From: an uncultured Maribacter sp.
GTDB taxonomy: Bacteria; Bacteroidota; Bacteroidia; Flavobacteriales; Flavobacteriaceae
Direction: 5' to 3'
Length of the DNA: 64,000 bases
NCBI RefSeq assembly: GCF_947496775.1
Contig: NZ_CANMDU010000003.1
Span: 62,001 to 126,000, forward strand
Shown here: piece after piece, positions 1-64,000 of the stretch
How positions within the stretch are numbered: position 1 is the stretch's first letter
How the letters are laid out: every line of letters starts with the position of its first letter
Translations under genes and position numbers: made by a program
Notes under the pieces: model-generated
Seen by the model: only the letters and a program-made list of their open reading frames with translations
Told to the model about the DNA's origin: nothing
Database searches by the model: none

Positions 1-1390
1 TGAAAGGTTGTAATAACATTTTGGCTAATGCTAACCTATTTCGTTCTCCTCCGGATAGTACTTTTACATATTTCTCAACATCATCTCCGCGAAAAAGAAA
101 AGACCCAAGTATATCTCTTACCTTGCTTCTATTTTTTTCATTTGCAGCATCTATCATAGTATCTAAAATGGTTTTATTACCATCTAAATACTCTGCCTGA
201 TTTTGAGCAAAATATCCTATTTGCACATTATGTCCTAGTTTTAAATGACCATCATACTCAATATCACCAACCATTATTTTAGCTAAGGTAGATTTACCCT
301 GACCATTTTGACCCACAAAAGCAGTTTTACTATTTCTTTCTATTAAAAGATTTATATTCTCTAAAACTTGCTTCTCTCCATAATTCTTTGCCAAATTCTC
401 TATTTCTACTACCACTTTTCCTGGAGTTATAGAAATTGGAAAACGCAAATTCATAACACTATTATCATCTTCATCTACCTCAATACGATCCATTTTATCT
501 AACTTCTTCATTAAGGACTGTGCCATAGAAGCTTTGGTAGATTTTGCTCTAAATTTTTCTATTAAACGTTCTGCTTGTTGTATTTCTTTATCTTGGTTTT
601 TCTGAATACTTAGCTGTTGATCTCTTATTTCTTGTCTTAAAACTAAATACTCACTATATGGTTTATTATAATCATATATTCTCCCTAAAGAAATTTCTAT
701 AGTTCTATTCGTAACATTATCTAAGAACATTTTATCATGTGATACAATAACTACTGCCCCAGAATAATTATTTAAAAACTGCTCTAACCATATAATAGAT
801 TCAATATCTAAATGATTTGTTGGCTCATCTAACAACAAAACATCATTACTCTGTAATAACAACTTCGCCAGTTCTATACGCATACGCCATCCGCCAGAAA
901 ACGTTTCCGTTTTTTTATCAAAATCCTCGCGTTTAAAACCTAAGCCTTGTAGTATTTTCTCTGTCTCTCCTTGATAATTATACCCTCCTAATATTTCATA
1001 ATGATGCGTAATGTCACTTAAATCTATAATAAGTTGATTATACCCTTCGCTTTCATAATCGGTACGTTCCGCGAGCTGATGATTTATTTCATCTATCTTA
1101 AGTTCTAAGGCCTTAATTTCTTCAAAAGCCTGGTAGGACTCTTCCAAAACAGTTCTGCCCAATACAAAATCAATATCTTGTCTTAAGAAACCTATTTTTA
1201 TATCTTTTTCTATTGCGATAGTACCAGAATCTATTGGCATATCTTTAGATAGTAATTTTAATAGAGTAGACTTCCCTGCTCCGTTTTTCCCTACTAAACC
1301 AACACGGTTACCCCCGTTTAATCTAAAAGATATTTCTTGAAATAAATATTCGCCTCCAAACGAAACAGAAAGGTTATGGATATTGAGCAT
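1..1390 (-). CDS. ABC-F family ATP-binding protein (partial, C-terminus outside window)
   Basis: A soluble duplicated ABC ATPase without membrane segments. ABC-F proteins act at the ribosome in translation control or antibiotic protection. The reading frame is open from the ATG (complement 1388-1390) to the window edge, about 463 residues. The first nucleotide-binding domain has Walker A GKNGAGKST near residue 34, signature SGGWRMR near 165 and Walker B LLDEPTNHLD near 185. A charged linker follows, then a second Walker A GQNGQGKST near 360 and a second signature LSGGERNR near 445. The last part of domain two and any C-terminal coiled coil are missing. It is divergent from the DUF983 gene, with under 70 bp between starts. 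Family assignment is secure; the subfamily (EttA/Uup/YheS-like) is not decided. Confidence 0.93.
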   Translation of the reverse strand, partial: MLNIHNLSVSFGGEYLFQEISFRLNGGNRVGLVGKNGAGKSTLLKLLSKDMPIDSGTIAIEKDIKIGFLRQDIDFVLGRTVLEESYQAFEEIKALELKIDEINHQLAERTDYESEGYNQLIIDLSDITHHYEILGGYNYQGETEKILQGLGFKREDFDKKTETFSGGWRMRIELAKLLLQSNDVLLLDEPTNHLDIESIIWLEQFLNNYSGAVVIVSHDKMFLDNVTNRTIEISLGRIYDYNKPYSEYLVLRQEIRDQQLSIQKNQDKEIQQAERLIEKFRAKSTKASMAQSLMKKLDKMDRIEVDEDDNSVMNLRFPISITPGKVVVEIENLAKNYGEKQVLENINLLIERNSKTAFVGQNGQGKSTLAKIMVGDIEYDGHLKLGHNVQIGYFAQNQAEYLDGNKTILDTMIDAANEKNRSKVRDILGSFLFRGDDVEKYVKVLSGGERNRLALAKMLLQPF

Positions 1391-1454
1391 TTTAGCAGTT
1401 GAATTTTAAATTATATAGAACACATTCTTGTACTTTTACAAAAACATTTTGCAA

Positions 1455-1793
1455 ATGTTAAAAAAAGGAAACAAACTCTACAGTATTTTAACAGGAACTT
1501 GTCCTAAATGTCATGAAGAAAGCATGTATTTAGACAAAAACCCCTATCATTTGGGTAATATTCTAAAAATGCATGAGCGTTGTTCCCAGTGTAACACCAA
1601 ATATAAAATAGAACCATCCTTTTTTTATGGTGCTATGTACGTAAGTTACGGTGTTGGTATTGCCTTTGCTGTTGCCGCCTTTGTAATATCCAAATTAATT
1701 TTACAGTCTGGCCTTTTAACTTCTTTTTTTGCAATAATTGGCACTTTAATTTTCTTTATGCCCATTATTATGCGTTTATCTAGAAATATCTGA
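1455..1793 (+). CDS. DUF983 domain protein, small zinc-ribbon membrane protein
   Basis: About 112 residues. The N-terminal part has two CxxC pairs (TCPKCHEE and CSQCNTKY) spaced like a zinc ribbon, followed by two hydrophobic helices, one around GVGIAFAVAAFVISKL and one near the C-terminus. This is the layout of DUF983 proteins, whose function is unknown. An upstream in-frame ATG at 1428 is possible, but the start at 1455 gives the usual family N-terminus (MLKKGNKLYSIL). A near-consensus box TACTTTTA lies at 1431-1438, which fits the later start. It converges with the FAD oxidoreductase gene, with only 37 bp between stops and no clear terminator. Confidence 0.8.
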   Translation: MLKKGNKLYSILTGTCPKCHEESMYLDKNPYHLGNILKMHERCSQCNTKYKIEPSFFYGAMYVSYGVGIAFAVAAFVISKLILQSGLLTSFFAIIGTLIFFMPIIMRLSRNI

Positions 1794-1830
1794 ATCAACT
1801 TTTTTATACCCTATAATCCTGAAGAAAAAA

Positions 1831-2892
1831 TTAAGCAATAGGAGTGTAATACTTTTTTGTAAATCTTGAAATATCAATTTCTTTAGGTAAGGGAGCGTTA
1901 TGTTCTATATGATTTAATAATACCCCCGAAGCATAAGGAGCAATCATTACTCCTCTAGAGCCAAAACCATTCAAGACAAACATATTATTATGTTCTGGAT
2001 GCCTTCCTAATAAAGGTCTTCTGTCCGCTACTGTTGGCCTAATACCAGCTTTATGGTCTATAACATTATAGCTGCACTTTAAAAAAGTATCTAGTTTTTT
2101 TAACAGCTCTTCCTTAGCTTCTATAGTTGGCGCATTGGTTTTATCTTTCCATTTATAGGTTGCACCTACTCTATATAAGCTCTTACCCATTGGTATAGTA
2201 AAAACGGAAGATTTTATAACATTTTCTTCCTTTAATTCGGGCGCACTAATGGTAAGTAATTCTCCTTTGGTACCATTTAAAGGCAAGTAATTAAAATACG
2301 GGTTACTCTTTAAGCCATAACCAGTAGCAAAGACTATTTTTTTTGCTTTTATAGATTTATAATGAACTCCTTCTATGGTATGTTTTAAATCTGTAAAACT
2401 AAACACCTCTTTTTCTAGTAACTCAAGGCCTTCTAAATATTCTGCATACTTTTTAACTAGAGTATTTGTATCTATCCTCCCCGTATTTAAAACCTCTCCG
2501 AAACCAAATGGCGCTTCTATTGCATTATTTGTATTCTTTATTATTTTGGTAGATAAAAATGATTGCAATGCTATTTTATCTGCAGCTTCAAACCATAAAT
2601 TTTGCTCTTCTATAGATGCAAACTTTCTATATACAGGAACTTTATAATCTAGTTTAATCTGTAACTTTTTTTCTAATGCCGCATAAAAAGGTTTCGCTAG
2701 CTCTAATTGTTCTTTGGCGTTCCATGCTAGAGTAAATCTTTTAAGAATTACCGGATTATATAATCCACCAGCTACAATGGACGATGTTTGAGAATTGTTA
2801 CTTACAACTTTAAACGTTCTATTGTTTTTCTGCAATTGTTCGCAAAAAGATATTCCTGCCAATCCTAAACCTACTACTAAGTAATCTACCAT
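1831..2892 (-). CDS. FAD-dependent oxidoreductase (DAO family)
   Basis: 353 residues. The N-terminus is a dinucleotide-binding fold with GLGLAGISF (a GxGxxG-type loop) at residues 8-16. The C-terminal motif GIRPTVADRRPLLGRHPE, then NGFGSRGVMIAPY, is typical of glycine oxidase/D-amino-acid oxidase-like flavoproteins and the MnmC C-domain. It probably oxidises an amine or amino acid; the substrate is unknown. No signal peptide, so cytoplasmic. It lies downstream of the gldKLMN operon on the same strand but behind a strong terminator (3051-3078) and with its own promoter: TACCTTTG at 2897-2904 is only 4 nt before the ATG, implying an almost leaderless mRNA. Confidence 0.85.
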   Translation of the reverse strand: MVDYLVVGLGLAGISFCEQLQKNNRTFKVVSNNSQTSSIVAGGLYNPVILKRFTLAWNAKEQLELAKPFYAALEKKLQIKLDYKVPVYRKFASIEEQNLWFEAADKIALQSFLSTKIIKNTNNAIEAPFGFGEVLNTGRIDTNTLVKKYAEYLEGLELLEKEVFSFTDLKHTIEGVHYKSIKAKKIVFATGYGLKSNPYFNYLPLNGTKGELLTISAPELKEENVIKSSVFTIPMGKSLYRVGATYKWKDKTNAPTIEAKEELLKKLDTFLKCSYNVIDHKAGIRPTVADRRPLLGRHPEHNNMFVLNGFGSRGVMIAPYASGVLLNHIEHNAPLPKEIDISRFTKKYYTPIA

Positions 2893-2896
2893 AAGA

Positions 2897-2904
2897 CAAA
2901 GGTA
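2897..2904 (-). promoter_or_regulatory. TAnnTTTG box for the FAD oxidoreductase gene
   Basis: The plus strand reads CAAAGGTA, so the minus strand has TACCTTTG, an exact match to the Bacteroidota -7 consensus TAnnTTTG. The gap to the ATG is 4 nt (TCTT), so transcription should begin at or within a few bases of the start codon. I see no convincing TTG -33 element at the right distance. Confidence 0.6.
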
Positions 2905-2950
2905 TTATAAACTATATAGTATGTCATATATCTGGTATTCGAATTTTTAC

Positions 2951-2985
2951 TATAAACTATCTCAGGGTAAATCTTTGGTACACTT
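2951..2985 (+). repeat. Dispersed intergenic repeat, copy A
   Basis: TATAAACTATCTCAGGG at 2951-2967 closely matches 31648-31664 (TATAAACTACCTCAGGG) and 37092-37108 (AGTAAACTATCTCGGGG). All three copies lie in intergenic DNA. This copy lacks the CGATTATCGAGTAAG tail found in the other two, so it appears truncated. Confidence 0.55.
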
Positions 2986-3046
2986 AAAAAATATGATGTA
3001 CTCTTTCAATAGTAACACAAGGTATTAAACCAATTGGGAGGGGGAA

Positions 3047-3083
3047 TAAAAAAATCCTCAGCTTTCGCTGAGGATTTTTATCA
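3047..3083 (-). terminator. Terminator of the gldKLMN operon
   Basis: A perfect 12-bp stem (AAAATCCTCAGC / GCTGAGGATTTT, 3051-3062 and 3067-3078) with a 4-nt loop, flanked by A and T runs. It lies 36 bp past the gldN stop and is the clearest end of the operon. Confidence 0.9.
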
Positions 3084-3113
3084 TATTATATTGAATTGGA
3101 ATATTCTAAGTGG

Positions 3114-4016
3114 TTAATATGCCCACATATCTTGTTCCCTGTCTCGGATAACCTCTTTTATACGTTTGGCTTCCAATAATTGAAACAATGCATTGTCTGC
3201 AATATAATCGCTAACCTTACGGTCTCCATGCACATTATCTTCTCTATAAATTACGGCATTAAACCTTCTTGCATTAAGTAACATATCAAAAGATATTGGC
3301 TGTGCAGAATTACGTTGGTTAAAGACCTTAGCCTCGTGCAAAATTTGTCTTGCACTTGGGTACCATACCCAGAAAAGTTCCACTTTAGCATCTCCTGGAT
3401 CCATAGACTCATCATCTATAAAGTTAACATCTGGAGCTACCGGAGCAATACCTAATAAACGGTATTTTAATTCTCCTTGCCTTTTATCAAAATACCAAAT
3501 TCCTTTAATACGGTATTCTTCGATATCAGCTGCGGTTAAATCTCTTTTGTTAATATACTCTTCTGAGATTTGTTCACCAGCATTTAACTGCTCGTATCCA
3601 TAATCAGTAGTATCTACTTTCTGTAATGTAGCTTCTAAATCACTGAATTTTCTTTTTTCTGTAAAATAAGAATCCACGTATACATCTTCTAGCTTTCCAT
3701 TTTTAATGTTTTTTATTAAAACATCATATAAAGATCTTCTATCAGAACCTATATCTATAGTATCTATAGGGTAGTATAAAGGAAAGTTTACACGCTCATC
3801 TAAGTCAACCGTTTCCCATATAGTTTTAGACCAAAGAATGTCTCTGTCATCTACATAACCATATCTTAATGGGGCATCGTTGTCCAAAGCTTTTTGCTCA
3901 GCAGTTCTTATTCCAATTTCTTGTGGCTTTTTAGCGTTTAAAATATTCGCTTGGGCCATCATGGACAAGGGCAAAAAACTAACTGCTCCGATTAATAAAA
4001 CTTTTTTCCAATTCAT
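3114..4016 (-). CDS. gldN: Gliding motility / type IX secretion protein GldN
   Basis: 300 residues with a signal peptide ending near MMAQANI, so periplasmic. GldN (PorN in Porphyromonas) forms with GldK the periplasmic ring of the type IX secretion system, which exports adhesins and enzymes and is needed for gliding in Flavobacterium. The assignment rests on family-like sequence (the RYGYVDDRDILWSKTIWE region, the DVNFIDDESMDP and ELFWVWYPSAR region) and on position as last gene after gldK, gldL and gldM. The length fits the family. The 86-bp gap from gldM contains a large hairpin (4045-4087). Confidence 0.95.
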   Translation of the reverse strand: MNWKKVLLIGAVSFLPLSMMAQANILNAKKPQEIGIRTAEQKALDNDAPLRYGYVDDRDILWSKTIWETVDLDERVNFPLYYPIDTIDIGSDRRSLYDVLIKNIKNGKLEDVYVDSYFTEKRKFSDLEATLQKVDTTDYGYEQLNAGEQISEEYINKRDLTAADIEEYRIKGIWYFDKRQGELKYRLLGIAPVAPDVNFIDDESMDPGDAKVELFWVWYPSARQILHEAKVFNQRNSAQPISFDMLLNARRFNAVIYREDNVHGDRKVSDYIADNALFQLLEAKRIKEVIRDREQDMWAY

Positions 4017-4044
4017 TTGTAAATATTTATTGTTTTAATTTTTT

Positions 4045-4087
4045 AAAATGTAATGAGCCATTTTAGTTAAATAACTCATTACATTTT
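4045..4087 (-). other. Intra-operon hairpin between gldM and gldN
   Basis: A 13-bp perfect inverted repeat, AAAATGTAATGAG (4045-4057) and CTCATTACATTTT (4075-4087), with a 17-nt loop. On the transcribed strand it is not followed by a U-run beyond the stem, so it looks more like an mRNA-processing or 3'-protecting structure than a full terminator. Confidence 0.65.
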
Positions 4088-4102
4088 TATAGTTACTAAT
4101 TA

Positions 4103-5671
4103 TTAGTTTGTAATCTCAACAACTACTGGAGATACTTTCTTTAATTTATAACCTTTGTTATTTGTGATGTACGCATTGATATCAAATATCTGTACTGCAT
4201 CACCTCTTTTAGCTCTCTTTAATGCTGATTTAGCTCTAGAATCTAATCTACTACCTTTAACACTAACTGTTGGCTGTCCAGGAACTTTAAATTTAAATCC
4301 GCTTACTTTAAGATTTAAATCGAAATCGAAATCTTCTAATAATGCACCAACTGTAGATACTTCTAAGTTTTTTCTAGGCATTTTAGCAGAACCAGATTCT
4401 CCTCTAATAGAACCAGAAGGTCTTGGAATATCTTTAATTCTAAACTCAGATTTAGAAGATACTCTTTGTCCGTCAGGTAATGTACCAGAAGCAACAATAC
4501 TAACTGTTCTTCCTTTTCCTGGAGTCATAATATACTTGCTACCAGAACTTTTTCTAAGACCAGCTGCAGAAGCACTAACCTTATTGTTAGGTATACCAGG
4601 TATAGATATAGACATTGGGTTAGGAACACCACGATAAACAACGTTCATCTTATCTGCTGCAATTAATGCTGCATTAGGCTTAGATATTGTAGCAAAAGCA
4701 TTCTTTACTTTTACAGGTATCTCTTCTCCGTCTTGTTTGAAGAAAATTTGACCTTCTACTGAATGATCGCCAGCTGCTCCAGCTCCTATTAACAATTTTA
4801 CTCCACCAGCTTCTAACTTATAATCTTTACCTTCTACAAGTTTTCTACCGTCTAGTTTTAACTCTGCTCTTACTGGAGTAGAAGAATTATCTGTTTTACT
4901 AATGATAATTTTTCCATCATACTTTTCTCCACTATAAAATGCTGATTTACTAGCACTTAAAGAAGTTGCAAAGTTTTTTAAAGAAACCTGATCTGTTAAG
5001 TTACCAGCTAACATTGACTTTAAAGCATCTTCTTCTGTTGCTCTAATATCTGACTGTAAAGCAGTTAACTTAGCTTTAGAAGCGATTAATGGAAAACCTT
5101 CATAATGATAGTTAATCCAATCTTGCTTTGTACCGTCTCTCTTTTCTACTTTACCATTAGCATCACCAGTTTCAAATCTAGTGCTAACAGATGTTTTTAC
5201 ATCTTTCATATTTGATGGTAAAATAGCAGATATTTGCGTACGATAATCGTTAATTCTTTTCATGAATTCTTTACCGCCTTCGGCAAGATTATCGCCTTGA
5301 AAGAACTTTTGATCTAAGAAATCTGACTTATCCATTACTGCATAATCTTTTGGATCCTTAACGCCTTTCATCATTTCGGCTTTAAGACCTTCCAAATAAT
5401 CATAATAGTCTTGAGATAAAACTTTTATCCTTTCCGCTTTTTTATACAACTCTCCGTATTTTTTAGCATCTTCAGAAGCTTTCGTTCCTAAATTATCTAC
5501 TAAGGCTAAGTTGTTATCCGTTGTTTTCGCATTAGAAGCTTCCATCTTCACATTCATAATTCCGAATGCTGCTAGAACTTCTTTACTCATATTTAATGCC
5601 AACATACAAATGAAAACCAAATACATTAGGTTTACCATTTTCTGACGTGGTGACTGTTTTCCTCCTGCCAT
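4103..5671 (-). CDS. gldM: Gliding motility / type IX secretion motor protein GldM
   Basis: 522 residues. One membrane helix near residues 15-35 (LVFICMLALNMSKEVLAAFG) is followed by a long periplasmic part with predicted beta-rich domains. GldM with GldL forms the proton-driven rotary motor that energises type IX secretion and gliding; the periplasmic part contacts the GldK-GldN ring. The start MAGGKQSPRQKMVNLMYL is typical of the family, as is the length. It starts about 50 bp after the gldL stop on the same strand, in the conserved order K-L-M-N. Confidence 0.96.
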   Translation of the reverse strand: MAGGKQSPRQKMVNLMYLVFICMLALNMSKEVLAAFGIMNVKMEASNAKTTDNNLALVDNLGTKASEDAKKYGELYKKAERIKVLSQDYYDYLEGLKAEMMKGVKDPKDYAVMDKSDFLDQKFFQGDNLAEGGKEFMKRINDYRTQISAILPSNMKDVKTSVSTRFETGDANGKVEKRDGTKQDWINYHYEGFPLIASKAKLTALQSDIRATEEDALKSMLAGNLTDQVSLKNFATSLSASKSAFYSGEKYDGKIIISKTDNSSTPVRAELKLDGRKLVEGKDYKLEAGGVKLLIGAGAAGDHSVEGQIFFKQDGEEIPVKVKNAFATISKPNAALIAADKMNVVYRGVPNPMSISIPGIPNNKVSASAAGLRKSSGSKYIMTPGKGRTVSIVASGTLPDGQRVSSKSEFRIKDIPRPSGSIRGESGSAKMPRKNLEVSTVGALLEDFDFDLNLKVSGFKFKVPGQPTVSVKGSRLDSRAKSALKRAKRGDAVQIFDINAYITNNKGYKLKKVSPVVVEITN

Positions 5672-5723
5672 GTTTTTCTAATTAGATTTTGTTATTAATT
5701 TGGGGTTATTTACTAATATCTAA

Positions 5724-6377
5724 TTAGTTTTTGCTCATTGCAGATAACATTCCACCATACACTCCATTTAATGAAGATAGGTTTGTAGATAAAGATGCCA
5801 TTTGCTCTTTTAATGCACTTGCATTTTGTACCACTTCTTCGTTTACAGAAGCTTGCTTGCTTGCACTTTCTAACTGCACTTTATAAAGACTGTTTAAAGA
5901 TTCCATCTGAGATGCAGCTTGTACCATTTCATCAGAATATTTCTTAGTAGACTCCATTGCATCTACAGTAGGTGCGATTCCTTTTGCAGCTCCTTCAAAA
6001 TTCTTAATACTAGAACCTAAGCTCTCCATTAAGTTCGCATCGATACCAGCTTCTTGTAAAAGGTTATCTAATTTTTTAGATAAAGAAGCTTCTGATTCTT
6101 TAATTTGTGCTGCTTCGTTTACATTTTTCTCTCCAGCCATACCACCTGCTAATTCAGGGTATACTAAAGACCAATCGTATTCGTCATCAATAGGCTCAAA
6201 CGCACTAATAGCAAAAATAAGTGCCTCTGTAATAAGACCTACTGCTAATAATAATCCACCTGTTAATGGTCCAAATTCCCAGTGAAGAATTTTAAATAAA
6301 GCTCCGATAATTACAATAGAGGCTCCAAGACCATAGGCCATATTGAATAATTTCTTTGTTGATTTTGACTGTGCCAT
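5724..6377 (-). CDS. gldL: Gliding motility / type IX secretion motor protein GldL
   Basis: 217 residues with two membrane helices in the first 65 residues (around YGLGASIVIIGALFKILHW and GPLTGGLLLAVGLITEALIF) and a cytoplasmic C-terminal region rich in Ser, Ala, Glu and Gln that is likely helical. GldL is the inner-membrane stator-like partner of GldM. An acidic residue inside the second helix (TEALIF) fits the proton-carrying glutamate described for the family. It lies between gldK and gldM with short gaps. Confidence 0.96.
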   Translation of the reverse strand: MAQSKSTKKLFNMAYGLGASIVIIGALFKILHWEFGPLTGGLLLAVGLITEALIFAISAFEPIDDEYDWSLVYPELAGGMAGEKNVNEAAQIKESEASLSKKLDNLLQEAGIDANLMESLGSSIKNFEGAAKGIAPTVDAMESTKKYSDEMVQAASQMESLNSLYKVQLESASKQASVNEEVVQNASALKEQMASLSTNLSSLNGVYGGMLSAMSKN

Positions 6378-6466
6378 AATTTAATTTAATTTAAGGTTTA
6401 ATAAATAATAAAGATTTGGTTAAAATTTGATACTTGTGTATTTAAATATACTTGTTAATAAAATTC

Positions 6467-7831
6467 TTATTTAGTTGCATCTTCCTCACCCATGTAATCT
6501 TGTACGGTTCTAAAACCAACGTAACTACGTGCTGAATCTGCATATTCATAATCTCTGGTACTTACCTGTAGGAAGTAAGCAACATCTTTCCATGATCCTC
6601 CTCTAATAACTTTTCTTTCGTTACTACCGTCTCCTCCGTTTGGATTCATTGTAGAAACATACTCGTAAGAGTTAGGATCGTAGCTAGAGTTTGTCCATTC
6701 TGAAACGTTCCCTGCCATGTTATATAGATTAAAATCGTTAGGCTCGTATGCTTTAGCTTCTACAGTATACAATGCTTGATCGGCTGCATAATCTCCACGT
6801 TGTGGTTTAAAGTTGGCCATAAAACATCCTGTATCGCTTATTACATAAGGTCCACCCCATGGGTATGTCCCTCCTTCGATACCACCTCTTGCAGCATATT
6901 CCCATTCTGCTTCGGTAGGTAATCTAAATTTATTTACGAACTGAGCTCCTTTACTCTTTTGATCGTCGTTTTTATATTTTGTTCTCCAGTTACAAAAGGC
7001 TTGTGCTTGTTTCCAAGAAATACCAACTACAGGGTATTCGCTATATGCATCATGCCAAAAGTAATCGTTGTGCATTGGTTCGTTATACGAATATTCAAAA
7101 TCGCGAATCCATACCGTTGTATCAGGATAAATTTCTAATTCTTCATGACGGATAAAGTCTTTTCTACTTTTGTTTCCTTTTCTAGAAGCACGTGCTGCCG
7201 CCTCAATATCCATCCAACTATACTTATATTTAAGTTTAGTTACATCTATAGTTCTTTGTCCATTATAAGACTCTTCTTCAGGAATATAAAGAGAATCCAT
7301 AACTTCTGTATAATATTCGTCTGGGTATTCAGATACATCCCAAATTAAATCTTCGTCTTTGTTTAAAGCTCTACCTTCAAAACCAGTTTCTCCCATACCA
7401 GAGTAATTATCTAGCATGTACTTGTCGTAAACTGAAGCTTTTGTTGTATCCGCATCTTTAAATACAAAATCGCCAATTCCTCCTTCTTCTGGACCAATAC
7501 CTAACTCATCAGCAAGAATTGCCAATTTTGTTCTTGTAATAGAATCTTTAACCCATTCTACAAACTGGCGATATTCGCTATTTGTAATTTCCGTGTCATC
7601 CATATAAAAAGAACGAACGGTTACTGTTTTGGTTGGCGCGTTGAGAACTTTAGCTTGATCTTCTTCACTCTTACCCATAATGAAAGACCCTCTTGGGATC
7701 AATTCCATTCCATAAGGTTTTTCCGGATACCACTTCTTTCCTTGGACTCCGACTAGCTCTCCTTTAGTTTTAGACCCACAACTGGTGAGTAAAAAAACAA
7801 ACGCTATAGATGATAACAATAGCTTCTTCAT
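6467..7831 (-). CDS. gldK: Gliding motility / type IX secretion lipoprotein GldK
   Basis: 454 residues. The lipoprotein signal has a lipobox ending at Cys18 (FLLTSCGSK). The rest is a formylglycine-generating-enzyme/sulfatase-modifying fold: MELIPRGSFIMG early, FRLPTEAEWEYAARGG in the middle, and NMAGNVSEWTNSSYD and VIRGGSWKD near the C-terminus. In GldK/PorK this fold is structural and not enzymatic; the protein anchors the periplasmic ring to the outer membrane. First gene of gldKLMN. The 123-bp upstream gap to the ureohydrolase-like gene presumably holds the operon promoter, but I see no exact TAnnTTTG box there. Confidence 0.95.
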   Translation of the reverse strand: MKKLLLSSIAFVFLLTSCGSKTKGELVGVQGKKWYPEKPYGMELIPRGSFIMGKSEEDQAKVLNAPTKTVTVRSFYMDDTEITNSEYRQFVEWVKDSITRTKLAILADELGIGPEEGGIGDFVFKDADTTKASVYDKYMLDNYSGMGETGFEGRALNKDEDLIWDVSEYPDEYYTEVMDSLYIPEEESYNGQRTIDVTKLKYKYSWMDIEAAARASRKGNKSRKDFIRHEELEIYPDTTVWIRDFEYSYNEPMHNDYFWHDAYSEYPVVGISWKQAQAFCNWRTKYKNDDQKSKGAQFVNKFRLPTEAEWEYAARGGIEGGTYPWGGPYVISDTGCFMANFKPQRGDYAADQALYTVEAKAYEPNDFNLYNMAGNVSEWTNSSYDPNSYEYVSTMNPNGGDGSNERKVIRGGSWKDVAYFLQVSTRDYEYADSARSYVGFRTVQDYMGEEDATK

Positions 7832-7954
7832 ACTTTAGGTTAAATTTCGATTATGGTTAAAAATTGCAAACACAATTGTTTATTCTACTCTCTAAAACTA
7901 CGATTTGAGCAAATTATTGTATTGTACTTGTAATCCTTTAAAAAAATTTTATTG

Positions 7955-9109
7955 TTAATTGAAGCCTTTTTTATAGGCCTTAAACCACCTTTCCGGAATA
8001 TTCTGATTACATGCATCTAAATAGTCCTTTTCTGTGCATGGTAATAACGCAGGTGAATTTGTTTTAGTATGTGAAGACAAAATAGATGGTACTTCTACCC
8101 ACCATCTTTCTGTTAATAAACTTTTATGAAAAATAAGTTCTTCGGTTTCATTAGGCACAATATACTTCATAAAGTCGGCATTGGAGTATGGAGATTCCGA
8201 GATTCTAAAATTAAATCCTTCTACAAAATACCACATTATTTGCGCAATAATTTGACAAGATTGCACGGTGTTTTCCATTTCATAAATACCAAATACACTT
8301 ATCTTGTCACTGATACCGGCATACCTAGCAATAGCACATATTTCTCGTCCGGTAAATCCATTAGGCGAAAAATTCTCCGAAAAACAAATTTCACTTGCTT
8401 TAATAGAACGTACATCTAAACTTACCATATGCGCATTTCGCAACACCGGTTCCGCCAAAGAAATATCATTAAACATTTCTCCTAACCTATAGGAATCGAA
8501 AAATAAACGCTCCATTAGGTCTAATTCTTCTTGAGCATTAAAATAACTTTGATACCCTATATTAGAAAAGTTGAATAAATTATTTGGTTTGTCTGTAATA
8601 ATTTTACTCATATAAGAATGAGAAGATATAAGTTCATCTTCCATTCCAAAATCAAAGCGACTATCTACTGCCACCAAATTAATCATGTCTTTTAAACCAT
8701 CGAAAGCTCTATATGCTGCGTAGGTTACATCTTGTGTTGCTCCAAGTATAATAGGTATAACATTTTCCTCAATTAAACCTGCAACTATTTCTTTAACTAC
8801 AAAATACGTATCTTCTACTGATTCTCCTTCTTCAATATCGCCCATATCAACGATAGTAGAATCCCAATTACCAGACATTAATTTATAAAATTGGATTCTT
8901 ATTGCAGAAACATCTAATTTTTCTGGCTTTTTTTCGAAAGCGTTTCTAGATTCTTTTACACCTAATATTGCTATAGATGCATTTGCCAAAACTGGTAAAC
9001 CGTCTTTTTGCGTATGTGCATGAATGTTTCTCCCTAAAGCCTGCTCCGGCAATAGTTCGCAATGTGCCATTACTTTATCTTCTACAGGCACTAAAAAATC
9101 AAACGCCAT
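7955..9109 (-). CDS. Arginase/formimidoylglutamase-fold protein, metal ligands degenerate
   Basis: 384 residues with the sequence order of the ureohydrolase superfamily (arginase, agmatinase, HutG). The three canonical manganese motifs are recognisable by position but altered: GGxH appears as ILGATQD, DAHxD as VAVDSRFD, and SxDxDxxDP as VSLDVRSIK. The histidines and most aspartates that bind the two Mn ions are gone, so catalysis is doubtful. The start lies 1 nt after the topA stop, so it is almost certainly co-transcribed with topA. It precedes gldK by 123 bp. The fold is well supported; a hydrolase function is not. Confidence 0.85.
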   Translation of the reverse strand: MAFDFLVPVEDKVMAHCELLPEQALGRNIHAHTQKDGLPVLANASIAILGVKESRNAFEKKPEKLDVSAIRIQFYKLMSGNWDSTIVDMGDIEEGESVEDTYFVVKEIVAGLIEENVIPIILGATQDVTYAAYRAFDGLKDMINLVAVDSRFDFGMEDELISSHSYMSKIITDKPNNLFNFSNIGYQSYFNAQEELDLMERLFFDSYRLGEMFNDISLAEPVLRNAHMVSLDVRSIKASEICFSENFSPNGFTGREICAIARYAGISDKISVFGIYEMENTVQSCQIIAQIMWYFVEGFNFRISESPYSNADFMKYIVPNETEELIFHKSLLTERWWVEVPSILSSHTKTNSPALLPCTEKDYLDACNQNIPERWFKAYKKGFN

Positions 9110-9110
9110 A

Positions 9111-11618
9111 TTATTTTTTAGCTTTAGGTTTTGCTTTAGGTTTCGCCTTCGCTTTCGCTTTTTTCTTTGGAGTTTTTGCCTCTATTAAAGCTTTTGCCTC
9201 CTCTAATGTCATAGCAGCAGCATCCACGGTTTTAGCCAGTTCTACTTTAATTTTGCCTTTTAACACATTATGTCTACCCCATCTTGCTTTTTCAACACGA
9301 ATACCTTCTTCTTCCCAGTTATGTAAAACTTTATCTATCTCTTTCTGTTTTTTAGCTTCAATCAATTCTTCAATATCTGCTTGCGAAAGATTATCGAAAT
9401 CGTATTTTTTGTTTACATTGATAAACATACCATCCCACTTAATGAAAGGTCCAAAACGACCAACACCCTTAACTACATCTTTATCTTCATAAGAAGCTAT
9501 AGGAGCATCTGCTTTTTGTTTTTCTATGATAAGTTCAATGGCTCTTTCCATGGTTATGTTCATAGCACTTTCGTCTTTTGGTAAAGAGATAAACTTTTTT
9601 CCAAAACGAACATACGGACCAAATCTTCCCACATTAGCAGCTACTTCTTCTCCTTCATAAACTCCCAAATCTCTTGGCAGTTTAAAAAGTTCCATTGCAT
9701 CTTCGAAAGTTATACTCCCTAGATTCTGCTCTGGCAACAAACTAGCAAATAACGGTTTCTCTTCTTCTTCGGCTGTTCCTATTTGCACCATTGGCCCAAA
9801 CCTCCCCAAACGTACAGAAACTTGTCTTCCTGTTTTAGGGTCTTTTCCTAAAATACGTTCCCCACTAGCGCGTTCTGCATTTGCTTCTACATCTAATACG
9901 GTAGGATGAAAATCAGAATAAAAAGTTTTCATTACTTTTTTCCAATCTTCTTCTCCTGTTGCTATCTCATCAAAATCTTCCTCAACTTTTGCTGTAAAAT
10001 TATAATCCAAAATGGTAGCAAAATTACTCACAAGGAAATCTGTAACAATCATACCTATATCTGTAGGCACCATTTTACCTTTATCGGACCCAACAGTTTC
10101 TGTAAGGTTCTTTTCTTTTACTGTATTTTCCTCTAAAACCAACTGTGTATACTTCCTTTCTACACCTTCAATAGTTCCTTTTTCTATATATCCTCTATTT
10201 TGAACAGTAGAAATAGTTGGGGCATAAGTAGACGGTCTACCAATTCCTAATTCTTCTAACTTCTTAACTAAAGAAGCTTCTGTAAATCTATAAGGAGCCC
10301 TAGAAAAACGTTCTGTTGCTGTAATGTATTTATTATCTAAAGCTTCTCCTACTTGCATTGCCGGCAACATACCTTCTTGCTCTTCGGCTTGGTCTTCATC
10401 ATCGGAACCTTCTAGATATACCTTTAAAAATCCATCAAATTTTATAACTTCTCCGTTTGCAGTAAATTCTTCGGAGTGGGTATTGGCTTTTATTTTAACA
10501 TTTGTTCGCTCTAATTGGGCATCGCTCATTTGAGAAGCTATGGTACGCTTCCAAATAAGTTCATATAATTTAGATTGGTCTCTTTCTAAAGACACCGAAG
10601 AACGTAACATATCTGTAGGTCTAACAGCTTCATGCGCCTCTTGCGCTCCTTTTGTTTTTCCTGTAAAATTACGTACCGTACTATACGATTCTCCATAATT
10701 TTGAATGATAGCATCTTTTGCCGCATTAATTGCTTCATTAGAAAGATTTACGCTATCTGTTCTCATATAGGTAATAAGCCCTGCTTCATACAACCTTTGT
10801 GCCACTTGCATGGTTCTACCCACCGAAAAATATAATTTTCTCGATGCCTCTTGTTGTAAAGTAGAAGTTGTAAATGGTGCAGAAGGCGATTTTTTTGCTG
10901 GTTTTTTATCTAAATTACCAACCGAAAAATTAGCATTAATATTTTTATCTAAAAATTCTTGCGCGTCTACTTTAGATGAAAATGTTTTATTCAACTTTGC
11001 AGTAAATACGCTTCCTTCCTTAGTAAGAAACTGAGCAGATATTCTATATGAAGCTACAGGAGTAAAGCCTTCTATACTTCTTTCTCTTTCTACAATTAGA
11101 CGCACCGCTACCGACTGTACTCTACCCGCCGAAAGGCCCGGCTTAATTTTTTTCCAAAGTACTGGTGATAATTGGTACCCTACTAAACGATCTAAAACTC
11201 TTCTTGCCTGCTGTGCATTTACCAAGTTATAATTTATTTCTCTTGGATTTTCTATCGCTTTCTGAATTGCAGATTTAGTAATAGAGTTAAATACAATTCT
11301 TTTTGTCTTGTCCTTGTCTAACTTTAGCTCTTCTGCCAAATGCCAAGATATAGCTTCTCCCTCGCGATCTTCATCACTCGCTAACCATATAGTTTCTGCT
11401 TTCTTTGCTAAGTCCTTTAATTTTTTTACCAAGGCTTTCTTGTCCTTATCTACAATATATTTAGGTTCAAAATCCTTATCTACATCTACACCAAGTTCCT
11501 TGGAAGGTAAATCTGCAATGTGCCCAAAACTGGACTCTACTTTAAAATCTTTACCTAAAAACTTCTCTATGGTTTTTGCCTTTGCCGGCGACTCTACTAT
11601 TACTAAATTCTTAGCCAT
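9111..11618 (-). CDS. topA: DNA topoisomerase I (type IA)
   Basis: 835 residues. It relaxes negative supercoils through a transient phosphotyrosine link. The Toprim domain starts at residue 1 (LVIVESPAKAKTIEKFLG). The active-site region GLITYMRTDSVNLS contains the catalytic tyrosine near residue 290. In place of zinc fingers, the C-terminal part has several GRFGP-type topoisomerase repeats (GRFGPMVQIG, GRFGPYVRFG, GRFGPFIKWDG) and a very basic Lys/Ala/Pro tail, the usual Bacteroidota form. A TACTTTTG box lies at 11638-11645, 19 nt before the ATG. The ureohydrolase-like gene follows directly. Confidence 0.97.
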   Translation of the reverse strand: MAKNLVIVESPAKAKTIEKFLGKDFKVESSFGHIADLPSKELGVDVDKDFEPKYIVDKDKKALVKKLKDLAKKAETIWLASDEDREGEAISWHLAEELKLDKDKTKRIVFNSITKSAIQKAIENPREINYNLVNAQQARRVLDRLVGYQLSPVLWKKIKPGLSAGRVQSVAVRLIVERERSIEGFTPVASYRISAQFLTKEGSVFTAKLNKTFSSKVDAQEFLDKNINANFSVGNLDKKPAKKSPSAPFTTSTLQQEASRKLYFSVGRTMQVAQRLYEAGLITYMRTDSVNLSNEAINAAKDAIIQNYGESYSTVRNFTGKTKGAQEAHEAVRPTDMLRSSVSLERDQSKLYELIWKRTIASQMSDAQLERTNVKIKANTHSEEFTANGEVIKFDGFLKVYLEGSDDEDQAEEQEGMLPAMQVGEALDNKYITATERFSRAPYRFTEASLVKKLEELGIGRPSTYAPTISTVQNRGYIEKGTIEGVERKYTQLVLEENTVKEKNLTETVGSDKGKMVPTDIGMIVTDFLVSNFATILDYNFTAKVEEDFDEIATGEEDWKKVMKTFYSDFHPTVLDVEANAERASGERILGKDPKTGRQVSVRLGRFGPMVQIGTAEEEEKPLFASLLPEQNLGSITFEDAMELFKLPRDLGVYEGEEVAANVGRFGPYVRFGKKFISLPKDESAMNITMERAIELIIEKQKADAPIASYEDKDVVKGVGRFGPFIKWDGMFINVNKKYDFDNLSQADIEELIEAKKQKEIDKVLHNWEEEGIRVEKARWGRHNVLKGKIKVELAKTVDAAAMTLEEAKALIEAKTPKKKAKAKAKPKAKPKAKK

Positions 11619-11637
11619 TCATTAGTTTTTGAAGCTA

Positions 11638-11645
11638 CAAAAGTA
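11638..11645 (-). promoter_or_regulatory. TAnnTTTG box for topA
   Basis: The plus strand reads CAAAAGTA, giving TACTTTTG on the minus strand, an exact -7 consensus match 19 nt before the topA ATG. No TTG was found at the expected -33 distance. Confidence 0.6.
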
Positions 11646-11688
11646 GTCGAATTTTTTAATTAATTAAGGTACCTTAATATATATGTAT

Positions 11689-11718
11689 AAAAAAAAGCCT
11701 CTTCAAAAGAGACTTTTT
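11689..11718 (-). terminator. Terminator after the LVIVD lipoprotein gene
   Basis: The arms AAGCCTCTT and AAGAGACTT (one mismatch) have a 3-nt loop and are flanked by A and T runs. It lies downstream of the lipoprotein gene on the minus strand and upstream of the topA promoter. A small palindrome, TTCGATAATCGAA, sits right next to it at 11721-11733. Confidence 0.7.
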
Positions 11719-11821
11719 TATTCGATAATCGAAATTTAAATGCTAAGAAGCATGCCTAAAAATAAAATATATTTTAACTTCCTTATCGGCTTATCCCAAG
11801 GTTATTTACTTTTAAGCTGTC

Positions 11822-13063
11822 TTAGTTTAATTCTAAAGTGCTTATTAATTTAATATTATTATTTAGATATTCATATTGATACAAAACCTCATCTCCTACC
11901 ATTAGCAATTGATTTTCTAAAGGAATTACATCAAAAGTATCTATATTCTTAAAATGATTTAACTGCTTTAAGTCTGCAATATCTGTTTTATCATATACTT
12001 TTAATCCTGCAGCACCATCGCAAATGAATAATTTTTCATCTTTTATACCTAATCCATAAGGGCCTTCTAGAGGATATGTTTTTTCCAAAACCGGATTTGC
12101 CATATCAGATATATCCACAATGAACAATCCACTTTCCGTTGCTCCGCATTCATTACCCCCTCTTAAAGTAACATAGGCATAGTCGCCATCTACCACCACA
12201 GGGTCGCAAGCAGTACCATGTTCAAATTCAGAAACAAAAGTAGGAGTTGCCGGCGTTGTAATATCATAAATATACATACCACGCATACTTCCTAAAAAAA
12301 GGTAATTACCTCTATTAAAAATTGTTTCTATATCGAAACCGGCATACACATCTTCTAAATCTTCCGGATTACCTAAATCTTCAATATTAAATACATTTAT
12401 ATTATGACTATCCACCGCATACAAATAATCGTCTACAATTTTAAAACGTGCTAACGAGCTACCTTGACCAACAGAACTTGCATCTGTTTCCATATTAAAA
12501 ACAACATCTATTTCTCTTCCAAATCTTTCTTCATAGTCTTCTACCAAACGTCTTTCTGTAACCGTCTCCCAACCAATTATCATCTCATTTTCGTAATCTA
12601 TCTCTCCATACTCGTAGAAATCAGCTGCTGGCCAAACCACATTATCTCTTAATACATTTTCTAAACGATTAATAATTTTAATATTTTGAATGTCCGATAT
12701 ATCTAAAACCATTAAATCTGTAATACTATCTGCATACAAATAATCGTCCTTCACTGAAATATCTACATTTCCAGCAATTTTAATAAATGCTATTTTTTTA
12801 GGGGAAGAAGGGTTTGTATTATCTATTACATGCACTCCTTTATATTTATCATTTATAAAAATATAATTTTCATAAGAGTATATTTTTCCAGATTCATCTA
12901 TTGGCATAGGAGCTATAATATCTACCCCTTCTTTAAACTCCGCTTTTGTAATTTTTAAAGGTTTCGCTACTAAATAATCTGCATATTTACCATCCTCATC
13001 TTTTTCGCAAGAAAATAATCCAAAAGAAATAATAATAAGCACTAACACAACTTTTATTTTCAT
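11822..13063 (-). CDS. LVIVD repeat-containing lipoprotein
   Basis: 413 residues with a lipoprotein signal (ISFGLFSCEKDEDG), so surface- or periplasm-anchored. The body has repeated beta-strand units of LVIVD type: LMVLDISDIQN, INVFNIEDLGNPE, MYIYDITTPATP and LFIVDISDMANP, each followed by a residue run like KIxFxxxxG. These repeats form beta-propeller-like structures; their ligands are unknown. It is a stand-alone gene with a terminator behind it (11689-11718). I assign no specific role. Confidence 0.85.
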   Translation of the reverse strand: MKIKVVLVLIIISFGLFSCEKDEDGKYADYLVAKPLKITKAEFKEGVDIIAPMPIDESGKIYSYENYIFINDKYKGVHVIDNTNPSSPKKIAFIKIAGNVDISVKDDYLYADSITDLMVLDISDIQNIKIINRLENVLRDNVVWPAADFYEYGEIDYENEMIIGWETVTERRLVEDYEERFGREIDVVFNMETDASSVGQGSSLARFKIVDDYLYAVDSHNINVFNIEDLGNPEDLEDVYAGFDIETIFNRGNYLFLGSMRGMYIYDITTPATPTFVSEFEHGTACDPVVVDGDYAYVTLRGGNECGATESGLFIVDISDMANPVLEKTYPLEGPYGLGIKDEKLFICDGAAGLKVYDKTDIADLKQLNHFKNIDTFDVIPLENQLLMVGDEVLYQYEYLNNNIKLISTLELN

Positions 13064-13241
13064 AACCCTATATTTTTAATTGGTTATAAATTAGATGCGT
13101 AACTTCGTAATTGGTTGCGAAAAATCTTTTTGTCCTAATAAACAACCTAACCTAGGAACAAAAGGTATTAAGTAACAATTCTCTTTATTATTTCTATGCC
13201 AGATTGGATAAATTAAACCCCCATTGACTATCAACCTCCGA

Positions 13242-13904
13242 TTAAAAATTCTGATAAATCCTAGTAAAAATAGCGCTACTATCATTATACTTAACGGCAC
13301 TCAAATCTCTCAACACTTTTGTTCGCATAGAAAAAGGTGGCATTAAAATATTTACACCACTATTCTTCTTAAGTCGTATTCCCTGTCCTGTAACAATATC
13401 AATATTAGCAGTGTATTCTTTTAGAGGAAGATGCTCCGTAAGAATAAGATATTTATATTGCTCTAACTTCTCCAAAAGTTTATTTATCTCTACATTATTT
13501 AAATGCTGCATAACTTGCCTAACAATAGCGCAATCTCCTTTTGGTAGAACATCATTGCAAATATCTAAACAATGAAATTCTAAGTTATCCATTTTAAAAA
13601 GCCCTTTATTTCTTTCAATCAATGCAGGGACAATATCAACCGCTATATATTTTTGAGTAGAATCTACTAATTGCCTCCCTACATTAAAATCTCCACAACC
13701 CAAATCGCATAGAATCAGTTTTTTATCCAACGAATTTAAAAACTCTAAAACTTCCTCTACATATGGGTTTACGATACCTAACGCATGAGAACCCGTTCCT
13801 GAATAAAAATCTGTAGAGGCCTCTCCTCCCCACATTTTTTTCTCATAAATTTGGCTCATAACCGCCTTTGTTGGCCATGGTTCTTTTTTGCGTTGTTTAC
13901 CCAT
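13242..13904 (-). CDS. Class I SAM-dependent methyltransferase
   Basis: About 220 residues from the ATG at complement 13902-13904. An upstream ATG at 13964 would add 20 residues, but the TACCTTTG promoter box (13910-13917) would lie inside that longer gene, so I prefer the shorter form. SAM-binding motif I is LILCDLGCGDFNVG, followed by YIAVDIVPALIERN (motif II) and LEFHCLDICNDVLPKGD. The family is clear; the substrate is unknown. It diverges from miaB with about 165 bp between starts. Confidence 0.82.
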   Translation of the reverse strand: MGKQRKKEPWPTKAVMSQIYEKKMWGGEASTDFYSGTGSHALGIVNPYVEEVLEFLNSLDKKLILCDLGCGDFNVGRQLVDSTQKYIAVDIVPALIERNKGLFKMDNLEFHCLDICNDVLPKGDCAIVRQVMQHLNNVEINKLLEKLEQYKYLILTEHLPLKEYTANIDIVTGQGIRLKKNSGVNILMPPFSMRTKVLRDLSAVKYNDSSAIFTRIYQNF

Positions 13905-13909
13905 ATTTA

Positions 13910-13917
13910 CAAAGGTA
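13910..13917 (-). promoter_or_regulatory. TAnnTTTG box for the methyltransferase gene
   Basis: The plus strand reads CAAAGGTA; the minus strand TACCTTTG is an exact match, 5 nt (TAAAT) before the preferred ATG. The transcript would start at about the A of the start codon, that is, leaderless. Confidence 0.6.
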
Positions 13918-14019
13918 AGCTCTTCTATTATTTTTTTTAAGAAATATATTAATAGAACTAACACTTACTATACGAAAGTATTCTAACTAAAAATTTACCA
14001 AAATTTTACAACTGTCAAT

Positions 14020-14051
14020 TTGTCATAAATTTGATTTTAGCGTTATCTTTG
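14020..14051 (+). promoter_or_regulatory. Complete Bacteroidota promoter of miaB
   Basis: TTG at 14020-14022, then 21 nt, then TATCTTTG at 14044-14051. Both elements and the spacing fit the Flavobacterium consensus (TTG, 17-23 nt, TAnnTTTG). Transcription should start near 14057, giving a leader of about 13 nt to the ATG at 14070. Confidence 0.75.
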
Positions 14052-14069
14052 CTCTTCTTTTAAAACTAA

Positions 14070-15533
14070 ATGAAGCCCAGCAACTCCATGGAGAAAACCA
14101 TAGACGAATCGATACAAGGAACAACCGTTTCTATTGAAACTAACAATAATACTAGCCGCAAACTTTATTTAGAGAGTTACGGCTGCGCTATGAATTTTGC
14201 AGACAGTGAAGTTGTAGCATCCATCTTAACCAAAGAGGGTTTTTGTACTACCCAAAGATTACAGGAAGCCGATTTGGTTCTGGTTAATACTTGTTCTATT
14301 AGAGACAAAGCAGAACAAACTGTTCGCAAGCGTTTAGAAAAATTTAATGCCATAAAAAAGAATAGACCACATCTTAAAGTTGGTGTTTTGGGTTGCATGG
14401 CAGAAAGACTAAAAAGTAAATTCTTAGAAGAAGAAAAAATTGTGGATATGGTTGTTGGGCCAGATGCCTATAAAGATTTACCCAACCTTATTCAAGAAAT
14501 AGATGATGGCAAAAACGCTGTAAATGTAATTTTATCTAAAGAAGAAACGTATGGCGATATTGCTCCGGTTCGTTTACACACCAATGGCGTAAATGCTTTT
14601 GTCTCTATTACTCGTGGGTGCGATAATATGTGCACTTTCTGTGTAGTTCCTTTCACTAGAGGAAGAGAGCGTAGTAGAGAGCCACAATCCATTCTAGAAG
14701 AAGTTAACGATTTATGGAGTAAGGGATATAAAGAAATAACACTTTTAGGACAAAACGTAGACAGTTACCTTTGGTATGGAGGTGGACTAAGAAAAGATTT
14801 TGACAATGCCTCTACAATGCAAAAAGCAACTGCCGTAAATTTTGCCAGTTTATTAGCTACCGTAGCAGAAGCCCAACCAAAAATGAGAATTCGGTTTTCT
14901 ACTTCTAATCCGCAAGACATGACTTTAGAAGTCATTGAAACTATGGCTAAATACAAAAATATATGTAAACACATTCATTTACCAGTGCAAAGCGGAAGTA
15001 ACCGAATTTTAAAAGCAATGAACCGTTTGCATACCATTGAAGAGTACTTTACTTTAATTGATAATATTCGTAAAATAATTCCAGATTGTTCTATTTCTCA
15101 GGATATGATTGCTGGTTTCCCCACAGAAACAGAAGAAGACCACCAAGACACCCTAAAAGCATTAGAATATGTAAAATATGATTTTGGCTATATGTATGCT
15201 TATTCCGAAAGACCTGGGACTATGGCTGCAAGAAAATTAGAGGACGATATCCCTAACGATGTAAAACAAAGAAGACTGGCAGAAATTATAGCTCTGCAAA
15301 GAGACCATTGCCAATATAGAACCCAAGCACACATTGGAAAAACCGAAGAAGTACTTATTGAAGGAACTTCTAAAAAATCGGAAAGCGAATGGATGGGAAG
15401 AAACTCTCAAAGCACTGTTGTTGTTTTTCCAAAAGAAAATTACAAAATAGGAGATTTCGTAAATGTAAAAATTGAAGATTGCACTTCTGCCACTCTAAAA
15501 GGAAAAGCAGTAGGTTATTCGGATAATAACTAA
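14070..15533 (+). CDS. miaB: tRNA-2-methylthio-N6-dimethylallyladenosine synthase MiaB
   Basis: 487 residues. A radical-SAM methylthiotransferase that adds the 2-methylthio group to i6A37 of tRNAs reading UNN codons. The N-terminal UPF0004 domain supplies three Cys for the auxiliary cluster ([34 protein letters not shown]). The radical-SAM motif is GCDNMCTFC, CxxxCxxC form. A C-terminal TRAM domain follows (about residues 420-480). An in-frame ATG at 14088 is an alternative start. It has its own promoter at 14020-14051 and is probably co-transcribed with the sigma-54 activator 24 bp downstream. Confidence 0.97.
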
Positions 15534-15557
15534 ATAATTGGCATAAAAAAGTATTCC

Positions 15558-16841
15558 ATGGAAAATATACAAGCCATAAAACAGCGATTTGAAATTATTG
15601 GAAACGACCCAAAACTCAATAGAGCATTGGAAAAATCCATACAAGTTGCCCCAACCGACATTTCTGTTTTAGTAACAGGAGAAAGTGGGGTTGGTAAAGA
15701 ATCTATTCCTAAAATTATACATTCTCTTTCCCATAGAAAACATGCCAAATATATTGCTGTAAACTGTGGAGCCATTCCCGAAGGAACAATAGATAGCGAA
15801 CTTTTTGGTCATGAGAAAGGGGCTTTTACCGGAGCCACATCTACCCGTAGTGGTTATTTTGAAGTGGCAGATGGCGGAACCATATTTTTAGATGAAGTAG
15901 GTGAACTACCCCTTACCACACAAGTACGATTACTACGTGTTTTAGAAAATGGCGAATTTTTAAAAGTAGGATCCTCCCAAGTACAAAAAACCGATGTTCG
16001 TATTGTAGCTGCGACAAACGTAAATATGTTTGAAGCTATTAAAAAAGAAAAATTCAGAGAAGATTTATACTACCGCCTTAGTACTGTAGAAATAAACATT
16101 CCACCTCTAAGAGACAGAGAAGACGACATTCATTTACTATTTAGAAAATTTGCTTCTGACTTTGGGCAAAAATATAAAATGCCAACGATTAGATTAGATG
16201 ATAATGCTGTACAATTACTATTAAAATACAGATGGCCAGGAAACATACGCCAACTCCGTAATATTGCCGAGCAAGTTTCTGTATTAGAGGAAAAACGAAA
16301 TATTTCTATCTCTACATTAAATGGATATCTTCCAAATGCAAATACGAATAATTTACCTGCACTTGTAGATAAGGACAAAAAGGAAAGCGATTTTAGTAAT
16401 GAACGCGAAATTCTTTATAAGGTTTTGTTTGATATGAAAGGAGACCTTAATGACCTTAAAAAACTTACTATGGAGTTGTTAAAAAATAACGACACCCAAA
16501 AGGTCCAAGAAGAAAATGAACATCTTATTCAAAAAATATACGGAAATGAGAAAAGCGCTAATGAAGATATAGAAATTCCTAAAGAAGAAAATACTCCTGT
16601 ACCCATATTACATTTACCAGAACCGCAAATTCAAAATAATTTTGAAGCATCTATAATAGATGATAAGTATCATTTTGCTGAGGAAATAGAAGAAGAAGAA
16701 ACCTTATCTTTACAAGAGAAAGAGATTGAACTTATAAAAAAATCTTTAGAACGCAACCGCGGTAAACGTAAGGCAGCAGCAGCAGAATTAGGTATATCAG
16801 AGCGCACCCTTTATAGAAAAATTAAACAATACGATTTATAA
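15558..16841 (+). CDS. Sigma-54-interacting transcriptional activator, no sensor domain
   Basis: 427 residues. The AAA+ domain starts almost at residue 1: Walker A GESGVGKE at 41-48, the sigma-54 contact loop GAFTGA at 88-93, Walker B GGTIFLDEVGEL near 105, and an arginine-finger region near REDLYYRLSTVEI. After an acidic linker comes a Fis-type helix-turn-helix at the C-terminus (NRGKRKAAAAELGISERTLYRKI). There is no receiver, GAF or PAS domain, so activity must be set by level or by a partner. It lies between miaB and the LptE-like gene, the usual Flavobacteriaceae order. Confidence 0.92.
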   Translation: MENIQAIKQRFEIIGNDPKLNRALEKSIQVAPTDISVLVTGESGVGKESIPKIIHSLSHRKHAKYIAVNCGAIPEGTIDSELFGHEKGAFTGATSTRSGYFEVADGGTIFLDEVGELPLTTQVRLLRVLENGEFLKVGSSQVQKTDVRIVAATNVNMFEAIKKEKFREDLYYRLSTVEINIPPLRDREDDIHLLFRKFASDFGQKYKMPTIRLDDNAVQLLLKYRWPGNIRQLRNIAEQVSVLEEKRNISISTLNGYLPNANTNNLPALVDKDKKESDFSNEREILYKVLFDMKGDLNDLKKLTMELLKNNDTQKVQEENEHLIQKIYGNEKSANEDIEIPKEENTPVPILHLPEPQIQNNFEASIIDDKYHFAEEIEEEETLSLQEKEIELIKKSLERNRGKRKAAAAELGISERTLYRKIKQYDL

Positions 16842-16850
16842 ATTTCTGAA

Positions 16851-17381
16851 ATGAATCTTTTATTAAACAAAAAAAACAAAGTACTTATATTACTTCTTAC
16901 GCTAAGTTTAAGTAGCTGTGGTATTTATAATTTTACAGGAGGCAATCAAGGTTTAGCAAAAACCTTCCAAGTTAATTATTTTCAAAACTATGCCACACAA
17001 AGCCCCGGTTCTACTTTTGAACCTGGAATGGATAGAGATTTTACCTTAGCACTACAAGACCGTATACTCAATCAATCTAGTTTAGATTTGGTAAATACCA
17101 ACAATGCAGATTTATTATATGAAGGCGAAATAACCGAATATCGTATATCTCCAATGACAGCGACAGCTCAACAAAGTGCCGCTCAAAACCGACTCACTGT
17201 TAGAGTAAAATGTAGATTCTATAATAAAACTAAAGAAGATGCCGATTTTGAACAAAACTTCTCTTTCTTTTATGATTTTGGCGCGGATCAACAACTAGCA
17301 AGTGTTAAATCTGAAGCCCACGAAGTAATTTTTGAACGTATAACTCAAGATATTTTTAATGCCTCTTTAGCAGATTGGTAA
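16851..17381 (+). CDS. LptE-like lipoprotein (LPS assembly)
   Basis: 176 residues. The lipoprotein signal has its lipobox at Cys23 (LSLSSCGIYNFTGG). The mid-region, with YFQNYA and repeated beta-strand-like stretches such as LLYEGEITEYRIS and NRLTVRVKCRFYNK, fits the Bacteroidota LptE family, the outer-membrane partner that plugs LptD during lipopolysaccharide insertion. It starts 9 bp after the sigma-54 activator stop and 7 bp before the next gene, so all are probably one transcript. The name is by family resemblance and context. Confidence 0.82.
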   Translation: MNLLLNKKNKVLILLLTLSLSSCGIYNFTGGNQGLAKTFQVNYFQNYATQSPGSTFEPGMDRDFTLALQDRILNQSSLDLVNTNNADLLYEGEITEYRISPMTATAQQSAAQNRLTVRVKCRFYNKTKEDADFEQNFSFFYDFGADQQLASVKSEAHEVIFERITQDIFNASLADW

Positions 17382-17387
17382 TTTCTT

Positions 17388-18305
17388 ATGAATGTAGAAG
17401 ATTTCACATATCTATTAAAAAACCCGAACAAGGTCGTTAACCCTGTTCAAACTAATCAGCTAGAAGAAATACTTGAAGAATATCCTTATTTTCAAGCAGC
17501 AAGAGCATTACATTTAAAAGGATTAAAAAACCTCAATAGCTACAAATACAATAATGCTTTAAAAATTACTGCGGCATATACCACAGATAGAGATGTCCTT
17601 TTTAACTTTATAACCAGTAAAGACTTTTTACAAAAATCCAAAGGAGCAAGTACTACATTAAAAAACACTGAAATAGCTGACTTAAACGTCTCTGCCGAAG
17701 AAATAAAAGTTCCTATCAAAGAAATTCCTTTAATAGAAGAATCGCAAGACAAACCCTTACCGCAAGACAAGGAAGATGCAAATCAAATTTTAGATCCTGC
17801 CCTATTTAAAGCTAAAGAAAAGGATGTATCACTTACCGATTCCAATACAGAAATCTCTGAGGTTTCTAAAAAACCCGAAGACGATTTAGATATTGGTTCC
17901 CCTTTACCTTTTAACCAAAAGGAGAAGCACTCTTTTGCAGAATGGTTACAACTTACTTCATTTAAAGAAATAAGCAGAAAGCCAAAGGCTACTGAAAAGG
18001 CACCACCAATTAATCACTCTAAAAAGAATAAATTTGACCGAATAGATGAATTTATTGCTAAGAAACCTAAAATAATTCCTCAAAAAGAACTAACAGAAAA
18101 GATAGATATTAAAGCCTCGGTAACTCTAGATAAAAATGAATTAATGACCCAAACTCTGGCGAAGGTTTATTTAGAACAAAAAAAGTATAAGAAAGCCATA
18201 CAGGCTTATAAAATATTAAGTTTGAAATATCCAGAAAAAAGTAGTTTCTTTGCAGACCGAATTCAAGCGGTAGAAAAATTACAACAGGATAATAATAAAG
18301 CATAA
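17388..18305 (+). CDS. Conserved Bacteroidota protein, tetratricopeptide-like
   Basis: 305 residues with no signal peptide. The N-terminal part (YLLKNPNKVVNPVQTNQLEE, YPYFQAARALHLKGLK) and the C-terminal part (TLAKVYLEQKKYKKAIQAY, LSLKYPEKSSFFADRI) look like single TPR-type helix pairs separated by a long charged, low-complexity middle. The stop overlaps the secG start by one base (TAATG), so translation is coupled. Function unknown; the context with LptE and SecG hints at envelope biogenesis, which is inference only. Confidence 0.72.
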   Translation: MNVEDFTYLLKNPNKVVNPVQTNQLEEILEEYPYFQAARALHLKGLKNLNSYKYNNALKITAAYTTDRDVLFNFITSKDFLQKSKGASTTLKNTEIADLNVSAEEIKVPIKEIPLIEESQDKPLPQDKEDANQILDPALFKAKEKDVSLTDSNTEISEVSKKPEDDLDIGSPLPFNQKEKHSFAEWLQLTSFKEISRKPKATEKAPPINHSKKNKFDRIDEFIAKKPKIIPQKELTEKIDIKASVTLDKNELMTQTLAKVYLEQKKYKKAIQAYKILSLKYPEKSSFFADRIQAVEKLQQDNNKA

Positions 18306-18673
18306 TGAGCACCTTTTCCATTTTTTTGATTCTTATAATCATCGTATGTTTCTTACTAGTATTAGTAATAATGGTACAAAACCCTAAAGGTGGCGGACTA
18401 TCTTCTTCTTTTGGAGGAGGTAGCCAACAAGTAGTTGGTGGTGTTAAAAAAACTGGAGATTTCCTAGATAAGAGTACCTGGACATTAGGAGCTTTATTAG
18501 TGGTTTTAATTTTAGCCTCTAACATTGCCTTAAAAGGTAGTTTTGGTACTTCTGACTCTAAATTATTACAAGGAGATGATATAGAAACTATAGTTCCAGA
18601 AGAAGCAACTCCAGTAGAAACTACAACACCTGCACCAGCAACAGAGGATACTACACCGACAGCTGACAAATAA
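18305..18673 (+). CDS. secG: Preprotein translocase subunit SecG
   Basis: 122 residues. There are two membrane helices (about residues 3-22 and 57-76) joined by the family-typical glycine-rich loop QNPKGGGLSSSFGGG. A Thr/Pro/acidic tail follows, longer than in E. coli and common in Bacteroidota. SecG stabilises SecYE-SecA during protein export across the inner membrane. It is translationally coupled to the upstream gene, and a strong terminator follows at 18697-18733. Confidence 0.95.
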   Translation: MSTFSIFLILIIIVCFLLVLVIMVQNPKGGGLSSSFGGGSQQVVGGVKKTGDFLDKSTWTLGALLVVLILASNIALKGSFGTSDSKLLQGDDIETIVPEEATPVETTTPAPATEDTTPTADK

Positions 18674-18696
18674 AAAACACACATTACAACATATAA

Positions 18697-18733
18697 AAAT
18701 GCCAGCTTTATGACAAGCTGGCATTTTTTTTTT
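18697..18733 (+). terminator. Terminator after secG
   Basis: The arms AAAATGCCAGCTT and AAGCTGGCATTTT (perfect, 13 bp) have a 5-nt loop and continue into a T run. It ends the miaB-secG group and insulates groESL. Confidence 0.93.
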
Positions 18734-18739
18734 AAATAT

Positions 18740-18771
18740 GGCAGTAAATTGGCAATGGCATAGTTACTGCC
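18740..18771 (+). promoter_or_regulatory. Dyad upstream of groES, candidate operator
   Basis: GGCAGTAA at 18740-18747 and TTACTGCC at 18764-18771 form a perfect 8-bp inverted repeat with a 16-nt centre, 47 bp before the groES ATG. It is not the CIRCE heat-shock element (TTAGCACTC-N9-GAGTGCTAA). It could be a binding site or an RNA hairpin; no factor is known to me. Confidence 0.45.
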
Positions 18772-18817
18772 TAACATTACCTAGAATTTAATAAACCAAA
18801 TTAAAAATTTATAAATA

Positions 18818-19096
18818 ATGGCTAAAGTAAACATTCAACCATTAGCAGACAGAGTTCTTATTGAACCAATGGCTGCCGAGACAAAAACTGCTTCTGGAAT
18901 ATACATTCCTGACACAGCAAAAGAAAAACCTCAAAAAGGAAAAGTTGTTGCCGTTGGCCCAGGAACCAAAGATGAAGCTGTAACTGTAAAAGTTGGAGAC
19001 TCTGTTCTTTATGGAAAATATGCCGGAACGGAGTTAAAATTAGAAGGAACTGATTATTTAATGATGCGCGAAAGCGACATTTTAGCAATTGTATAA
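18818..19096 (+). CDS. groES: Co-chaperonin GroES
   Basis: 92 residues. It forms the heptameric lid of the GroEL folding chamber. The start [18 protein letters not shown], the mobile loop [18 protein letters not shown] (about 22-39) and the C-terminal motif [13 protein letters not shown] are all standard. It is followed by groEL after a 97-bp spacer of odd composition. Confidence 0.97.
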
Positions 19097-19174
19097 ATTG
19101 CTTTTAGCTATTAGCCTTCTGCTTATAGCTCTAATTAAAACAAATTATAAAACCAAGCCAACAGCGAAAAGCTA

Positions 19175-20828
<1,654 letters not shown>

Positions 20829-20868
20829 ATCGACAGTGCCGACAGGCAACTATTCTTTACACAATTAC

Positions 20869-20904
20869 AAAAACCGCCTCTATCACTAGAGGCGGTTTCT
20901 TTTT
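20869..20904 (+). terminator. Terminator of groESL
   Basis: The perfect 12-bp arms AAACCGCCTCTA (20871-20882) and TAGAGGCGGTTT (20887-20898) are followed by CTTTTT. Confidence 0.93.
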
Positions 20905-20924
20905 ATAAGGAACTAAAAAAAAGC

Positions 20925-21980
20925 CTAGTTATTATATATTGTTGTCTCATAAAACGCAGGAAAAGAAAACCAAAATCCTTTAAAAGCTGTTGTTGGTTTT
21001 AAAAACTCACCTGCTCTGGGTCCTGATATAGCTTCCCCAAAAATACTCCATTCATTCCCTTCATCATCTTTTACGATTACCTCTGTTCCTGAAAAGACAT
21101 ACTCAAACTCTAAGGCCGTTGTATTTGCATCTAACAGAAAAGACACCATAAAATCTGCATTGCCAACGATTAAATATGTCTCACCTTCAAAATTATCTTT
21201 AATAACAGCGCCTTGCGAAAAATCACTAAATCTATATGCTTTTGCCTTATCATTATTAATAACAGCATAAACCCTTTCTTTTAAAGGCAATCTAGAATCC
21301 TTTTCTACAGGAAAAAGAAAACGATTATTATTGGTATTATAGTCCCCATAAGGCGAGGTACCGTACGTTCTAGAGAAACCAGTATTAGTACTCACTACTT
21401 TTGAATTTGGGAATAAGTTTTTCCATACTCCCCAAGTGGTTTCAAATAATGGCAATACACCTACTTTCTCTCCTAGTAATTCTCCATTTACAGATTCATT
21501 TAAAATCTGAGACCAGTTACTACTCGTTTCCCTATCAAAAGGAATTAAATTGGTATTATACAATAAACCAGAAACTCCAAAAGTGGTTTCTTTTCCATTA
21601 ACAATTCTATTCCACCCAATACCTGTTCCTGTTAATGGACAATATGTAACCGCAAGAGATACATCTCCTATATTATCATTAATAATCTCGTGCCAATCTA
21701 AAATTATATGCGGATAAGCTCTAACATCTCCTCCATTTTGAAAACCTATAACTAAATCCGAATCTGCCAAAAAATTAACCTCTGATACATTTATAAGATT
21801 TGGATTTTCCAAAGCGGGTATACCATCTCTTCCCGGTCCGCCATCTAACACCTCTTCTTTAGGAATAGTCCATACCGAAGACTCTCTATCACCCTCTTTA
21901 TTAGAATCATTTGTATTTGAGGAACTACATGACCATAGCCCACTTACTATAAGCAATAATAACCATCCTTTTTTCATCAT
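20925..21980 (-). CDS. DUF3179 domain lipoprotein
   Basis: 351 residues. The lipoprotein signal has its lipobox at Cys18 (SGLWSCSSS). The family signature AVTYCPLTGTGIGWNR carries the conserved CPLTG stretch, and WKNLFPNSKVV and RTYGTSPYGDY follow. The function of DUF3179 is unknown. The start overlaps the stop of the upstream gene by 4 nt (21977-21980), so the two are translationally coupled and probably work together in the outer envelope. Confidence 0.87.
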   Translation of the reverse strand: MMKKGWLLLLIVSGLWSCSSSNTNDSNKEGDRESSVWTIPKEEVLDGGPGRDGIPALENPNLINVSEVNFLADSDLVIGFQNGGDVRAYPHIILDWHEIINDNIGDVSLAVTYCPLTGTGIGWNRIVNGKETTFGVSGLLYNTNLIPFDRETSSNWSQILNESVNGELLGEKVGVLPLFETTWGVWKNLFPNSKVVSTNTGFSRTYGTSPYGDYNTNNNRFLFPVEKDSRLPLKERVYAVINNDKAKAYRFSDFSQGAVIKDNFEGETYLIVGNADFMVSFLLDANTTALEFEYVFSGTEVIVKDDEGNEWSIFGEAISGPRAGEFLKPTTAFKGFWFSFPAFYETTIYNN

Positions 21981-22954
21981 TTAATATTTATAGGGTTCGT
22001 ATTTTTTTTGTTTATTTTTAAAAGCACTCCGGTGGTTAACCTAAACGTTGGCGTTAATTGAGTGCCCTCCACATAACTATATAAAGGCAATTCTACCTTA
22101 GTAACTACACTAAAACTAGAAGTGATCTGGACGCTTATTTCGGGCCTTACAAAAAGCCAATTACCCCCAGTATTAGGTATTTCGGAATCCTCTATTTTAT
22201 CATTTAATGATTTTCTATATTTAAAAACCAGACCAGGATTAACAATAGTATTAAACCATAAAAATTGGTCCGTATAACCAAGGCTAGCTTGGGCAACATC
22301 TCCAAACTCATAAGTAGAGGTGTTATTTAAATAAGAAGAATTTACTCCTGTAAAACGATACGTAACGCTTGCAGAAATAGTTCCTGAAGGCCTTAAAATG
22401 CCACTTTTAGCAAAAGACAACCAACCCAATACATCCCAAGCACCACTGCCTGGCTGTAAATCTGAAGTTAATTGAATTCCTTGAGCCGAATTTAAATCGG
22501 ACTTTCCTAATGGCACCTTTGTTCCCGCGCCAAAGTTGAATAAAGAATTAGCCCCTAAAACATCTTGTATGGTATATTTTAAAAGAATAACTGCATCTCC
22601 TATTCCCGATGTTTCTGTAAAATTTTCATTCCCAAATTGCGAAATTGTTCTGGTCTGGTTTACCCAAGTAAATAAACCTTCTACAGAGAGCCTATCCGAA
22701 AAACTATAATTCGTATTTAATAAAATAGAATTCGTTATTCGTTGTCTAGAATTGTCATTTAACCTACTAGACCCTGCATTTAAAGTATTAAGATTATTAT
22801 AATCATAATTAACCCCTAACTGAAAACCCCCTTTACCATTATTAGTTAATCCTAAATTATTAGACAGTGGTACCCCTCCAGAACAACATGTTTGGGAATA
22901 AACTTGTTGACTTATTATAAAAAGAAAGGTATAAAGCGATATTTTAAAGTACAT
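21977..22954 (-). CDS. Putative outer-membrane beta-barrel protein
   Basis: 325 residues with a signal peptide (FLFIISQQVYSQTCC). The rest alternates short polar and aromatic beta-strand-like segments (LGVNYDYNNLN, LNTNYSFSDRLSVEGLFTW, FRLTTGVLLKI at the end), as in barrel proteins of the phenol-degradation MetA-like/transporter type. A CC pair sits just after the signal cleavage site. It is coupled to the DUF3179 lipoprotein gene. The barrel is likely; the substrate is unknown. Confidence 0.65.
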   Translation of the reverse strand: MYFKISLYTFLFIISQQVYSQTCCSGGVPLSNNLGLTNNGKGGFQLGVNYDYNNLNTLNAGSSRLNDNSRQRITNSILLNTNYSFSDRLSVEGLFTWVNQTRTISQFGNENFTETSGIGDAVILLKYTIQDVLGANSLFNFGAGTKVPLGKSDLNSAQGIQLTSDLQPGSGAWDVLGWLSFAKSGILRPSGTISASVTYRFTGVNSSYLNNTSTYEFGDVAQASLGYTDQFLWFNTIVNPGLVFKYRKSLNDKIEDSEIPNTGGNWLFVRPEISVQITSSFSVVTKVELPLYSYVEGTQLTPTFRLTTGVLLKINKKNTNPINIK

Positions 22955-23015
22955 AAATTGGCTCGTTACTCCATTTTAGTACTCCAACAAAAAGAAAACC
23001 TTACATATTAAAAGA

Positions 23016-23060
23016 GCAAAGCCTTAAAATTTAACATTTTAAGGCTTTGCTTGCTTTTTT
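23016..23060 (-). terminator. Terminator after the metal cluster
   Basis: The 15-bp arms GCAAAGCCTTAAAAT and ATTTTAAGGCTTTGC have a 5-nt loop (23016-23050). The A-rich flank on the plus strand gives a U-rich run on the minus-strand transcript. It ends the run of genes from 27004 down to 23070. Confidence 0.85.
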
Positions 23061-23069
23061 CTCCACTAT

Positions 23070-23426
23070 TTAATGCTGCTCACTATCATCTGAGTTATCT
23101 TCTCTGTACTTACAACAAGGATGCACATTATCATAAGCTTCATTCGTGGCTTTTAACTCTTTAGTATCATGCCCCACAGCAATAATGGCTGTTTTTATTT
23201 TCATAGGGTCTGTTTTACGCTCATCTACTATTAAAGAAAGTTGATGCGAAGGAATATCCCATTTCGCATACTTAACTCCTTTACAATTTAAAGCTGCCTT
23301 TTCAATTCGCATCTTACACATTTCACACTTACCATCTACCTCAAAAGTTAATTTTTTATTCTTCTCTTGGGCGAAAGTCGTTATCGCTGTTAAAGCAAAT
23401 ACAAATGCTACAATTATTTTTTTCAT
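23070..23426 (-). CDS. Secreted heavy-metal-associated (HMA) domain protein
   Basis: 118 residues with a signal peptide (MKKIIVAFVFALTAITTFAQ). One HMA ferredoxin-like domain has its metal-binding pair at Cys34 and Cys37 (GKCEMCKMRIEKAAL). A second cysteine pair lies near the C-terminus (HPCCKYRED). HMA domains carry soft metals such as Cu(I) in transfer chains, here presumably in the periplasm. It sits 42 bp after the TonB receptor stop and is last in the cluster. Confidence 0.87.
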   Translation of the reverse strand: MKKIIVAFVFALTAITTFAQEKNKKLTFEVDGKCEMCKMRIEKAALNCKGVKYAKWDIPSHQLSLIVDERKTDPMKIKTAIIAVGHDTKELKATNEAYDNVHPCCKYREDNSDDSEQH

Positions 23427-23468
23427 TTTTTATATTTTTAGGTCAAACCATACGGGTTTAACAAATTA

Positions 23469-25751
23469 CTAAAGTTTAAATCTAAATCCACCATAAAACA
23501 TACGTCCCATAATTGGAGCATACACAATACTAGTATCAAAATTTGCGCCAAATGGATTATCTACCCCTAAAATAGGATTATTTTGTTTATAATTGGTTAG
23601 GTTTTCTCCCCCTAAATAAATTTCGAACTGATTAGAAAACACTTTTGTTATTTGTGCATTCATTAAACTATACGGAGCCGAATATTCATTTAATTGATAT
23701 GCAATAGGGTTAGAGCTTGTATTTGGCAAACGTTGTTTCCCCAAAGTATGCAACGTATAATCCATTCGCCATTGCGAACCATTTTCTTTTAAAGACGTTT
23801 TATATCCTAGATTTACAAAAAAACGATGTTGCGCCTGTAGTGGTTTTTGCAAAGACCCACTTTTATAATCTGTTGTTACATCATAATATTTATACGCCGT
23901 TCTAAATTCTAAATTCTTTAAAATTTCGTGATTTACTTCTAACTGAAAACTATTAGCATAACTCTTACCATCTAAATTGTAAAAAGAAATTTCTCGAGGA
24001 TTTTCCCAATCTACCACTATCTGATTCTTAAAGTTAGTTTTATAAAAATCCACGGTAATATTTCCTTTTCTATCTAACCAATTAAACCCTTGTAAAAAAC
24101 TTACGCCATAGTTCCAAGCATCTTCAGCATCTAGTCCGTAAATATTTCCAGAACTTTCTTGAATATTAATTTGTCTTGCCGAAGCAAAAAATTGCTGGTT
24201 TTCTGCGAATATATTGGCTGCCCGTTTACCTCTACCGACGGAACCTCTAAGACTTGCTTTTTCCCAAGGTGTATACCGCACATGCACTCTAGGCGTTATA
24301 AAATTTCCTAAACGATTATGCGTATCCACTCTTAAACCTGCTGTTAAACTTAACTTTTCTAAATTGGTGTAACTATACTCAAAGAATGCCCCTGCAGAAG
24401 CATCTGCCCTAGAATAATCAACAGTATTAACCATTTCATTATAACCATCATAAGCAAATGTTATTCCTGTTTTAAAATTATTTCGAGTATCATTTATAAT
24501 AGAATTAAACAAAAGATTAGAATAGATACTCTCATGATTAATATTATACGTATTAAAACCAAAATAAGAATCTTGTTTATGGATACTATAAGAGGCCTGA
24601 AAACCAAAACTTTGAAATGGCAGCTCTGGAAATACATAACCCAATTTCACAGAAGTATCGAAACGACGAGTATCTATCTCACTCCCCCATGCTTGAGTTT
24701 CGTTCAACACAGAAAGTTCAGCATTATTCACATTGGCGGTTGACCTTAGCTGAAGCCACTCTACAGGATTAAAACTAGTTTGCCCAACTTGTTTTTCATC
24801 ATTTAAAAAACGTACATTAAAAAAACTCACCCAACCCGTTTCCGGATTTTGGTATTGCCAACGATTCATTACATTTAGCTGATTAGCTAATGGTGCATCT
24901 AAAAACCCATCTTTATTACCATCTTCTTTTTGGTCTCTTCTGTTTACGTGAATATATAAACCGGAACTCAACTTATTAGATAGTTTTTTATTAAAATGGG
25001 TATTAAGCTCTAGTCTGCCATTTTTATTTGCATAGCCATTTATAAAAATAGAATTATCGGTTAGCGGCTTTACCAATTCTGTGTTTATTTGCCCTGAAAT
25101 ACTCTCATATCCATTTACTACGCTACCTGCTCCTTTGGTGATCTGTATACTTTCTACCCAAGTACCTGGCGTAAATGTTGAGCCATAAGCTTGCGAAGCC
25201 CCACGAACCATAGGAATATTCTCTTGCGTAATTAATAAATACGGACTTGTTAAACCCAACATTTGAATTTGTTTTGTCCCGGTTAAGGCATCTGAAAAAT
25301 TTACGTCAATTGCTGGGTTGGTTTCAAAACTCTCTGATAAATTACAACAAGCAGCTTTGAGCAATTCTGCACTATTTACCGTTATCACATTTTGCGCGCT
25401 AAAAAATGTTTTCTGTACAGCATCTTTTTTTTGTTGAACTACCACTTCATCTAAATTGTTAGATGGCTGTAAAAAATGATGCACTTTTTTAGGAGCATTA
25501 ATCAATAATGTGTCCGATTTAAAACCCACATAACTAATTACCAACTTATTGTACTCTTTTAAATACGGAATAGAAAATAAGCCTTCTGCATTAGTAACTG
25601 TTCCCGTTTGCGAATGCAACCAATATACATTAGCCCCTTCTAGAGCTATATGTTTTTTTGCCGTATTCGCTTCCATAATCATCCCTTCTACTTTATCCTG
25701 AGAAGTACAAAATAATGGCACCATTAAAACTAATATAAATAAGTTTCGCAT
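23469..25751 (-). CDS. TonB-dependent receptor, metal-cluster type
   Basis: 760 residues with a signal peptide. An N-terminal carboxypeptidase-regulatory-like domain (about 20-100) is followed by a plug domain and a barrel ending in an aromatic-rich strand (MFYGGFRFKL). The plug has the stretch LLKAACCNLSESFETNP, with a vicinal cysteine pair that I associate with receptors linked to copper genes. It transports a substrate across the outer membrane using TonB energy. Its neighbours both carry HMA domains, so copper or another soft metal is the likely cargo; that is inference. It starts 3 bp after the HMA-MauE gene stop. Confidence 0.88.
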   Translation of the reverse strand: MRNLFILVLMVPLFCTSQDKVEGMIMEANTAKKHIALEGANVYWLHSQTGTVTNAEGLFSIPYLKEYNKLVISYVGFKSDTLLINAPKKVHHFLQPSNNLDEVVVQQKKDAVQKTFFSAQNVITVNSAELLKAACCNLSESFETNPAIDVNFSDALTGTKQIQMLGLTSPYLLITQENIPMVRGASQAYGSTFTPGTWVESIQITKGAGSVVNGYESISGQINTELVKPLTDNSIFINGYANKNGRLELNTHFNKKLSNKLSSGLYIHVNRRDQKEDGNKDGFLDAPLANQLNVMNRWQYQNPETGWVSFFNVRFLNDEKQVGQTSFNPVEWLQLRSTANVNNAELSVLNETQAWGSEIDTRRFDTSVKLGYVFPELPFQSFGFQASYSIHKQDSYFGFNTYNINHESIYSNLLFNSIINDTRNNFKTGITFAYDGYNEMVNTVDYSRADASAGAFFEYSYTNLEKLSLTAGLRVDTHNRLGNFITPRVHVRYTPWEKASLRGSVGRGKRAANIFAENQQFFASARQINIQESSGNIYGLDAEDAWNYGVSFLQGFNWLDRKGNITVDFYKTNFKNQIVVDWENPREISFYNLDGKSYANSFQLEVNHEILKNLEFRTAYKYYDVTTDYKSGSLQKPLQAQHRFFVNLGYKTSLKENGSQWRMDYTLHTLGKQRLPNTSSNPIAYQLNEYSAPYSLMNAQITKVFSNQFEIYLGGENLTNYKQNNPILGVDNPFGANFDTSIVYAPIMGRMFYGGFRFKL

Positions 25752-25754
25752 GGC

Positions 25755-26489
25755 TTATAGGTTTACATATTTCACTAGCATAACTACAGCCATAACTAGC
25801 ATAATAGCATTCTCTATAAAAGTTGCTTCGGTCATCGGTAATTTAAGAGCCGTACCTAAACATGCACATCGGATACTTTTTTTATCTAATAAGGTTTTAA
25901 TTACCCCAATAGTAGTTATTCCTAAAATGACAATAGTTACCCCTAATGCCACTGGTATCTGAAAACGCATTAAGAAAAATAACCCTAAGGCTAATTCTAT
26001 AAAAGGATACACCCATCCATAAGCAGGAATTAACTTTGCTAAAGGGTCGTACATTTTAAAACTTTCGGGAAACCCTTTTAAATCTAAAAGCTTAAAAAAG
26101 CTAAAAACAATATAAAATAGCCCCATAAAGTCTAACATTGCATTTGTTACATTCCATTCTTTAAAATTCAGCAAAAAGGCTGCCGAAAAAAGATATAAAA
26201 ATATTAGTAATAAGGGCTTTAATTGTTTTAGTTTAGAAGGGTTTTCTATAGATTTCAACAGCCGCTCGGACGGAGGAAAGTTTTTCGTTTTTTCCTGTAT
26301 AGTATATTTAGTCCCCAGAGCAGATTGCAAAACACTAACATCTACAAAATCATCTATCTTTATTTGAGCCTCCGAAGTTTCTAATTGCACCTCTGCATTA
26401 GAAACCCCCTTAACATCTAGAAGTTTTTTTGTCACGGAAGCCACACATCCACCGCAGGTCATTCCATCAATTATATATATATATTTCAT
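25755..26489 (-). CDS. HMA domain fused to a MauE-like membrane domain
   Basis: 244 residues. Residues 1-65 are an HMA domain with CxxC at Cys12 and Cys15 (GMTCGGCVASVTKKLLDVKG). About residues 90-240 contain four hydrophobic helices of the MauE/DoxX-like type, with a cysteine motif SIRCACLGTALKLPM between the later helices. MauE-type proteins are linked to disulfide or redox maturation. The fusion suggests a membrane protein that takes metal from the HMA domain and handles it at cysteine sites. It is immediately upstream of the TonB receptor gene in one transcript. Confidence 0.82.
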   Translation of the reverse strand: MKYIYIIDGMTCGGCVASVTKKLLDVKGVSNAEVQLETSEAQIKIDDFVDVSVLQSALGTKYTIQEKTKNFPPSERLLKSIENPSKLKQLKPLLLIFLYLFSAAFLLNFKEWNVTNAMLDFMGLFYIVFSFFKLLDLKGFPESFKMYDPLAKLIPAYGWVYPFIELALGLFFLMRFQIPVALGVTIVILGITTIGVIKTLLDKKSIRCACLGTALKLPMTEATFIENAIMLVMAVVMLVKYVNL

Positions 26490-26590
26490 TCTTATTTTTT
26501 TGATTTATAATTTATTTCCTCAAAATTAGAAAATAACAAAATGCGAAATGGATATTTTCCAAATCGCAGAAACTATTTCTTTTTATAAAA

Positions 26591-27004
26591 TCAAATCAAA
26601 AAAACATCATCAAGTAACTGAATATCCTTGATAATTTTAGGAGGAATATATTCTTTATGGGAAGTATTTTTTATTTCTACAGGCTCAAATAAACCAAAGT
26701 AAGAACCAGTATAAGCAACTAAGAAAACTTGTTCTTCTATATCTAGATCATTAAAGGAGGGTTTTACATTGTTTTGCCCTTCTATTGCTACTACCTCATT
26801 ATCACAACAAGATTTTTTATCAAGAGTACTTTTAGGTTGGGTTTCCGTAGACATAACCATACCACAATCTTGCGCATCCACAAAAAAAGCAACATCTACC
26901 AAATGCCCCATGCAATAATGCTTTTCTACCTTCCAAGACGTGGTAGACAAAAGCAACACTACAGCCATAAAGCAAGAAAAACAACGGTATACCTTTTCTT
27001 TCAT
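26591..27004 (-). CDS. HYC_CC_PP family protein
   Basis: 137 residues with one N-terminal hydrophobic segment (CFMAVVLLLSTTSWKVE). The family marks are in order: HYCMGH near residue 30, a CC pair (KSCCDNE) near residue 66, and a PP pair (EYIPPKII) near residue 122. These small exported proteins are widespread in Bacteroidota and have no known function, but they often lie near metal genes, as here. It is the first gene of the metal cluster. Confidence 0.8.
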   Translation of the reverse strand: MKEKVYRCFSCFMAVVLLLSTTSWKVEKHYCMGHLVDVAFFVDAQDCGMVMSTETQPKSTLDKKSCCDNEVVAIEGQNNVKPSFNDLDIEEQVFLVAYTGSYFGLFEPVEIKNTSHKEYIPPKIIKDIQLLDDVFLI

Positions 27005-27213
27005 CTTTACAAAAATACAAAATAAGCCAACTTTAAATAATTTCTTAGCACAACATTAACTATTTACCCTAAAATACTGAAACAAAAGCCTTTAAAATGC
27101 GCCCTAAAAAAAGTAATAAAAAAATTGCATCACTAGCATACTTAAAACCTAACATTAAAGTTAATATGGCTATATGCATAACCGCATTTTATAAAAACTA
27201 TAAACACATATTA

Positions 27214-28278
27214 ATGAAAAAGAGTACAAAATTATTTTTTAAAGCAAGTTTAGCTAGTATTATTTTTAGCCTATTCCTAATAAGCTGTAGTAATGACAAT
27301 GATTCTATTTTTGAATCTCCGGATAATGATGACACTGTTGCTACATTGGTTATTAATCAAGGTGACCCTTCCAAAGACATTTTTACAGCTAAAGCAAATG
27401 GACAAGTTGGTACTAAGGTTCCAGGTAGAGTTATTTACACCTCTACAGATATAACACAACGCAGATTATATATTACGCAAAACATTTCGGGTGCTGGAGA
27501 TATGCCGTTTAATGATTTTGATTTAACAAGTAAAGACTTAAAAAAGGCTTTAAAAGCAGATGGCTCTATTGATTTAGATGGCGCTACCAAAAAGGAAATA
27601 GATTTTACTTTTGACCTTCCTGTCCCAAATATAGATAATGGTTCTATAGTTTACAGCTTTTGGACAACAACAGGAAAAGGAGATTTTAGAGACCCGAACA
27701 AAAGAAAAGCTCTTGGAGTTGGTACAATAACAGTAACAGTTGGTACAGGAACAAATCCTAAAGCAGAAGTACATTCCTATACCGGAGTAAAATTATACGC
27801 TCCAGATGTAGAAGGAAGAACAGAAACCTTCTTTTCATTATTAAATGAAACTGTTTACAAAATTAATGTAGGCCCAGAATTTAGAGCTTTTTGGGATTTT
27901 GGATACTATTACGGTGTTTCAGGAGCTTCTAGCGGAGAATTAGCTTCTTTTTCTTCCACTGCAACTTATGATGCTAATTTTGGATTCCCTGTAGAAGGAC
28001 TTAAACCTAGCGATACTGAAGATGCAGATGAAACTTTAAACGAAATGTTTTTTGGTTTATCTAATTTTGATGTGACTGCATTTGACAACATAACACTTTC
28101 TGGCGATTTAGATGTAGTTATTAAAACTAACAGTCAAAACATAACAAACTTAGAAGTTGGTGATGTTGTGGAATTTGTAGATAATTATGGCAAAAAAGGT
28201 CTTATAAAAATTACTGATATAAAAGCAGGGTTTGGAAACAATGACTTTATAGAGTTTGATGTTAAAGTACAGCCTTAG
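27214..28278 (+). CDS. Hypothetical lipoprotein
   Basis: About 354 residues from the ATG at 27214. An upstream ATG at 27097 would put 39 non-signal residues ahead of a clear lipoprotein signal (FSLFLISCSNDNDS), so I reject it. The mature protein starts with an acidic linker and then looks beta-rich, with repeated Gly/Thr/Val stretches and an aromatic patch (FRAFWDFGYYYGVSG). I do not recognise a family. It is a stand-alone gene with a very strong terminator (28297-28340). Confidence 0.7.
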   Translation: MKKSTKLFFKASLASIIFSLFLISCSNDNDSIFESPDNDDTVATLVINQGDPSKDIFTAKANGQVGTKVPGRVIYTSTDITQRRLYITQNISGAGDMPFNDFDLTSKDLKKALKADGSIDLDGATKKEIDFTFDLPVPNIDNGSIVYSFWTTTGKGDFRDPNKRKALGVGTITVTVGTGTNPKAEVHSYTGVKLYAPDVEGRTETFFSLLNETVYKINVGPEFRAFWDFGYYYGVSGASSGELASFSSTATYDANFGFPVEGLKPSDTEDADETLNEMFFGLSNFDVTAFDNITLSGDLDVVIKTNSQNITNLEVGDVVEFVDNYGKKGLIKITDIKAGFGNNDFIEFDVKVQP

Positions 28279-28296
28279 GCTTAAAAAAAGCATTTT

Positions 28297-28340
28297 AAAA
28301 AGAGGGAATCTATAACAATATAGATTCCCTCTTTTTTATT
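28297..28340 (+). terminator. Terminator after the hypothetical lipoprotein gene
   Basis: 18-bp perfect arms (28297-28314 and 28319-28336; core GAGGGAATC / GATTCCCTC) with a 4-nt ACAA loop and a T run. Confidence 0.95.
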
Positions 28341-28382
28341 ACTATTTTCTATTCACAAAAGAAAAATACCCTGAGAAGATTG

Positions 28383-28390
28383 TAAATTTG
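28383..28390 (+). promoter_or_regulatory. TAnnTTTG box for the GAF protein gene
   Basis: TAAATTTG is an exact -7 consensus match, 41 nt before the ATG at 28432. No TTG at the expected -33 distance was seen. Confidence 0.5.
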
Positions 28391-28431
28391 TGATATATAT
28401 TTTTACCTAATTGCCAAAAAAAATAGTTATT

Positions 28432-28884
28432 ATGTTTAACCAATTAAAGATTCAAGTCCAAAACATTACTAAAAATTCTGAACAAAGTGTAGATGAAAGA
28501 CTAAAAGAAATTTGTGTTCTTTTAAAAGAATCTGTCTCCTATTATGATTGGGTTGGGTTTTACTTTAAAAATGGAGATAAAAACGAACTTAAACTAGGAC
28601 CGTATGCTGGCGCACCTACAGATCATACTATTATTCCTTTTGGTAAAGGTATTTGTGGCCAAGTAGCAGAGAGTAATGAAAATTTTGTGGTTCCAGATGT
28701 ACAAGCGCAGGATAATTACATTGCCTGTAGTATTACAGTAAAAGCCGAAATAGTTATTCCGCTCTTTAAAGATGGAAAAAACATTGGTCAAATAGACATC
28801 GACTCTAACACTCCCAACCCATTTTCTAAAAAAGATGAGCGCTTTTTAGAATTTGTAAATGACCAAGTATCACAAATTCTTTAA
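28432..28884 (+). CDS. GAF domain protein, free methionine-(R)-sulfoxide reductase-like
   Basis: 150 residues from the ATG at 28432; a TTG at 28411 would be an unlikely earlier start. One GAF domain. The motifs LGPYAGAP, GKGICGQVAES, YIACSITVKAEIVIPL and GQIDIDSN match fRMsr enzymes (E. coli YebR/MsrC type), which reduce free Met-R-sulfoxide with three cysteines. Two of these are present (GICG and YIAC). The third, which in YebR sits just before the IRIPVG stretch, is replaced (here DHTIIPFG). It may still work with two cysteines. It lies before purH with its own promoter box. Confidence 0.82.
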   Translation: MFNQLKIQVQNITKNSEQSVDERLKEICVLLKESVSYYDWVGFYFKNGDKNELKLGPYAGAPTDHTIIPFGKGICGQVAESNENFVVPDVQAQDNYIACSITVKAEIVIPLFKDGKNIGQIDIDSNTPNPFSKKDERFLEFVNDQVSQIL

Positions 28885-28936
28885 AACTTTAGCTTTTTTG
28901 TTAATAAACTTACCCGTTTTTTAGTTTCAAAAAAAT

Positions 28937-28944
28937 TACTTTTG
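28937..28944 (+). promoter_or_regulatory. TAnnTTTG box for purH
   Basis: TACTTTTG is an exact -7 consensus match, 32 nt before the purH ATG. Confidence 0.6.
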
Positions 28945-28976
28945 CATGCTTAGAACTTTAACTTAAGTAAGTAAAA

Positions 28977-30506
28977 ATGAGTACCAAAAAAGCCACTTCA
29001 GCCTTAATATCTGTATTCCATAAAGACGGATTAGAACCTATTGTAAGAAAGTTTAATGAACTTGGAATAACTATATATTCTACTGGAGGAACAGAAAAAT
29101 TCATAACCGACTTAGGCATTCCTGTAGTACCTGTAGAGGATGTAACTAGTTACCCTTCTATACTTGGCGGAAGAGTAAAAACGTTACACCCTAAAGTTTT
29201 TGGTGGTATTTTAAACCGTCAGGAGAACGAAAATGACCAAAAGCAATTAGCAGAATATGAAATTCCACAAATTGACATTGTCATTGTAGATTTATATCCT
29301 TTTGAAAAAACAGTTGCAAGTGGTGCTCCAGAACAAGATATAATAGAAAAAATAGATATCGGTGGTATTTCTTTAATTCGTGCTGCTGCTAAAAACTTCA
29401 AAGATGTCCTTTGTGTTTCTTCTATGGAAGATTATAGTGAAGTTTTAGAACTAATTACAGAAGGTAATGGTGCAACAACTTTAGAAGACCGTAAGCGTTT
29501 TGCAGGAAAATCTTTTAATGTTTCTTCTCATTACGATAGCGCTATTTTTAATTACTTTAATAAAAACCATGAAGAAGCTGCTTTAAAAATTAGCGAGACA
29601 AAAGGAAAAGTTTTACGCTATGGAGAAAACCCACACCAAAAAGGATTTTTCTTTGGTGATTTTGATGCTATTTTTAACAAACTTCATGGCAAAGAATTAT
29701 CATACAACAATTTATTAGATGTAGATGCCGCAGTAAACTTAATGAATGAGTTTAAGAATGATGCTCCTACCTTTGCTATCTTAAAACATAATAACGCTTG
29801 TGGTCTTGCGCAACGCGACACACTTCACCAAGCATATGTAGATGCACTAGCTGGTGATCCAGTATCTGCTTTTGGCGGAGTTCTTATTAGTAATAAAGAA
29901 ATAGATAAAGCAACTGCAGAAGAAATTCATAAACTTTTTTGTGAAGTTGTAATTGCACCTAGCTATGCCCCTGACGCTTTAGAAATTTTAAAAGGGAAAA
30001 AGAACCGTATTATCTTAATATTAAATGATATTGAGTTACCAAAAAACAATGTACGTACTTGCTTAAACGGAATTTTATTACAAGAAAAAGATTCGAAAAC
30101 AGATGCTGTTGAAGATTTAAAAACAGTTACCAAGCTAACTCCTTCTGATAGTGATATTGAAGATTTAATTTTCGCATCTAAGCTATGTAAGCATACTAAA
30201 AGTAACACTATAGTTCTTGCAAAAAACAAACAATTATGTGCTAGTGGAACAGGACAAACATCTAGAGTAGATGCCCTAAACCAAGCTATACATAAAGCGC
30301 AATCTTTTAATTTCGATTTAAAAGGTGCTGTAATGGCTAGTGATGCCTTTTTTCCTTTCCCCGATTGTGTTGAAATCGCAGGGAATAGTGGAATTAAAAG
30401 TGTAATACAACCAGGAGGTTCTATTAAAGACCAACTGAGCATTGACTATTGTAATGAGAATGAAATTGCAATGGTTATGACAGGCACACGTCATTTTAAG
30501 CATTAA
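28977..30506 (+). CDS. purH: Bifunctional AICAR transformylase / IMP cyclohydrolase
   Basis: 509 residues. Catalyses the last two steps of IMP synthesis. The N-terminal IMP cyclohydrolase domain carries SVFHKDGLEPIVRKFNELG and STGGTEKFI. The C-terminal AICAR transformylase domain carries LRYGENPHQKG, ILKHNNACGLA (the catalytic Lys-His region), SAFGGVLISN and SDAFFPFPD. Ends with MVMTGTRHFKH as in the family. It lies 55 bp before mreB, possibly sharing a transcript. Confidence 0.98.
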   Translation: MSTKKATSALISVFHKDGLEPIVRKFNELGITIYSTGGTEKFITDLGIPVVPVEDVTSYPSILGGRVKTLHPKVFGGILNRQENENDQKQLAEYEIPQIDIVIVDLYPFEKTVASGAPEQDIIEKIDIGGISLIRAAAKNFKDVLCVSSMEDYSEVLELITEGNGATTLEDRKRFAGKSFNVSSHYDSAIFNYFNKNHEEAALKISETKGKVLRYGENPHQKGFFFGDFDAIFNKLHGKELSYNNLLDVDAAVNLMNEFKNDAPTFAILKHNNACGLAQRDTLHQAYVDALAGDPVSAFGGVLISNKEIDKATAEEIHKLFCEVVIAPSYAPDALEILKGKKNRIILILNDIELPKNNVRTCLNGILLQEKDSKTDAVEDLKTVTKLTPSDSDIEDLIFASKLCKHTKSNTIVLAKNKQLCASGTGQTSRVDALNQAIHKAQSFNFDLKGAVMASDAFFPFPDCVEIAGNSGIKSVIQPGGSIKDQLSIDYCNENEIAMVMTGTRHFKH

Positions 30507-30560
30507 TTTTAGTACCTTTATCGACGAAATGCACTTTTAATCGAAACCAAACTTTAAACT

Positions 30561-31589
30561 ATGGGATTTTTTGATTTCTTAACAGAGGAAATTGCAATAG
30601 ATTTAGGAACAGCCAACACACTTATCATACATTTAGATAAAGTGGTTGTAGACAGTCCGTCTATCGTTGCCCGCGATAGAATTTCTGGGAAAATAATTGC
30701 TGTTGGCAAAGAAGCCAACATGATGCAAGGAAAAACTCACGAGAATATAAAAACCATTCGTCCTTTAAAAGATGGAGTTATTGCAGATTTTGATGCCTCT
30801 GAAAAGATGATAAACATGTTCATTAAGAACATTCCTGCATTAAAAAAGAAATGGTTTCCGCCAGCATTGCGTATGGTTATTTGTATTCCTTCTGGAATTA
30901 CAGAAGTAGAAATGCGTGCTGTAAAAGAATCTGCTGAACGTGTAAACGGTAAAGAAGTTTACTTAATCCATGAGCCAATGGCTGCAGCTATTGGTATTGG
31001 CCTAGATATTATGCAGCCAAAAGGGAATATGATTGTAGATATAGGTGGTGGTACTACCGAAATTGCAGTTATAGCCTTAGGAGGTATTGTTTGTGATAAA
31101 TCTGTAAAAATTGCGGGAGATGTTTTTACAAACGATATCATATACTACATGCGTACGCAGCATAACCTTTACGTTGGAGAAACAACAGCTGAAGCAATAA
31201 AAATTGAAATAGGTTCTGCTACTGAAGATTTACAAACGCCTCCTGAAGAAAAATCTGTACAAGGAAGAGATTTACTTACTGGTAAGCCAAAACAGGTTCA
31301 AATTTCTTATAGAGAAATTGCAAAAGCCTTAGACAAATCTATTTTGCGTGTAGAAGATGCTGTCATGGAAACACTTTCTCAAACACCTCCAGAATTAGCA
31401 GCGGATATTTATAATACTGGAATATATTTAGCTGGTGGTGGTTCCATGTTACGTGGATTAGACCGTAGGTTATCTCAAAAGACAGATTTACCCGTATATA
31501 TAGCAGAAGATCCTTTAAGAGCTGTTGTAAGAGGTACTGGTATTGCATTAAAAAACCTTGAACGCTATAAAAGTATTTTAATAAAATAG
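30561..31589 (+). CDS. mreB: Rod shape-determining protein MreB
   Basis: 342 residues. Bacterial actin that guides the elongasome. The start FFDFLTEEIAIDLGTANT contains phosphate loop 1. MIVDIGGGTTEIAVIALGG is phosphate loop 2, and IYLAGGGSMLRGLD is the adenosine motif. First of mreB-mreC-mreD-pbp2-rodA. A hairpin directly after its stop (31583-31620) may lower readthrough to mreC, giving more MreB than its partners. Confidence 0.98.
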   Translation: MGFFDFLTEEIAIDLGTANTLIIHLDKVVVDSPSIVARDRISGKIIAVGKEANMMQGKTHENIKTIRPLKDGVIADFDASEKMINMFIKNIPALKKKWFPPALRMVICIPSGITEVEMRAVKESAERVNGKEVYLIHEPMAAAIGIGLDIMQPKGNMIVDIGGGTTEIAVIALGGIVCDKSVKIAGDVFTNDIIYYMRTQHNLYVGETTAEAIKIEIGSATEDLQTPPEEKSVQGRDLLTGKPKQVQISYREIAKALDKSILRVEDAVMETLSQTPPELAADIYNTGIYLAGGGSMLRGLDRRLSQKTDLPVYIAEDPLRAVVRGTGIALKNLERYKSILIK

Positions 31590-31620
31590 GCTGTTTTTTT
31601 TAGCAACAGCCTTATTTTCT
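31583..31620 (+). terminator. Hairpin after mreB, possible attenuator
   Basis: AGGCTGTT and AACAGCCT form a perfect 8-bp stem with an 8-9 nt T-rich loop and a T-rich tail. It overlaps the end of mreB and precedes mreC by about 150 bp. Because the downstream genes belong to the same pathway, partial termination is likely. Confidence 0.7.
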
Positions 31621-31647
31621 TTTTCAATTCCCTCGATAGAGAAAGAA

Positions 31648-31748
31648 TATAAACTACCTCAGGGCAAAGTCCATGAGATATGAATTTAAAACCTATTGTT
31701 ATTTCGAGGTAAAATCTCGGAGCATTTAAATCTCGATTATCGAGTAAG
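31648..31748 (+). repeat. Dispersed intergenic repeat, copy B
   Basis: The left part TATAAACTACCTCAGGG (31648-31664) matches 2951-2967. The right part TCTCGATTATCGAGTAAG (31731-31748) matches 37132-37148 and contains a palindrome, CTCGATTATCGAG. It occupies most of the mreB-mreC gap and ends 21 bp before mreC, so it may contribute a promoter or leader. Confidence 0.6.
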
Positions 31749-31769
31749 TATCCTAATTTAAGAAACAGA

Positions 31770-32594
31770 ATGCGGCAAATAATTAATTTTTTAATTCGGT
31801 ATAAAACATTCTTGCTTTATATCTTGTTACTAATTATTTCTTTGGCTCTCTCTGTACAATCGCATTCTTTTCATCAATCTAAGTTTTTTAATTCCTCTAA
31901 TTGGATAACTGGTAGCTTATATCAAACTTCCTTCAATATCACCTCTTATTTTGATCTAAAAGAAGAAAACAATAAGCTGGTAGAAGACAATAAAAAATTA
32001 AGACAAGCGCTATACAATATTGGAATAAAAGATACCGTAGCGATGGACACTACCGCCATAAACTACAAAGTAATTAGTGGCCAAGTCATTAAAAACAGCT
32101 ACTCCAATAATCGAAATTACATCACTATAAATAAAGGAAAAAAAGACAGTATTAAACAAGACATGGGCGTTATAACAGACAAAGGAATTCTTGGTATTAT
32201 AGAAAATACCTCTTCCAAATACGCCTCTGTACAAAGTGTTCTAAACCAACACTCTAACATTAATGCTAAAATTAAAAATACGGACCATTTTGGATCTCTT
32301 ATATGGAACGCTAAAGGATACGCAACCGTACAATTAATTGATATTCCCAGACTGGTTCCTCTTACCATTGGAGACACTATTGTAACTGGTGCAATGAGCA
32401 GTATTTTTCCAGAAAATATACCTATAGGAACTATTAAAGAATTTAATTTAGATACCTCTAAAAGCTTCTACACCATAGATGTTACCTTGTTTAATGATAT
32501 GACGAATCTTAAAAACATTTACATTATTGTTAACCCTAATAGAAAAGAAATATTAGAATTAGAAAAAGAGACCATTACCAATGATCAACACTAA
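31770..32594 (+). CDS. mreC: Rod shape-determining protein MreC
   Basis: 274 residues. One N-terminal membrane helix (FLLYILLLIISLALSVQS), a coiled-coil stretch (KEENNKLVEDNKKLRQALYN), then the periplasmic beta-barrel domains with NYITINKGKKDSI and QDMGVITDKGILGIIE. MreC links MreB to PBP2 and the cell-wall machinery. The mreD start lies 14 nt inside its end. Confidence 0.94.
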   Translation: MRQIINFLIRYKTFLLYILLLIISLALSVQSHSFHQSKFFNSSNWITGSLYQTSFNITSYFDLKEENNKLVEDNKKLRQALYNIGIKDTVAMDTTAINYKVISGQVIKNSYSNNRNYITINKGKKDSIKQDMGVITDKGILGIIENTSSKYASVQSVLNQHSNINAKIKNTDHFGSLIWNAKGYATVQLIDIPRLVPLTIGDTIVTGAMSSIFPENIPIGTIKEFNLDTSKSFYTIDVTLFNDMTNLKNIYIIVNPNRKEILELEKETITNDQH

Positions 32595-33090
32595 TTTTTT
32601 TATAAATATTTTACGATTTACACTATTGGTTTTAGTGCAGGTTATCGTTTTTAATAGACTTAACTTTTTTGGTTTTATAAACCCGATGGTGTATATCCTT
32701 TTTTTATACTGGTTTCCTATTAAAGAAAATAGAGTAGCCTTTATAGGCTTAAGTTTTCTACTAGGTCTTTCTATCGACTTTTTTTCGGACACTATGGCTT
32801 TTCATGCAGCAGCCACAGCAACCATAGCTTATTTAAGACCTGCCATAATGCGTTTTGTTTTTGGCATAAATTTAGAATTTCAAAGTTTTAAACTAGGCAA
32901 TGCCACTAAGGCACAACAAATTACTTTTTTGGCGTTATTAATTATAGTACATCATTTCGTATTTTTTACTTTAGAAATTTTCAGCTTTAGTAATATGTTG
33001 CTTATTTTAAAAAAGGTCTTCGCAACAGGACTAGCGACTTTAATACTTTGCATGCTTTTTAATACTTTGTTTAGTGTAGAAAAAGAATGA
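32581..33090 (+). CDS. mreD: Rod shape-determining protein MreD
   Basis: 169 residues, mostly hydrophobic, with about five membrane helices (LLVLVQVIVFNRLNFFGF, PMVYILFLYWFPI and others). It overlaps mreC by 14 nt and mrdA by 4 nt (ATGA). Called from the membrane profile, size and position; MreD is poorly conserved in sequence. Confidence 0.9.
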   Translation: MINTNFFINILRFTLLVLVQVIVFNRLNFFGFINPMVYILFLYWFPIKENRVAFIGLSFLLGLSIDFFSDTMAFHAAATATIAYLRPAIMRFVFGINLEFQSFKLGNATKAQQITFLALLIIVHHFVFFTLEIFSFSNMLLILKKVFATGLATLILCMLFNTLFSVEKE

Positions 33091-34955
33091 AAAAATTACT
33101 TTTATCCTCTTTAATTGTCCTTATTGGAATTACCTTTTTGGGAAGGCTATCGTATTTACAAATATTTAGTTTCTCTCCAGACCAAGTAAAAGAAGATCCC
33201 GCGATAAAAGCAATTTATGATTATCCGGAACGGGGTTATATATATGACCGCAACGGAAAACTCTTAGTAGGTAATGACCCTGCCTATGATGTAATGGTTA
33301 TACCAAGAGAAGTAAAACCTCTGGACACTCTAGAATTTTGTGGTTTATTAAATATCGACAAAGAAAAATTCAAAAAAAAGCTCAAAAAAGCTAGAATATA
33401 CTCTCCAAGATTACCTTCTGTACTAGTACACCAACTTTCTAAAGAAGATTATGCCCGTCTTCAGGAAAAAATGAGAAAGTACACGGGCTTTTATATCCAA
33501 AAACGTTCCCTAAGGTATTATGACACAAATAGTGGCGCAAACGTATTGGGCTATATTAGTGAGGTAAATGAAAGAGATTTAGCAAAAAACAAATACTACA
33601 TTCAAGGAGAACTTACCGGACGTACAGGAGTAGAAAAACAATACGAAGAACTTTTACGCGGAAGAAAAGGAGTTCAATACATTCAAAAAGACCGTTTTAA
33701 TAGGGATATTGGCCCATACAAAGGAGGAACATTAGATACGCTGCCTATTCAAGGAAAACAAATTAGTCTTACTATCGATAAAGTATTACAGGAATATGGA
33801 GAAAAACTAATGGTTGGTAAACGTGGTGGTATTGTAGCGATAGAGCCCTCTTCGGGAGAAATACTATCCATGATTTCTGGACCAACATATGATCCCGCCC
33901 TTTTAGTAGGCAGACAACGCTCTAAGAATTACACCAAGTTATATAATGATACCATTGCCAACCCAACTTGGGACAGATCTATACTTGCGCAACAACCACC
34001 AGGATCCCCTTTTAAAGCCTTAAACGCTTTAATAGCACTACAAGAAGGTGTGCTAGATGAAAGTACAACTATAAGGTGCCATAACGGTTTTTATGTAGGA
34101 CGTAAGAAAAGAGGCTGCCATTGTGGTGGTGGATTAAGAAACATGAATTCTGGTATCTATAAATCTTGCAATGCCTATTTTGCAGGAGCTTTTAGAAAAA
34201 TATATGACAAGTTCGAAAGTACAGATGATGGTATGGACGTTTGGGAAAAACATATGAAAAGTTTTGGTCTAGGAAATTATTTAGGATATGATTTACCTTA
34301 TGGACAAAAGGGGAGAATCCCTAGTAAAGAATATTATGATAAATGGTACGGAGATAATCGATGGAGTTCTTCTTATATTATTTCTAATTCTATTGGTCAA
34401 GGAGAGGTTTTAGCTACACCAATTCAGCTAGCAAATATGATGTCTGCTATTGCCAACAGAGGGCATTATTTCACCCCACATATTTTAAAGAAAATAGAAG
34501 GCGAAAATATTATAAATCCCCAATACACGGAACCTAAACGTACTACTATTGATAGAAAACATTTTGAGCCTGTAATAGAAGGTTTAACAGATGTATACCG
34601 AAAAGGAACTGCTCGTTGGGTTCAAATACCAGATATTGAAGTAGCAGGAAAAACAGGTACTGCCGAAAACTTCACTAAAATTGATGGTGTAAGAACACAA
34701 CTTACAGATCATTCTGTATTTGTAGCTTTTGCCCCTGTGAACAATCCTAAGATTGCCATTGCGGTTTACATTGAAAATGGGTATTACGGTTCTAGATACG
34801 CAGGTCATATTGCTTCTCTTATGATTGAAAAATACATAAAAGGAGAGGTAACCTTAAAAAATCTAGAAAAAAGGATGCTAGAGAAAACCTTAGAACGAGA
34901 ATACGCCAAACCGTATAGTGGGGAGGAGTTTAAGATTAACGAGTATGTCTGGTAA
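33087..34955 (+). CDS. mrdA: Penicillin-binding protein 2 (elongation transpeptidase)
   Basis: 622 residues. One N-terminal membrane helix (LLLSSLIVLIGITFLG), a pedestal/dimerisation domain (YPERGYIYDRNGKLLVGN), and a C-terminal transpeptidase. The active-site motifs are SPFK (Ser307, Lys310), SCN in YKSCNAYF and KTGTAEN (Lys522). It cross-links peptidoglycan during cell elongation together with RodA, whose gene overlaps its end by 11 nt. Confidence 0.96.
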   Translation: MKKLLLSSLIVLIGITFLGRLSYLQIFSFSPDQVKEDPAIKAIYDYPERGYIYDRNGKLLVGNDPAYDVMVIPREVKPLDTLEFCGLLNIDKEKFKKKLKKARIYSPRLPSVLVHQLSKEDYARLQEKMRKYTGFYIQKRSLRYYDTNSGANVLGYISEVNERDLAKNKYYIQGELTGRTGVEKQYEELLRGRKGVQYIQKDRFNRDIGPYKGGTLDTLPIQGKQISLTIDKVLQEYGEKLMVGKRGGIVAIEPSSGEILSMISGPTYDPALLVGRQRSKNYTKLYNDTIANPTWDRSILAQQPPGSPFKALNALIALQEGVLDESTTIRCHNGFYVGRKKRGCHCGGGLRNMNSGIYKSCNAYFAGAFRKIYDKFESTDDGMDVWEKHMKSFGLGNYLGYDLPYGQKGRIPSKEYYDKWYGDNRWSSSYIISNSIGQGEVLATPIQLANMMSAIANRGHYFTPHILKKIEGENIINPQYTEPKRTTIDRKHFEPVIEGLTDVYRKGTARWVQIPDIEVAGKTGTAENFTKIDGVRTQLTDHSVFVAFAPVNNPKIAIAVYIENGYYGSRYAGHIASLMIEKYIKGEVTLKNLEKRMLEKTLEREYAKPYSGEEFKINEYVW

Positions 34956-36228
34956 TAGTGTTTTAAAAAGAGTAGATTGGCTTAGCGTTTTATTCTACAT
35001 AGCTATAGTTTTTATTGGGTGGTTAAATATTTATTCTAGTACCGTTACAGAAGGAGAATCTTCCTTATTTAATTTTAACACCCTACATGGCAAACAATTA
35101 TTTTTCGCTGGCGCAAGTGTCATTGCAATTATGCTCGTATTGGCCCTCGAAGTAAATTTTTACGAACGCTTTTCTAGCCTTTTTTATCTGCTCTCCATGA
35201 TATTACTTCTTGGATTGTTTGTTTTCGGAAAAACTATAGCCGGCGCAACTTCTTGGTACGATTTAGGTTTCTTTAATTTACAACCCTCAGAACTTGCTAA
35301 AGTTACTACAGCTCTAGCATTAGCAAAATACCTTAGTGACATACAAACCGATATAAAAAGGCGTAAAGACCAATTATATGCATTATTAATTCTTTTTATA
35401 CCGGCAGTACTAATTATTCCGCAACCAGATCCCGGGAGTGCACTAGTATTTTTTGCACTTATTTTTGTAATCTTTAGAGAAGGCCTCCCTTTATATTATC
35501 TAGGTATCGTATTACTCGCAATATTAATATTCGTAGCCACTTTAAAATTTGGAACTCTATGGTTATGTATAGGTTTAGCCTTATTAACCACGGTATTCTT
35601 TCTTGTTAAAAGAAAAACTTTTAAAGTACCAATAATCCCCTTTGCTAGCGTTTTGGTTATTACTGTATTATTTTCCTTATCAGTAAACTTTGTATTTAAT
35701 AGTGTTTTTGAGCAAAGACACAGAGACAGATTTGGACTTTGGTTACGTCTTGAAAAAGACCCAAAAAAACTAGAACAAATAAGAAAAACTATTGGCTATA
35801 ACACTTATCAATCTGAAAAAGCAATTGAATCTGGAGGTTTTTTCGGAAAAGGATTTTTAGAAGGAACCAGAACTAAAGGAGATTTTGTTCCTGAACAGCA
35901 TTCCGACTATATTTTTAGTACTATAGGCGAAGAATGGGGCTTTATAGGCACCGCAACAGTAGTACTACTATTCACTTTCCTATTATTGCGATTAGTATAT
36001 TTAGCAGAACGTCAAAAAAACCCTTTTTCTAGAATGTATGGCTACGGAGTTGTATCTATTCTATTTATTCACTTTTTTATTAATGTAGGCATGGTAATAG
36101 GTATTTTACCAACTATTGGTATTCCTTTACCGTATATGAGTTACGGTGGTTCTGGTCTATTATTTTTCACCATTCTATTATTTATTTTCCTACGGTTAGA
36201 TGCAAATAGACTTAAAGAAGGTGCTTAA
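34945..36228 (+). CDS. rodA: Peptidoglycan glycosyltransferase RodA
   Basis: About 427 residues from the ATG at 34945, whose product (MSGNSVLKRVDWLSVLFYIA) has the normal family N-terminus; an earlier in-frame ATG at 34918 lies deeper in mrdA. A SEDS protein with about ten membrane helices. Family motifs include FNLQPSELAKV, QPDPGSALVF, PEQHSDYIFSTIGEEWGF and LPYMSYGGSGL. It polymerises glycan strands with PBP2. The stop overlaps the stop of the convergent nuclease gene in TTAA (36225-36228), leaving no room for a terminator between them. Confidence 0.96.
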   Translation: MSGNSVLKRVDWLSVLFYIAIVFIGWLNIYSSTVTEGESSLFNFNTLHGKQLFFAGASVIAIMLVLALEVNFYERFSSLFYLLSMILLLGLFVFGKTIAGATSWYDLGFFNLQPSELAKVTTALALAKYLSDIQTDIKRRKDQLYALLILFIPAVLIIPQPDPGSALVFFALIFVIFREGLPLYYLGIVLLAILIFVATLKFGTLWLCIGLALLTTVFFLVKRKTFKVPIIPFASVLVITVLFSLSVNFVFNSVFEQRHRDRFGLWLRLEKDPKKLEQIRKTIGYNTYQSEKAIESGGFFGKGFLEGTRTKGDFVPEQHSDYIFSTIGEEWGFIGTATVVLLFTFLLLRLVYLAERQKNPFSRMYGYGVVSILFIHFFINVGMVIGILPTIGIPLPYMSYGGSGLLFFTILLFIFLRLDANRLKEGA

Positions 36229-37037
36229 AATTTCCAATCTCTATCGGATACTTTTGCTTCTATTTTTGACTGATTTTTCTCGGATAATTCCTTAAAAAAA
36301 TCTATTCCCGTTTCCTTCTCTATAACATCTATAGGAACTAAAAACTCTTTTATAGGTACCGAACTTTCTTTATTTTCCATTATAAATGCCACCGCTTTTA
36401 AGTTCTTTTCATCTCCCCTAGCTATTATTTTATAAAAATAGTTAGGAACCGCTATATCCTCATCTCCTATCTCGGGAAGCCCTCTTTTTAATATACCACC
36501 AGTAATAACAAATATACTACCGTATTTTTTAGCCCAATAGCGCGTTTTCATTTCTAATCTATTCCAAACACCGGCATTAAAATCCCTGTTTTGCGGACTA
36601 ATATTACTAGTGTAAAAAGTTTCGTTGTACGCTTGTTTAGAAAATCTACGGTCTCCTGCTGGGCATAAATGTCCGCGATCATAGCCTGAGCCTTTATAGT
36701 TACGCCAATCTGCAGATTTTGTTTTCACTTTAGGATCTTCAATAAAATAAGGTCGTTTTCTATCGTCCGAAGTTAAATCCTTTTTATGTAAAGCATAAGC
36801 CACCCATTCTGCTTGCTCATAAGGCTCATTATAAGATAAACTATAATAAGAATGCTCTACTATATCTCCTGTAGTAGAGCTTGGCACTACATAAGCAGGA
36901 AGCGCTTCTTTTAAACCATTGCTATCTTTTGAAGAATATGTATCTGGAGTATAAAAATTTTCAAATGCCCAAAACACCACTATACAAACCAGCATTAAAA
37001 CAGAATACATTGTTTTATTAGAATTGCTTTTTCTCAT
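36225..37037 (-). CDS. Secreted DNA/RNA non-specific endonuclease
   Basis: 270 residues. An N-terminal hydrophobic segment (YSVLMLVCIVVFWAFENFY) acts as signal or anchor. The beta-beta-alpha-metal nuclease motif is DRGHLCPAGDRRFS, with catalytic His123; NISPQNRDFNAGVWNRLE supplies the metal-binding Asn. It belongs to the NUC1/EndoG-like family, so it probably degrades extracellular or periplasmic nucleic acid for nutrients. Convergent with rodA, with overlapping stops. Confidence 0.92.
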   Translation of the reverse strand: MRKSNSNKTMYSVLMLVCIVVFWAFENFYTPDTYSSKDSNGLKEALPAYVVPSSTTGDIVEHSYYSLSYNEPYEQAEWVAYALHKKDLTSDDRKRPYFIEDPKVKTKSADWRNYKGSGYDRGHLCPAGDRRFSKQAYNETFYTSNISPQNRDFNAGVWNRLEMKTRYWAKKYGSIFVITGGILKRGLPEIGDEDIAVPNYFYKIIARGDEKNLKAVAFIMENKESSVPIKEFLVPIDVIEKETGIDFFKELSEKNQSKIEAKVSDRDWKF

Positions 37038-37091
37038 GATTCAAATTTAACTTAATTTCGCTATTGAAATGGTTTAAATTCTACTCAAAAA

Positions 37092-37148
37092 TAGTAAACT
37101 ATCTCGGGGGGATCTTTAAAAAATACTAAGCCCGATTATCGAGTAAGT
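37092..37148 (+). repeat. Dispersed intergenic repeat, copy C
   Basis: AGTAAACTATCTCGGGG (37092-37108) and CCGATTATCGAGTAAG (37132-37148) are separated by a shorter middle than in copy B. It lies between the divergent nuclease and msrB genes, ending 44 bp before msrB. TATCTTTT at 37153-37160, just after the repeat, is a near-match to the -7 box. Confidence 0.6.
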
Positions 37149-37191
37149 TTTATATCTTTTTAGAGACTTAATTAAGAAATTATAATAGCCT

Positions 37192-37653
37192 ATGCTCACT
37201 TGGAAAGACGTTATACATTTTAGTGTTAAAGGAAATCCGACTCCAGACACAAGAATTGAAAAAACAGAAGCGGAATGGGAAAAAATTTTAAGCCCTGAAC
37301 AATTTCGTATTACTAGGCTAAAAGGAACAGAGGCCCCGCATTCTGGTGCACTTTGCAGTACGCATGATGCAGGTGCATATAATTGCATATGTTGCAATAC
37401 TCCTTTATTCGATTCTACTATTAAGTTTGAGTCTGGTACAGGATGGCCCAGTTTTACGCAACCCGTAAAAGAAAATGCGATTAAATATATAAAAGATAGT
37501 AGCTACGGAATGACTCGAGTAGAAGTTCTATGCAATACGTGCGATGCCCATTTAGGACATGTATTCCCCGATGGCCCTGAACCAAGCGGATTACGATACT
37601 GTATAAATTCTGAATCTATGCAATTAAAAAAAGAAAGCCAAACAAATGAATAA
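37192..37653 (+). CDS. msrB: Peptide-methionine (R)-S-oxide reductase MsrB
   Basis: 153 residues. It reduces Met-R-sulfoxide in proteins. Structural zinc is held by CICC (YNCICCNTPLF) and CNTC (VLCNTCDAHLGHVF); the catalytic Cys lies in LRYCINSESM. The substrate-binding FESGTGWPSF is present. No signal peptide, so cytoplasmic. It overlaps msrA by 8 nt, so the two stereospecific repair enzymes are made together. Confidence 0.96.
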   Translation: MLTWKDVIHFSVKGNPTPDTRIEKTEAEWEKILSPEQFRITRLKGTEAPHSGALCSTHDAGAYNCICCNTPLFDSTIKFESGTGWPSFTQPVKENAIKYIKDSSYGMTRVEVLCNTCDAHLGHVFPDGPEPSGLRYCINSESMQLKKESQTNE

Positions 37654-38185
37654 TTCTACTATACAAATAGCTACCCTTGGTGGCGGATGTTTTTGGTGTG
37701 TCGAAGCTGTTTTTAACGAAATTAAAGGCGTTGAAAAAATAGTATCTGGCTATACTGGTGGTACAGCCCCAGGAAAACCGACATATAGAGAAGTTTGCTC
37801 TGGTTTAACAGGTCATGCTGAAGTAATACAAGTTACCTTTGATTCTAGTATAATTACTTATCACGATTTATTAGTTATTTTTATGACCAGTCATGACCCT
37901 ACTACATTAAATAGACAAGGCGGAGATACGGGAACCCAATACCGCTCTGTAATATATTACCACGACGATACTCAAAAGGAAATAGCCACCGCAGTAACTA
38001 ATGAAGTTGCTCCGTATTACCAAGACCCTATTGTTACGGAAATAAGTGCCCTAGGTGTTTTTTATGAAGCGGAAGAATACCACCAAGACTATTACAGAAA
38101 TAATACCGAACAAGGATTCTGTAGTGCTGTTATTACTCCAAAATTGGCGAAATTAAGAAAAATGCATGCCGATAAATTAAAATAA
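37646..38185 (+). CDS. msrA: Peptide-methionine (S)-S-oxide reductase MsrA
   Basis: 179 residues. It reduces Met-S-sulfoxide. The catalytic motif GGCFWCVEAVF has its Cys at position 15; GYTGGTAPGKPTYREVCSG, RQGGDTGTQYRSVIYY and FYEAEEYHQDYY are standard. Cytoplasmic. It is second in msrB-msrA-selO, with 18 bp before selO. Confidence 0.97.
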   Translation: MNNSTIQIATLGGGCFWCVEAVFNEIKGVEKIVSGYTGGTAPGKPTYREVCSGLTGHAEVIQVTFDSSIITYHDLLVIFMTSHDPTTLNRQGGDTGTQYRSVIYYHDDTQKEIATAVTNEVAPYYQDPIVTEISALGVFYEAEEYHQDYYRNNTEQGFCSAVITPKLAKLRKMHADKLK

Positions 38186-38203
38186 GATACACGAAGGCTC
38201 ACT

Positions 38204-39766
38204 ATGAAACTTACTATAAAAGACACGTATAACAAAGAACTTCCAGAAGACCCTATTTTGGAGAATACGCCTAGGCAAGTAAGTGGAGCATGCTATTCTT
38301 ATGTTACCCCAAAAAAAACAACGAATCCAGAATTAATTCATGTATCTCCGGACATGTTAGCAGAAATAGGGCTTACTTTAGAAGATAGTAAGACCGCTAT
38401 TTTTACAGAGACTTTTACCGGTAATAGCCTTCTGCCAAATACCAAACCCTATGCTATGTGTTACGGCGGGCATCAATTTGGAAATTGGGCGGGACAATTA
38501 GGAGATGGTAGGGCTATAAATTTGGCAGAGGTAGAATACCAATCTAAACATTGGGCGCTACAATTAAAAGGTGCTGGCCCTACACCCTACTCCAGAACAG
38601 CAGATGGTTTGGCTGTCTTGCGTTCCTCCATTCGAGAATATTTATGTAGCGAGGCTATGCATCACCTAGGAGTACCAACTACTAGAGCTCTTTCTTTGTC
38701 CTTAACCGGAGATAACGTTTTAAGAGATATTCTTTATAATGGAAACCCTGCTTATGAAAAAGGAGCTGTAGTTTGTAGAGTAGCTCCAAGTTTTATCCGT
38801 TTTGGAAATTTTCAAATTTTTGCTGCGAGACAGGATATTAAAAATTTAAAAAAACTAACCGACTATACGATACGTCATTTTTTCTCGCATTTAGGTGCCC
38901 CATCTAAAGCAGTATACTTACAATTCTTTAAAGAAGTAATGTTACGTAATCTAGATATGGTAATCCATTGGCAGCGTGTTGGTTTTGTACATGGGGTTAT
39001 GAACACCGATAATATGTCTATCCTTGGGTTAACTATAGATTACGGTCCTTATGGCTGGCTAGAAGGATATGATGCCGGATGGACTCCTAATACCACAGAC
39101 AGACAATACAAAAGATATCGTTTTGGTAACCAAGCAGATATTGTTCTTTGGAACCTATACCAATTAGCAAATGCCCTATACCCATTAATAGAAGAAAGCC
39201 AAGGGTTAGAAGCTATCTTAGAAGAATACACAGATGTATACGCGCAAAAATACGCAGCCATGATGCGTTCTAAACTTGGATTGCAAACTTCCAACGAAAA
39301 AGATATTGTGCTTATTCATAACTTAGAAGAGAACCTACAAGAATCAGAAACAGATATGACCATCTTCTTTAGAAATTTATCTAATTTTAATTCCGATAAG
39401 TACAACGAAGGCTTGCAAATAGTTTGGGATGCTTTTTATAATACAGACGAAATCACAGAAACAATAAAACAAAAATGGAATTCCTGGTTTAAGAATTTTG
39501 CCGAGAGAGTAAAACAAGAAAAAGTAGCACCAAAAGAACGTAAAGAAAAAATGAATTTGGTGAATCCTAAGTATGTACTCCGTAATTATATGGCGCAATT
39601 AGCTATCGAAGCTGCGGAAAAGGGAGACTATTTATTAATAGATGCCCTTTTTAAACTACTTAAAAACCCCTATAAAGAACAAATAGAAAATAAAAAATGG
39701 TTCGCCAAACGGCCAGATTGGGCAAGAGACAAGGTTGGCTGCTCTATGCTTTCTTGTAGTTCTTAA
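38204..39766 (+). CDS. selO: Protein adenylyltransferase SelO (YdiU family)
   Basis: 520 residues. A pseudokinase-fold enzyme that transfers AMP to Ser, Thr or Tyr and is linked to redox stress. Motifs are CYGGHQFGNWAGQLGDGRA, QLKGAGPTPYSRTADG, RVGFVHGVMNTDNMSILG and TIDYGPYGWLEGYD. The protein ends MLSCSS. The Cys three residues from the end (Cys518) sits where the human protein has selenocysteine. It follows msrB and msrA on the same strand, a grouping that fits oxidative-stress response. Confidence 0.95.
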   Translation: MKLTIKDTYNKELPEDPILENTPRQVSGACYSYVTPKKTTNPELIHVSPDMLAEIGLTLEDSKTAIFTETFTGNSLLPNTKPYAMCYGGHQFGNWAGQLGDGRAINLAEVEYQSKHWALQLKGAGPTPYSRTADGLAVLRSSIREYLCSEAMHHLGVPTTRALSLSLTGDNVLRDILYNGNPAYEKGAVVCRVAPSFIRFGNFQIFAARQDIKNLKKLTDYTIRHFFSHLGAPSKAVYLQFFKEVMLRNLDMVIHWQRVGFVHGVMNTDNMSILGLTIDYGPYGWLEGYDAGWTPNTTDRQYKRYRFGNQADIVLWNLYQLANALYPLIEESQGLEAILEEYTDVYAQKYAAMMRSKLGLQTSNEKDIVLIHNLEENLQESETDMTIFFRNLSNFNSDKYNEGLQIVWDAFYNTDEITETIKQKWNSWFKNFAERVKQEKVAPKERKEKMNLVNPKYVLRNYMAQLAIEAAEKGDYLLIDALFKLLKNPYKEQIENKKWFAKRPDWARDKVGCSMLSCSS

Positions 39767-39892
39767 AAGCATTTTTCCGCTTATGCAAAGGTATTAAACC
39801 ATTGGTCTACAGATTTTTGCCAACCACCTATTTTCTCCTTAAAAAGAAGTAATTACATTTTACTTTAGCTGTATAAACATAAACCTACAGCT

Positions 39893-40303
39893 ATGAAAAA
39901 TGCCAGATTATATTATACCATTGCCATTACCCTATTTGCTACAGCTATTATAGCTATTGTAGCGAACTCTTACATTAACTATGACTCTATTGTACTAAAA
40001 TTTGAACACCTTGGCTACCCTCCTTATTTAATACATGTTTTAGGAGTTGCTCAAATATTAGGGCTAGTTATAGTAGTATCTAACAGAGGAAAATGGCTTT
40101 TAGAATGGGCCTATGCCGGTTTTTTTATGAACTTTACTTTTGGTATTATAGCACATTTATTATCTAAAGATGGTAATGGTGCAACCGCTGTAATTTGCCT
40201 TATTCTAGTATGGGTTACCTACATTCAAAACAAAAAATTAAAATACCATAAAGAAACTTCTAAACAAGATATAGAATTACATCATTTAAAAAAAGTAGCA
40301 TGA
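39893..40303 (+). CDS. DoxX-like membrane protein
   Basis: 136 residues with four hydrophobic helices (IAITLFATAIIAIVANS, LGVAQILGLVIVVS, WAYAGFFMNFTFGIIAHLL, AVICLILVWVTYI) and a charged His/Lys-rich tail. This is the profile of the DoxX-like (DUF6640/SURF4-related) small membrane proteins. Role unknown. It is the last gene before the CRISPR locus, closed by a strong terminator. Confidence 0.7.
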   Translation: MKNARLYYTIAITLFATAIIAIVANSYINYDSIVLKFEHLGYPPYLIHVLGVAQILGLVIVVSNRGKWLLEWAYAGFFMNFTFGIIAHLLSKDGNGATAVICLILVWVTYIQNKKLKYHKETSKQDIELHHLKKVA

Positions 40304-40333
40304 TTAGGGTGTTATACTTTTAGATTTTCAATT

Positions 40334-40364
40334 AAAAAAGCCTGCTATAAAAGCAGGCTTTTTT
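40334..40364 (+). terminator. Terminator between the DoxX-like gene and the CRISPR array
   Basis: AAAAAAGCCTGCT and AGCAGGCTTTTTT with a short loop. It should stop readthrough into the array, which instead uses promoters within its repeats. Confidence 0.92.
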
Positions 40365-40390
40365 ATATAGGTTTGGGTCTTTTACTATAA

Positions 40391-42591
40391 GAATTGCTTT
40401 ATTCATAAACTTATTCATTATTTCTATAGGCATTCATCGGTCGCTATGCTCGGTCAGTTCTTATCTTTATAGGATAATTCACAGTTAATTCTTCAGTTTC
40501 TAATGCTAAATTATAGTTGTGAATTGCTTTATTCATAAACTTATTTATTATTTTTCTATAGGTATTCATCGGTCGCTACGCTCGGTCAGTTCTTATCTTT
40601 ATAGGATAATTCACAGTTATTATCTTTATTAAATAAACAAATTTCATGTTGTGAATTGCTTTCAGTTCTTATCTTTATAGGATAATTCACAGTCTTAACT
40701 CATCAATCCAATGCCTAGCTTTTGTTGTGAATTGCTTTCAGTTCTTATCTTTATAGGATAATTCACAGTAATTAAAAATTTAAGCGTTTTTGGTCGCTAG
40801 TTGTGAATTGCTTTCAGTTCTTATCTTTATAGGATAATTCACAGTTCTTCAAAAGTCATTACTTTTTTGCCGCACGTTGTGAATTGCTTTCAGTTCTTAT
40901 CTTTATAGGATAATTCACAGTAACCATTCCTTCAGGGTTTTCTTTTGCCCAGTTGTGAATTGCTTTCAGTTCTTATCTTTATAGGATAATTCACAGTTAT
41001 CATGATGATATGGAAAAGACTTTACATGTTGTGAATTGCTTTCAGTTCTTATCTTTATAGGATAATTCACAGTATATATCTCAATATCTCAATCAATGTA
41101 TCTGTTGTGAATTGCTTTCAGTTCTTATCTTTATAGGATAATTCACAGTATTCTTTAATTATTGTATTTGATCCAAATAGTTGTGAATTGCTTTCAGTTC
41201 TTATCTTTATAGGATAATTCACAGTCACCACACTTTTTTTATAAAAAACACAGTTGTTGTGAATTGCTTTCAGTTCTTATCTTTATAGGATAATTCACAG
41301 TTGTTTAGTAGAAAGTAAAGCTATGTCTGTAGTTGTGAATTGCTTTCAGTTCTTATCTTTATAGGATAATTCACAGTTCTCTTTAGATGTATCGAAACTT
41401 TTATCTGTTGTGACTTGCTTTCAGTTCTTATCTTTATAGGATAATTCACAGTTAAAGAATTAGTACTTATTGTTGTTGCATCGTTGTGAATTGCTTTCAG
41501 TTCTTATCTTTATAGGATAATTCACAGTAGAAACTCCTTTAGCGAATAACTCTGTCCCGTTGTGAATTGCTTTCAGTTCTTATCTTTATAGGATAATTCA
41601 CAGTCCTGAGCGACCTGTGCCTTTTAACTTGCCAGTTGTGAATTGCTTTCAGTTCTTATCTTTATAGGATAATTCACAGTTATTATCTTTATTAAATAAA
41701 CAAATTTCATGTTGTGAATTGCTTTCAGTTCTTATCTTTATAGGATAATTCACAGTCCCGCAATATTAAATCTGTTTTCAATGGCAGTTGTGAATTGCTT
41801 TCAGTTCTTATCTTTATAGGATAATTCACAGTAATGTATCTCAATGTATCTCAATGTATCTCGTTGTGAATTGCTTTCAGTTCTTATCTTTATAGGATAA
41901 TTCACAGTTTTTTCCTTTTATTTTAGAGTGCTCCATGTGTTGTGAATTGCTTTCAGTTCTTATCTTTATAGGATAATTCACAGTTATATACAAAAGTAAA
42001 TCCAAAATTAAATGTTGTGAATTGCTTTCAGTTCTTATCTTTATAGGATAATTCACAGTAAAGGGTTGCTACTTATTGTCGTGGCATCGTTGTGAATTGC
42101 TTTCAGTTCTTATCTTTATAGGATAATTCACAGTTATATAAAATTTACCGTCGAAATCTGTAATGTTGTGAATTGCTTTCAGTTCTTATCTTTATAGGAT
42201 AATTCACAGTAAGAGATACTTTTGATTATACCCAAGCAGATGTTGTGAATTGCTTTCAGTTCTTATCTTTATAGGATAATTCACAGTATACTTTAAACTA
42301 ATAGTTTCACTAACTCTGTTGTGAATTGCTTTCAGTTCTTATCTTTATAGGATAATTCACAGTAGACTCTGGTAAGCCCATAACCTGTTGCCAGTTGTGA
42401 ATTGCTTTCAGTTCTTATCTTTATAGGATAATTCACAGTAAGAAACAGCGTTTGTTTAAATAGTAATTCGTTGTGAATTGCTTTCAGTTCTTATCTTTAT
42501 AGGATAATTCACAGTTCTTTCCCAAATTTAATGTTGTTTTTAATAGTTGTGAATTGCTTTCAGTTCTTATCTTTATAGGATAATTCACAGT
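40391..42591 (+). CRISPR. Type II-C CRISPR array, 28 repeats and 27 spacers
   Basis: The 46-bp repeat begins GTTGTGAATTGCTTTCAG and ends GGATAATTCACAGT. There are 26 full copies, starting at 40648 with a 76-bp period and ending with 42546-42591. Spacers are mostly 30 nt, with a few of 29 and one of 31. The repeat ends form an 8-bp inverted repeat (TGTGAATT / AATTCACA). One copy (41407) has a single change (GTTGTGACTTGC). The two leftmost copies (about 40391-40485 and 40516-40617) are split by 54- and 56-bp inserts, and the first has lost its 5' end, so I take the left as the old (trailer) end. The plus strand is transcribed: the antirepeat at 48982-48999 pairs with the 5' part of the plus-strand repeat. 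Confidence 0.98.
40401..40586 (+). repeat. Two related inserts inside the two leftmost CRISPR repeats
   Basis: The inserts at 40401-40454 (54 bp) and 40531-40586 (56 bp) both begin ATTCATAAACTTATT and end CGGTCGCTAYGCTCGGT, with a handful of substitutions and a 2-bp length difference. Both sit at the same point, after repeat base 15, and the remaining 31 bases of the repeat follow intact. No target-site duplication is visible. Confidence 0.85.
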
Positions 42592-42616
42592 ATACCCGCC
42601 ATAAAAAGCTGGTATA
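42591..42616 (+). other. Inverted repeat at the cas2-side edge of the array
   Basis: TATACC (42591-42596) and GGTATA (42611-42616) flank 14 nt, starting on the last base of the last repeat. If new spacers enter at this end it could be a leader anchoring feature. Confidence 0.4.
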
Positions 42617-42660
42617 CTGTTATTTAAACCTGTTTTTAGAAATAAAAAAATGAGAGTAAC

Positions 42661-42687
42661 GAGGTCTCGACTGCGCTCGACCTGACA
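42661..42687 (+). repeat. Palindrome-type repeat unit between array and cas2
   Basis: A unit with core CTCGACTGCGCTCGA followed by CCTGACA. The 27 bp are the exact reverse complement of 43179-43205, so cas2 is enclosed by a perfect 27-bp inverted repeat. A degenerate partial unit (GACTGCGCTTGATC) follows. Confidence 0.85.
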
Positions 42688-42727
42688 AGACTGCGCTTGA
42701 TCTAATATTTTTAAACTCTATTTTGTA

Positions 42728-43078
<351 letters not shown>

Positions 43079-43107
43079 TTATATATTAAAAAAACAATGG
43101 CATCTAA

Positions 43108-43205
43108 TCAAGCGCAGGCGTGTCAAATCAAACACAGTCTTGTCAGGACGAGCGAATTTATCAAGTCGAGCGCAGTCGTGTCAGGTCGAGCGCAGTCGAG
43201 ACCTC
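43108..43205 (-). repeat. Tandem palindrome-type units, left of the GIY-YIG gene
   Basis: About five units with a period near 20 bp share the form GTCARGTCGAGCGCAGTCG (for example 43163-43178 and 43179-43201), with the degenerate ones on the cas2 side. The orientation is opposite to the units on the other side of the GIY-YIG gene. Confidence 0.75.
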
Positions 43206-43568
43206 AGTCTGGCTTATACTTATAATGACTAGCATTCCTACATTCTGCTAAAATTTTTAGCATTTTATCATCGCCATTTGCTAAAGCCCATTTCTTTTTA
43301 CTACTCCATTTTTTAATTTGTTTCTCTACTAAAATAGCTTGTTCAATATCATTGAACATTTGGTTCCATATTAAATGCACTGGTCTTCTCTTATAGGTAA
43401 AACTGCTTTTATTTTTACCTAGCTGATGTTCTTCTAATCTTCTGCTTAGATTATTAGTAAGGCCTGTATATAAGAGACCATCTTGGCATTTTAGTATGTA
43501 AACAAAATAGGTTTTCATGATTTGTTATTAATTGACATAATTTGTTCTCGACTGCGCTCGAACTGACA
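43179..43568 (-). mobile_element. Candidate GIY-YIG element with terminal inverted repeats
   Basis: A 390-bp unit: inverted repeat 43179-43201, the GIY-YIG gene, and inverted repeat 43546-43568. The two 23-bp ends match at 22 positions as reverse complements. The gene's stop codon is only 2 nt inside the left repeat, so the element contains almost nothing but the gene. It lies between cas1 and cas2, which are normally adjacent. Mobility is inferred from this structure; no target duplication can be identified because the flanks are themselves repeat units. Confidence 0.5.
43204..43518 (-). CDS. GIY-YIG nuclease family protein
   Basis: 104 residues, a single GIY-YIG domain. The two strands YFVYILKCQDGLLYTGLTNN carry the GIY (here VYI) and YIG (here YTG) equivalents; the catalytic Arg is in LSRRLEEHQLG and the metal-binding Glu in AILVEKQIKKWSSKKKWAL. 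This small UvrC-N-terminus-like group is common in Bacteroidota and has no defined role; related domains nick DNA in repair or homing. It is transcribed with the cas genes but is not a known Cas protein. The flanking inverted repeats suggest it belongs to a separate element. Confidence 0.92.
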   Translation of the reverse strand: MKTYFVYILKCQDGLLYTGLTNNLSRRLEEHQLGKNKSSFTYKRRPVHLIWNQMFNDIEQAILVEKQIKKWSSKKKWALANGDDKMLKILAECRNASHYKYKPD

Positions 43569-43826
43569 AGGTTACTCGACTACTCTTGAATTAACAAGGA
43601 AACTCGACTGCGCTTGAACCGAAAAAAGTTACCTGATTCCACTCAAACTGACAAGGTTACTCAACTGCGCTCGAACTGACAAGGTTACTCGACTACTCTT
43701 GAATTAACAAGGAAACTCGACTGCGCTTGAACCGAAAAAAGTTACCTGATTCCACTCAAACTGACAAGGTTACTCGACTTCACTTGAACTGACATGGTTA
43801 CCCTACTGCGATCGAACTGATATTGG
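43545..43826 (+). repeat. Tandem array of ten palindrome-type units between cas1 and the GIY-YIG gene
   Basis: Ten units of 27-29 bp follow the plan TTACTCGACTGCGCTCGAAC then TGACAAGG, with variation. A higher-order duplication is clear: 43551-43662 recurs at 43664-43775 with a 113-bp period and no difference that I can see. This explains most of the 333-bp stretch 43519-43851, which has no gene. Confidence 0.9.
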
Positions 43827-43851
43827 TTCTAATAATTAATTTTAAACATAT

Positions 43852-44754
43852 TTACAACTTTAATTCTGGATATAATATTCTTCGGCTACTGCCATAAAAA
43901 CACTCGTATAAACTATTGGTGGTACGGCTCATAGCATTCATTAACGGGCTTTTTTTACCATCTATCACCACATCCATTGCGGGTATTTGCAATAATTCGG
44001 TTTTTAATTGGGTATTAAGCTCTTCTATTTGGCAACCCGTAGCTACTAGATCATAGACCAGCATATCTACAAAAGGCCTATACGCCTCCATAATATCATC
44101 TGCCAAACAAAATGCATTGTATTTATTTCTATGGAATATACCTACACTGGGTAACATACCGCTACTTACCAAAGCCCTTGCCGTTACGGCACGTAATATG
44201 GCATAGCCATAATTTAAAAGGTTGTTTGGCGCTACTCCCTTTTGGTTACGACTAAAGCCTTCTATACCTATAAATAACTCCTGAAAATAGTACGCCGCAG
44301 CATAGGCTTCATGGTTTTGAGCATCACCGCTTTTTACTTCTTTTGCCCAGCGTTTTAACTTTAAGGCGTTTTTAGATTGTACTAATAAATGCTGGGCTTG
44401 GTTCTCAATTTTTGCCTGTACGGTTTGTTGCCATAATTGCTTTTTTAAAGGTACGCTGGCATTTAATTGGTGACGCATACGCTCCGTCTGTTCTGTATGC
44501 CCTACCAAGGGTTGTAAAAAACCACGGGGTAAATGTTGCTTATCGCAGGTTATAACAGCTGTTTTATTTTGTACCAATTTCATTAATAAACCAGTAGTAA
44601 TGGTTATTTGCGAGTTTTCTAAAACTACAAAACCCAAATCTTCTATGGCTGCCGTTCTTTCTTCTTTATCCTCTTCTGGGTATGTTGCTACCAATTGCTC
44701 ATTTCGGGTACTTAAATAGGCTGGTTTTCCAAAAAAGAGAGTGCGTTTTATCAT
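43852..44754 (-). CDS. cas1: CRISPR-associated integrase Cas1 (type II)
   Basis: 300 residues. The active-site residues are Glu149 (QNHEAYAAAYYF), His208 (VGIFHRNKYNAF) and Glu223 (LADDIMEAYRPF). The N-terminal beta domain begins MIKRTLFFGKPAYLSTRN, as in type II-C Cas1 proteins. With Cas2 it forms the complex that inserts spacers at the repeat. It starts 9 bp after the cas9 stop, so cas9 and cas1 share a transcript; cas2 is displaced by the insert region. Confidence 0.97.
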   Translation of the reverse strand: MIKRTLFFGKPAYLSTRNEQLVATYPEEDKEERTAAIEDLGFVVLENSQITITTGLLMKLVQNKTAVITCDKQHLPRGFLQPLVGHTEQTERMRHQLNASVPLKKQLWQQTVQAKIENQAQHLLVQSKNALKLKRWAKEVKSGDAQNHEAYAAAYYFQELFIGIEGFSRNQKGVAPNNLLNYGYAILRAVTARALVSSGMLPSVGIFHRNKYNAFCLADDIMEAYRPFVDMLVYDLVATGCQIEELNTQLKTELLQIPAMDVVIDGKKSPLMNAMSRTTNSLYECFYGSSRRILYPELKL

Positions 44755-44763
44755 AACTAAAAA

Positions 44764-47700
44764 TTAATATTCCCCAACTTGTACTATTTGTCCTAAATGA
44801 TTTGTTCTAACTTTAATAATATTATTAACTGCCATTGGACTCCTTAACCTTTTATAAGTAAAATCCAAATTATTAGTAACCATAGTCTCTAGATGATGTC
44901 TAAACCTATAATCCTTTTCACTTATAGATTGTATTCTAAATAAATATTTACTAATTTCTTTAGCATTTTTTGTACTTAATAAATCCATTTCATTTGGCTT
45001 AAAATCTTCGGTTGAAAAAACAAACATTTCGTTTTGCTTCATTGTAAACAAAAATTGCCAACCAAGGTGTTTGTTATAATCTTTATCGATTATTGAAAGG
45101 CCAGAATTAACGCGTTGTACAGCTTCATAAAACGACACTACCTTTTCTTGCAGTTTACCCTTAATGTCTTTATAAATAGCAACATGATGGTTGTTTCCAG
45201 TACTCACAAAGTCATTTTGTACTGGTTTTCCATTTTTATCTAGAATTAAATTACCATTATGGTCTCTTTTTTCATGAAGTGCTTCTACATTATTTACACC
45301 AGAAATGGTAACGCGTTTTACCGCAATACCTTTTTCTTTATTTAACCAAATGGGGTTATTGTCTAAATCTGAAAATGCTTCTTTAGCATTTCCATTATAA
45401 GCTTTTAAACGTGTTTTAAGAAGTGTTTTTATATTACTATCTATAATTTTATCTAGACTCTTTTCGTTTTTAAAATTATCTGCATTGACAGCTTTTCTAA
45501 TGGTATAAATATCTTCATAACAGAACACTTCTTTTATAAGTTTGTTGTTAAAAATCAACGGCTCTTTCTTAAGTGTTTTTGTATCAAAAGCTTTTAAAGT
45601 ATCATTATTATATTTTACTAAATATTCTAATAAATAATGCTTTATTTGAGGATTAATAATATTGCTTATCTGTTCTAAAGTAATTCGCTTATTAATTTTT
45701 ACGGTATTATCCATTGGTTGTTTAGATTTACCATAAACCGTTTCTTTATGCAATTGACCTCTTGGTGTAAGCTGTATCTTAGATTTGAAGTTCTGCTTCC
45801 CTTTTAATCTAGTTTTGTTAATGTTTTTAGTTACTACTTTATTCTTTGTCTTAAAAGAAACTATAATAGATTCAATATGCTCTTTGGCTTGAGTACGAAA
45901 ATTAGACATTGGAGCAATAAACTTTTTTTTACCCTCACTATTTTTATGGGTTATTACTTTTTCTATGGCAATAATATTTGAATGTTTTTTATGTTTAACA
46001 TCCTTTCTGGCATTTAAGTTATTAAGGTATTGTATATGATTATGCGTTGTAAATGCAACCGTTAATGCATCCATTGCATGATGGCGGTGATCGTTACGTT
46101 TGGTCCAATCCTTTATTACTTCAACTTTTTTATTACCTTTTCTTGTTTGTATTTCTGTTAAGCCTAACGCTTTATATTTTGGAAGGTTTAACTCTTTCAT
46201 GACGTTAATTAAATCCCAATCTTCCCTCAACTTATCTGTTATTCTTCCGGAAGTTGAAACTATAGGCTCTCTAACCAATTCTTGTAACAAGGATTTAGCT
46301 TTTTTAGCTATGTATTGCGAGTTTCGTAAGTCTCTTTCTATAGAACCATCTGGTAAGTTTTCTTGACTCAACAATAATTTTTTATATTTTGACTTACCAA
46401 TACCATTTCCTTTATTAAAAAGTGACTCAACTCTATTTTTGTAATTTTCTAAATCATTATTAAAATCACTTTCAACAAAATCTAGTGCCGTTCTATCTCT
46501 TTTTTGAAGGTTTATTTTTCTGTAAGCTAAGGTTTTATTAGAAAAAGAATCGCCAAACAACATAGCTTTTGGAATAATGTGTTCAATATCTATTTCTTTT
46601 GAAAAGAGTTTCTCTTTAGGAATATACTTGTTAGTAAAAACAGTTTTATAGCCTAAATTTTTTAATTCTTCATACAAACGATATCTAACAACATCATTTT
46701 TTGTTGGGTTAGGAATCCCAAACTCCTTAGAGATTAATTTTCTAACATCCTCATTTTCCTTGGTACGTTTTGTAATAAAAGAGGTTGCATCTTTACGTTC
46801 TGACGCTGATTTCTTAAGTTCTCTGGCTAATTCTATTCTAACTTCATCTGGTTTTCCATAAGTTTCAATAACTTGATTCACCAAATTCACCACTTGATTT
46901 AATATTTTTTCCACAACAGGATTTCGCAAACTGTTTTTAGGCAAAAGCTCTAAGGTATCTTTTAAAACCCGTTTGTCTAAATCATCCTTGGTTAAGCTAT
47001 TGGAATGATTATAGCCAGCTAGTCTACAAGCTTCTGAAAACTCGTTGCCACTTTGTAGAAAAGGCAAAACTTTACGAATAGCTCTTGCCGATAAGCTACC
47101 GTAATCTTGTTGCAACTTTATGTTTGCTAACCATTTAGCATACTCTGGTTTAAAACCATATTTATTGTGTAGTTTCTTTTTTAATGCAACGCTAGAATTA
47201 CCATAAACTAATTTATCATCTTCATTAATTTTATGGTCGTCTTCGGCTGAATACAACAAGTGCCATAACTGGTAACTGGCTTGCTTATCAAAATCAGTAT
47301 TTTCTTTATACGCGTTGAAATCTAAAACTTCTGGGGTAATACCTATTTCTGTAAAAACTGCGTCTAATTCTTCTTTAATTTCGGAAGCCGATTTTTTAGT
47401 CCAGTCAAAGCCATAACCTTCTAAATCTGCTATTTCTTTGAAAATGGAATAGAGTTCTTGGTTTGTTCTGTTACCTTCAATTTTCTCAAAATTACATTTC
47501 CATTCTTTCGTTTTCTTGCCTAAAAATTTAAGAACATCATTAGCTTTTAAATCGCCCCTTACATTTAACTCCTTAAAGAGTAATATCTTGGTTTCTTCAT
47601 CTAAGATATAATCGGCTTCAACCTCTTCATTAAATAAATTATTCGATTTCCCGTCTATTCGTTTAAATTGTATGTTATTAAGATTTTGCCAAATTTTAAA

Positions 47701-48888
47701 CTCTTGAAACAAAGGCGAAGATTTAGGAATCGCCTTATGGTGTTTTTCAAATTGGCAATTAGAAATTAAATGTTTTTGTGATTTTAACCTTCTTTGATAA
47801 AATATAATAACATCTCTTACTTCTTCTTTTAACTCTTTAGTTAAAACCGAATGATGTTTAGCTTGGATTTCCCAAATTTGCTCAAACTCATCTAGATAAT
47901 CTTGCCTATAAAACACTCGATTTTTAAGTGATGTATTTGGGTTTTCTTTTATTTGCTTATTCAGATATTGACCAACTGTAATTTTATCAAAATAAAGCTC
48001 CTTACTTCTATCGCTTATAGCGCCCAAATAACCACTTGATTTATTAGTATCATTATTTATTTCCTGTAAAACAATAGCTAAATGTTCTAAATCTAACTGC
48101 TCTGACAAAGCTTTTGCTCGTAGCTGATACTTTTTTAGTTTTTGCTCCTGAGCTTTCCCATCTAGCTTCTTACCAACAATATTGAAAGGTTTTTGACAAA
48201 TAGTCCATGTAGCACCTTTGTTTTTACCTTGTAGCTCTTTGTACAATTCATTCGTTAAAATTTCTGAATAAAATATTTTTTGAGTGTTCCAAACTTTATC
48301 CCATTCACTTTGTAAGTCGGAACGATAAAACTCTGGGAGGTACTTTTTATCCTGTTTTAGTAATTGGTAAACATATTGACCAGGAGTTAGATTCTTCTCA
48401 TATAATTCTTTGGCAACTGACATTCCATCAATTGCTACACCCTCATCTTCGTTTACCGCTTTTCTACTACTTTTATAACCTCTTTTTTTATTAATTGCCA
48501 GCAAAACTCTTGCCAAATTTTCCAATTCAATTTTCTCAACAGCAGCAGTAGCTCTTAACCTTAACGTTTCATGTGTAGTTCCTTTACCAATTTCAGTTAA
48601 AGGTGTTTTACTAGAAATTATTTTGTGTTTTTCTAATATCTCTATTAAATACTGCCTTCTGAGTTTAAAACGCTGTAGATTTCTTCTTGCTCCACGTTTT
48701 AATGTTCTATCCGCATTAACAGATAGTGGTCTTCCTTTTTCAAAATCGGTTTGTTCATCAGTAGTTAAGGGATTTACTCTAACCCCTAACTCTATAATTT
48801 TTGATTTTTCTTCTTTATTTTCTGCTTCGTTAACTAATGCCCAACCAATACTGGTAGTCCCCAAATCAAGGCCTAAAACTTTTTTCAT
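44764..48888 (-). CDS. cas9: CRISPR-associated endonuclease Cas9 (type II-C)
   Basis: 1374 residues. RNA-guided double-strand DNA nuclease. RuvC-I is LGLDLGTTSIGWAL with Asp8. The arginine-rich bridge helix follows (RGARRNLQRFKLRRQYL). RuvC-II is VRIELARELK with Glu686, HNH is IDIEHIIPKAMLF with His770, and RuvC-III is HHAMDALTVAF with Asp940. All catalytic residues are present. The C-terminal region is the PAM-interacting part. The length is large for II-C but usual for Bacteroidota members. No csn2 or cas4 is present, which fits II-C. The upstream gap holds the tracrRNA gene and candidate operators. Confidence 0.98.
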   Translation of the reverse strand: MKKVLGLDLGTTSIGWALVNEAENKEEKSKIIELGVRVNPLTTDEQTDFEKGRPLSVNADRTLKRGARRNLQRFKLRRQYLIEILEKHKIISSKTPLTEIGKGTTHETLRLRATAAVEKIELENLARVLLAINKKRGYKSSRKAVNEDEGVAIDGMSVAKELYEKNLTPGQYVYQLLKQDKKYLPEFYRSDLQSEWDKVWNTQKIFYSEILTNELYKELQGKNKGATWTICQKPFNIVGKKLDGKAQEQKLKKYQLRAKALSEQLDLEHLAIVLQEINNDTNKSSGYLGAISDRSKELYFDKITVGQYLNKQIKENPNTSLKNRVFYRQDYLDEFEQIWEIQAKHHSVLTKELKEEVRDVIIFYQRRLKSQKHLISNCQFEKHHKAIPKSSPLFQEFKIWQNLNNIQFKRIDGKSNNLFNEEVEADYILDEETKILLFKELNVRGDLKANDVLKFLGKKTKEWKCNFEKIEGNRTNQELYSIFKEIADLEGYGFDWTKKSASEIKEELDAVFTEIGITPEVLDFNAYKENTDFDKQASYQLWHLLYSAEDDHKINEDDKLVYGNSSVALKKKLHNKYGFKPEYAKWLANIKLQQDYGSLSARAIRKVLPFLQSGNEFSEACRLAGYNHSNSLTKDDLDKRVLKDTLELLPKNSLRNPVVEKILNQVVNLVNQVIETYGKPDEVRIELARELKKSASERKDATSFITKRTKENEDVRKLISKEFGIPNPTKNDVVRYRLYEELKNLGYKTVFTNKYIPKEKLFSKEIDIEHIIPKAMLFGDSFSNKTLAYRKINLQKRDRTALDFVESDFNNDLENYKNRVESLFNKGNGIGKSKYKKLLLSQENLPDGSIERDLRNSQYIAKKAKSLLQELVREPIVSTSGRITDKLREDWDLINVMKELNLPKYKALGLTEIQTRKGNKKVEVIKDWTKRNDHRHHAMDALTVAFTTHNHIQYLNNLNARKDVKHKKHSNIIAIEKVITHKNSEGKKKFIAPMSNFRTQAKEHIESIIVSFKTKNKVVTKNINKTRLKGKQNFKSKIQLTPRGQLHKETVYGKSKQPMDNTVKINKRITLEQISNIINPQIKHYLLEYLVKYNNDTLKAFDTKTLKKEPLIFNNKLIKEVFCYEDIYTIRKAVNADNFKNEKSLDKIIDSNIKTLLKTRLKAYNGNAKEAFSDLDNNPIWLNKEKGIAVKRVTISGVNNVEALHEKRDHNGNLILDKNGKPVQNDFVSTGNNHHVAIYKDIKGKLQEKVVSFYEAVQRVNSGLSIIDKDYNKHLGWQFLFTMKQNEMFVFSTEDFKPNEMDLLSTKNAKEISKYLFRIQSISEKDYRFRHHLETMVTNNLDFTYKRLRSPMAVNNIIKVRTNHLGQIVQVGEY

Positions 48889-48931
48889 TTAAATATTTTC
48901 TTTAAAGCTATTTTCTTCTTTTCTAATTTCC

Positions 48932-48947
48932 TTACAGAAATCTGTAA
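48932..48947. promoter_or_regulatory. Palindrome in the cas9-tracrRNA control region
   Basis: TTACAGA-AA-TCTGTAA has perfect 7-bp arms and lies 44 bp upstream of the cas9 ATG. A third half-site TTACAG occurs at 48975-48980, overlapping the tracrRNA start region. This is a plausible repressor site for cas9 and/or tracrRNA; the protein is unknown. Confidence 0.5.
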
Positions 48948-48969
48948 ACCATATCTGGTAATCTTTTTG

Positions 48970-48977
48970 TATATTTA
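48970..48977 (+). promoter_or_regulatory. Candidate -7 box of tracrRNA
   Basis: TATATTTA fits TAnnTTT followed by A where the consensus has G, the same deviation as the TATCTTTA in the CRISPR repeat. It is placed to start RNA at about 48982, at the beginning of the antirepeat. A TTG at the correct -33 distance is lacking. Confidence 0.5.
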
Positions 48978-48981
48978 CAGT

Positions 48982-49058
48982 ACTGAAAGCAATTCACAAT
49001 AAGGATTATTCCGTTGTGAAAACATTTAAAGCGGCCTTAACGGGTCGCTTTCTTTTTA
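48982..49058 (+). ncRNA. tracrRNA
   Basis: The first 18 nt (48982-48999, ACTGAAAGCAATTCACAA) are perfectly complementary to bases 2-19 of the CRISPR repeat. A short GGA/TCC hairpin and the stretch CGTTGTGAAAACATTTAAA follow. The terminator stem at about 49028-49051 (AAAGCGGCC, loop, GGGTCGCTTT) runs into CTTTTT, giving an RNA of about 77 nt. It is oriented away from cas9 on the opposite strand. Ends are inferred from sequence, not measured. Confidence 0.9.
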
Positions 49059-49173
49059 TAACAAAGTAGTGGGGGAAAGTGGTACTTAGAATAGATTATT
49101 AGGGACTATAAATATAACTATTACGCATAACTCTTGTAGTCTTTTTCTAATGAAATTTTATAAAAATAAGCAC

Positions 49174-49207
49174 AAAAAAACCGCTTAAATTACGTTAAGC
49201 GGTTTTT
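49174..49207 (-). terminator. Terminator after the tail-specific protease gene
   Basis: AACCGCTTAA and TTAAGCGGTT form a perfect stem with a 6-nt loop, flanked by A and T runs. It lies 19 bp past the protease stop; its symmetry means it could also stop rightward transcripts from the tracrRNA side. Confidence 0.88.
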
Positions 49208-49225
49208 AAAATTCTATATAAAAGA

Positions 49226-51346
49226 CTATCCTTTTACACTAGCAAGCTTGGCTTGTTTTATATTATTCAATTTTAAATCTTGTAGCACATTTACAGCTTC
49301 TTCTACATACACATCTTTTGCTAATTGCTTATGCCAACGATTTCTTTTTTCTCTTAAAATAGAGTCTTTTGTAAATAACTCTTCTTCATATTTTAAAGAC
49401 TTAAAAGTTAGATGAGAATCGTACTCTGATAAGTTTTTAAAATATTCTGATTGCTCTTTATCTTTTGCTTCTTCTGTTTTATACACATCATAATTTAGAG
49501 AAATATCGGTTTCTGCTTGTTCTGCTTTTAACCATTTAGCATTTTCTTCTATTAACTTAATTTGCGGGTGTGCTGCCATACGTTTAGTGCTACTCTCCAC
49601 CGTTTTATCATAATCTATATACCCATTCCAAGGTGTATAATCTGCTGGTGTAATTTTATCCCATTTTAAAGGGTTACTCTGGTCTCTTTCTCCTAAATCT
49701 ATATAGCTATACTTGTCTGGCACTACCACATCACTCTTAACTCCTTCTAACTGTGTAGAACCTCCGTTAATTCTATAAAATTTTTGAGTAGTTAATTTTA
49801 TAGCTCCTAAATTGCCATGTTCATTACTACGTACTATATTATCTAGCGGTATTACATTTTGTACCGTTCCTTTTCCAAACGTTTGCTTACTTCCTATTAC
49901 AATAGCTCTTTTATAATCTTGCATTGCTGCCGCTAAAATTTCAGAAGCAGATGCAGATAACTCATTTACTAAAATAACCAATGGGCCATCCCATTGTATT
50001 CTTTCATCCTTATCATCATACACATCTTTACCTTCTCCACTAGAACGTACTTGTACAATTGGACCATCTTTAATAAATAAACCTGCCATTTCCACAACTG
50101 TTTTTAAAGAACCGCCGCCATTATCTCTTAAATCTATAATTAAGCCTTCTGCACCTTCTTCCTTTAAACGTTGTACTTCTTTAGCAACATCAGAGGCTGC
50201 ATTTCTATTACTATAATCTTCAAAATCTACATAAAACTTAGGAAGGTTTATAATTCCAAATCGTTGCTCTTCTTTAATAATATTTGCAGATTTAGCATAA
50301 GACTCTTCTAGCTCTACTACATCTCTGGTAATAGAAATTACAGTATTAGAACCGTCTACTTTACGTATGGTTAAATCTACTACTGTTCCTTTTGCTCCTT
50401 TAATTAGTTTTATAGCATCATCTAAACGCATACCAGCTATATCTATTGGATCCGCACCATCCTGCCCTACTTTTATAATTTCGTCTCCGACTTCTATTCT
50501 TTGATCTCTCCAAACCGGACCACCAGAGATAATTTCTACAATTTTAGCACCTTCTGGTTTCTTTTGTAAACGTGCTCCTATCCCTTCAAACTTACCAGAC
50601 ATACTGGTATCAAATTTTTCTTTTTCTTCTGGTGCAAAGTAAAAAGTATGAGGGTCAAATTCATCTACTATACTATTAATATACTGTGCAAACCAATCTT
50701 TACGCTCTAAATCATCAATAAAACTAAAGAAATCATCTAAGGTAGTTTCTGTTGTTTTTCTTGCGGCTATTTCTGCCTCTTCTGGAGTTATACTTTTGTC
50801 CGCATCTTCATTATTCTTATTACGAGTTAATTTAGAATCATAAGTTCCCAAAGTAGCATACTTTAATTGCTTTCTCCATCTTTCTTTTAACTCCTTTTTA
50901 GAAGACACAAAAGAAGCTTCATCATAGGCTATACTTATACTTTCATCTTTAGAATAATCAAAAGGTGTTTGCAATATTTCTTTATAAATACCTTTAACAT
51001 TGCCCATACGTTCTACCAAGCGCGTATATACTACATTAAAAAATGTAATATCCGTATTTTTTATTTGATCGTCTAATTGAAACTTATACTGCTCAAATTC
51101 TTCAATATCACTCTCTAAAAAGTAGCGCTTTGTTGGGTCTAGAATATCTATAAAATCCTCAAAAACACGTACCGAAAAATCATCGTTAATATCTTTAGGT
51201 GCATAGTGTCCTTTTTCTAAAACATACGTAATAATATCTAATAACAATTTATCCTTGTCATCATTTTCGAATGTTTTATTTGTAAAACTGCAAGAAGCTA
51301 CAGCTACCATTAATACTGTTAAAACGTAGGCTAAATTCCTTTTCAT
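49226..51346 (-). CDS. Tail-specific protease (Prc/CtpA, S41 family) lipoprotein
   Basis: About 706 residues from the ATG at complement 51344-51346, which gives a clear lipoprotein signal (VLMVAVASCSFTN); an ATG at 51397 would add 17 residues ahead of the signal. A long N-terminal helical region is followed by a PDZ domain (GIGARLQKKPEGAKIVEI, GDEIIKVGQDG). The S41 catalytic core has Ser in ELSASASEILAA and Lys in KQTFGKGTVQ. A C-terminal extension typical of the Prc group follows. It cleaves periplasmic proteins from the C-terminus. It is divergent from surE. Confidence 0.94.
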   Translation of the reverse strand: MKRNLAYVLTVLMVAVASCSFTNKTFENDDKDKLLLDIITYVLEKGHYAPKDINDDFSVRVFEDFIDILDPTKRYFLESDIEEFEQYKFQLDDQIKNTDITFFNVVYTRLVERMGNVKGIYKEILQTPFDYSKDESISIAYDEASFVSSKKELKERWRKQLKYATLGTYDSKLTRNKNNEDADKSITPEEAEIAARKTTETTLDDFFSFIDDLERKDWFAQYINSIVDEFDPHTFYFAPEEKEKFDTSMSGKFEGIGARLQKKPEGAKIVEIISGGPVWRDQRIEVGDEIIKVGQDGADPIDIAGMRLDDAIKLIKGAKGTVVDLTIRKVDGSNTVISITRDVVELEESYAKSANIIKEEQRFGIINLPKFYVDFEDYSNRNAASDVAKEVQRLKEEGAEGLIIDLRDNGGGSLKTVVEMAGLFIKDGPIVQVRSSGEGKDVYDDKDERIQWDGPLVILVNELSASASEILAAAMQDYKRAIVIGSKQTFGKGTVQNVIPLDNIVRSNEHGNLGAIKLTTQKFYRINGGSTQLEGVKSDVVVPDKYSYIDLGERDQSNPLKWDKITPADYTPWNGYIDYDKTVESSTKRMAAHPQIKLIEENAKWLKAEQAETDISLNYDVYKTEEAKDKEQSEYFKNLSEYDSHLTFKSLKYEEELFTKDSILREKRNRWHKQLAKDVYVEEAVNVLQDLKLNNIKQAKLASVKG

Positions 51347-51540
51347 AAATTCAAATATTTTTTTAAATTTTTGCGATTTTAGATAAAAAAATTGCAAATA
51401 ATATGCTTTTTACGGCATACAATTCCCTAAGATACTGAAAAAACCATGCCAGCAATATCTTACAGCAATAATTTTTTGTTAAACAAGGTAGTAGTCTTAT
51501 CTTTTTTAAAAACGTATTTTTACTCCGTAAAGTATATACT

Positions 51541-52320
51541 ATGCCTAAACCTCTTATTCTTATAACCAATGATGATGGTATAACTGCTCCCGGTTTGCGT
51601 ACTTTGGTAAAATACATGGCTGCCATTGGCGATGTTATTGTTGTAGCTCCAGACAGCCCGCAATCGGGAATGGGACATGCCATAACCATTGACAGTACAC
51701 TATATTCCAAACCAATGAAAATAAATCCTTTAAGCGATTTTCATGAAGAATATAGCTGTAGTGGTACACCAGCAGATTGTGTAAAACTGGCTTTACAAGA
51801 AATACTAGATCGCAAACCAGATATTTGCGTAAGTGGTATTAATCATGGCTCTAACTCTTCCATAAATGTTATTTATTCTGGTACCATGAGTGCTGCCATT
51901 GAGGCAGGAATAGAAGGCATACCCGCTATAGGCTTTTCTTTGTGTGATTACTCTTGGGAGGCTGATTTTAATGCTGCAGAAGATTTTATAAAAACTATAG
52001 TAACCCAAGCAATTACTAATGGAATTCCAAAAGGAGTGGTTCTTAATGTTAATATTCCTAAACTTCCTAAAAAAAACATTAAAGGCATAAAAATATGTCG
52101 ACAAGCCAGAGCCAATTGGAAAGAAAAATTTGATAAACGTACCAGCCCAATGGGGAAAGATTATTATTGGCTAACAGGAGAGTTTGAGCTTTTAGATAAA
52201 GGGGAAGATACCGATGAATGGGCTTTAGCTAATGGCTTTATTTCTGTAGTACCAACACAATTTGATTTAACAGCACACCATGCTATTTCGCATATTAATA
52301 ATTGGAATTTAAATGAATAA
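51541..52320 (+). CDS. surE: 5'/3'-nucleotidase SurE
   Basis: 259 residues. Metal-dependent phosphatase acting on nucleoside monophosphates. The metal motif is LITNDDGITAPG (Asp11, Asp12), with APDSPQSGMGHAIT, CSGTPADCVKLAL and ISGINHGSN-type VSGINHGSNSS following. Cytoplasmic. The next gene starts 8 nt inside its end, so translation is coupled. Confidence 0.97.
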   Translation: MPKPLILITNDDGITAPGLRTLVKYMAAIGDVIVVAPDSPQSGMGHAITIDSTLYSKPMKINPLSDFHEEYSCSGTPADCVKLALQEILDRKPDICVSGINHGSNSSINVIYSGTMSAAIEAGIEGIPAIGFSLCDYSWEADFNAAEDFIKTIVTQAITNGIPKGVVLNVNIPKLPKKNIKGIKICRQARANWKEKFDKRTSPMGKDYYWLTGEFELLDKGEDTDEWALANGFISVVPTQFDLTAHHAISHINNWNLNE

Positions 52321-52597
52321 TAAGAAAGAAGTTATAATTGGTTTTCTCGTAGGTATAATAGCAAATACCATAGGTACTCTTTTGTATATTCTAATCTTTT
52401 CTGAATTTGGAATTGTAGAAACCTATAATGCCGCTATAGCACAAGGCCATGTTGGCAGTTTATTAGCTCTTGGGGCTATTCTTAACTTAGTAGCCTTTTT
52501 TGGGTTTTTAAAAATTAAAAGAGACCAAAGAGCTCGTGGTGTATTATTAGCAACCTTAATTACTGCACTAGCCATTTTATATTATAAAGTTTTTTGA
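52313..52597 (+). CDS. Small membrane protein of unknown function
   Basis: 94 residues with three hydrophobic segments (VIIGFLVGIIANTIGTLLYI, SLLALGAILNLVAFFGFL, VLLATLITALAILYY) and little else. It overlaps surE by 8 nt. Its TGA stop lies within the first unit of an 11-copy TTGATGG array, so repeat-number changes would alter only the 3' untranslated region. No family recognised. Confidence 0.7.
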   Translation: MNNKKEVIIGFLVGIIANTIGTLLYILIFSEFGIVETYNAAIAQGHVGSLLALGAILNLVAFFGFLKIKRDQRARGVLLATLITALAILYYKVF

Positions 52598-52670
52598 TGG
52601 TTGATGGTTGATGGTTGATGGTTGATGGTTGATGGTTGATGGTTGATGGTTGATGGTTGATGGTTGATGG
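52594..52670 (+). repeat. Heptamer microsatellite, 11 copies of TTGATGG
   Basis: Eleven perfect tandem copies of TTGATGG fill 52594-52670. The array starts at the stop codon of the upstream gene and ends about 170 bp before lpxB. The following stretch to about 52830 contains word-like partial repeats such as AGAGTCGAGAGTCAAGAAG and no gene. Confidence 0.97.
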
Positions 52671-52842
52671 TTAGGAAGAAAAAAACTCCTGCCCTAAAAA
52701 ACTACGTATGAAGAGATTTTTTTTAGGAAAAGAAATAAAAAGATAGATTCAAGAGTCGAGAGTCAAGAAGCAACAAGTAAGACTAAGTACTCTGTACTAA
52801 TTACTTTGAAACTTTAGACATTAGAAAATATAAAAAATTAGA

Positions 52843-53952
52843 ATGAAATATTACATCATTGCTGGGGAAGCTTCTGGCGATTTACATGGTTCTAACCTAA
52901 TTAAAGCATTGTTCCGTAATAACGCAGATGCAAAGATTAGATGCTGGGGTGGCGATTTAATGCAACAAGCCGGTGGAACCTTGGTAAAACACTATAAAGA
53001 AATGGCCTTTATGGGTTTTATAGAAGTAATAACCAATCTAAACAAAATATTTAAAAACATAGCCTTTTGTAAAGAAGATATTCTTGCCTACCAACCAGAC
53101 GCCTTAATATTTATTGACTATTCTGGTTTTAATTTACGTATTGCTAAATGGGCTAAAACGCATAATTTTAAAACCAATTATTATATATCTCCACAGATTT
53201 GGGCTTCTAGAGAAGGCCGAATTGAAAAAATAAAAAGAGATATTGATACTATGTATGTTATTCTTCCTTTTGAGAAAGACTTCTACGAAAACAAACATAA
53301 CTATCCTGTACATTTTGTAGGCCACCCATTAATAGATGCTATAGAAAAAAGGCCAAAAACGGAAAACGCTGCTTTTAGATTAGAAAATAATTTAGACGCT
53401 AATAAACCATTAATAGCACTACTTCCTGGAAGTAGAAAGCAAGAAGTGCAAAAAATGCTTTCGATTATGCTTTCTGTAACTGATTCTTTTAAAGAATATC
53501 AATTTGTTATCGCTGGAGCCCCTAGTTTGGATTTAGATTTTTACCAACCTTATCTAAATCCAAATGTAACTTTTGTAAGTAATAAAACGTACGATTTGTT
53601 ATCCCATTCCAGAGCGGCTTTAGTTACTAGTGGAACCGCCACTTTAGAAACCGCAATTTTTAAAGTACCCCAAGTGGTATGTTATAGAGCCAATTGGATT
53701 TCTTACCAAATTGCCAAACGTATTATTACCTTAGACTACATTTCTTTAGTTAATTTAATTTTAAAAAAAGAAGTGGTTAAAGAACTCATTCAGGGAGATT
53801 TAAACACTGAAAACTTAAAAACAGAACTTCTAAAAATAGTTTCTGGCGATGCTCGTGAAAAACAGTTACAAGGATACACTAAATTACTAGAAATGCTCGG
53901 TGGTTCCGGAGCAAGTGAAAAAGCAGCTTCTTTAATTGTAAAAAATAACTAA
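52843..53952 (+). CDS. lpxB: Lipid-A-disaccharide synthase LpxB
   Basis: 369 residues. Condenses UDP-diacylglucosamine with lipid X to form the lipid A disaccharide at the inner membrane. Typical motifs are IIAGEASGDLHGSNLIKAL, MGFIEVI, YYISPQIWASREGRI, FVGHPLID, ALLPGSRKQEVQ and VTSGTATLETAIF. Followed 33 bp later by the NlpC/P60 gene. Confidence 0.97.
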   Translation: MKYYIIAGEASGDLHGSNLIKALFRNNADAKIRCWGGDLMQQAGGTLVKHYKEMAFMGFIEVITNLNKIFKNIAFCKEDILAYQPDALIFIDYSGFNLRIAKWAKTHNFKTNYYISPQIWASREGRIEKIKRDIDTMYVILPFEKDFYENKHNYPVHFVGHPLIDAIEKRPKTENAAFRLENNLDANKPLIALLPGSRKQEVQKMLSIMLSVTDSFKEYQFVIAGAPSLDLDFYQPYLNPNVTFVSNKTYDLLSHSRAALVTSGTATLETAIFKVPQVVCYRANWISYQIAKRIITLDYISLVNLILKKEVVKELIQGDLNTENLKTELLKIVSGDAREKQLQGYTKLLEMLGGSGASEKAASLIVKNN

Positions 53953-53985
53953 CTTTAGAAATCTTAAGACGCTATAGCTAAATTA

Positions 53986-54540
53986 ATGTTCCGAAAAATT
54001 ATTTTTGTTTTTTTTCTTCTATTGCTAGGAAGTTGTGGCGTTTCTAAAAAAAGAACCGTTAAAAGCAAAACCTATAAAGTTACTGTTGCTGCCACCCCTA
54101 AAGATTCTTCTATTACTTCTGAAAGTACCGTTATAAACATTCCCGAAAAAAAATTATCTAAGGCCGACGACATAATTAACACTGCTCTTACCTTTTCTGG
54201 CGTTCGTTATAAATATGGAGGCACCACAAAGAAAGGAATGGATTGTTCTGGATTACTCTATGTTTCTTTTGGAGCTCATGATGTTCCCCTACCTAGGGTG
54301 TCTTACGTAATGGCTAATGAAGGGAAACGCATACGATTAAGACAAGTCCTAAAAGGCGATTTACTCTTTTTTAAAACTAGTAGACGTGGCAAAAGGATAA
54401 ACCATGTAGGTATGGTTGTTGCCGTAGAGAATGGCGAAATTAAATTTATACATGCCTCTAGTTCCCGAGGGGTTACTGTTTCTTCTCTAAAAGAAGGATA
54501 CTGGAAGTCCGCTTTTGTAAAAGCAACGAGAGTTTTATAA
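53986..54540 (+). CDS. NlpC/P60 family lipoprotein peptidase
   Basis: 184 residues. The lipoprotein signal has its lipobox near Cys17 (LLLLGSCGVSKK). The NlpC/P60 domain covers about residues 60-184: catalytic Cys in GMDCSGLLYVSFG, His in RINHVGMVVAV, and the third residue in FIHASSSRGVT. It probably cuts peptide bonds in peptidoglycan stems from the outer-membrane side. It lies between lpxB and comEC on the same strand. Confidence 0.92.
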   Translation: MFRKIIFVFFLLLLGSCGVSKKRTVKSKTYKVTVAATPKDSSITSESTVINIPEKKLSKADDIINTALTFSGVRYKYGGTTKKGMDCSGLLYVSFGAHDVPLPRVSYVMANEGKRIRLRQVLKGDLLFFKTSRRGKRINHVGMVVAVENGEIKFIHASSSRGVTVSSLKEGYWKSAFVKATRVL

Positions 54541-54612
54541 TTTTTATGATGGTTTTTCCCTCTTTTTAAAGCTCGTACACATCTAATAACAAACGTATTA
54601 TATGCAAAATAG

Positions 54613-54631
54613 CTAAAATACAGTATTTTAG
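54613..54631. promoter_or_regulatory. Perfect palindrome upstream of comEC
   Basis: CTAAAATAC-A-GTATTTTAG has 9-bp perfect arms around one base and ends 17 bp before the comEC ATG. The tight symmetry favours a dimeric protein site rather than an RNA hairpin. Confidence 0.5.
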
Positions 54632-54648
54632 AAGCACAACCATCTTTT

Positions 54649-56679
54649 ATGTCGCTTTTAAAATTTGCATCTATAAAACTAACCCTCCTACTCGTTATAG
54701 GTATTCTTTTAGGTTCTTTTTTTGATGTTAACATAGTAATTTCTGGTGTGCTTACCGTTGTTTTCTTAATTGCATTAGGGTTATGCTTTTATACTAAAAA
54801 AGAAAATAAGACTTTAGCTTTTGGTATCCTTACCATTGGCACTACTATTTGCTTGGGAGTATTAGTTACTGCCCTTAACAATCCTAAAAATGACACACCT
54901 TATTTTGGAAACAAATTGGCCAAAAAGCCCCAATTATATACTTTAAAAATTACAGAAACCCTAAAGTCAAATACATATTACCGCAAATATATTGCCGATG
55001 TAAAACTGGTAAACACCTCTGGTTCTTCTGGAAAAATACTCCTAAATATAGCCAAAGATTCTTCTAATGCTTCATTATCAATCGACGATGAAATACAAAC
55101 TTATATCTTACCTAAATCTTTACCTCTTCCTTTAAATCCATATCAATTTAATTACAAAAAGTATATGGAAAACTTAGGTATTTATCACCAAGCAAACATT
55201 TCTAAGAGCAATTATTTATTACTAAGAAATAGCTCCTCTACCCTATTCGGAATTGCATCCAAAATACGTAAAGACCTTATCAGCAAACTAAAAAAACATC
55301 CTTTTGGTACAGAAGAGCTTTCTATAATACAAGCATTACTATTAGGACAGCGACAAGACATTTCTAATACCACTTATGACCAATACAAAAAAGCAGGTGC
55401 TATACATATTCTTGCCGTTTCTGGTTTGCATATTGGTATTCTACTCCTTATTCTTGAATTTCTTTTGCAACCATTAGAATATTTACCCCATGGTAAAAAA
55501 ATAAAACTAGGACTATTAGTTCTTCTTTTATGGTGTTTTGCCTTAGTGGCAGGGTTCTCTGCTTCTATTATTCGAGCGACTACCATGTTTACTTTTGTTG
55601 CGTATGCCCTACACCTAAATAGACCTAGCAATACTTTTAATATTCTTGCTTTGTCTATGGGTTTTATTCTTCTAGTGATTAACCCTAATCTTATTTTTCA
55701 GGTAGGTTTTCAAATGAGTTATGCTGCAGTTTTCGCTATTGTTTGGCTATTTCCTATGCTGCAACGATTTTGGTTTCCCAAAAATATTGTTCTAAATAAA
55801 ATTTGGCAATTACTTTCTGTAAGTATCGCTGCCCAATTAGGCGTACTGCCAATTTCCCTTTTTTATTTTCATCAATTTCCTAGTTTGTTCTTTATATCAA
55901 ACCTGGTGGTTATTCCGTTCTTAGGTATTATTTTAGGTTTCGGAATATTCATTATTCTATTGGCTGCAATTAATTGGCTTCCTACTATTTTAGTTCATAT
56001 ATACAACTTGGTAATTAGTACTATGAACAATATAATTGCATGGGTCGCAGCACAAGAAACTTTCTTATTTACGTCCGTATCATTTAACAAAATACAAGTT
56101 CTCTTAAGCTATGGTTTATTGGTTTTATTTGTTAATGCTCTAACCGAAACTACTTTTAAAAAAGTAGCTTTATTTTTAACTAGTATTATGTTGTGGCAAA
56201 TAGTATATTTCTATCAGGATAATAGCTTACAAAAAGAAGAGCAAGTCTGGGTTTTACATCAAACTAAAAATTCAATTCTTTTACATCAAAAAGGAAAGAA
56301 TTTACATGTTATGTCTACTAGAGATAAAATAGCTACCCCTTCCATAAATGCGTATCAAATAGAAAAGAACATAGATTCTACAGTATATAATCTCTTGTCT
56401 AATTCTTATAGTTACGGCCCTAAAACATTTACAGTTATAGATTCTAGCGGTATGTATAGCAATACAAAGAAACCTTCTGTTTATCTGTTGTCTAATTCTC
56501 CTAAAATAAATTTAAGTCGTTTTATAGATTCTGTTAAACCCATAAAAATAATTGCGGATGGTAGTAACTACAAAAGCTATATTACTCGTTGGAAAAAAAC
56601 TTGTAAAAAAAGAAAACTCCCTTTTCACTATACTGGTGAAAAAGGAGCTTATTTAGTGCCCAATACTATTTCTCCTTAA
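54649..56679 (+). CDS. ComEC/Rec2 family DNA uptake channel
   Basis: 676 residues. About ten membrane helices. The competence domain is recognisable from HILAVSGLHIGILLLILEFLL, LVAGFSASIIRATTMF and FQMSYAAVFAIVWLFP. An N-terminal DUF4131-like part precedes it. The C-terminal metallo-beta-lactamase-like part seen in some members is short or absent. ComEC passes single-stranded DNA across the inner membrane in natural transformation. The stop overlaps the stop of the convergent transporter gene in TTAA (56676-56679). Confidence 0.93.
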   Translation: MSLLKFASIKLTLLLVIGILLGSFFDVNIVISGVLTVVFLIALGLCFYTKKENKTLAFGILTIGTTICLGVLVTALNNPKNDTPYFGNKLAKKPQLYTLKITETLKSNTYYRKYIADVKLVNTSGSSGKILLNIAKDSSNASLSIDDEIQTYILPKSLPLPLNPYQFNYKKYMENLGIYHQANISKSNYLLLRNSSSTLFGIASKIRKDLISKLKKHPFGTEELSIIQALLLGQRQDISNTTYDQYKKAGAIHILAVSGLHIGILLLILEFLLQPLEYLPHGKKIKLGLLVLLLWCFALVAGFSASIIRATTMFTFVAYALHLNRPSNTFNILALSMGFILLVINPNLIFQVGFQMSYAAVFAIVWLFPMLQRFWFPKNIVLNKIWQLLSVSIAAQLGVLPISLFYFHQFPSLFFISNLVVIPFLGIILGFGIFIILLAAINWLPTILVHIYNLVISTMNNIIAWVAAQETFLFTSVSFNKIQVLLSYGLLVLFVNALTETTFKKVALFLTSIMLWQIVYFYQDNSLQKEEQVWVLHQTKNSILLHQKGKNLHVMSTRDKIATPSINAYQIEKNIDSTVYNLLSNSYSYGPKTFTVIDSSGMYSNTKKPSVYLLSNSPKINLSRFIDSVKPIKIIADGSNYKSYITRWKKTCKKRKLPFHYTGEKGAYLVPNTISP

Positions 56680-58241
56680 TGATTGGAAAGTTCAAAACCT
56701 TCTGTTTCATCATCATGTATTAATGTTTCTTTATCTTCAGCTCCATGCGTTAATCTTTTTAAAGGTTTTAATAATAACACAACTATTAAACCAAATAAAA
56801 CTGCAAACAGAAACAACCCTCCAAATACATTAAACTCCCCTGCTTTAACAGAGCTTTCTCCTATTATACCTGCTAATTTATTTCCTAATCCTGTTGCGGC
56901 CCAATATACTCCCATCATTAGAGCCATATATCTTGTAGGAGCCAATTTAGTAAAGAAAGATAAGGATACCGGAGATAAACATAATTCCCCTATAGTATGG
57001 AATAAATAAGCCAATACTAACCAATACATTGCAGAACTGCCATTAGCCTCGTATTCCATAGAAGCAAATACCATATAAACGAAACCAATACCCATAATTA
57101 CAATACCTATGCCCATTTTAAATAAGGAAGAGGCTTCATTCCCTTTTAATTTTCTTTTTGCCCAATAATTGGCAATAGGAACAGCTAATAAAATTATAAA
57201 TCCAGCTCCTGCCCCTTGAAACCATGCCGCCGGCACTTCAAATCCCATAAGCATTCTATTAGTTTTTTCTTGCGCATACAAATTCATTAGCCCCCCCATT
57301 TGCTCAAAACAACCCCAAAAAACCATAACCATAAGCAAGGACAAAAGCAATACAACATACCTATCTTTTTCTACCTGATTATGCAAATTCTTGTATATCA
57401 TCATCATTACTCCTGTAATTAATGATAACACTATAAATAAAATTCCATATCCCCAATGATCAGCGCCTTCATAGGTAAACCCAGCATAAAGAGAATATAT
57501 TAATAACAGAACTACTATACCTAATTGCAGAGGGGACTTAAATAATTGATTAAATAACGTACCAATACTAATATCTGACGATTTTTGCTCCACCGTTGGG
57601 GCATTACCAACATGAACCAAATATTGTTGACCATACAAATACACTAAAAGCCCTAATAACATTCCAATACCTGCTAAACCAAAGCCGGCATGCCAACCAT
57701 AGGCTTTAACCACTAATCCTACAGAAAGAGAAGCTAAAAAAGAACCTAAATTTATTCCCACATAAAAAATACTAAATCCTTTATCTCTTCTTATATCATT
57801 TTGCTTATATAACCCTCCTACCATAGTAGAAATATTCGGTTTTAACATTCCAACGCCCAAAATAATAAAGCCTAATCCCGCGAAAAATGCCCATACAGCA
57901 TCAATTGCCAAAATACCATGTCCGGCAGTTAATAATACAGCTCCTATAAAAACTGCTTTCTTTTGTCCAATATATCTATCTGCAATAAACCCTCCCGGAA
58001 TACTCATTAAATATACCAACATGGTATACCACCCATAAAGAGCTAAAGCTTCTCCATCTAACCAACCTAAACCGCTTTGTCCATTAGCCTGCATTGTTTT
58101 GGCTGTCATATAAACCACCAATAATGCACGCATTCCATAATAAGAAAAACGTTCCCATGTTTCTGTAAAAAAAAGGACATAAAGACCTATTGGATGCCCA
58201 AAAAGCTCTTTTTGATGAGCTGGCTTAATTGAATTTGACAT
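56676..58241 (-). CDS. POT family proton-coupled peptide transporter
   Basis: 521 residues with 12-14 membrane helices. The family motifs FFTETWERFSYYGMRALLVVYM (helix 1, here residues 25-46), PGGFIADRYIGQKKAVFIG and GINLGSFLA are present. It imports di- and tripeptides with protons. It lies 21 bp after the DPP-IV-type peptidase gene on the same strand, so one transcript may supply both peptide cutting and peptide uptake. Confidence 0.95.
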   Translation of the reverse strand: MSNSIKPAHQKELFGHPIGLYVLFFTETWERFSYYGMRALLVVYMTAKTMQANGQSGLGWLDGEALALYGWYTMLVYLMSIPGGFIADRYIGQKKAVFIGAVLLTAGHGILAIDAVWAFFAGLGFIILGVGMLKPNISTMVGGLYKQNDIRRDKGFSIFYVGINLGSFLASLSVGLVVKAYGWHAGFGLAGIGMLLGLLVYLYGQQYLVHVGNAPTVEQKSSDISIGTLFNQLFKSPLQLGIVVLLLIYSLYAGFTYEGADHWGYGILFIVLSLITGVMMMIYKNLHNQVEKDRYVVLLLSLLMVMVFWGCFEQMGGLMNLYAQEKTNRMLMGFEVPAAWFQGAGAGFIILLAVPIANYWAKRKLKGNEASSLFKMGIGIVIMGIGFVYMVFASMEYEANGSSAMYWLVLAYLFHTIGELCLSPVSLSFFTKLAPTRYMALMMGVYWAATGLGNKLAGIIGESSVKAGEFNVFGGLFLFAVLFGLIVVLLLKPLKRLTHGAEDKETLIHDDETEGFELSNH

Positions 58242-58262
58242 AAATTGTTGCGTTAGTTTAAA

Positions 58263-60428
58263 TTATAAATTGTTATAAATAAAATCGGTAAGTTTATGAA
58301 ACAAATGAATTCTGGTATTTCCGCCATAAATTCCATGGTTTTTATCCGGATAGATTGCCCATTCAAATTGTTTGTTTGCCTGTACTAATGCTTCTACCAT
58401 ACGCATGGTATTTTGCACGTGTACATTATCATCCCCAGACCCATGAACTAAAAGGTATTTTCCTTTTAGTAATTCCGGATAATTAAAAGGCGAGTTATCG
58501 TCATAACCACTCGCATTTTCTTGTGGAGTTTGCATATAGCGCTCCGTATAAATAGTATCATAAAAACGCCATGAAGTTACAGGTGCCACTGCTATTGCCA
58601 TTTCAAAAACTTCATTGCCCTTTAAAAGACAATTGGTAGACATAAAACCTCCATAACTCCAACCCCAAATACCAGTTCTGGTTTCGTCAATAAAAGGTAA
58701 TTCGCTCAATTTTTTAGCTACTGCAATTTGGTCCTCTACTTCATATTTACCCAATTCTTTTTGCGTTACTTTTTTAAAATTTCTTCCTTTAAAACCAGTT
58801 CCTCGACCATCTACACACGCTACAATATACCCTTTAGAAACTAACATTTGATGCCAATAATCATTAGCCCCATTCCAACTATTAGATACATTTTGTGACC
58901 CCGGACCGCTGTACTGATACATAAAAAGAGGATACTTTTTAGAAGCATCAAAATCTTTTGGTTTTAGAAAATACATATTTAGGGCGTTACCATTAATAGT
59001 AATCGTTGAAAACTCTTTAGTGCTTAAGTTGTAATTTTTTAAACGATTTAATAAACCTGAATTATCTTTTATATCTTTTACTTTTTTCCCGTTAATTGCG
59101 GTATGCAAAGTATATTTCGGAGGTGTAGTAGCGCTAGAAAAAGTATTAATATAATACGTAAAATCGGAGCTAAAATCAGCCGTGTTTTTCCCTTTTTCAA
59201 CAGACAAATATTTCTTGTTTTTTCCGTTACTTGCAATACTATACACGCCACGATTTATAGAACCATTTTCTGTAGATTGATAATAAATTTTATCTTCATT
59301 CTGATCATAACCGTAATAATTGGTAACCTCCCAATCCCCTTTGGTTATCTGGTTCATTAATTTACCATTTTGATTGTATAAATAAATATGATTCCATCCG
59401 TCCTTTTCACTTGTCCAAATAAAACTATCATCTTCTAAAAAAGTAAGATTATCGGTAATGTCTACATAAGCCGTATCGGTTTCTTCTAATATAACCGTAG
59501 ATGAATTGTCTTTTGCATTTACAGATAGTAACTGCAAATAATTCTGATGACGATTTAGGGTTTGTACACTTAAATAATTGGTGCTATTCATCCACTTTAT
59601 ACGGGCAATATAATATGGGTTATTTAAATTTACTTCTGCCACTTTTTCGGATTTTACATCTAACATGTGTAACGAAACAGTAGCATTATTTTCTCCCGCT
59701 TTAGGGTATTTAAATACCTCTTGTGTTTGGTACAACTCCGCTCCATAGACATCCATAGAAAACTCGGGCACATTGGTTTCGTCGAAACGTAAAAAAGCAA
59801 TTTTTGTTCCATCTGCATTCCACTCAAAAGCACGTACAAAGGCAAATTCCTCTTCGTAAACCCAATCTGTTATACCATTAATAATTTTATTCTTCTCTCC
59901 GTCTTTTGTAATTTGTTTTGTTTTCTTAGTAGCTATATCAAACAAAAATATGTTGTTATCCTTTACATAAGCTACTTGTTTTCCGTTTGGAGATAAAGAA
60001 GGTTCTTGGATTTTATAATCGGCTATTTTCACTAGACTCTTACTAGCAATATCATATATAAAATATACTCCTAAAGCAGAATGCCTGTATATAGATTCTA
60101 AATCCGTTGCTAAAATTATCTTAGATTCATCGGTATTAAACTCGTAGGAAGTAAAGTAGGCTATATCTGCTAAATCGGCAGAAGAAACAATGGTTTCTAC
60201 CTTTTCCAAAGTTTTGTAATCGTATTTATCTATACTTGTACTTCTGGTGTTTCTATCGAAATTAAGTACCGTGTATTGCTTACCATTTTTTAAAGATCGC
60301 AATACATCCATACCTTCCGTTCTAAAGGCTCCTTGGTAAATTTCTTCTACCGTTATTGATTTGTCTTGCGCTAAGTTTACCTGAAATAAACCAAGAACAA
60401 ACAGCATCAAAAAGTAATATTTCTTCAT
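58263..60428 (-). CDS. S9 family dipeptidyl-peptidase (DPP-IV type)
   Basis: 721 residues with a signal peptide (FLMLFVLGLFQVNLAQ). An N-terminal beta-propeller (residues about 40-480) has NGITDWVYEEEFAFVRAF, the Glu-containing motif that binds the substrate amino-terminus in DPP-IV. The C-terminal alpha/beta hydrolase has Ser591 in GWSYGGFMST, Asp in HGSGDDNVH and His in YPDKNHGI. It removes dipeptides, preferably after Pro, in the periplasm. Upstream of the POT transporter gene. Confidence 0.95.
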   Translation of the reverse strand: MKKYYFLMLFVLGLFQVNLAQDKSITVEEIYQGAFRTEGMDVLRSLKNGKQYTVLNFDRNTRSTSIDKYDYKTLEKVETIVSSADLADIAYFTSYEFNTDESKIILATDLESIYRHSALGVYFIYDIASKSLVKIADYKIQEPSLSPNGKQVAYVKDNNIFLFDIATKKTKQITKDGEKNKIINGITDWVYEEEFAFVRAFEWNADGTKIAFLRFDETNVPEFSMDVYGAELYQTQEVFKYPKAGENNATVSLHMLDVKSEKVAEVNLNNPYYIARIKWMNSTNYLSVQTLNRHQNYLQLLSVNAKDNSSTVILEETDTAYVDITDNLTFLEDDSFIWTSEKDGWNHIYLYNQNGKLMNQITKGDWEVTNYYGYDQNEDKIYYQSTENGSINRGVYSIASNGKNKKYLSVEKGKNTADFSSDFTYYINTFSSATTPPKYTLHTAINGKKVKDIKDNSGLLNRLKNYNLSTKEFSTITINGNALNMYFLKPKDFDASKKYPLFMYQYSGPGSQNVSNSWNGANDYWHQMLVSKGYIVACVDGRGTGFKGRNFKKVTQKELGKYEVEDQIAVAKKLSELPFIDETRTGIWGWSYGGFMSTNCLLKGNEVFEMAIAVAPVTSWRFYDTIYTERYMQTPQENASGYDDNSPFNYPELLKGKYLLVHGSGDDNVHVQNTMRMVEALVQANKQFEWAIYPDKNHGIYGGNTRIHLFHKLTDFIYNNL

Positions 60429-60657
60429 AAATACGTTAATTTTGTTAAATCTTTCAAGTTTACTAATAATTCTACTAAAAACAACATTTTACAGCAAAAA
60501 AAGTAAGCAATAAAGCTTATTTATGGCCATTACTACATATTGCCATAATCCTTATATTTACTCTCTTATTTAACCTAATACCATTTCTAAGCTAAAAAGC
60601 TTTATGTTTTTTTAAAACGCAGTTTATTTTTTAGCTAAAAATGAAACAAAAGAACCT

Positions 60658-61974
60658 ATGAACCAACCTATTACAGGTTTTTCTAAACTTACCAAAAAAG
60701 AAAAAATAGAATGGATTGCTACTAATTACACCGAGCATCCTGAATCCACTAAAGAGATATTATATACCTATTGGAATACCGACGCGCAATTACAGAAATT
60801 GCATGATGAGTTTATTGAAAATACCATTTCTAACTTTTATCTTCCACTTGGAGTTGCTCCTAATTTTTTAATCAATGAAAAATTGTTAGCCATACCTATG
60901 GTCATAGAGGAAAGTTCTGTAGTTGCAGCCGCTAGTAAAGCAGCCAAATTCTGGTTAGACCGTGGCGGATTTAAAACTTCTATTATCGGAACAGAGAAAA
61001 TAGGGCAGGTACATTTTATGTACACAGGAGATGTTTCTAAACTTCGGGATTTTTACAAAAAAGTATATCCCAAATTAATTTCGGATACCGCTTCTATAAC
61101 CAAAAACATGGAAAAAAGAGGTGGCGGAATAACCAATATAGAACTTAGAGACAAAACCGATTCGTTGGATAATTACTACCAACTACATTGTACTTTTGAA
61201 ACCATGGATGCCATGGGTGCCAATTTTATTAATAGTTGCTTAGAGCAATTTGCAAGCACATTTAAAAAAGAAGCAAAACTGTACGATGTGTTTTCTGATG
61301 AAGAGAAAAACATAGAAATAGTTATGAGTATCCTCTCTAACTATACTCCTAACTGCTTGGTAAGAGCAGAAGTTAGTTGCCCTGTAGAAGAATTAACGCT
61401 AAGCAAAGAGATAAGCTCAAAAGAATTTGCTAAAAAAATGGTTAGAGCTATTGCCATTGCAAAAGCAGAACCACATAGAGCGGTTACCCACAACAAGGGG
61501 ATTATGAATGGTATAGACGCCGTTGTATTAGCTACCGGAAATGATTTTAGAGCCATTGAAGCTGGTGTACATGCATACGCATCTAAAGACGGTACATACA
61601 CCAGTCTAACTCATGCTAAGATAGAGAATGATGTATTCACCTTTTGGATAGAAATTCCTCTAGCTCTTGGAACTATAGGAGGACTAACTAATTTACACCC
61701 TTTAGTAAAACTAGCTTTTGAAATTTTACAAAAACCTTCTGCTAAAGAGCTTATGCAAATAGTTGCCGTAGCTGGTTTAGCCCAGAATTTTGGTGCTGTA
61801 AGTTCTCTAGTAACTACTGGTATACAAGAAGGACACATGAAAATGCACTTACTTAACATCCTTAATCAATTAGGTGCCACGGAGACAGAAAAGAAAAAAA
61901 TTGTTGCTCATTTTAAAACAAACACTGTTAGCCATAGTGCCGTTTTAGATATTTACCATAGCATTAAAAAATAA
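60658..61974 (+). CDS. Hydroxymethylglutaryl-CoA reductase, class II
   Basis: 438 residues. Interconverts HMG-CoA and mevalonate. The motifs PMVIEESSVVAAASKAAKFW (catalytic Glu), DAMGANFINSC (NAD(P)H-binding), NKGIMNGIDAVVLATGNDFRA (catalytic Lys/Asp region) and IPLALGTIGGLT belong to the bacterial class often called degradative. Flavobacteriaceae use this form to make isoprenoids through mevalonate. It starts 230 bp after the divergent peptidase gene; I saw nothing clear in that gap. The GHMP kinase follows after 3 bp. Confidence 0.95.
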   Translation: MNQPITGFSKLTKKEKIEWIATNYTEHPESTKEILYTYWNTDAQLQKLHDEFIENTISNFYLPLGVAPNFLINEKLLAIPMVIEESSVVAAASKAAKFWLDRGGFKTSIIGTEKIGQVHFMYTGDVSKLRDFYKKVYPKLISDTASITKNMEKRGGGITNIELRDKTDSLDNYYQLHCTFETMDAMGANFINSCLEQFASTFKKEAKLYDVFSDEEKNIEIVMSILSNYTPNCLVRAEVSCPVEELTLSKEISSKEFAKKMVRAIAIAKAEPHRAVTHNKGIMNGIDAVVLATGNDFRAIEAGVHAYASKDGTYTSLTHAKIENDVFTFWIEIPLALGTIGGLTNLHPLVKLAFEILQKPSAKELMQIVAVAGLAQNFGAVSSLVTTGIQEGHMKMHLLNILNQLGATETEKKKIVAHFKTNTVSHSAVLDIYHSIKK

Positions 61975-61977
61975 GAG

Positions 61978-62922
61978 ATGAATACTACTTTTTATAGTAA
62001 TGGTAAATTACTCCTAACTGGTGAATATGCTGTTTTAGATGGTGCTTTAAGTTTAGCAATACCAACTAAATATGGGCAACTACTTACTATTAGAAAAAAT
62101 AATGCCCCAAAAATAGTATGGACAAGTATTGATGAAAAAGGGGACACTTGGTTTAAAACAACTTTTCTTATAAAACCTGATGATTCTACAAGCTCCATAC
62201 TCTTAGAAGTTGAAAATAAAAATAATTTAAATATTGAAGCGCAATCTACTGCTCATATACTAATTAAGATTTTGTCTGAAGCCCAGAAACTTAATCCTTT
62301 TCTTTCGGCAACTGCTGGTTACTTTGTAGAAACCAAATTAACATTTCCAAGAAATTGGGGACTAGGGTCTTCTTCTACACTAATCAATAATATTGCTAGT
62401 TGGGCTAAAGTAGATGCTTACAAATTATTATGGAATTCTTTTTCTGGGAGCGCATATGATATTGCATGCGCACAACACAATTTTCCCATAACCTATACAC
62501 TTAATTCTAGTAAGCCAGAAGTTACTAAAGCGACTTTTGACCCTCCTTTTAAAGACAAGCTTTATTTTATATACTTAAACCAAAAGCAAAATAGTCGAGA
62601 TGGTATAGCCAAGTACAAATCGATTTCTGTAGAAAAAACCCATTTAATAGAAAGCATATCTCGAATAACAAAAAAACTAATTGGTAGTACTACTATAGAA
62701 GAATTTAATACTTTAATCAACGAACACGAAAATTTAATTTCTGATTATTTAAAAATTCCCACACAAAAAGAAAATCTATTTCCTGATTTTACTGGATGTA
62801 TTAAAAGTCTTGGGGCCTGGGGCGGGGATTTTATTCTTGCAACGGGAACACCAAGAGAAATGCGTTATTTTAAAAGAAAAGGCTACTCCGTAATGATTCC
62901 TTACAAGGATATGGTACTATAA
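61978..62922 (+). CDS. GYDIA family GHMP kinase
   Basis: 314 residues. The GHMP-kinase phosphate loop is RNWGLGSSSTLINNIASW, and the family signature here reads GSAYDIACA. NGKLLLTGEYAVLDGALSLA at the N-terminus is typical of mevalonate and phosphomevalonate kinases. It lies 3 bp after HMG-CoA reductase, so a kinase step of the mevalonate pathway is likely; which step cannot be decided from sequence. Confidence 0.88.
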   Translation: MNTTFYSNGKLLLTGEYAVLDGALSLAIPTKYGQLLTIRKNNAPKIVWTSIDEKGDTWFKTTFLIKPDDSTSSILLEVENKNNLNIEAQSTAHILIKILSEAQKLNPFLSATAGYFVETKLTFPRNWGLGSSSTLINNIASWAKVDAYKLLWNSFSGSAYDIACAQHNFPITYTLNSSKPEVTKATFDPPFKDKLYFIYLNQKQNSRDGIAKYKSISVEKTHLIESISRITKKLIGSTTIEEFNTLINEHENLISDYLKIPTQKENLFPDFTGCIKSLGAWGGDFILATGTPREMRYFKRKGYSVMIPYKDMVL

Positions 62923-62971
62923 GGAATACATTCCAGATTTAAAACAAAAAGTTTACACCGCACTTCATTAT

Positions 62972-63003
62972 AAAAAAAGCCTCCAAATATGGAGGCTTTT
63001 TTT
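62972..63003. terminator. Bidirectional terminator between the GHMP kinase and PpiD genes
   Basis: AAAAAAAGCCTCC and GGAGGCTTTTTTT with a 6-nt loop. It serves both convergent genes. Confidence 0.93.
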
Positions 63004-63024
63004 ATAATTTAATCCGCAACGATT

Positions 63025-64000
63025 TTAGTAAAATGTTGCTCTATTATCTATAATTTCTGAACCATCTTTTAGTGCATTATAAACTGCTGTGTTCACTTTA
63101 GCACTATTCGCATTCTTTAAAGAATTCGCGTAGGTACTATAATTATCTAATTTAACTGCATCTGTCTTTTTAGTAACCGTTACCATAAATACACCGGTAT
63201 TACCTTCTATTAGTGCAGAAGTTTCATTTTCACCCAAAGAAAAAGCAGTACCAATAACTATTGGTTCGCTACCTGCTCCAGGAATAGTAGGTGATTTTAC
63301 TGTTAAAGCTGAAGCTGTTGCTGCAGACACATTATTACTACTCGCAAAAGCATCAAACGCTTTATTTTGATTAGCACTAATTATCTGAGCTGCTTTCTTT
63401 TGCTTACGTATTATTGGAAGAACAGAAGCTGAAGCATCTGCAACATCTGCTAAACCTTTTGCATAGGTTGCTGTTAATTGAACCACCGCATAACCATTGT
63501 TGATATTAAAACGCTTAACGTCACCAATTTTAGAATCCTCATTAAAAGCCCATTGTACAATATTGCGCTGAGAGGCTAATCCTGGAAGATTCTCATCCAT
63601 TGCTTTAATCTTGTTTACAGGACGAACTAAATACTTGCTCTCTTTAGCTAAATCTAAAAAAGATTTAGAACCATCGATAGATTCCATTTCAAATTTAGTA
63701 GCATCTGTAAATAACGTATTAATTGTTTCTTCTGATGGCTCTATTTCTCTAGAAACTGTAGCTATTTGATATACATCTTGCTTATCATCAATCTTAATAA
63801 CATGAAAACCAAAATCTGTTTCTACCAAACCTATAGTTCCTGTAGTATTTCCAAAAGCAAAATCGTTAAATTTTGGAACCATTGTTCCTCTTTGAAAATA
63901 TCCTAAATCTCCACCATTAGCAGCAGATGGTCCATCCGAATTATCTCTTGCTAATTCTACAAAAACAGTTTCCGATTTTTTTGCCTCTTTTAAAAGCTCA
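63025..64000 (-). CDS. Peptidylprolyl isomerase, PpiD/SurA-like (partial, N-terminus outside window)
   Basis: The frame is open from the right edge; the first 39 or so visible residues contain the parvulin motif SAANGGDLGYFQRGTMVPKF, so the ATG at 63882 is internal. The parvulin domain continues with GTIGLVETDFGFHVIKIDD. The C-terminal part resembles the PpiD C-terminal region. PpiD is a membrane-anchored periplasmic chaperone that helps newly exported proteins fold. The terminator at 62972-63003 closes it. Confidence 0.87.
   Translation of the reverse strand, partial: ELLKEAKKSETVFVELARDNSDGPSAANGGDLGYFQRGTMVPKFNDFAFGNTTGTIGLVETDFGFHVIKIDDKQDVYQIATVSREIEPSEETINTLFTDATKFEMESIDGSKSFLDLAKESKYLVRPVNKIKAMDENLPGLASQRNIVQWAFNEDSKIGDVKRFNINNGYAVVQLTATYAKGLADVADASASVLPIIRKQKKAAQIISANQNKAFDAFASSNNVSAATASALTVKSPTIPGAGSEPIVIGTAFSLGENETSALIEGNTGVFMVTVTKKTDAVKLDNYSTYANSLKNANSAKVNTAVYNALKDGSEIIDNRATFY

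Follow-up and report, generated by a model that had tools for sequence, protein, structure and literature searches.

A GIY-YIG nuclease gene between inverted REP hairpins in a Maribacter cas locus: a candidate GIY-YIG counterpart of the REP/RAYT elements

What is a small nuclease gene, enclosed by two inverted copies of a palindromic repeat, doing between cas1 and cas2, and is the arrangement peculiar to this one locus? The question arises from a stretch of 64,000 nucleotides of an uncultured Maribacter sp. (contig NZ_CANMDU010000003.1, positions 62,001 to 126,000), which in its full length is referred to here as the window. We argue that the window unit is probably a selfish element of ~0.4 kb with the order REP-nuclease-REP, that is, the GIY-YIG counterpart of RAYT/REP, and that its nuclease is one of a set of cognate enzymes dedicated to CGTC/TGTC-headed REPs across phyla.

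The unit and its repeats in the Maribacter locus

The features of the locus are collected in Table 1. An earlier note on this DNA had described a 104-residue GIY-YIG gene between 23-bp inverted ends identical at all but one position (22/23), with 2 nt between the stop codon and the left repeat, and the coordinates bear this description out. The gene lies on the same strand as cas2, cas1, and cas9 of a type II CRISPR locus. Both TGTC heads are outermost: read on the gene strand, the 5' repeat consists of TGTC followed by the hairpin, with an inverted version of it on the 3' side. The REP array on the left flank runs opposite to that on the right, as had also been reported, the left one being the shorter and mostly degraded. 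What had been missed is an inverted REP copy beyond cas2, which is also present in two further Maribacter loci (L025 and L026).

Table 1. Features of the unit and of the surrounding host locus, in window coordinates.
Feature	Positions	Strand	Basis and remarks
GIY-YIG nuclease gene, 104 aa	43204..43518	-	ORF list; PF01541, E 1e-16
REP 5' of the GIY-YIG gene	43546..43568	-	inverted repeat; gene strand reads TGTCAGTTCGAGCGCAGTCGAGA; head outward
REP 3' of the GIY-YIG gene	43179..43201	+	inverted repeat; head outward; stop codon 2 nt away
Tandem array of 10 REP copies, ~28-nt period	43546..43824	-	repeat families; includes a 113-nt duplication
Array of 4 REP copies, mostly degraded	43103..43198	+	repeat family
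Further REP pair beyond cas2	42661..42707	-	inverted copy of 43159-43205 (47 nt, 89%)
cas2 (host locus, outside the element)	42728..43078	-	profile matches
cas1, type II (host locus)	43852..44754	-	profile matches
cas9 (host locus)	44764..48888	-	profile match
CRISPR array, at least the part shown (host locus)	41500..42591	.	letters and repeat analysis

The repeats are concentrated at this one place. When CTCGACTGCGCTCGA is searched for with up to 3 mismatches, the window yields 13 matches, all of them within 42666-43815, against a shuffle expectation of 0.18 matches per window (100 shuffles, largest 3). Across the 3.96-Mb genome, there are 12 matches with up to 2 mismatches, seven of which are in the cas1-cas2 locus; the reversed control pattern gave no match in the same 3.96 Mb. 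None of the 12 adjoins any of the other six GIY-YIG matches of the genome. The scarcity of exact repeat copies outside the locus in its own genome counts against the reading that we prefer.

Five distant repeat matches (L016-L020, on contigs C7, C8, C14, C1, and C5) lie within longer dispersed repeats, which are alike by eye and contain opposed REP-like hairpins.

Flanking repeats across the nuclease subfamily

Homologs were collected by protein similarity only and, according to their record titles, come mostly from Bacteroidota, with additional members from Proteobacteria, Chloroflexota, Marinimicrobia, Patescibacteria, and others. A gene was counted as having a strong flanking repeat if the best inverted repeat between its two flanks scored at least 14, the downstream flank being 230 nt from the end of the match for homologs and 200 nt for control ORFs. 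Sixty-two of 65 homolog loci were used, L079, L087, and L088 having been dropped as partial. Strong inverted repeats flank 40/62 homologs, versus only one of 283 control ORFs taken from those loci and one of the 103 control ORFs with intergenic DNA on both sides; with equal flank cuts for homologs and controls, the homolog count is 39/62.

An alphaproteobacterial set, drawn from 115 genomes of the class to which a Hyphomicrobium genome belongs, gave the same kind of result. Here, strong repeats accompany 33/74 subfamily genes, versus 0/29 more distant GIY-YIG genes and 0/59 other ORFs. The subfamily genes are 74 of the 75 places at 55 bits or above (one at a contig edge was left out), and the distant controls are 29 of the 34 weaker places (four were left out, and L289 was too short); one gene of this set, L172, is the same as L077 of the 62 homologs. 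Among genes drawn by phylum or class, 13/29 in Chloroflexota have strong repeats (0/15 ORFs), as does one of 28 in Clostridia (0/18 ORFs). These last counts cover 29 and 28 of 29 retrieved loci (L352 was too short) and not every place, and one should keep in mind that their ORF controls are few and lie nearer the gene than in the alphaproteobacterial test.

We therefore regard it as nearly certain that this GIY-YIG subfamily is associated with CGTC/TGTC-headed REPs. The comparison made in the earlier note, of a REPIN/RAYT-like plan with a GIY-YIG enzyme replacing Y1, holds well beyond the locus on which it was based. Much of the subfamily has the REP-bounded form, though far from all of it: 22/62 homologs, 41/74 alphaproteobacterial genes, 16/29 in Chloroflexota, and 27/28 in Clostridia fall below the repeat threshold, which counts against a general rule. 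The note had added that its idea would fail if homologs lacked flanking repeats or if the repeats were equally dense elsewhere. On the first count it survives in the close clade and not in Clostridia. The second can be set aside, given the share of genome matches in the cas locus and given that 106 window-class hairpins lie in 24.6 kb (the 200-nt flanks of the 62 homologs), compared with 34 in the 451.6 kb that make up the rest of the loci, a density ~57-fold higher. A search for each gene's own repeat elsewhere in its locus gave a weak signal on which we place no weight (7 matches in 319 kb, from 5/43 loci, 2.9-fold versus the same queries in other loci).

The orientation of the repeats can be judged from the arms of the inverted repeats without reference to any motif. 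GTC is found at the outer end in 33/40 genes of the 62-homolog set and 20/33 of the alphaproteobacterial set; the reversed trinucleotide CTG is found there in 9/40 and 8/33, and an inward-facing head in 13/40 and 12/33. The window-class hairpins that flank the 62 genes point outward in 80 cases and inward in 24. Hairpins that face outward on both sides occur at 32/62 homologs and 23/74 alphaproteobacterial genes, with a single instance among the 29 distant GIY-YIG genes, 10 of which nonetheless adjoin a hairpin by either grammar. Caution is needed with the plain-stem grammar, which is loose (539 background matches in 679 kb); hairpins of either class gave 55 matches when 65.9 kb of flanks were shuffled. 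Chance is rejected as the source of the repeat pattern itself, which is not seen in shuffled sequence, at other ORFs, or at the more distant GIY-YIG genes.

The stems themselves covary. In 29 distinct GA-class repeats, the four outer stem pairs are paired in 95% of cells with 57 double-sided changes, and the covariation measure is 0.866 versus 0.264 when shuffled and at most 0.144 when slid. These repeats were chosen for a GTC head and GA...CGA and not for the outer stem; those invariant columns are uninformative, and the inner G-C of the stem is likewise invariant. Two of the five covariation measures (pairs with a double-sided change and the number of pair types) were not above shuffles. For 21 plain-stem repeats, the corresponding figures are 97% pairing and 41 double-sided changes, which are partly built in, as the repeats were chosen for pairing. 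A head-register scan of 155 genes, 95 of which scored at least 9, requires GTC and has no control, and was used only to collect repeats. In the window, the GA-class stem comprises 4 bp, the tandem GA, and 1 bp; if the letters are read as DNA, the class would carry a tandem G.A step inside its stem.

In a flavobacterial subset (L054, L058, L061, L069, and L071), a longer repeat, TGTCA-TTCGAGTG...TTGTATCGAGAA, replaces the short hairpin, as judged by eye.

The class of hairpin follows the clade of the protein. Proteins with K in the motif R-x-[K/W]-K have GA-class repeats in 40 cases and other repeats in 5, and those with W have GA-class repeats in 2 and other repeats in 31 (p 3e-14). The comparison started from 85 genes, 78 of which have K or W, after the removal of duplicates (L162, L171, and L172), proteins with stops, and one protein without the motif; four of the five cases that combine K with other repeats (L045, L051, L195, and L217) look misregistered by eye. 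On the protein tree, the GA/other character switches 9 times (mean of 200 shuffles 28.6, lowest 23), and seven finer repeat classes switch 32 times (mean 54.9, lowest 50). Since the K/W residue switches only twice, and an independent-pairs test has too few pairs for significance (2 on supported branches), the pairing of enzyme class and repeat class that these data demonstrate is one at the clade level and not a record of many co-changes. Within a single 2.0-Mb genome with 11 matches, the paralogs bear different repeats.

Sites with and without the unit, and what might have moved it

In the case of the cas locus, the earlier note had inferred that the insert split cas1 from cas2. A Cas1 search of 37 genomes found a match in 11, of which the eight best loci were inspected and three weaker matches left out. 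The order cas1-GIY-YIG unit-cas2 is present in three of the eight (G000, G007, and G004, own genome included), all from the one genus. The other five loci (G006, G018, G001, G003, and G045) lack the unit, and in each of them cas2 begins within ~40 nt of cas1 (the last four by eye); the Cas1 of G006 is 90% identical to that of the window. Because five related cas loci do without the insert, we concur that the unit has separated the two genes.

A second, independent example is a plasmid of Azospirillum lipoferum, where sufB and sufC are separated by a unit with one outward REP pair per side; in three relatives the interval measures 87-129 nt and contains no GIY-YIG gene. In Sinorhizobium, the REP-gene-REP site of S. 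meliloti Ak57 corresponds by eye to a single hairpin in Sinorhizobium sp. K101 that resembles fused outer REP halves. This is a hint, and not proof, that gain or loss passes through hairpins. At none of the Azospirillum, Sinorhizobium, and cas sites could a target-site duplication or an exact junction be read, as the empty sites are too diverged.

On plasmid p1 of Azospirillum lipoferum (L318), a gene-less outward REP pair is apparently nested in the split halves of another REP, again by eye.

Repeats are also found away from the gene. Of 60 genomes, the window's own among them, 19 have a homolog at E <= 1e-20, and 15 of these carry the GA-class pattern, compared with 9 of the other 41 (p 4.5e-5); if the window's own genus is excluded, the counts are 11/13 versus 8/39 (p 6.6e-5). 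Read backwards, the pattern is absent from all 60. That 9/41 genomes without a close homolog still have the repeats counts against a dedicated enzyme. Among the matches listed, neighbors within 120 nt (copied by hand) form 10 outward pairs, one inward pair, and 29 same-strand pairs; opposed neighbors are thus mostly outward, and tandem same-strand copies are commoner.

The likelihoods that we attach to other explanations are not exclusive of the preferred one. This applies above all to the possibility that the gene is a free-standing homing-type endonuclease that cuts gene-less sites, the REPs being insertion sites or target remnants and not ends, for the nuclease is the driver in both accounts. 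As far as the available part of PMC1564403 goes, GIY-YIG is a homing-endonuclease fold, and the fused-half hairpin of strain K101 fits gain or loss inside a REP. Against this, the flanks differ among many close homologs (18 loci, by eye), and the dispersed gene-less outward REP pairs are unlike allele-specific homing, so that we hold this explanation to be unlikely. Free-standing GIY-YIG homing endonucleases do resemble the window gene in being small mobile GIY-YIG genes; to our knowledge, they are not defined by terminal hairpins.

The same gene-less pairs could be taken to mean that the nuclease gene is inert cargo of CGTC-type REP pairs, which a RAYT or other transposase moves, and RAYT/Y1 matches were indeed found in 22/60 genomes searched (own included). 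Yet the Y1 loci of relatives, of which 23 of the 30 available were used, speak against RAYT as the mover: none of the 23 has TGTCA upstream with TGACA downstream, the palindromes there are others, and 5/23 have inverted repeats scoring at least 14. In the part of Di Nocera et al. (2013, PMC3733652) available to us, no tyrosine transposase gene is flanked by CGTC repeats. Inert cargo is also hard to reconcile with one nuclease subfamily that keeps company with different repeats in several phyla, the repeat class tracking the nuclease clade, or with the signs of constraint on the gene. The copies in the window, L025, and L026 give a dN/dS of 0.15-0.18, and across 30 homologs Y7, Y17, G19, R27, and E65 do not vary and H31 hardly does, residues of the kind that is catalytic in GIY-YIG enzymes. 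We consider a passive role for the gene quite improbable.

The only Y1/RAYT-like match of the window's own genome (L021, contig C8:78713-79036) has two in-frame TAG codons.

Could the enzyme instead be a structure-selective housekeeping nuclease of DNA repair, which resolves REP cruciforms, with the adjoining REPs regulatory or merely tolerated? PF01541 is the only Pfam family that matched, with no Y1 HUH tyrosine transposase; Pfam and NCBIfam gave no Cas family. An AlphaFold2 model (mean pLDDT 89) has as its nearest structures two UPF0213 NMR structures (BH0048, 1zg2, and EF2693, 1ywl), which are the sole matches at E <= 0.001. Slx1 (E 0.007 and above) and then UvrC follow as weaker matches, and the profile search is concordant. 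This weak likeness to Slx1 is what one would expect of a repair enzyme, as is the annotation of E. coli YhbQ as a DNA damage response nuclease, and matching Clostridia genomes mostly hold a single copy, 27/28 tested loci being without strong flanking repeats. The distribution elsewhere is patchy and sometimes multi-copy (11 matches in the 2.0-Mb genome mentioned above), and insertions between cas1 and cas2 and between sufB and sufC, together with two-sided repeats whose heads are mostly outward, are not what a resident repair gene would lead one to expect; this explanation therefore seems to us decidedly doubtful. Recruitment of the nuclease as an accessory that acts with Cas1-Cas2 merits next to no credence: three genomes of the genus keep the gene between cas1 and cas2, on their strand, but only two Maribacter loci among 18 homolog loci are recognizably at this cas site, 5/8 cas loci (own included) lack the gene, and the protein belongs to no Cas family in Pfam or NCBIfam.

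Two observations on other GIY-YIG genes should be recorded here. In one genome (G066, loci L174 and L179), the GIY-YIG matches contain several in-frame TGA codons, as if TGA were read as an amino acid. A more distant GIY-YIG clade adjoins tRNA genes, often in tandem: a tRNA is present at 7 of the 8 loci inspected (Phe twice, Pro, Val, Asn, Arg, and Ser; none in L310). At three of them (L003, on contig C3 131482-134700 of the window's own genome, L309, and L311), an exact or near copy of the tRNA 3' end (T-arm and acceptor) follows each gene copy; at L307, L308, L312, and L175, a tRNA adjoins without a series of such copies. This sample is biased, as seven of the loci were chosen for tandem copies and L175 for a tRNA end that had been noticed.

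A proposed element and its place among REP systems

To return to the REP-nuclease-REP element, we think it probable, with about the same confidence as for the element itself, that the element spreads by means of its own nuclease, which would nick the hairpins and leave the joining of ends to host repair; recognition, nicking, and repair-dependent copying are all inferred. Under this model, a minimal element (REP hairpin, GIY-YIG gene, inverted REP hairpin) would have landed between cas1 and cas2. The UPF0213/Slx1/UvrC-like nuclease may recognize the REP hairpin when the DNA is single-stranded or forms a cruciform, a substrate that is itself inferred. The features recognized would presumably be the unpaired GTC head, the covarying stem and, in the window clade, the tandem G.A interruption. 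The nuclease would then nick the head-hairpin junctions of two outward-facing REPs. Finally, host repair or replication could place a copy of the nicked unit, or of a REP pair that lacks the gene, somewhere else, often at or beside another REP. The involvement of the host is invoked because GIY-YIG enzymes are hydrolytic and have no known end-joining activity. That integration would have to rely on host functions that are only inferred counts against the model, as does the absence of cleavage or mobility data. The suggestion of the earlier note, that the enzyme could nick the palindrome and spread it, is compatible with the observations. Cutting and movement by the nuclease remain inferred; what has been established is the anatomy, the controlled association, the covariation of the hairpins, the match between class and clade, the gene-less copies, and the empty sites.

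The nearest known systems are the REP/RAYT elements (REPtrons) and REPINs, in which a single small enzyme gene likewise has, on either side, inverted copies of a short palindrome whose tetranucleotide head is unpaired; the dispersed gene-less outward pairs recall REPINs. The differences are the enzyme, which is GIY-YIG and not a Y1 HUH transposase, and the head, which is of the type [T/C]GTC (TGTC in the window) and not GTAG. We know of no covalent joining chemistry to be expected from the GIY-YIG class, unlike in REP/RAYT. As our tests place the unit outside both the REP/RAYT elements and the named insertion sequences, in spite of its REP/RAYT plan, we treat it as a new category. The enzyme shares its domain with the UPF0213 proteins (BH0048 and EF2693), E. 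coli YhbQ, and Slx1, from which it differs in that the Clostridia members are mostly without flanking REPs; we are not aware of any report of flanking REPs for UPF0213, YhbQ, or Slx1.

The repeats have a closer relative. REPs have been divided into GTAG and CGTC super-families, TGTC being a variant of CGTC (Di Nocera et al. 2013, PMC3733652), and in the sections of that paper available to us the CGTC REPs have stems of 8 or 9 bp and loops of 4 or 5, occur mostly as head-to-head pairs, and "apparently lack a dedicated transposase". The super-family includes the Neisseria repeat CGTC-1, which is dRS3, and Rickettsia RPE-4 and RPE-6 (same source, same limits). Window-type repeats agree with its definition there in having an unpaired CGTC or TGTC at one end of the hairpin. 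The repeats of the W clade fit a stem of 8 with a loop of 4 or a stem of 9 with a loop of 5 and have a tail near CCA; these repeats were sorted by that stem. The GA class of the window clade is interrupted instead, and its hairpin, with the tandem G.A, is not described in the available part of PMC3733652. The other difference is the dedicated nuclease that we propose for the window-type repeats.

A broader reading extends the proposal to the CGTC REP super-family as a whole, dRS3 and RPE repeats included: its missing dedicated enzymes would be small GIY-YIG nucleases, every clade having a hairpin class of its own. These nucleases would then form a second, independently evolved REP-mobilizing system, with a sister GIY-YIG clade acting likewise with tRNA T-arm/acceptor ends. 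We regard this as evenly balanced between true and false. A Neisseria gonorrhoeae GIY-YIG gene does lie among dRS3-like repeats, and their heads face inward, which counts against our preferred reading. In a literature search, the titles and abstracts among the matches listed made no link between GIY-YIG and REPs; preprints (bioRxiv) and most subscription papers were not covered.

With a candidate of ~100 aa whose hairpins are matched to its clade, the question of which enzyme mobilizes the CGTC/TGTC REPs becomes directly testable. If the proposal is true, it would explain many genes that are annotated merely as "GIY-YIG nuclease family protein", and REP mobility would have evolved twice, by unrelated chemistry.
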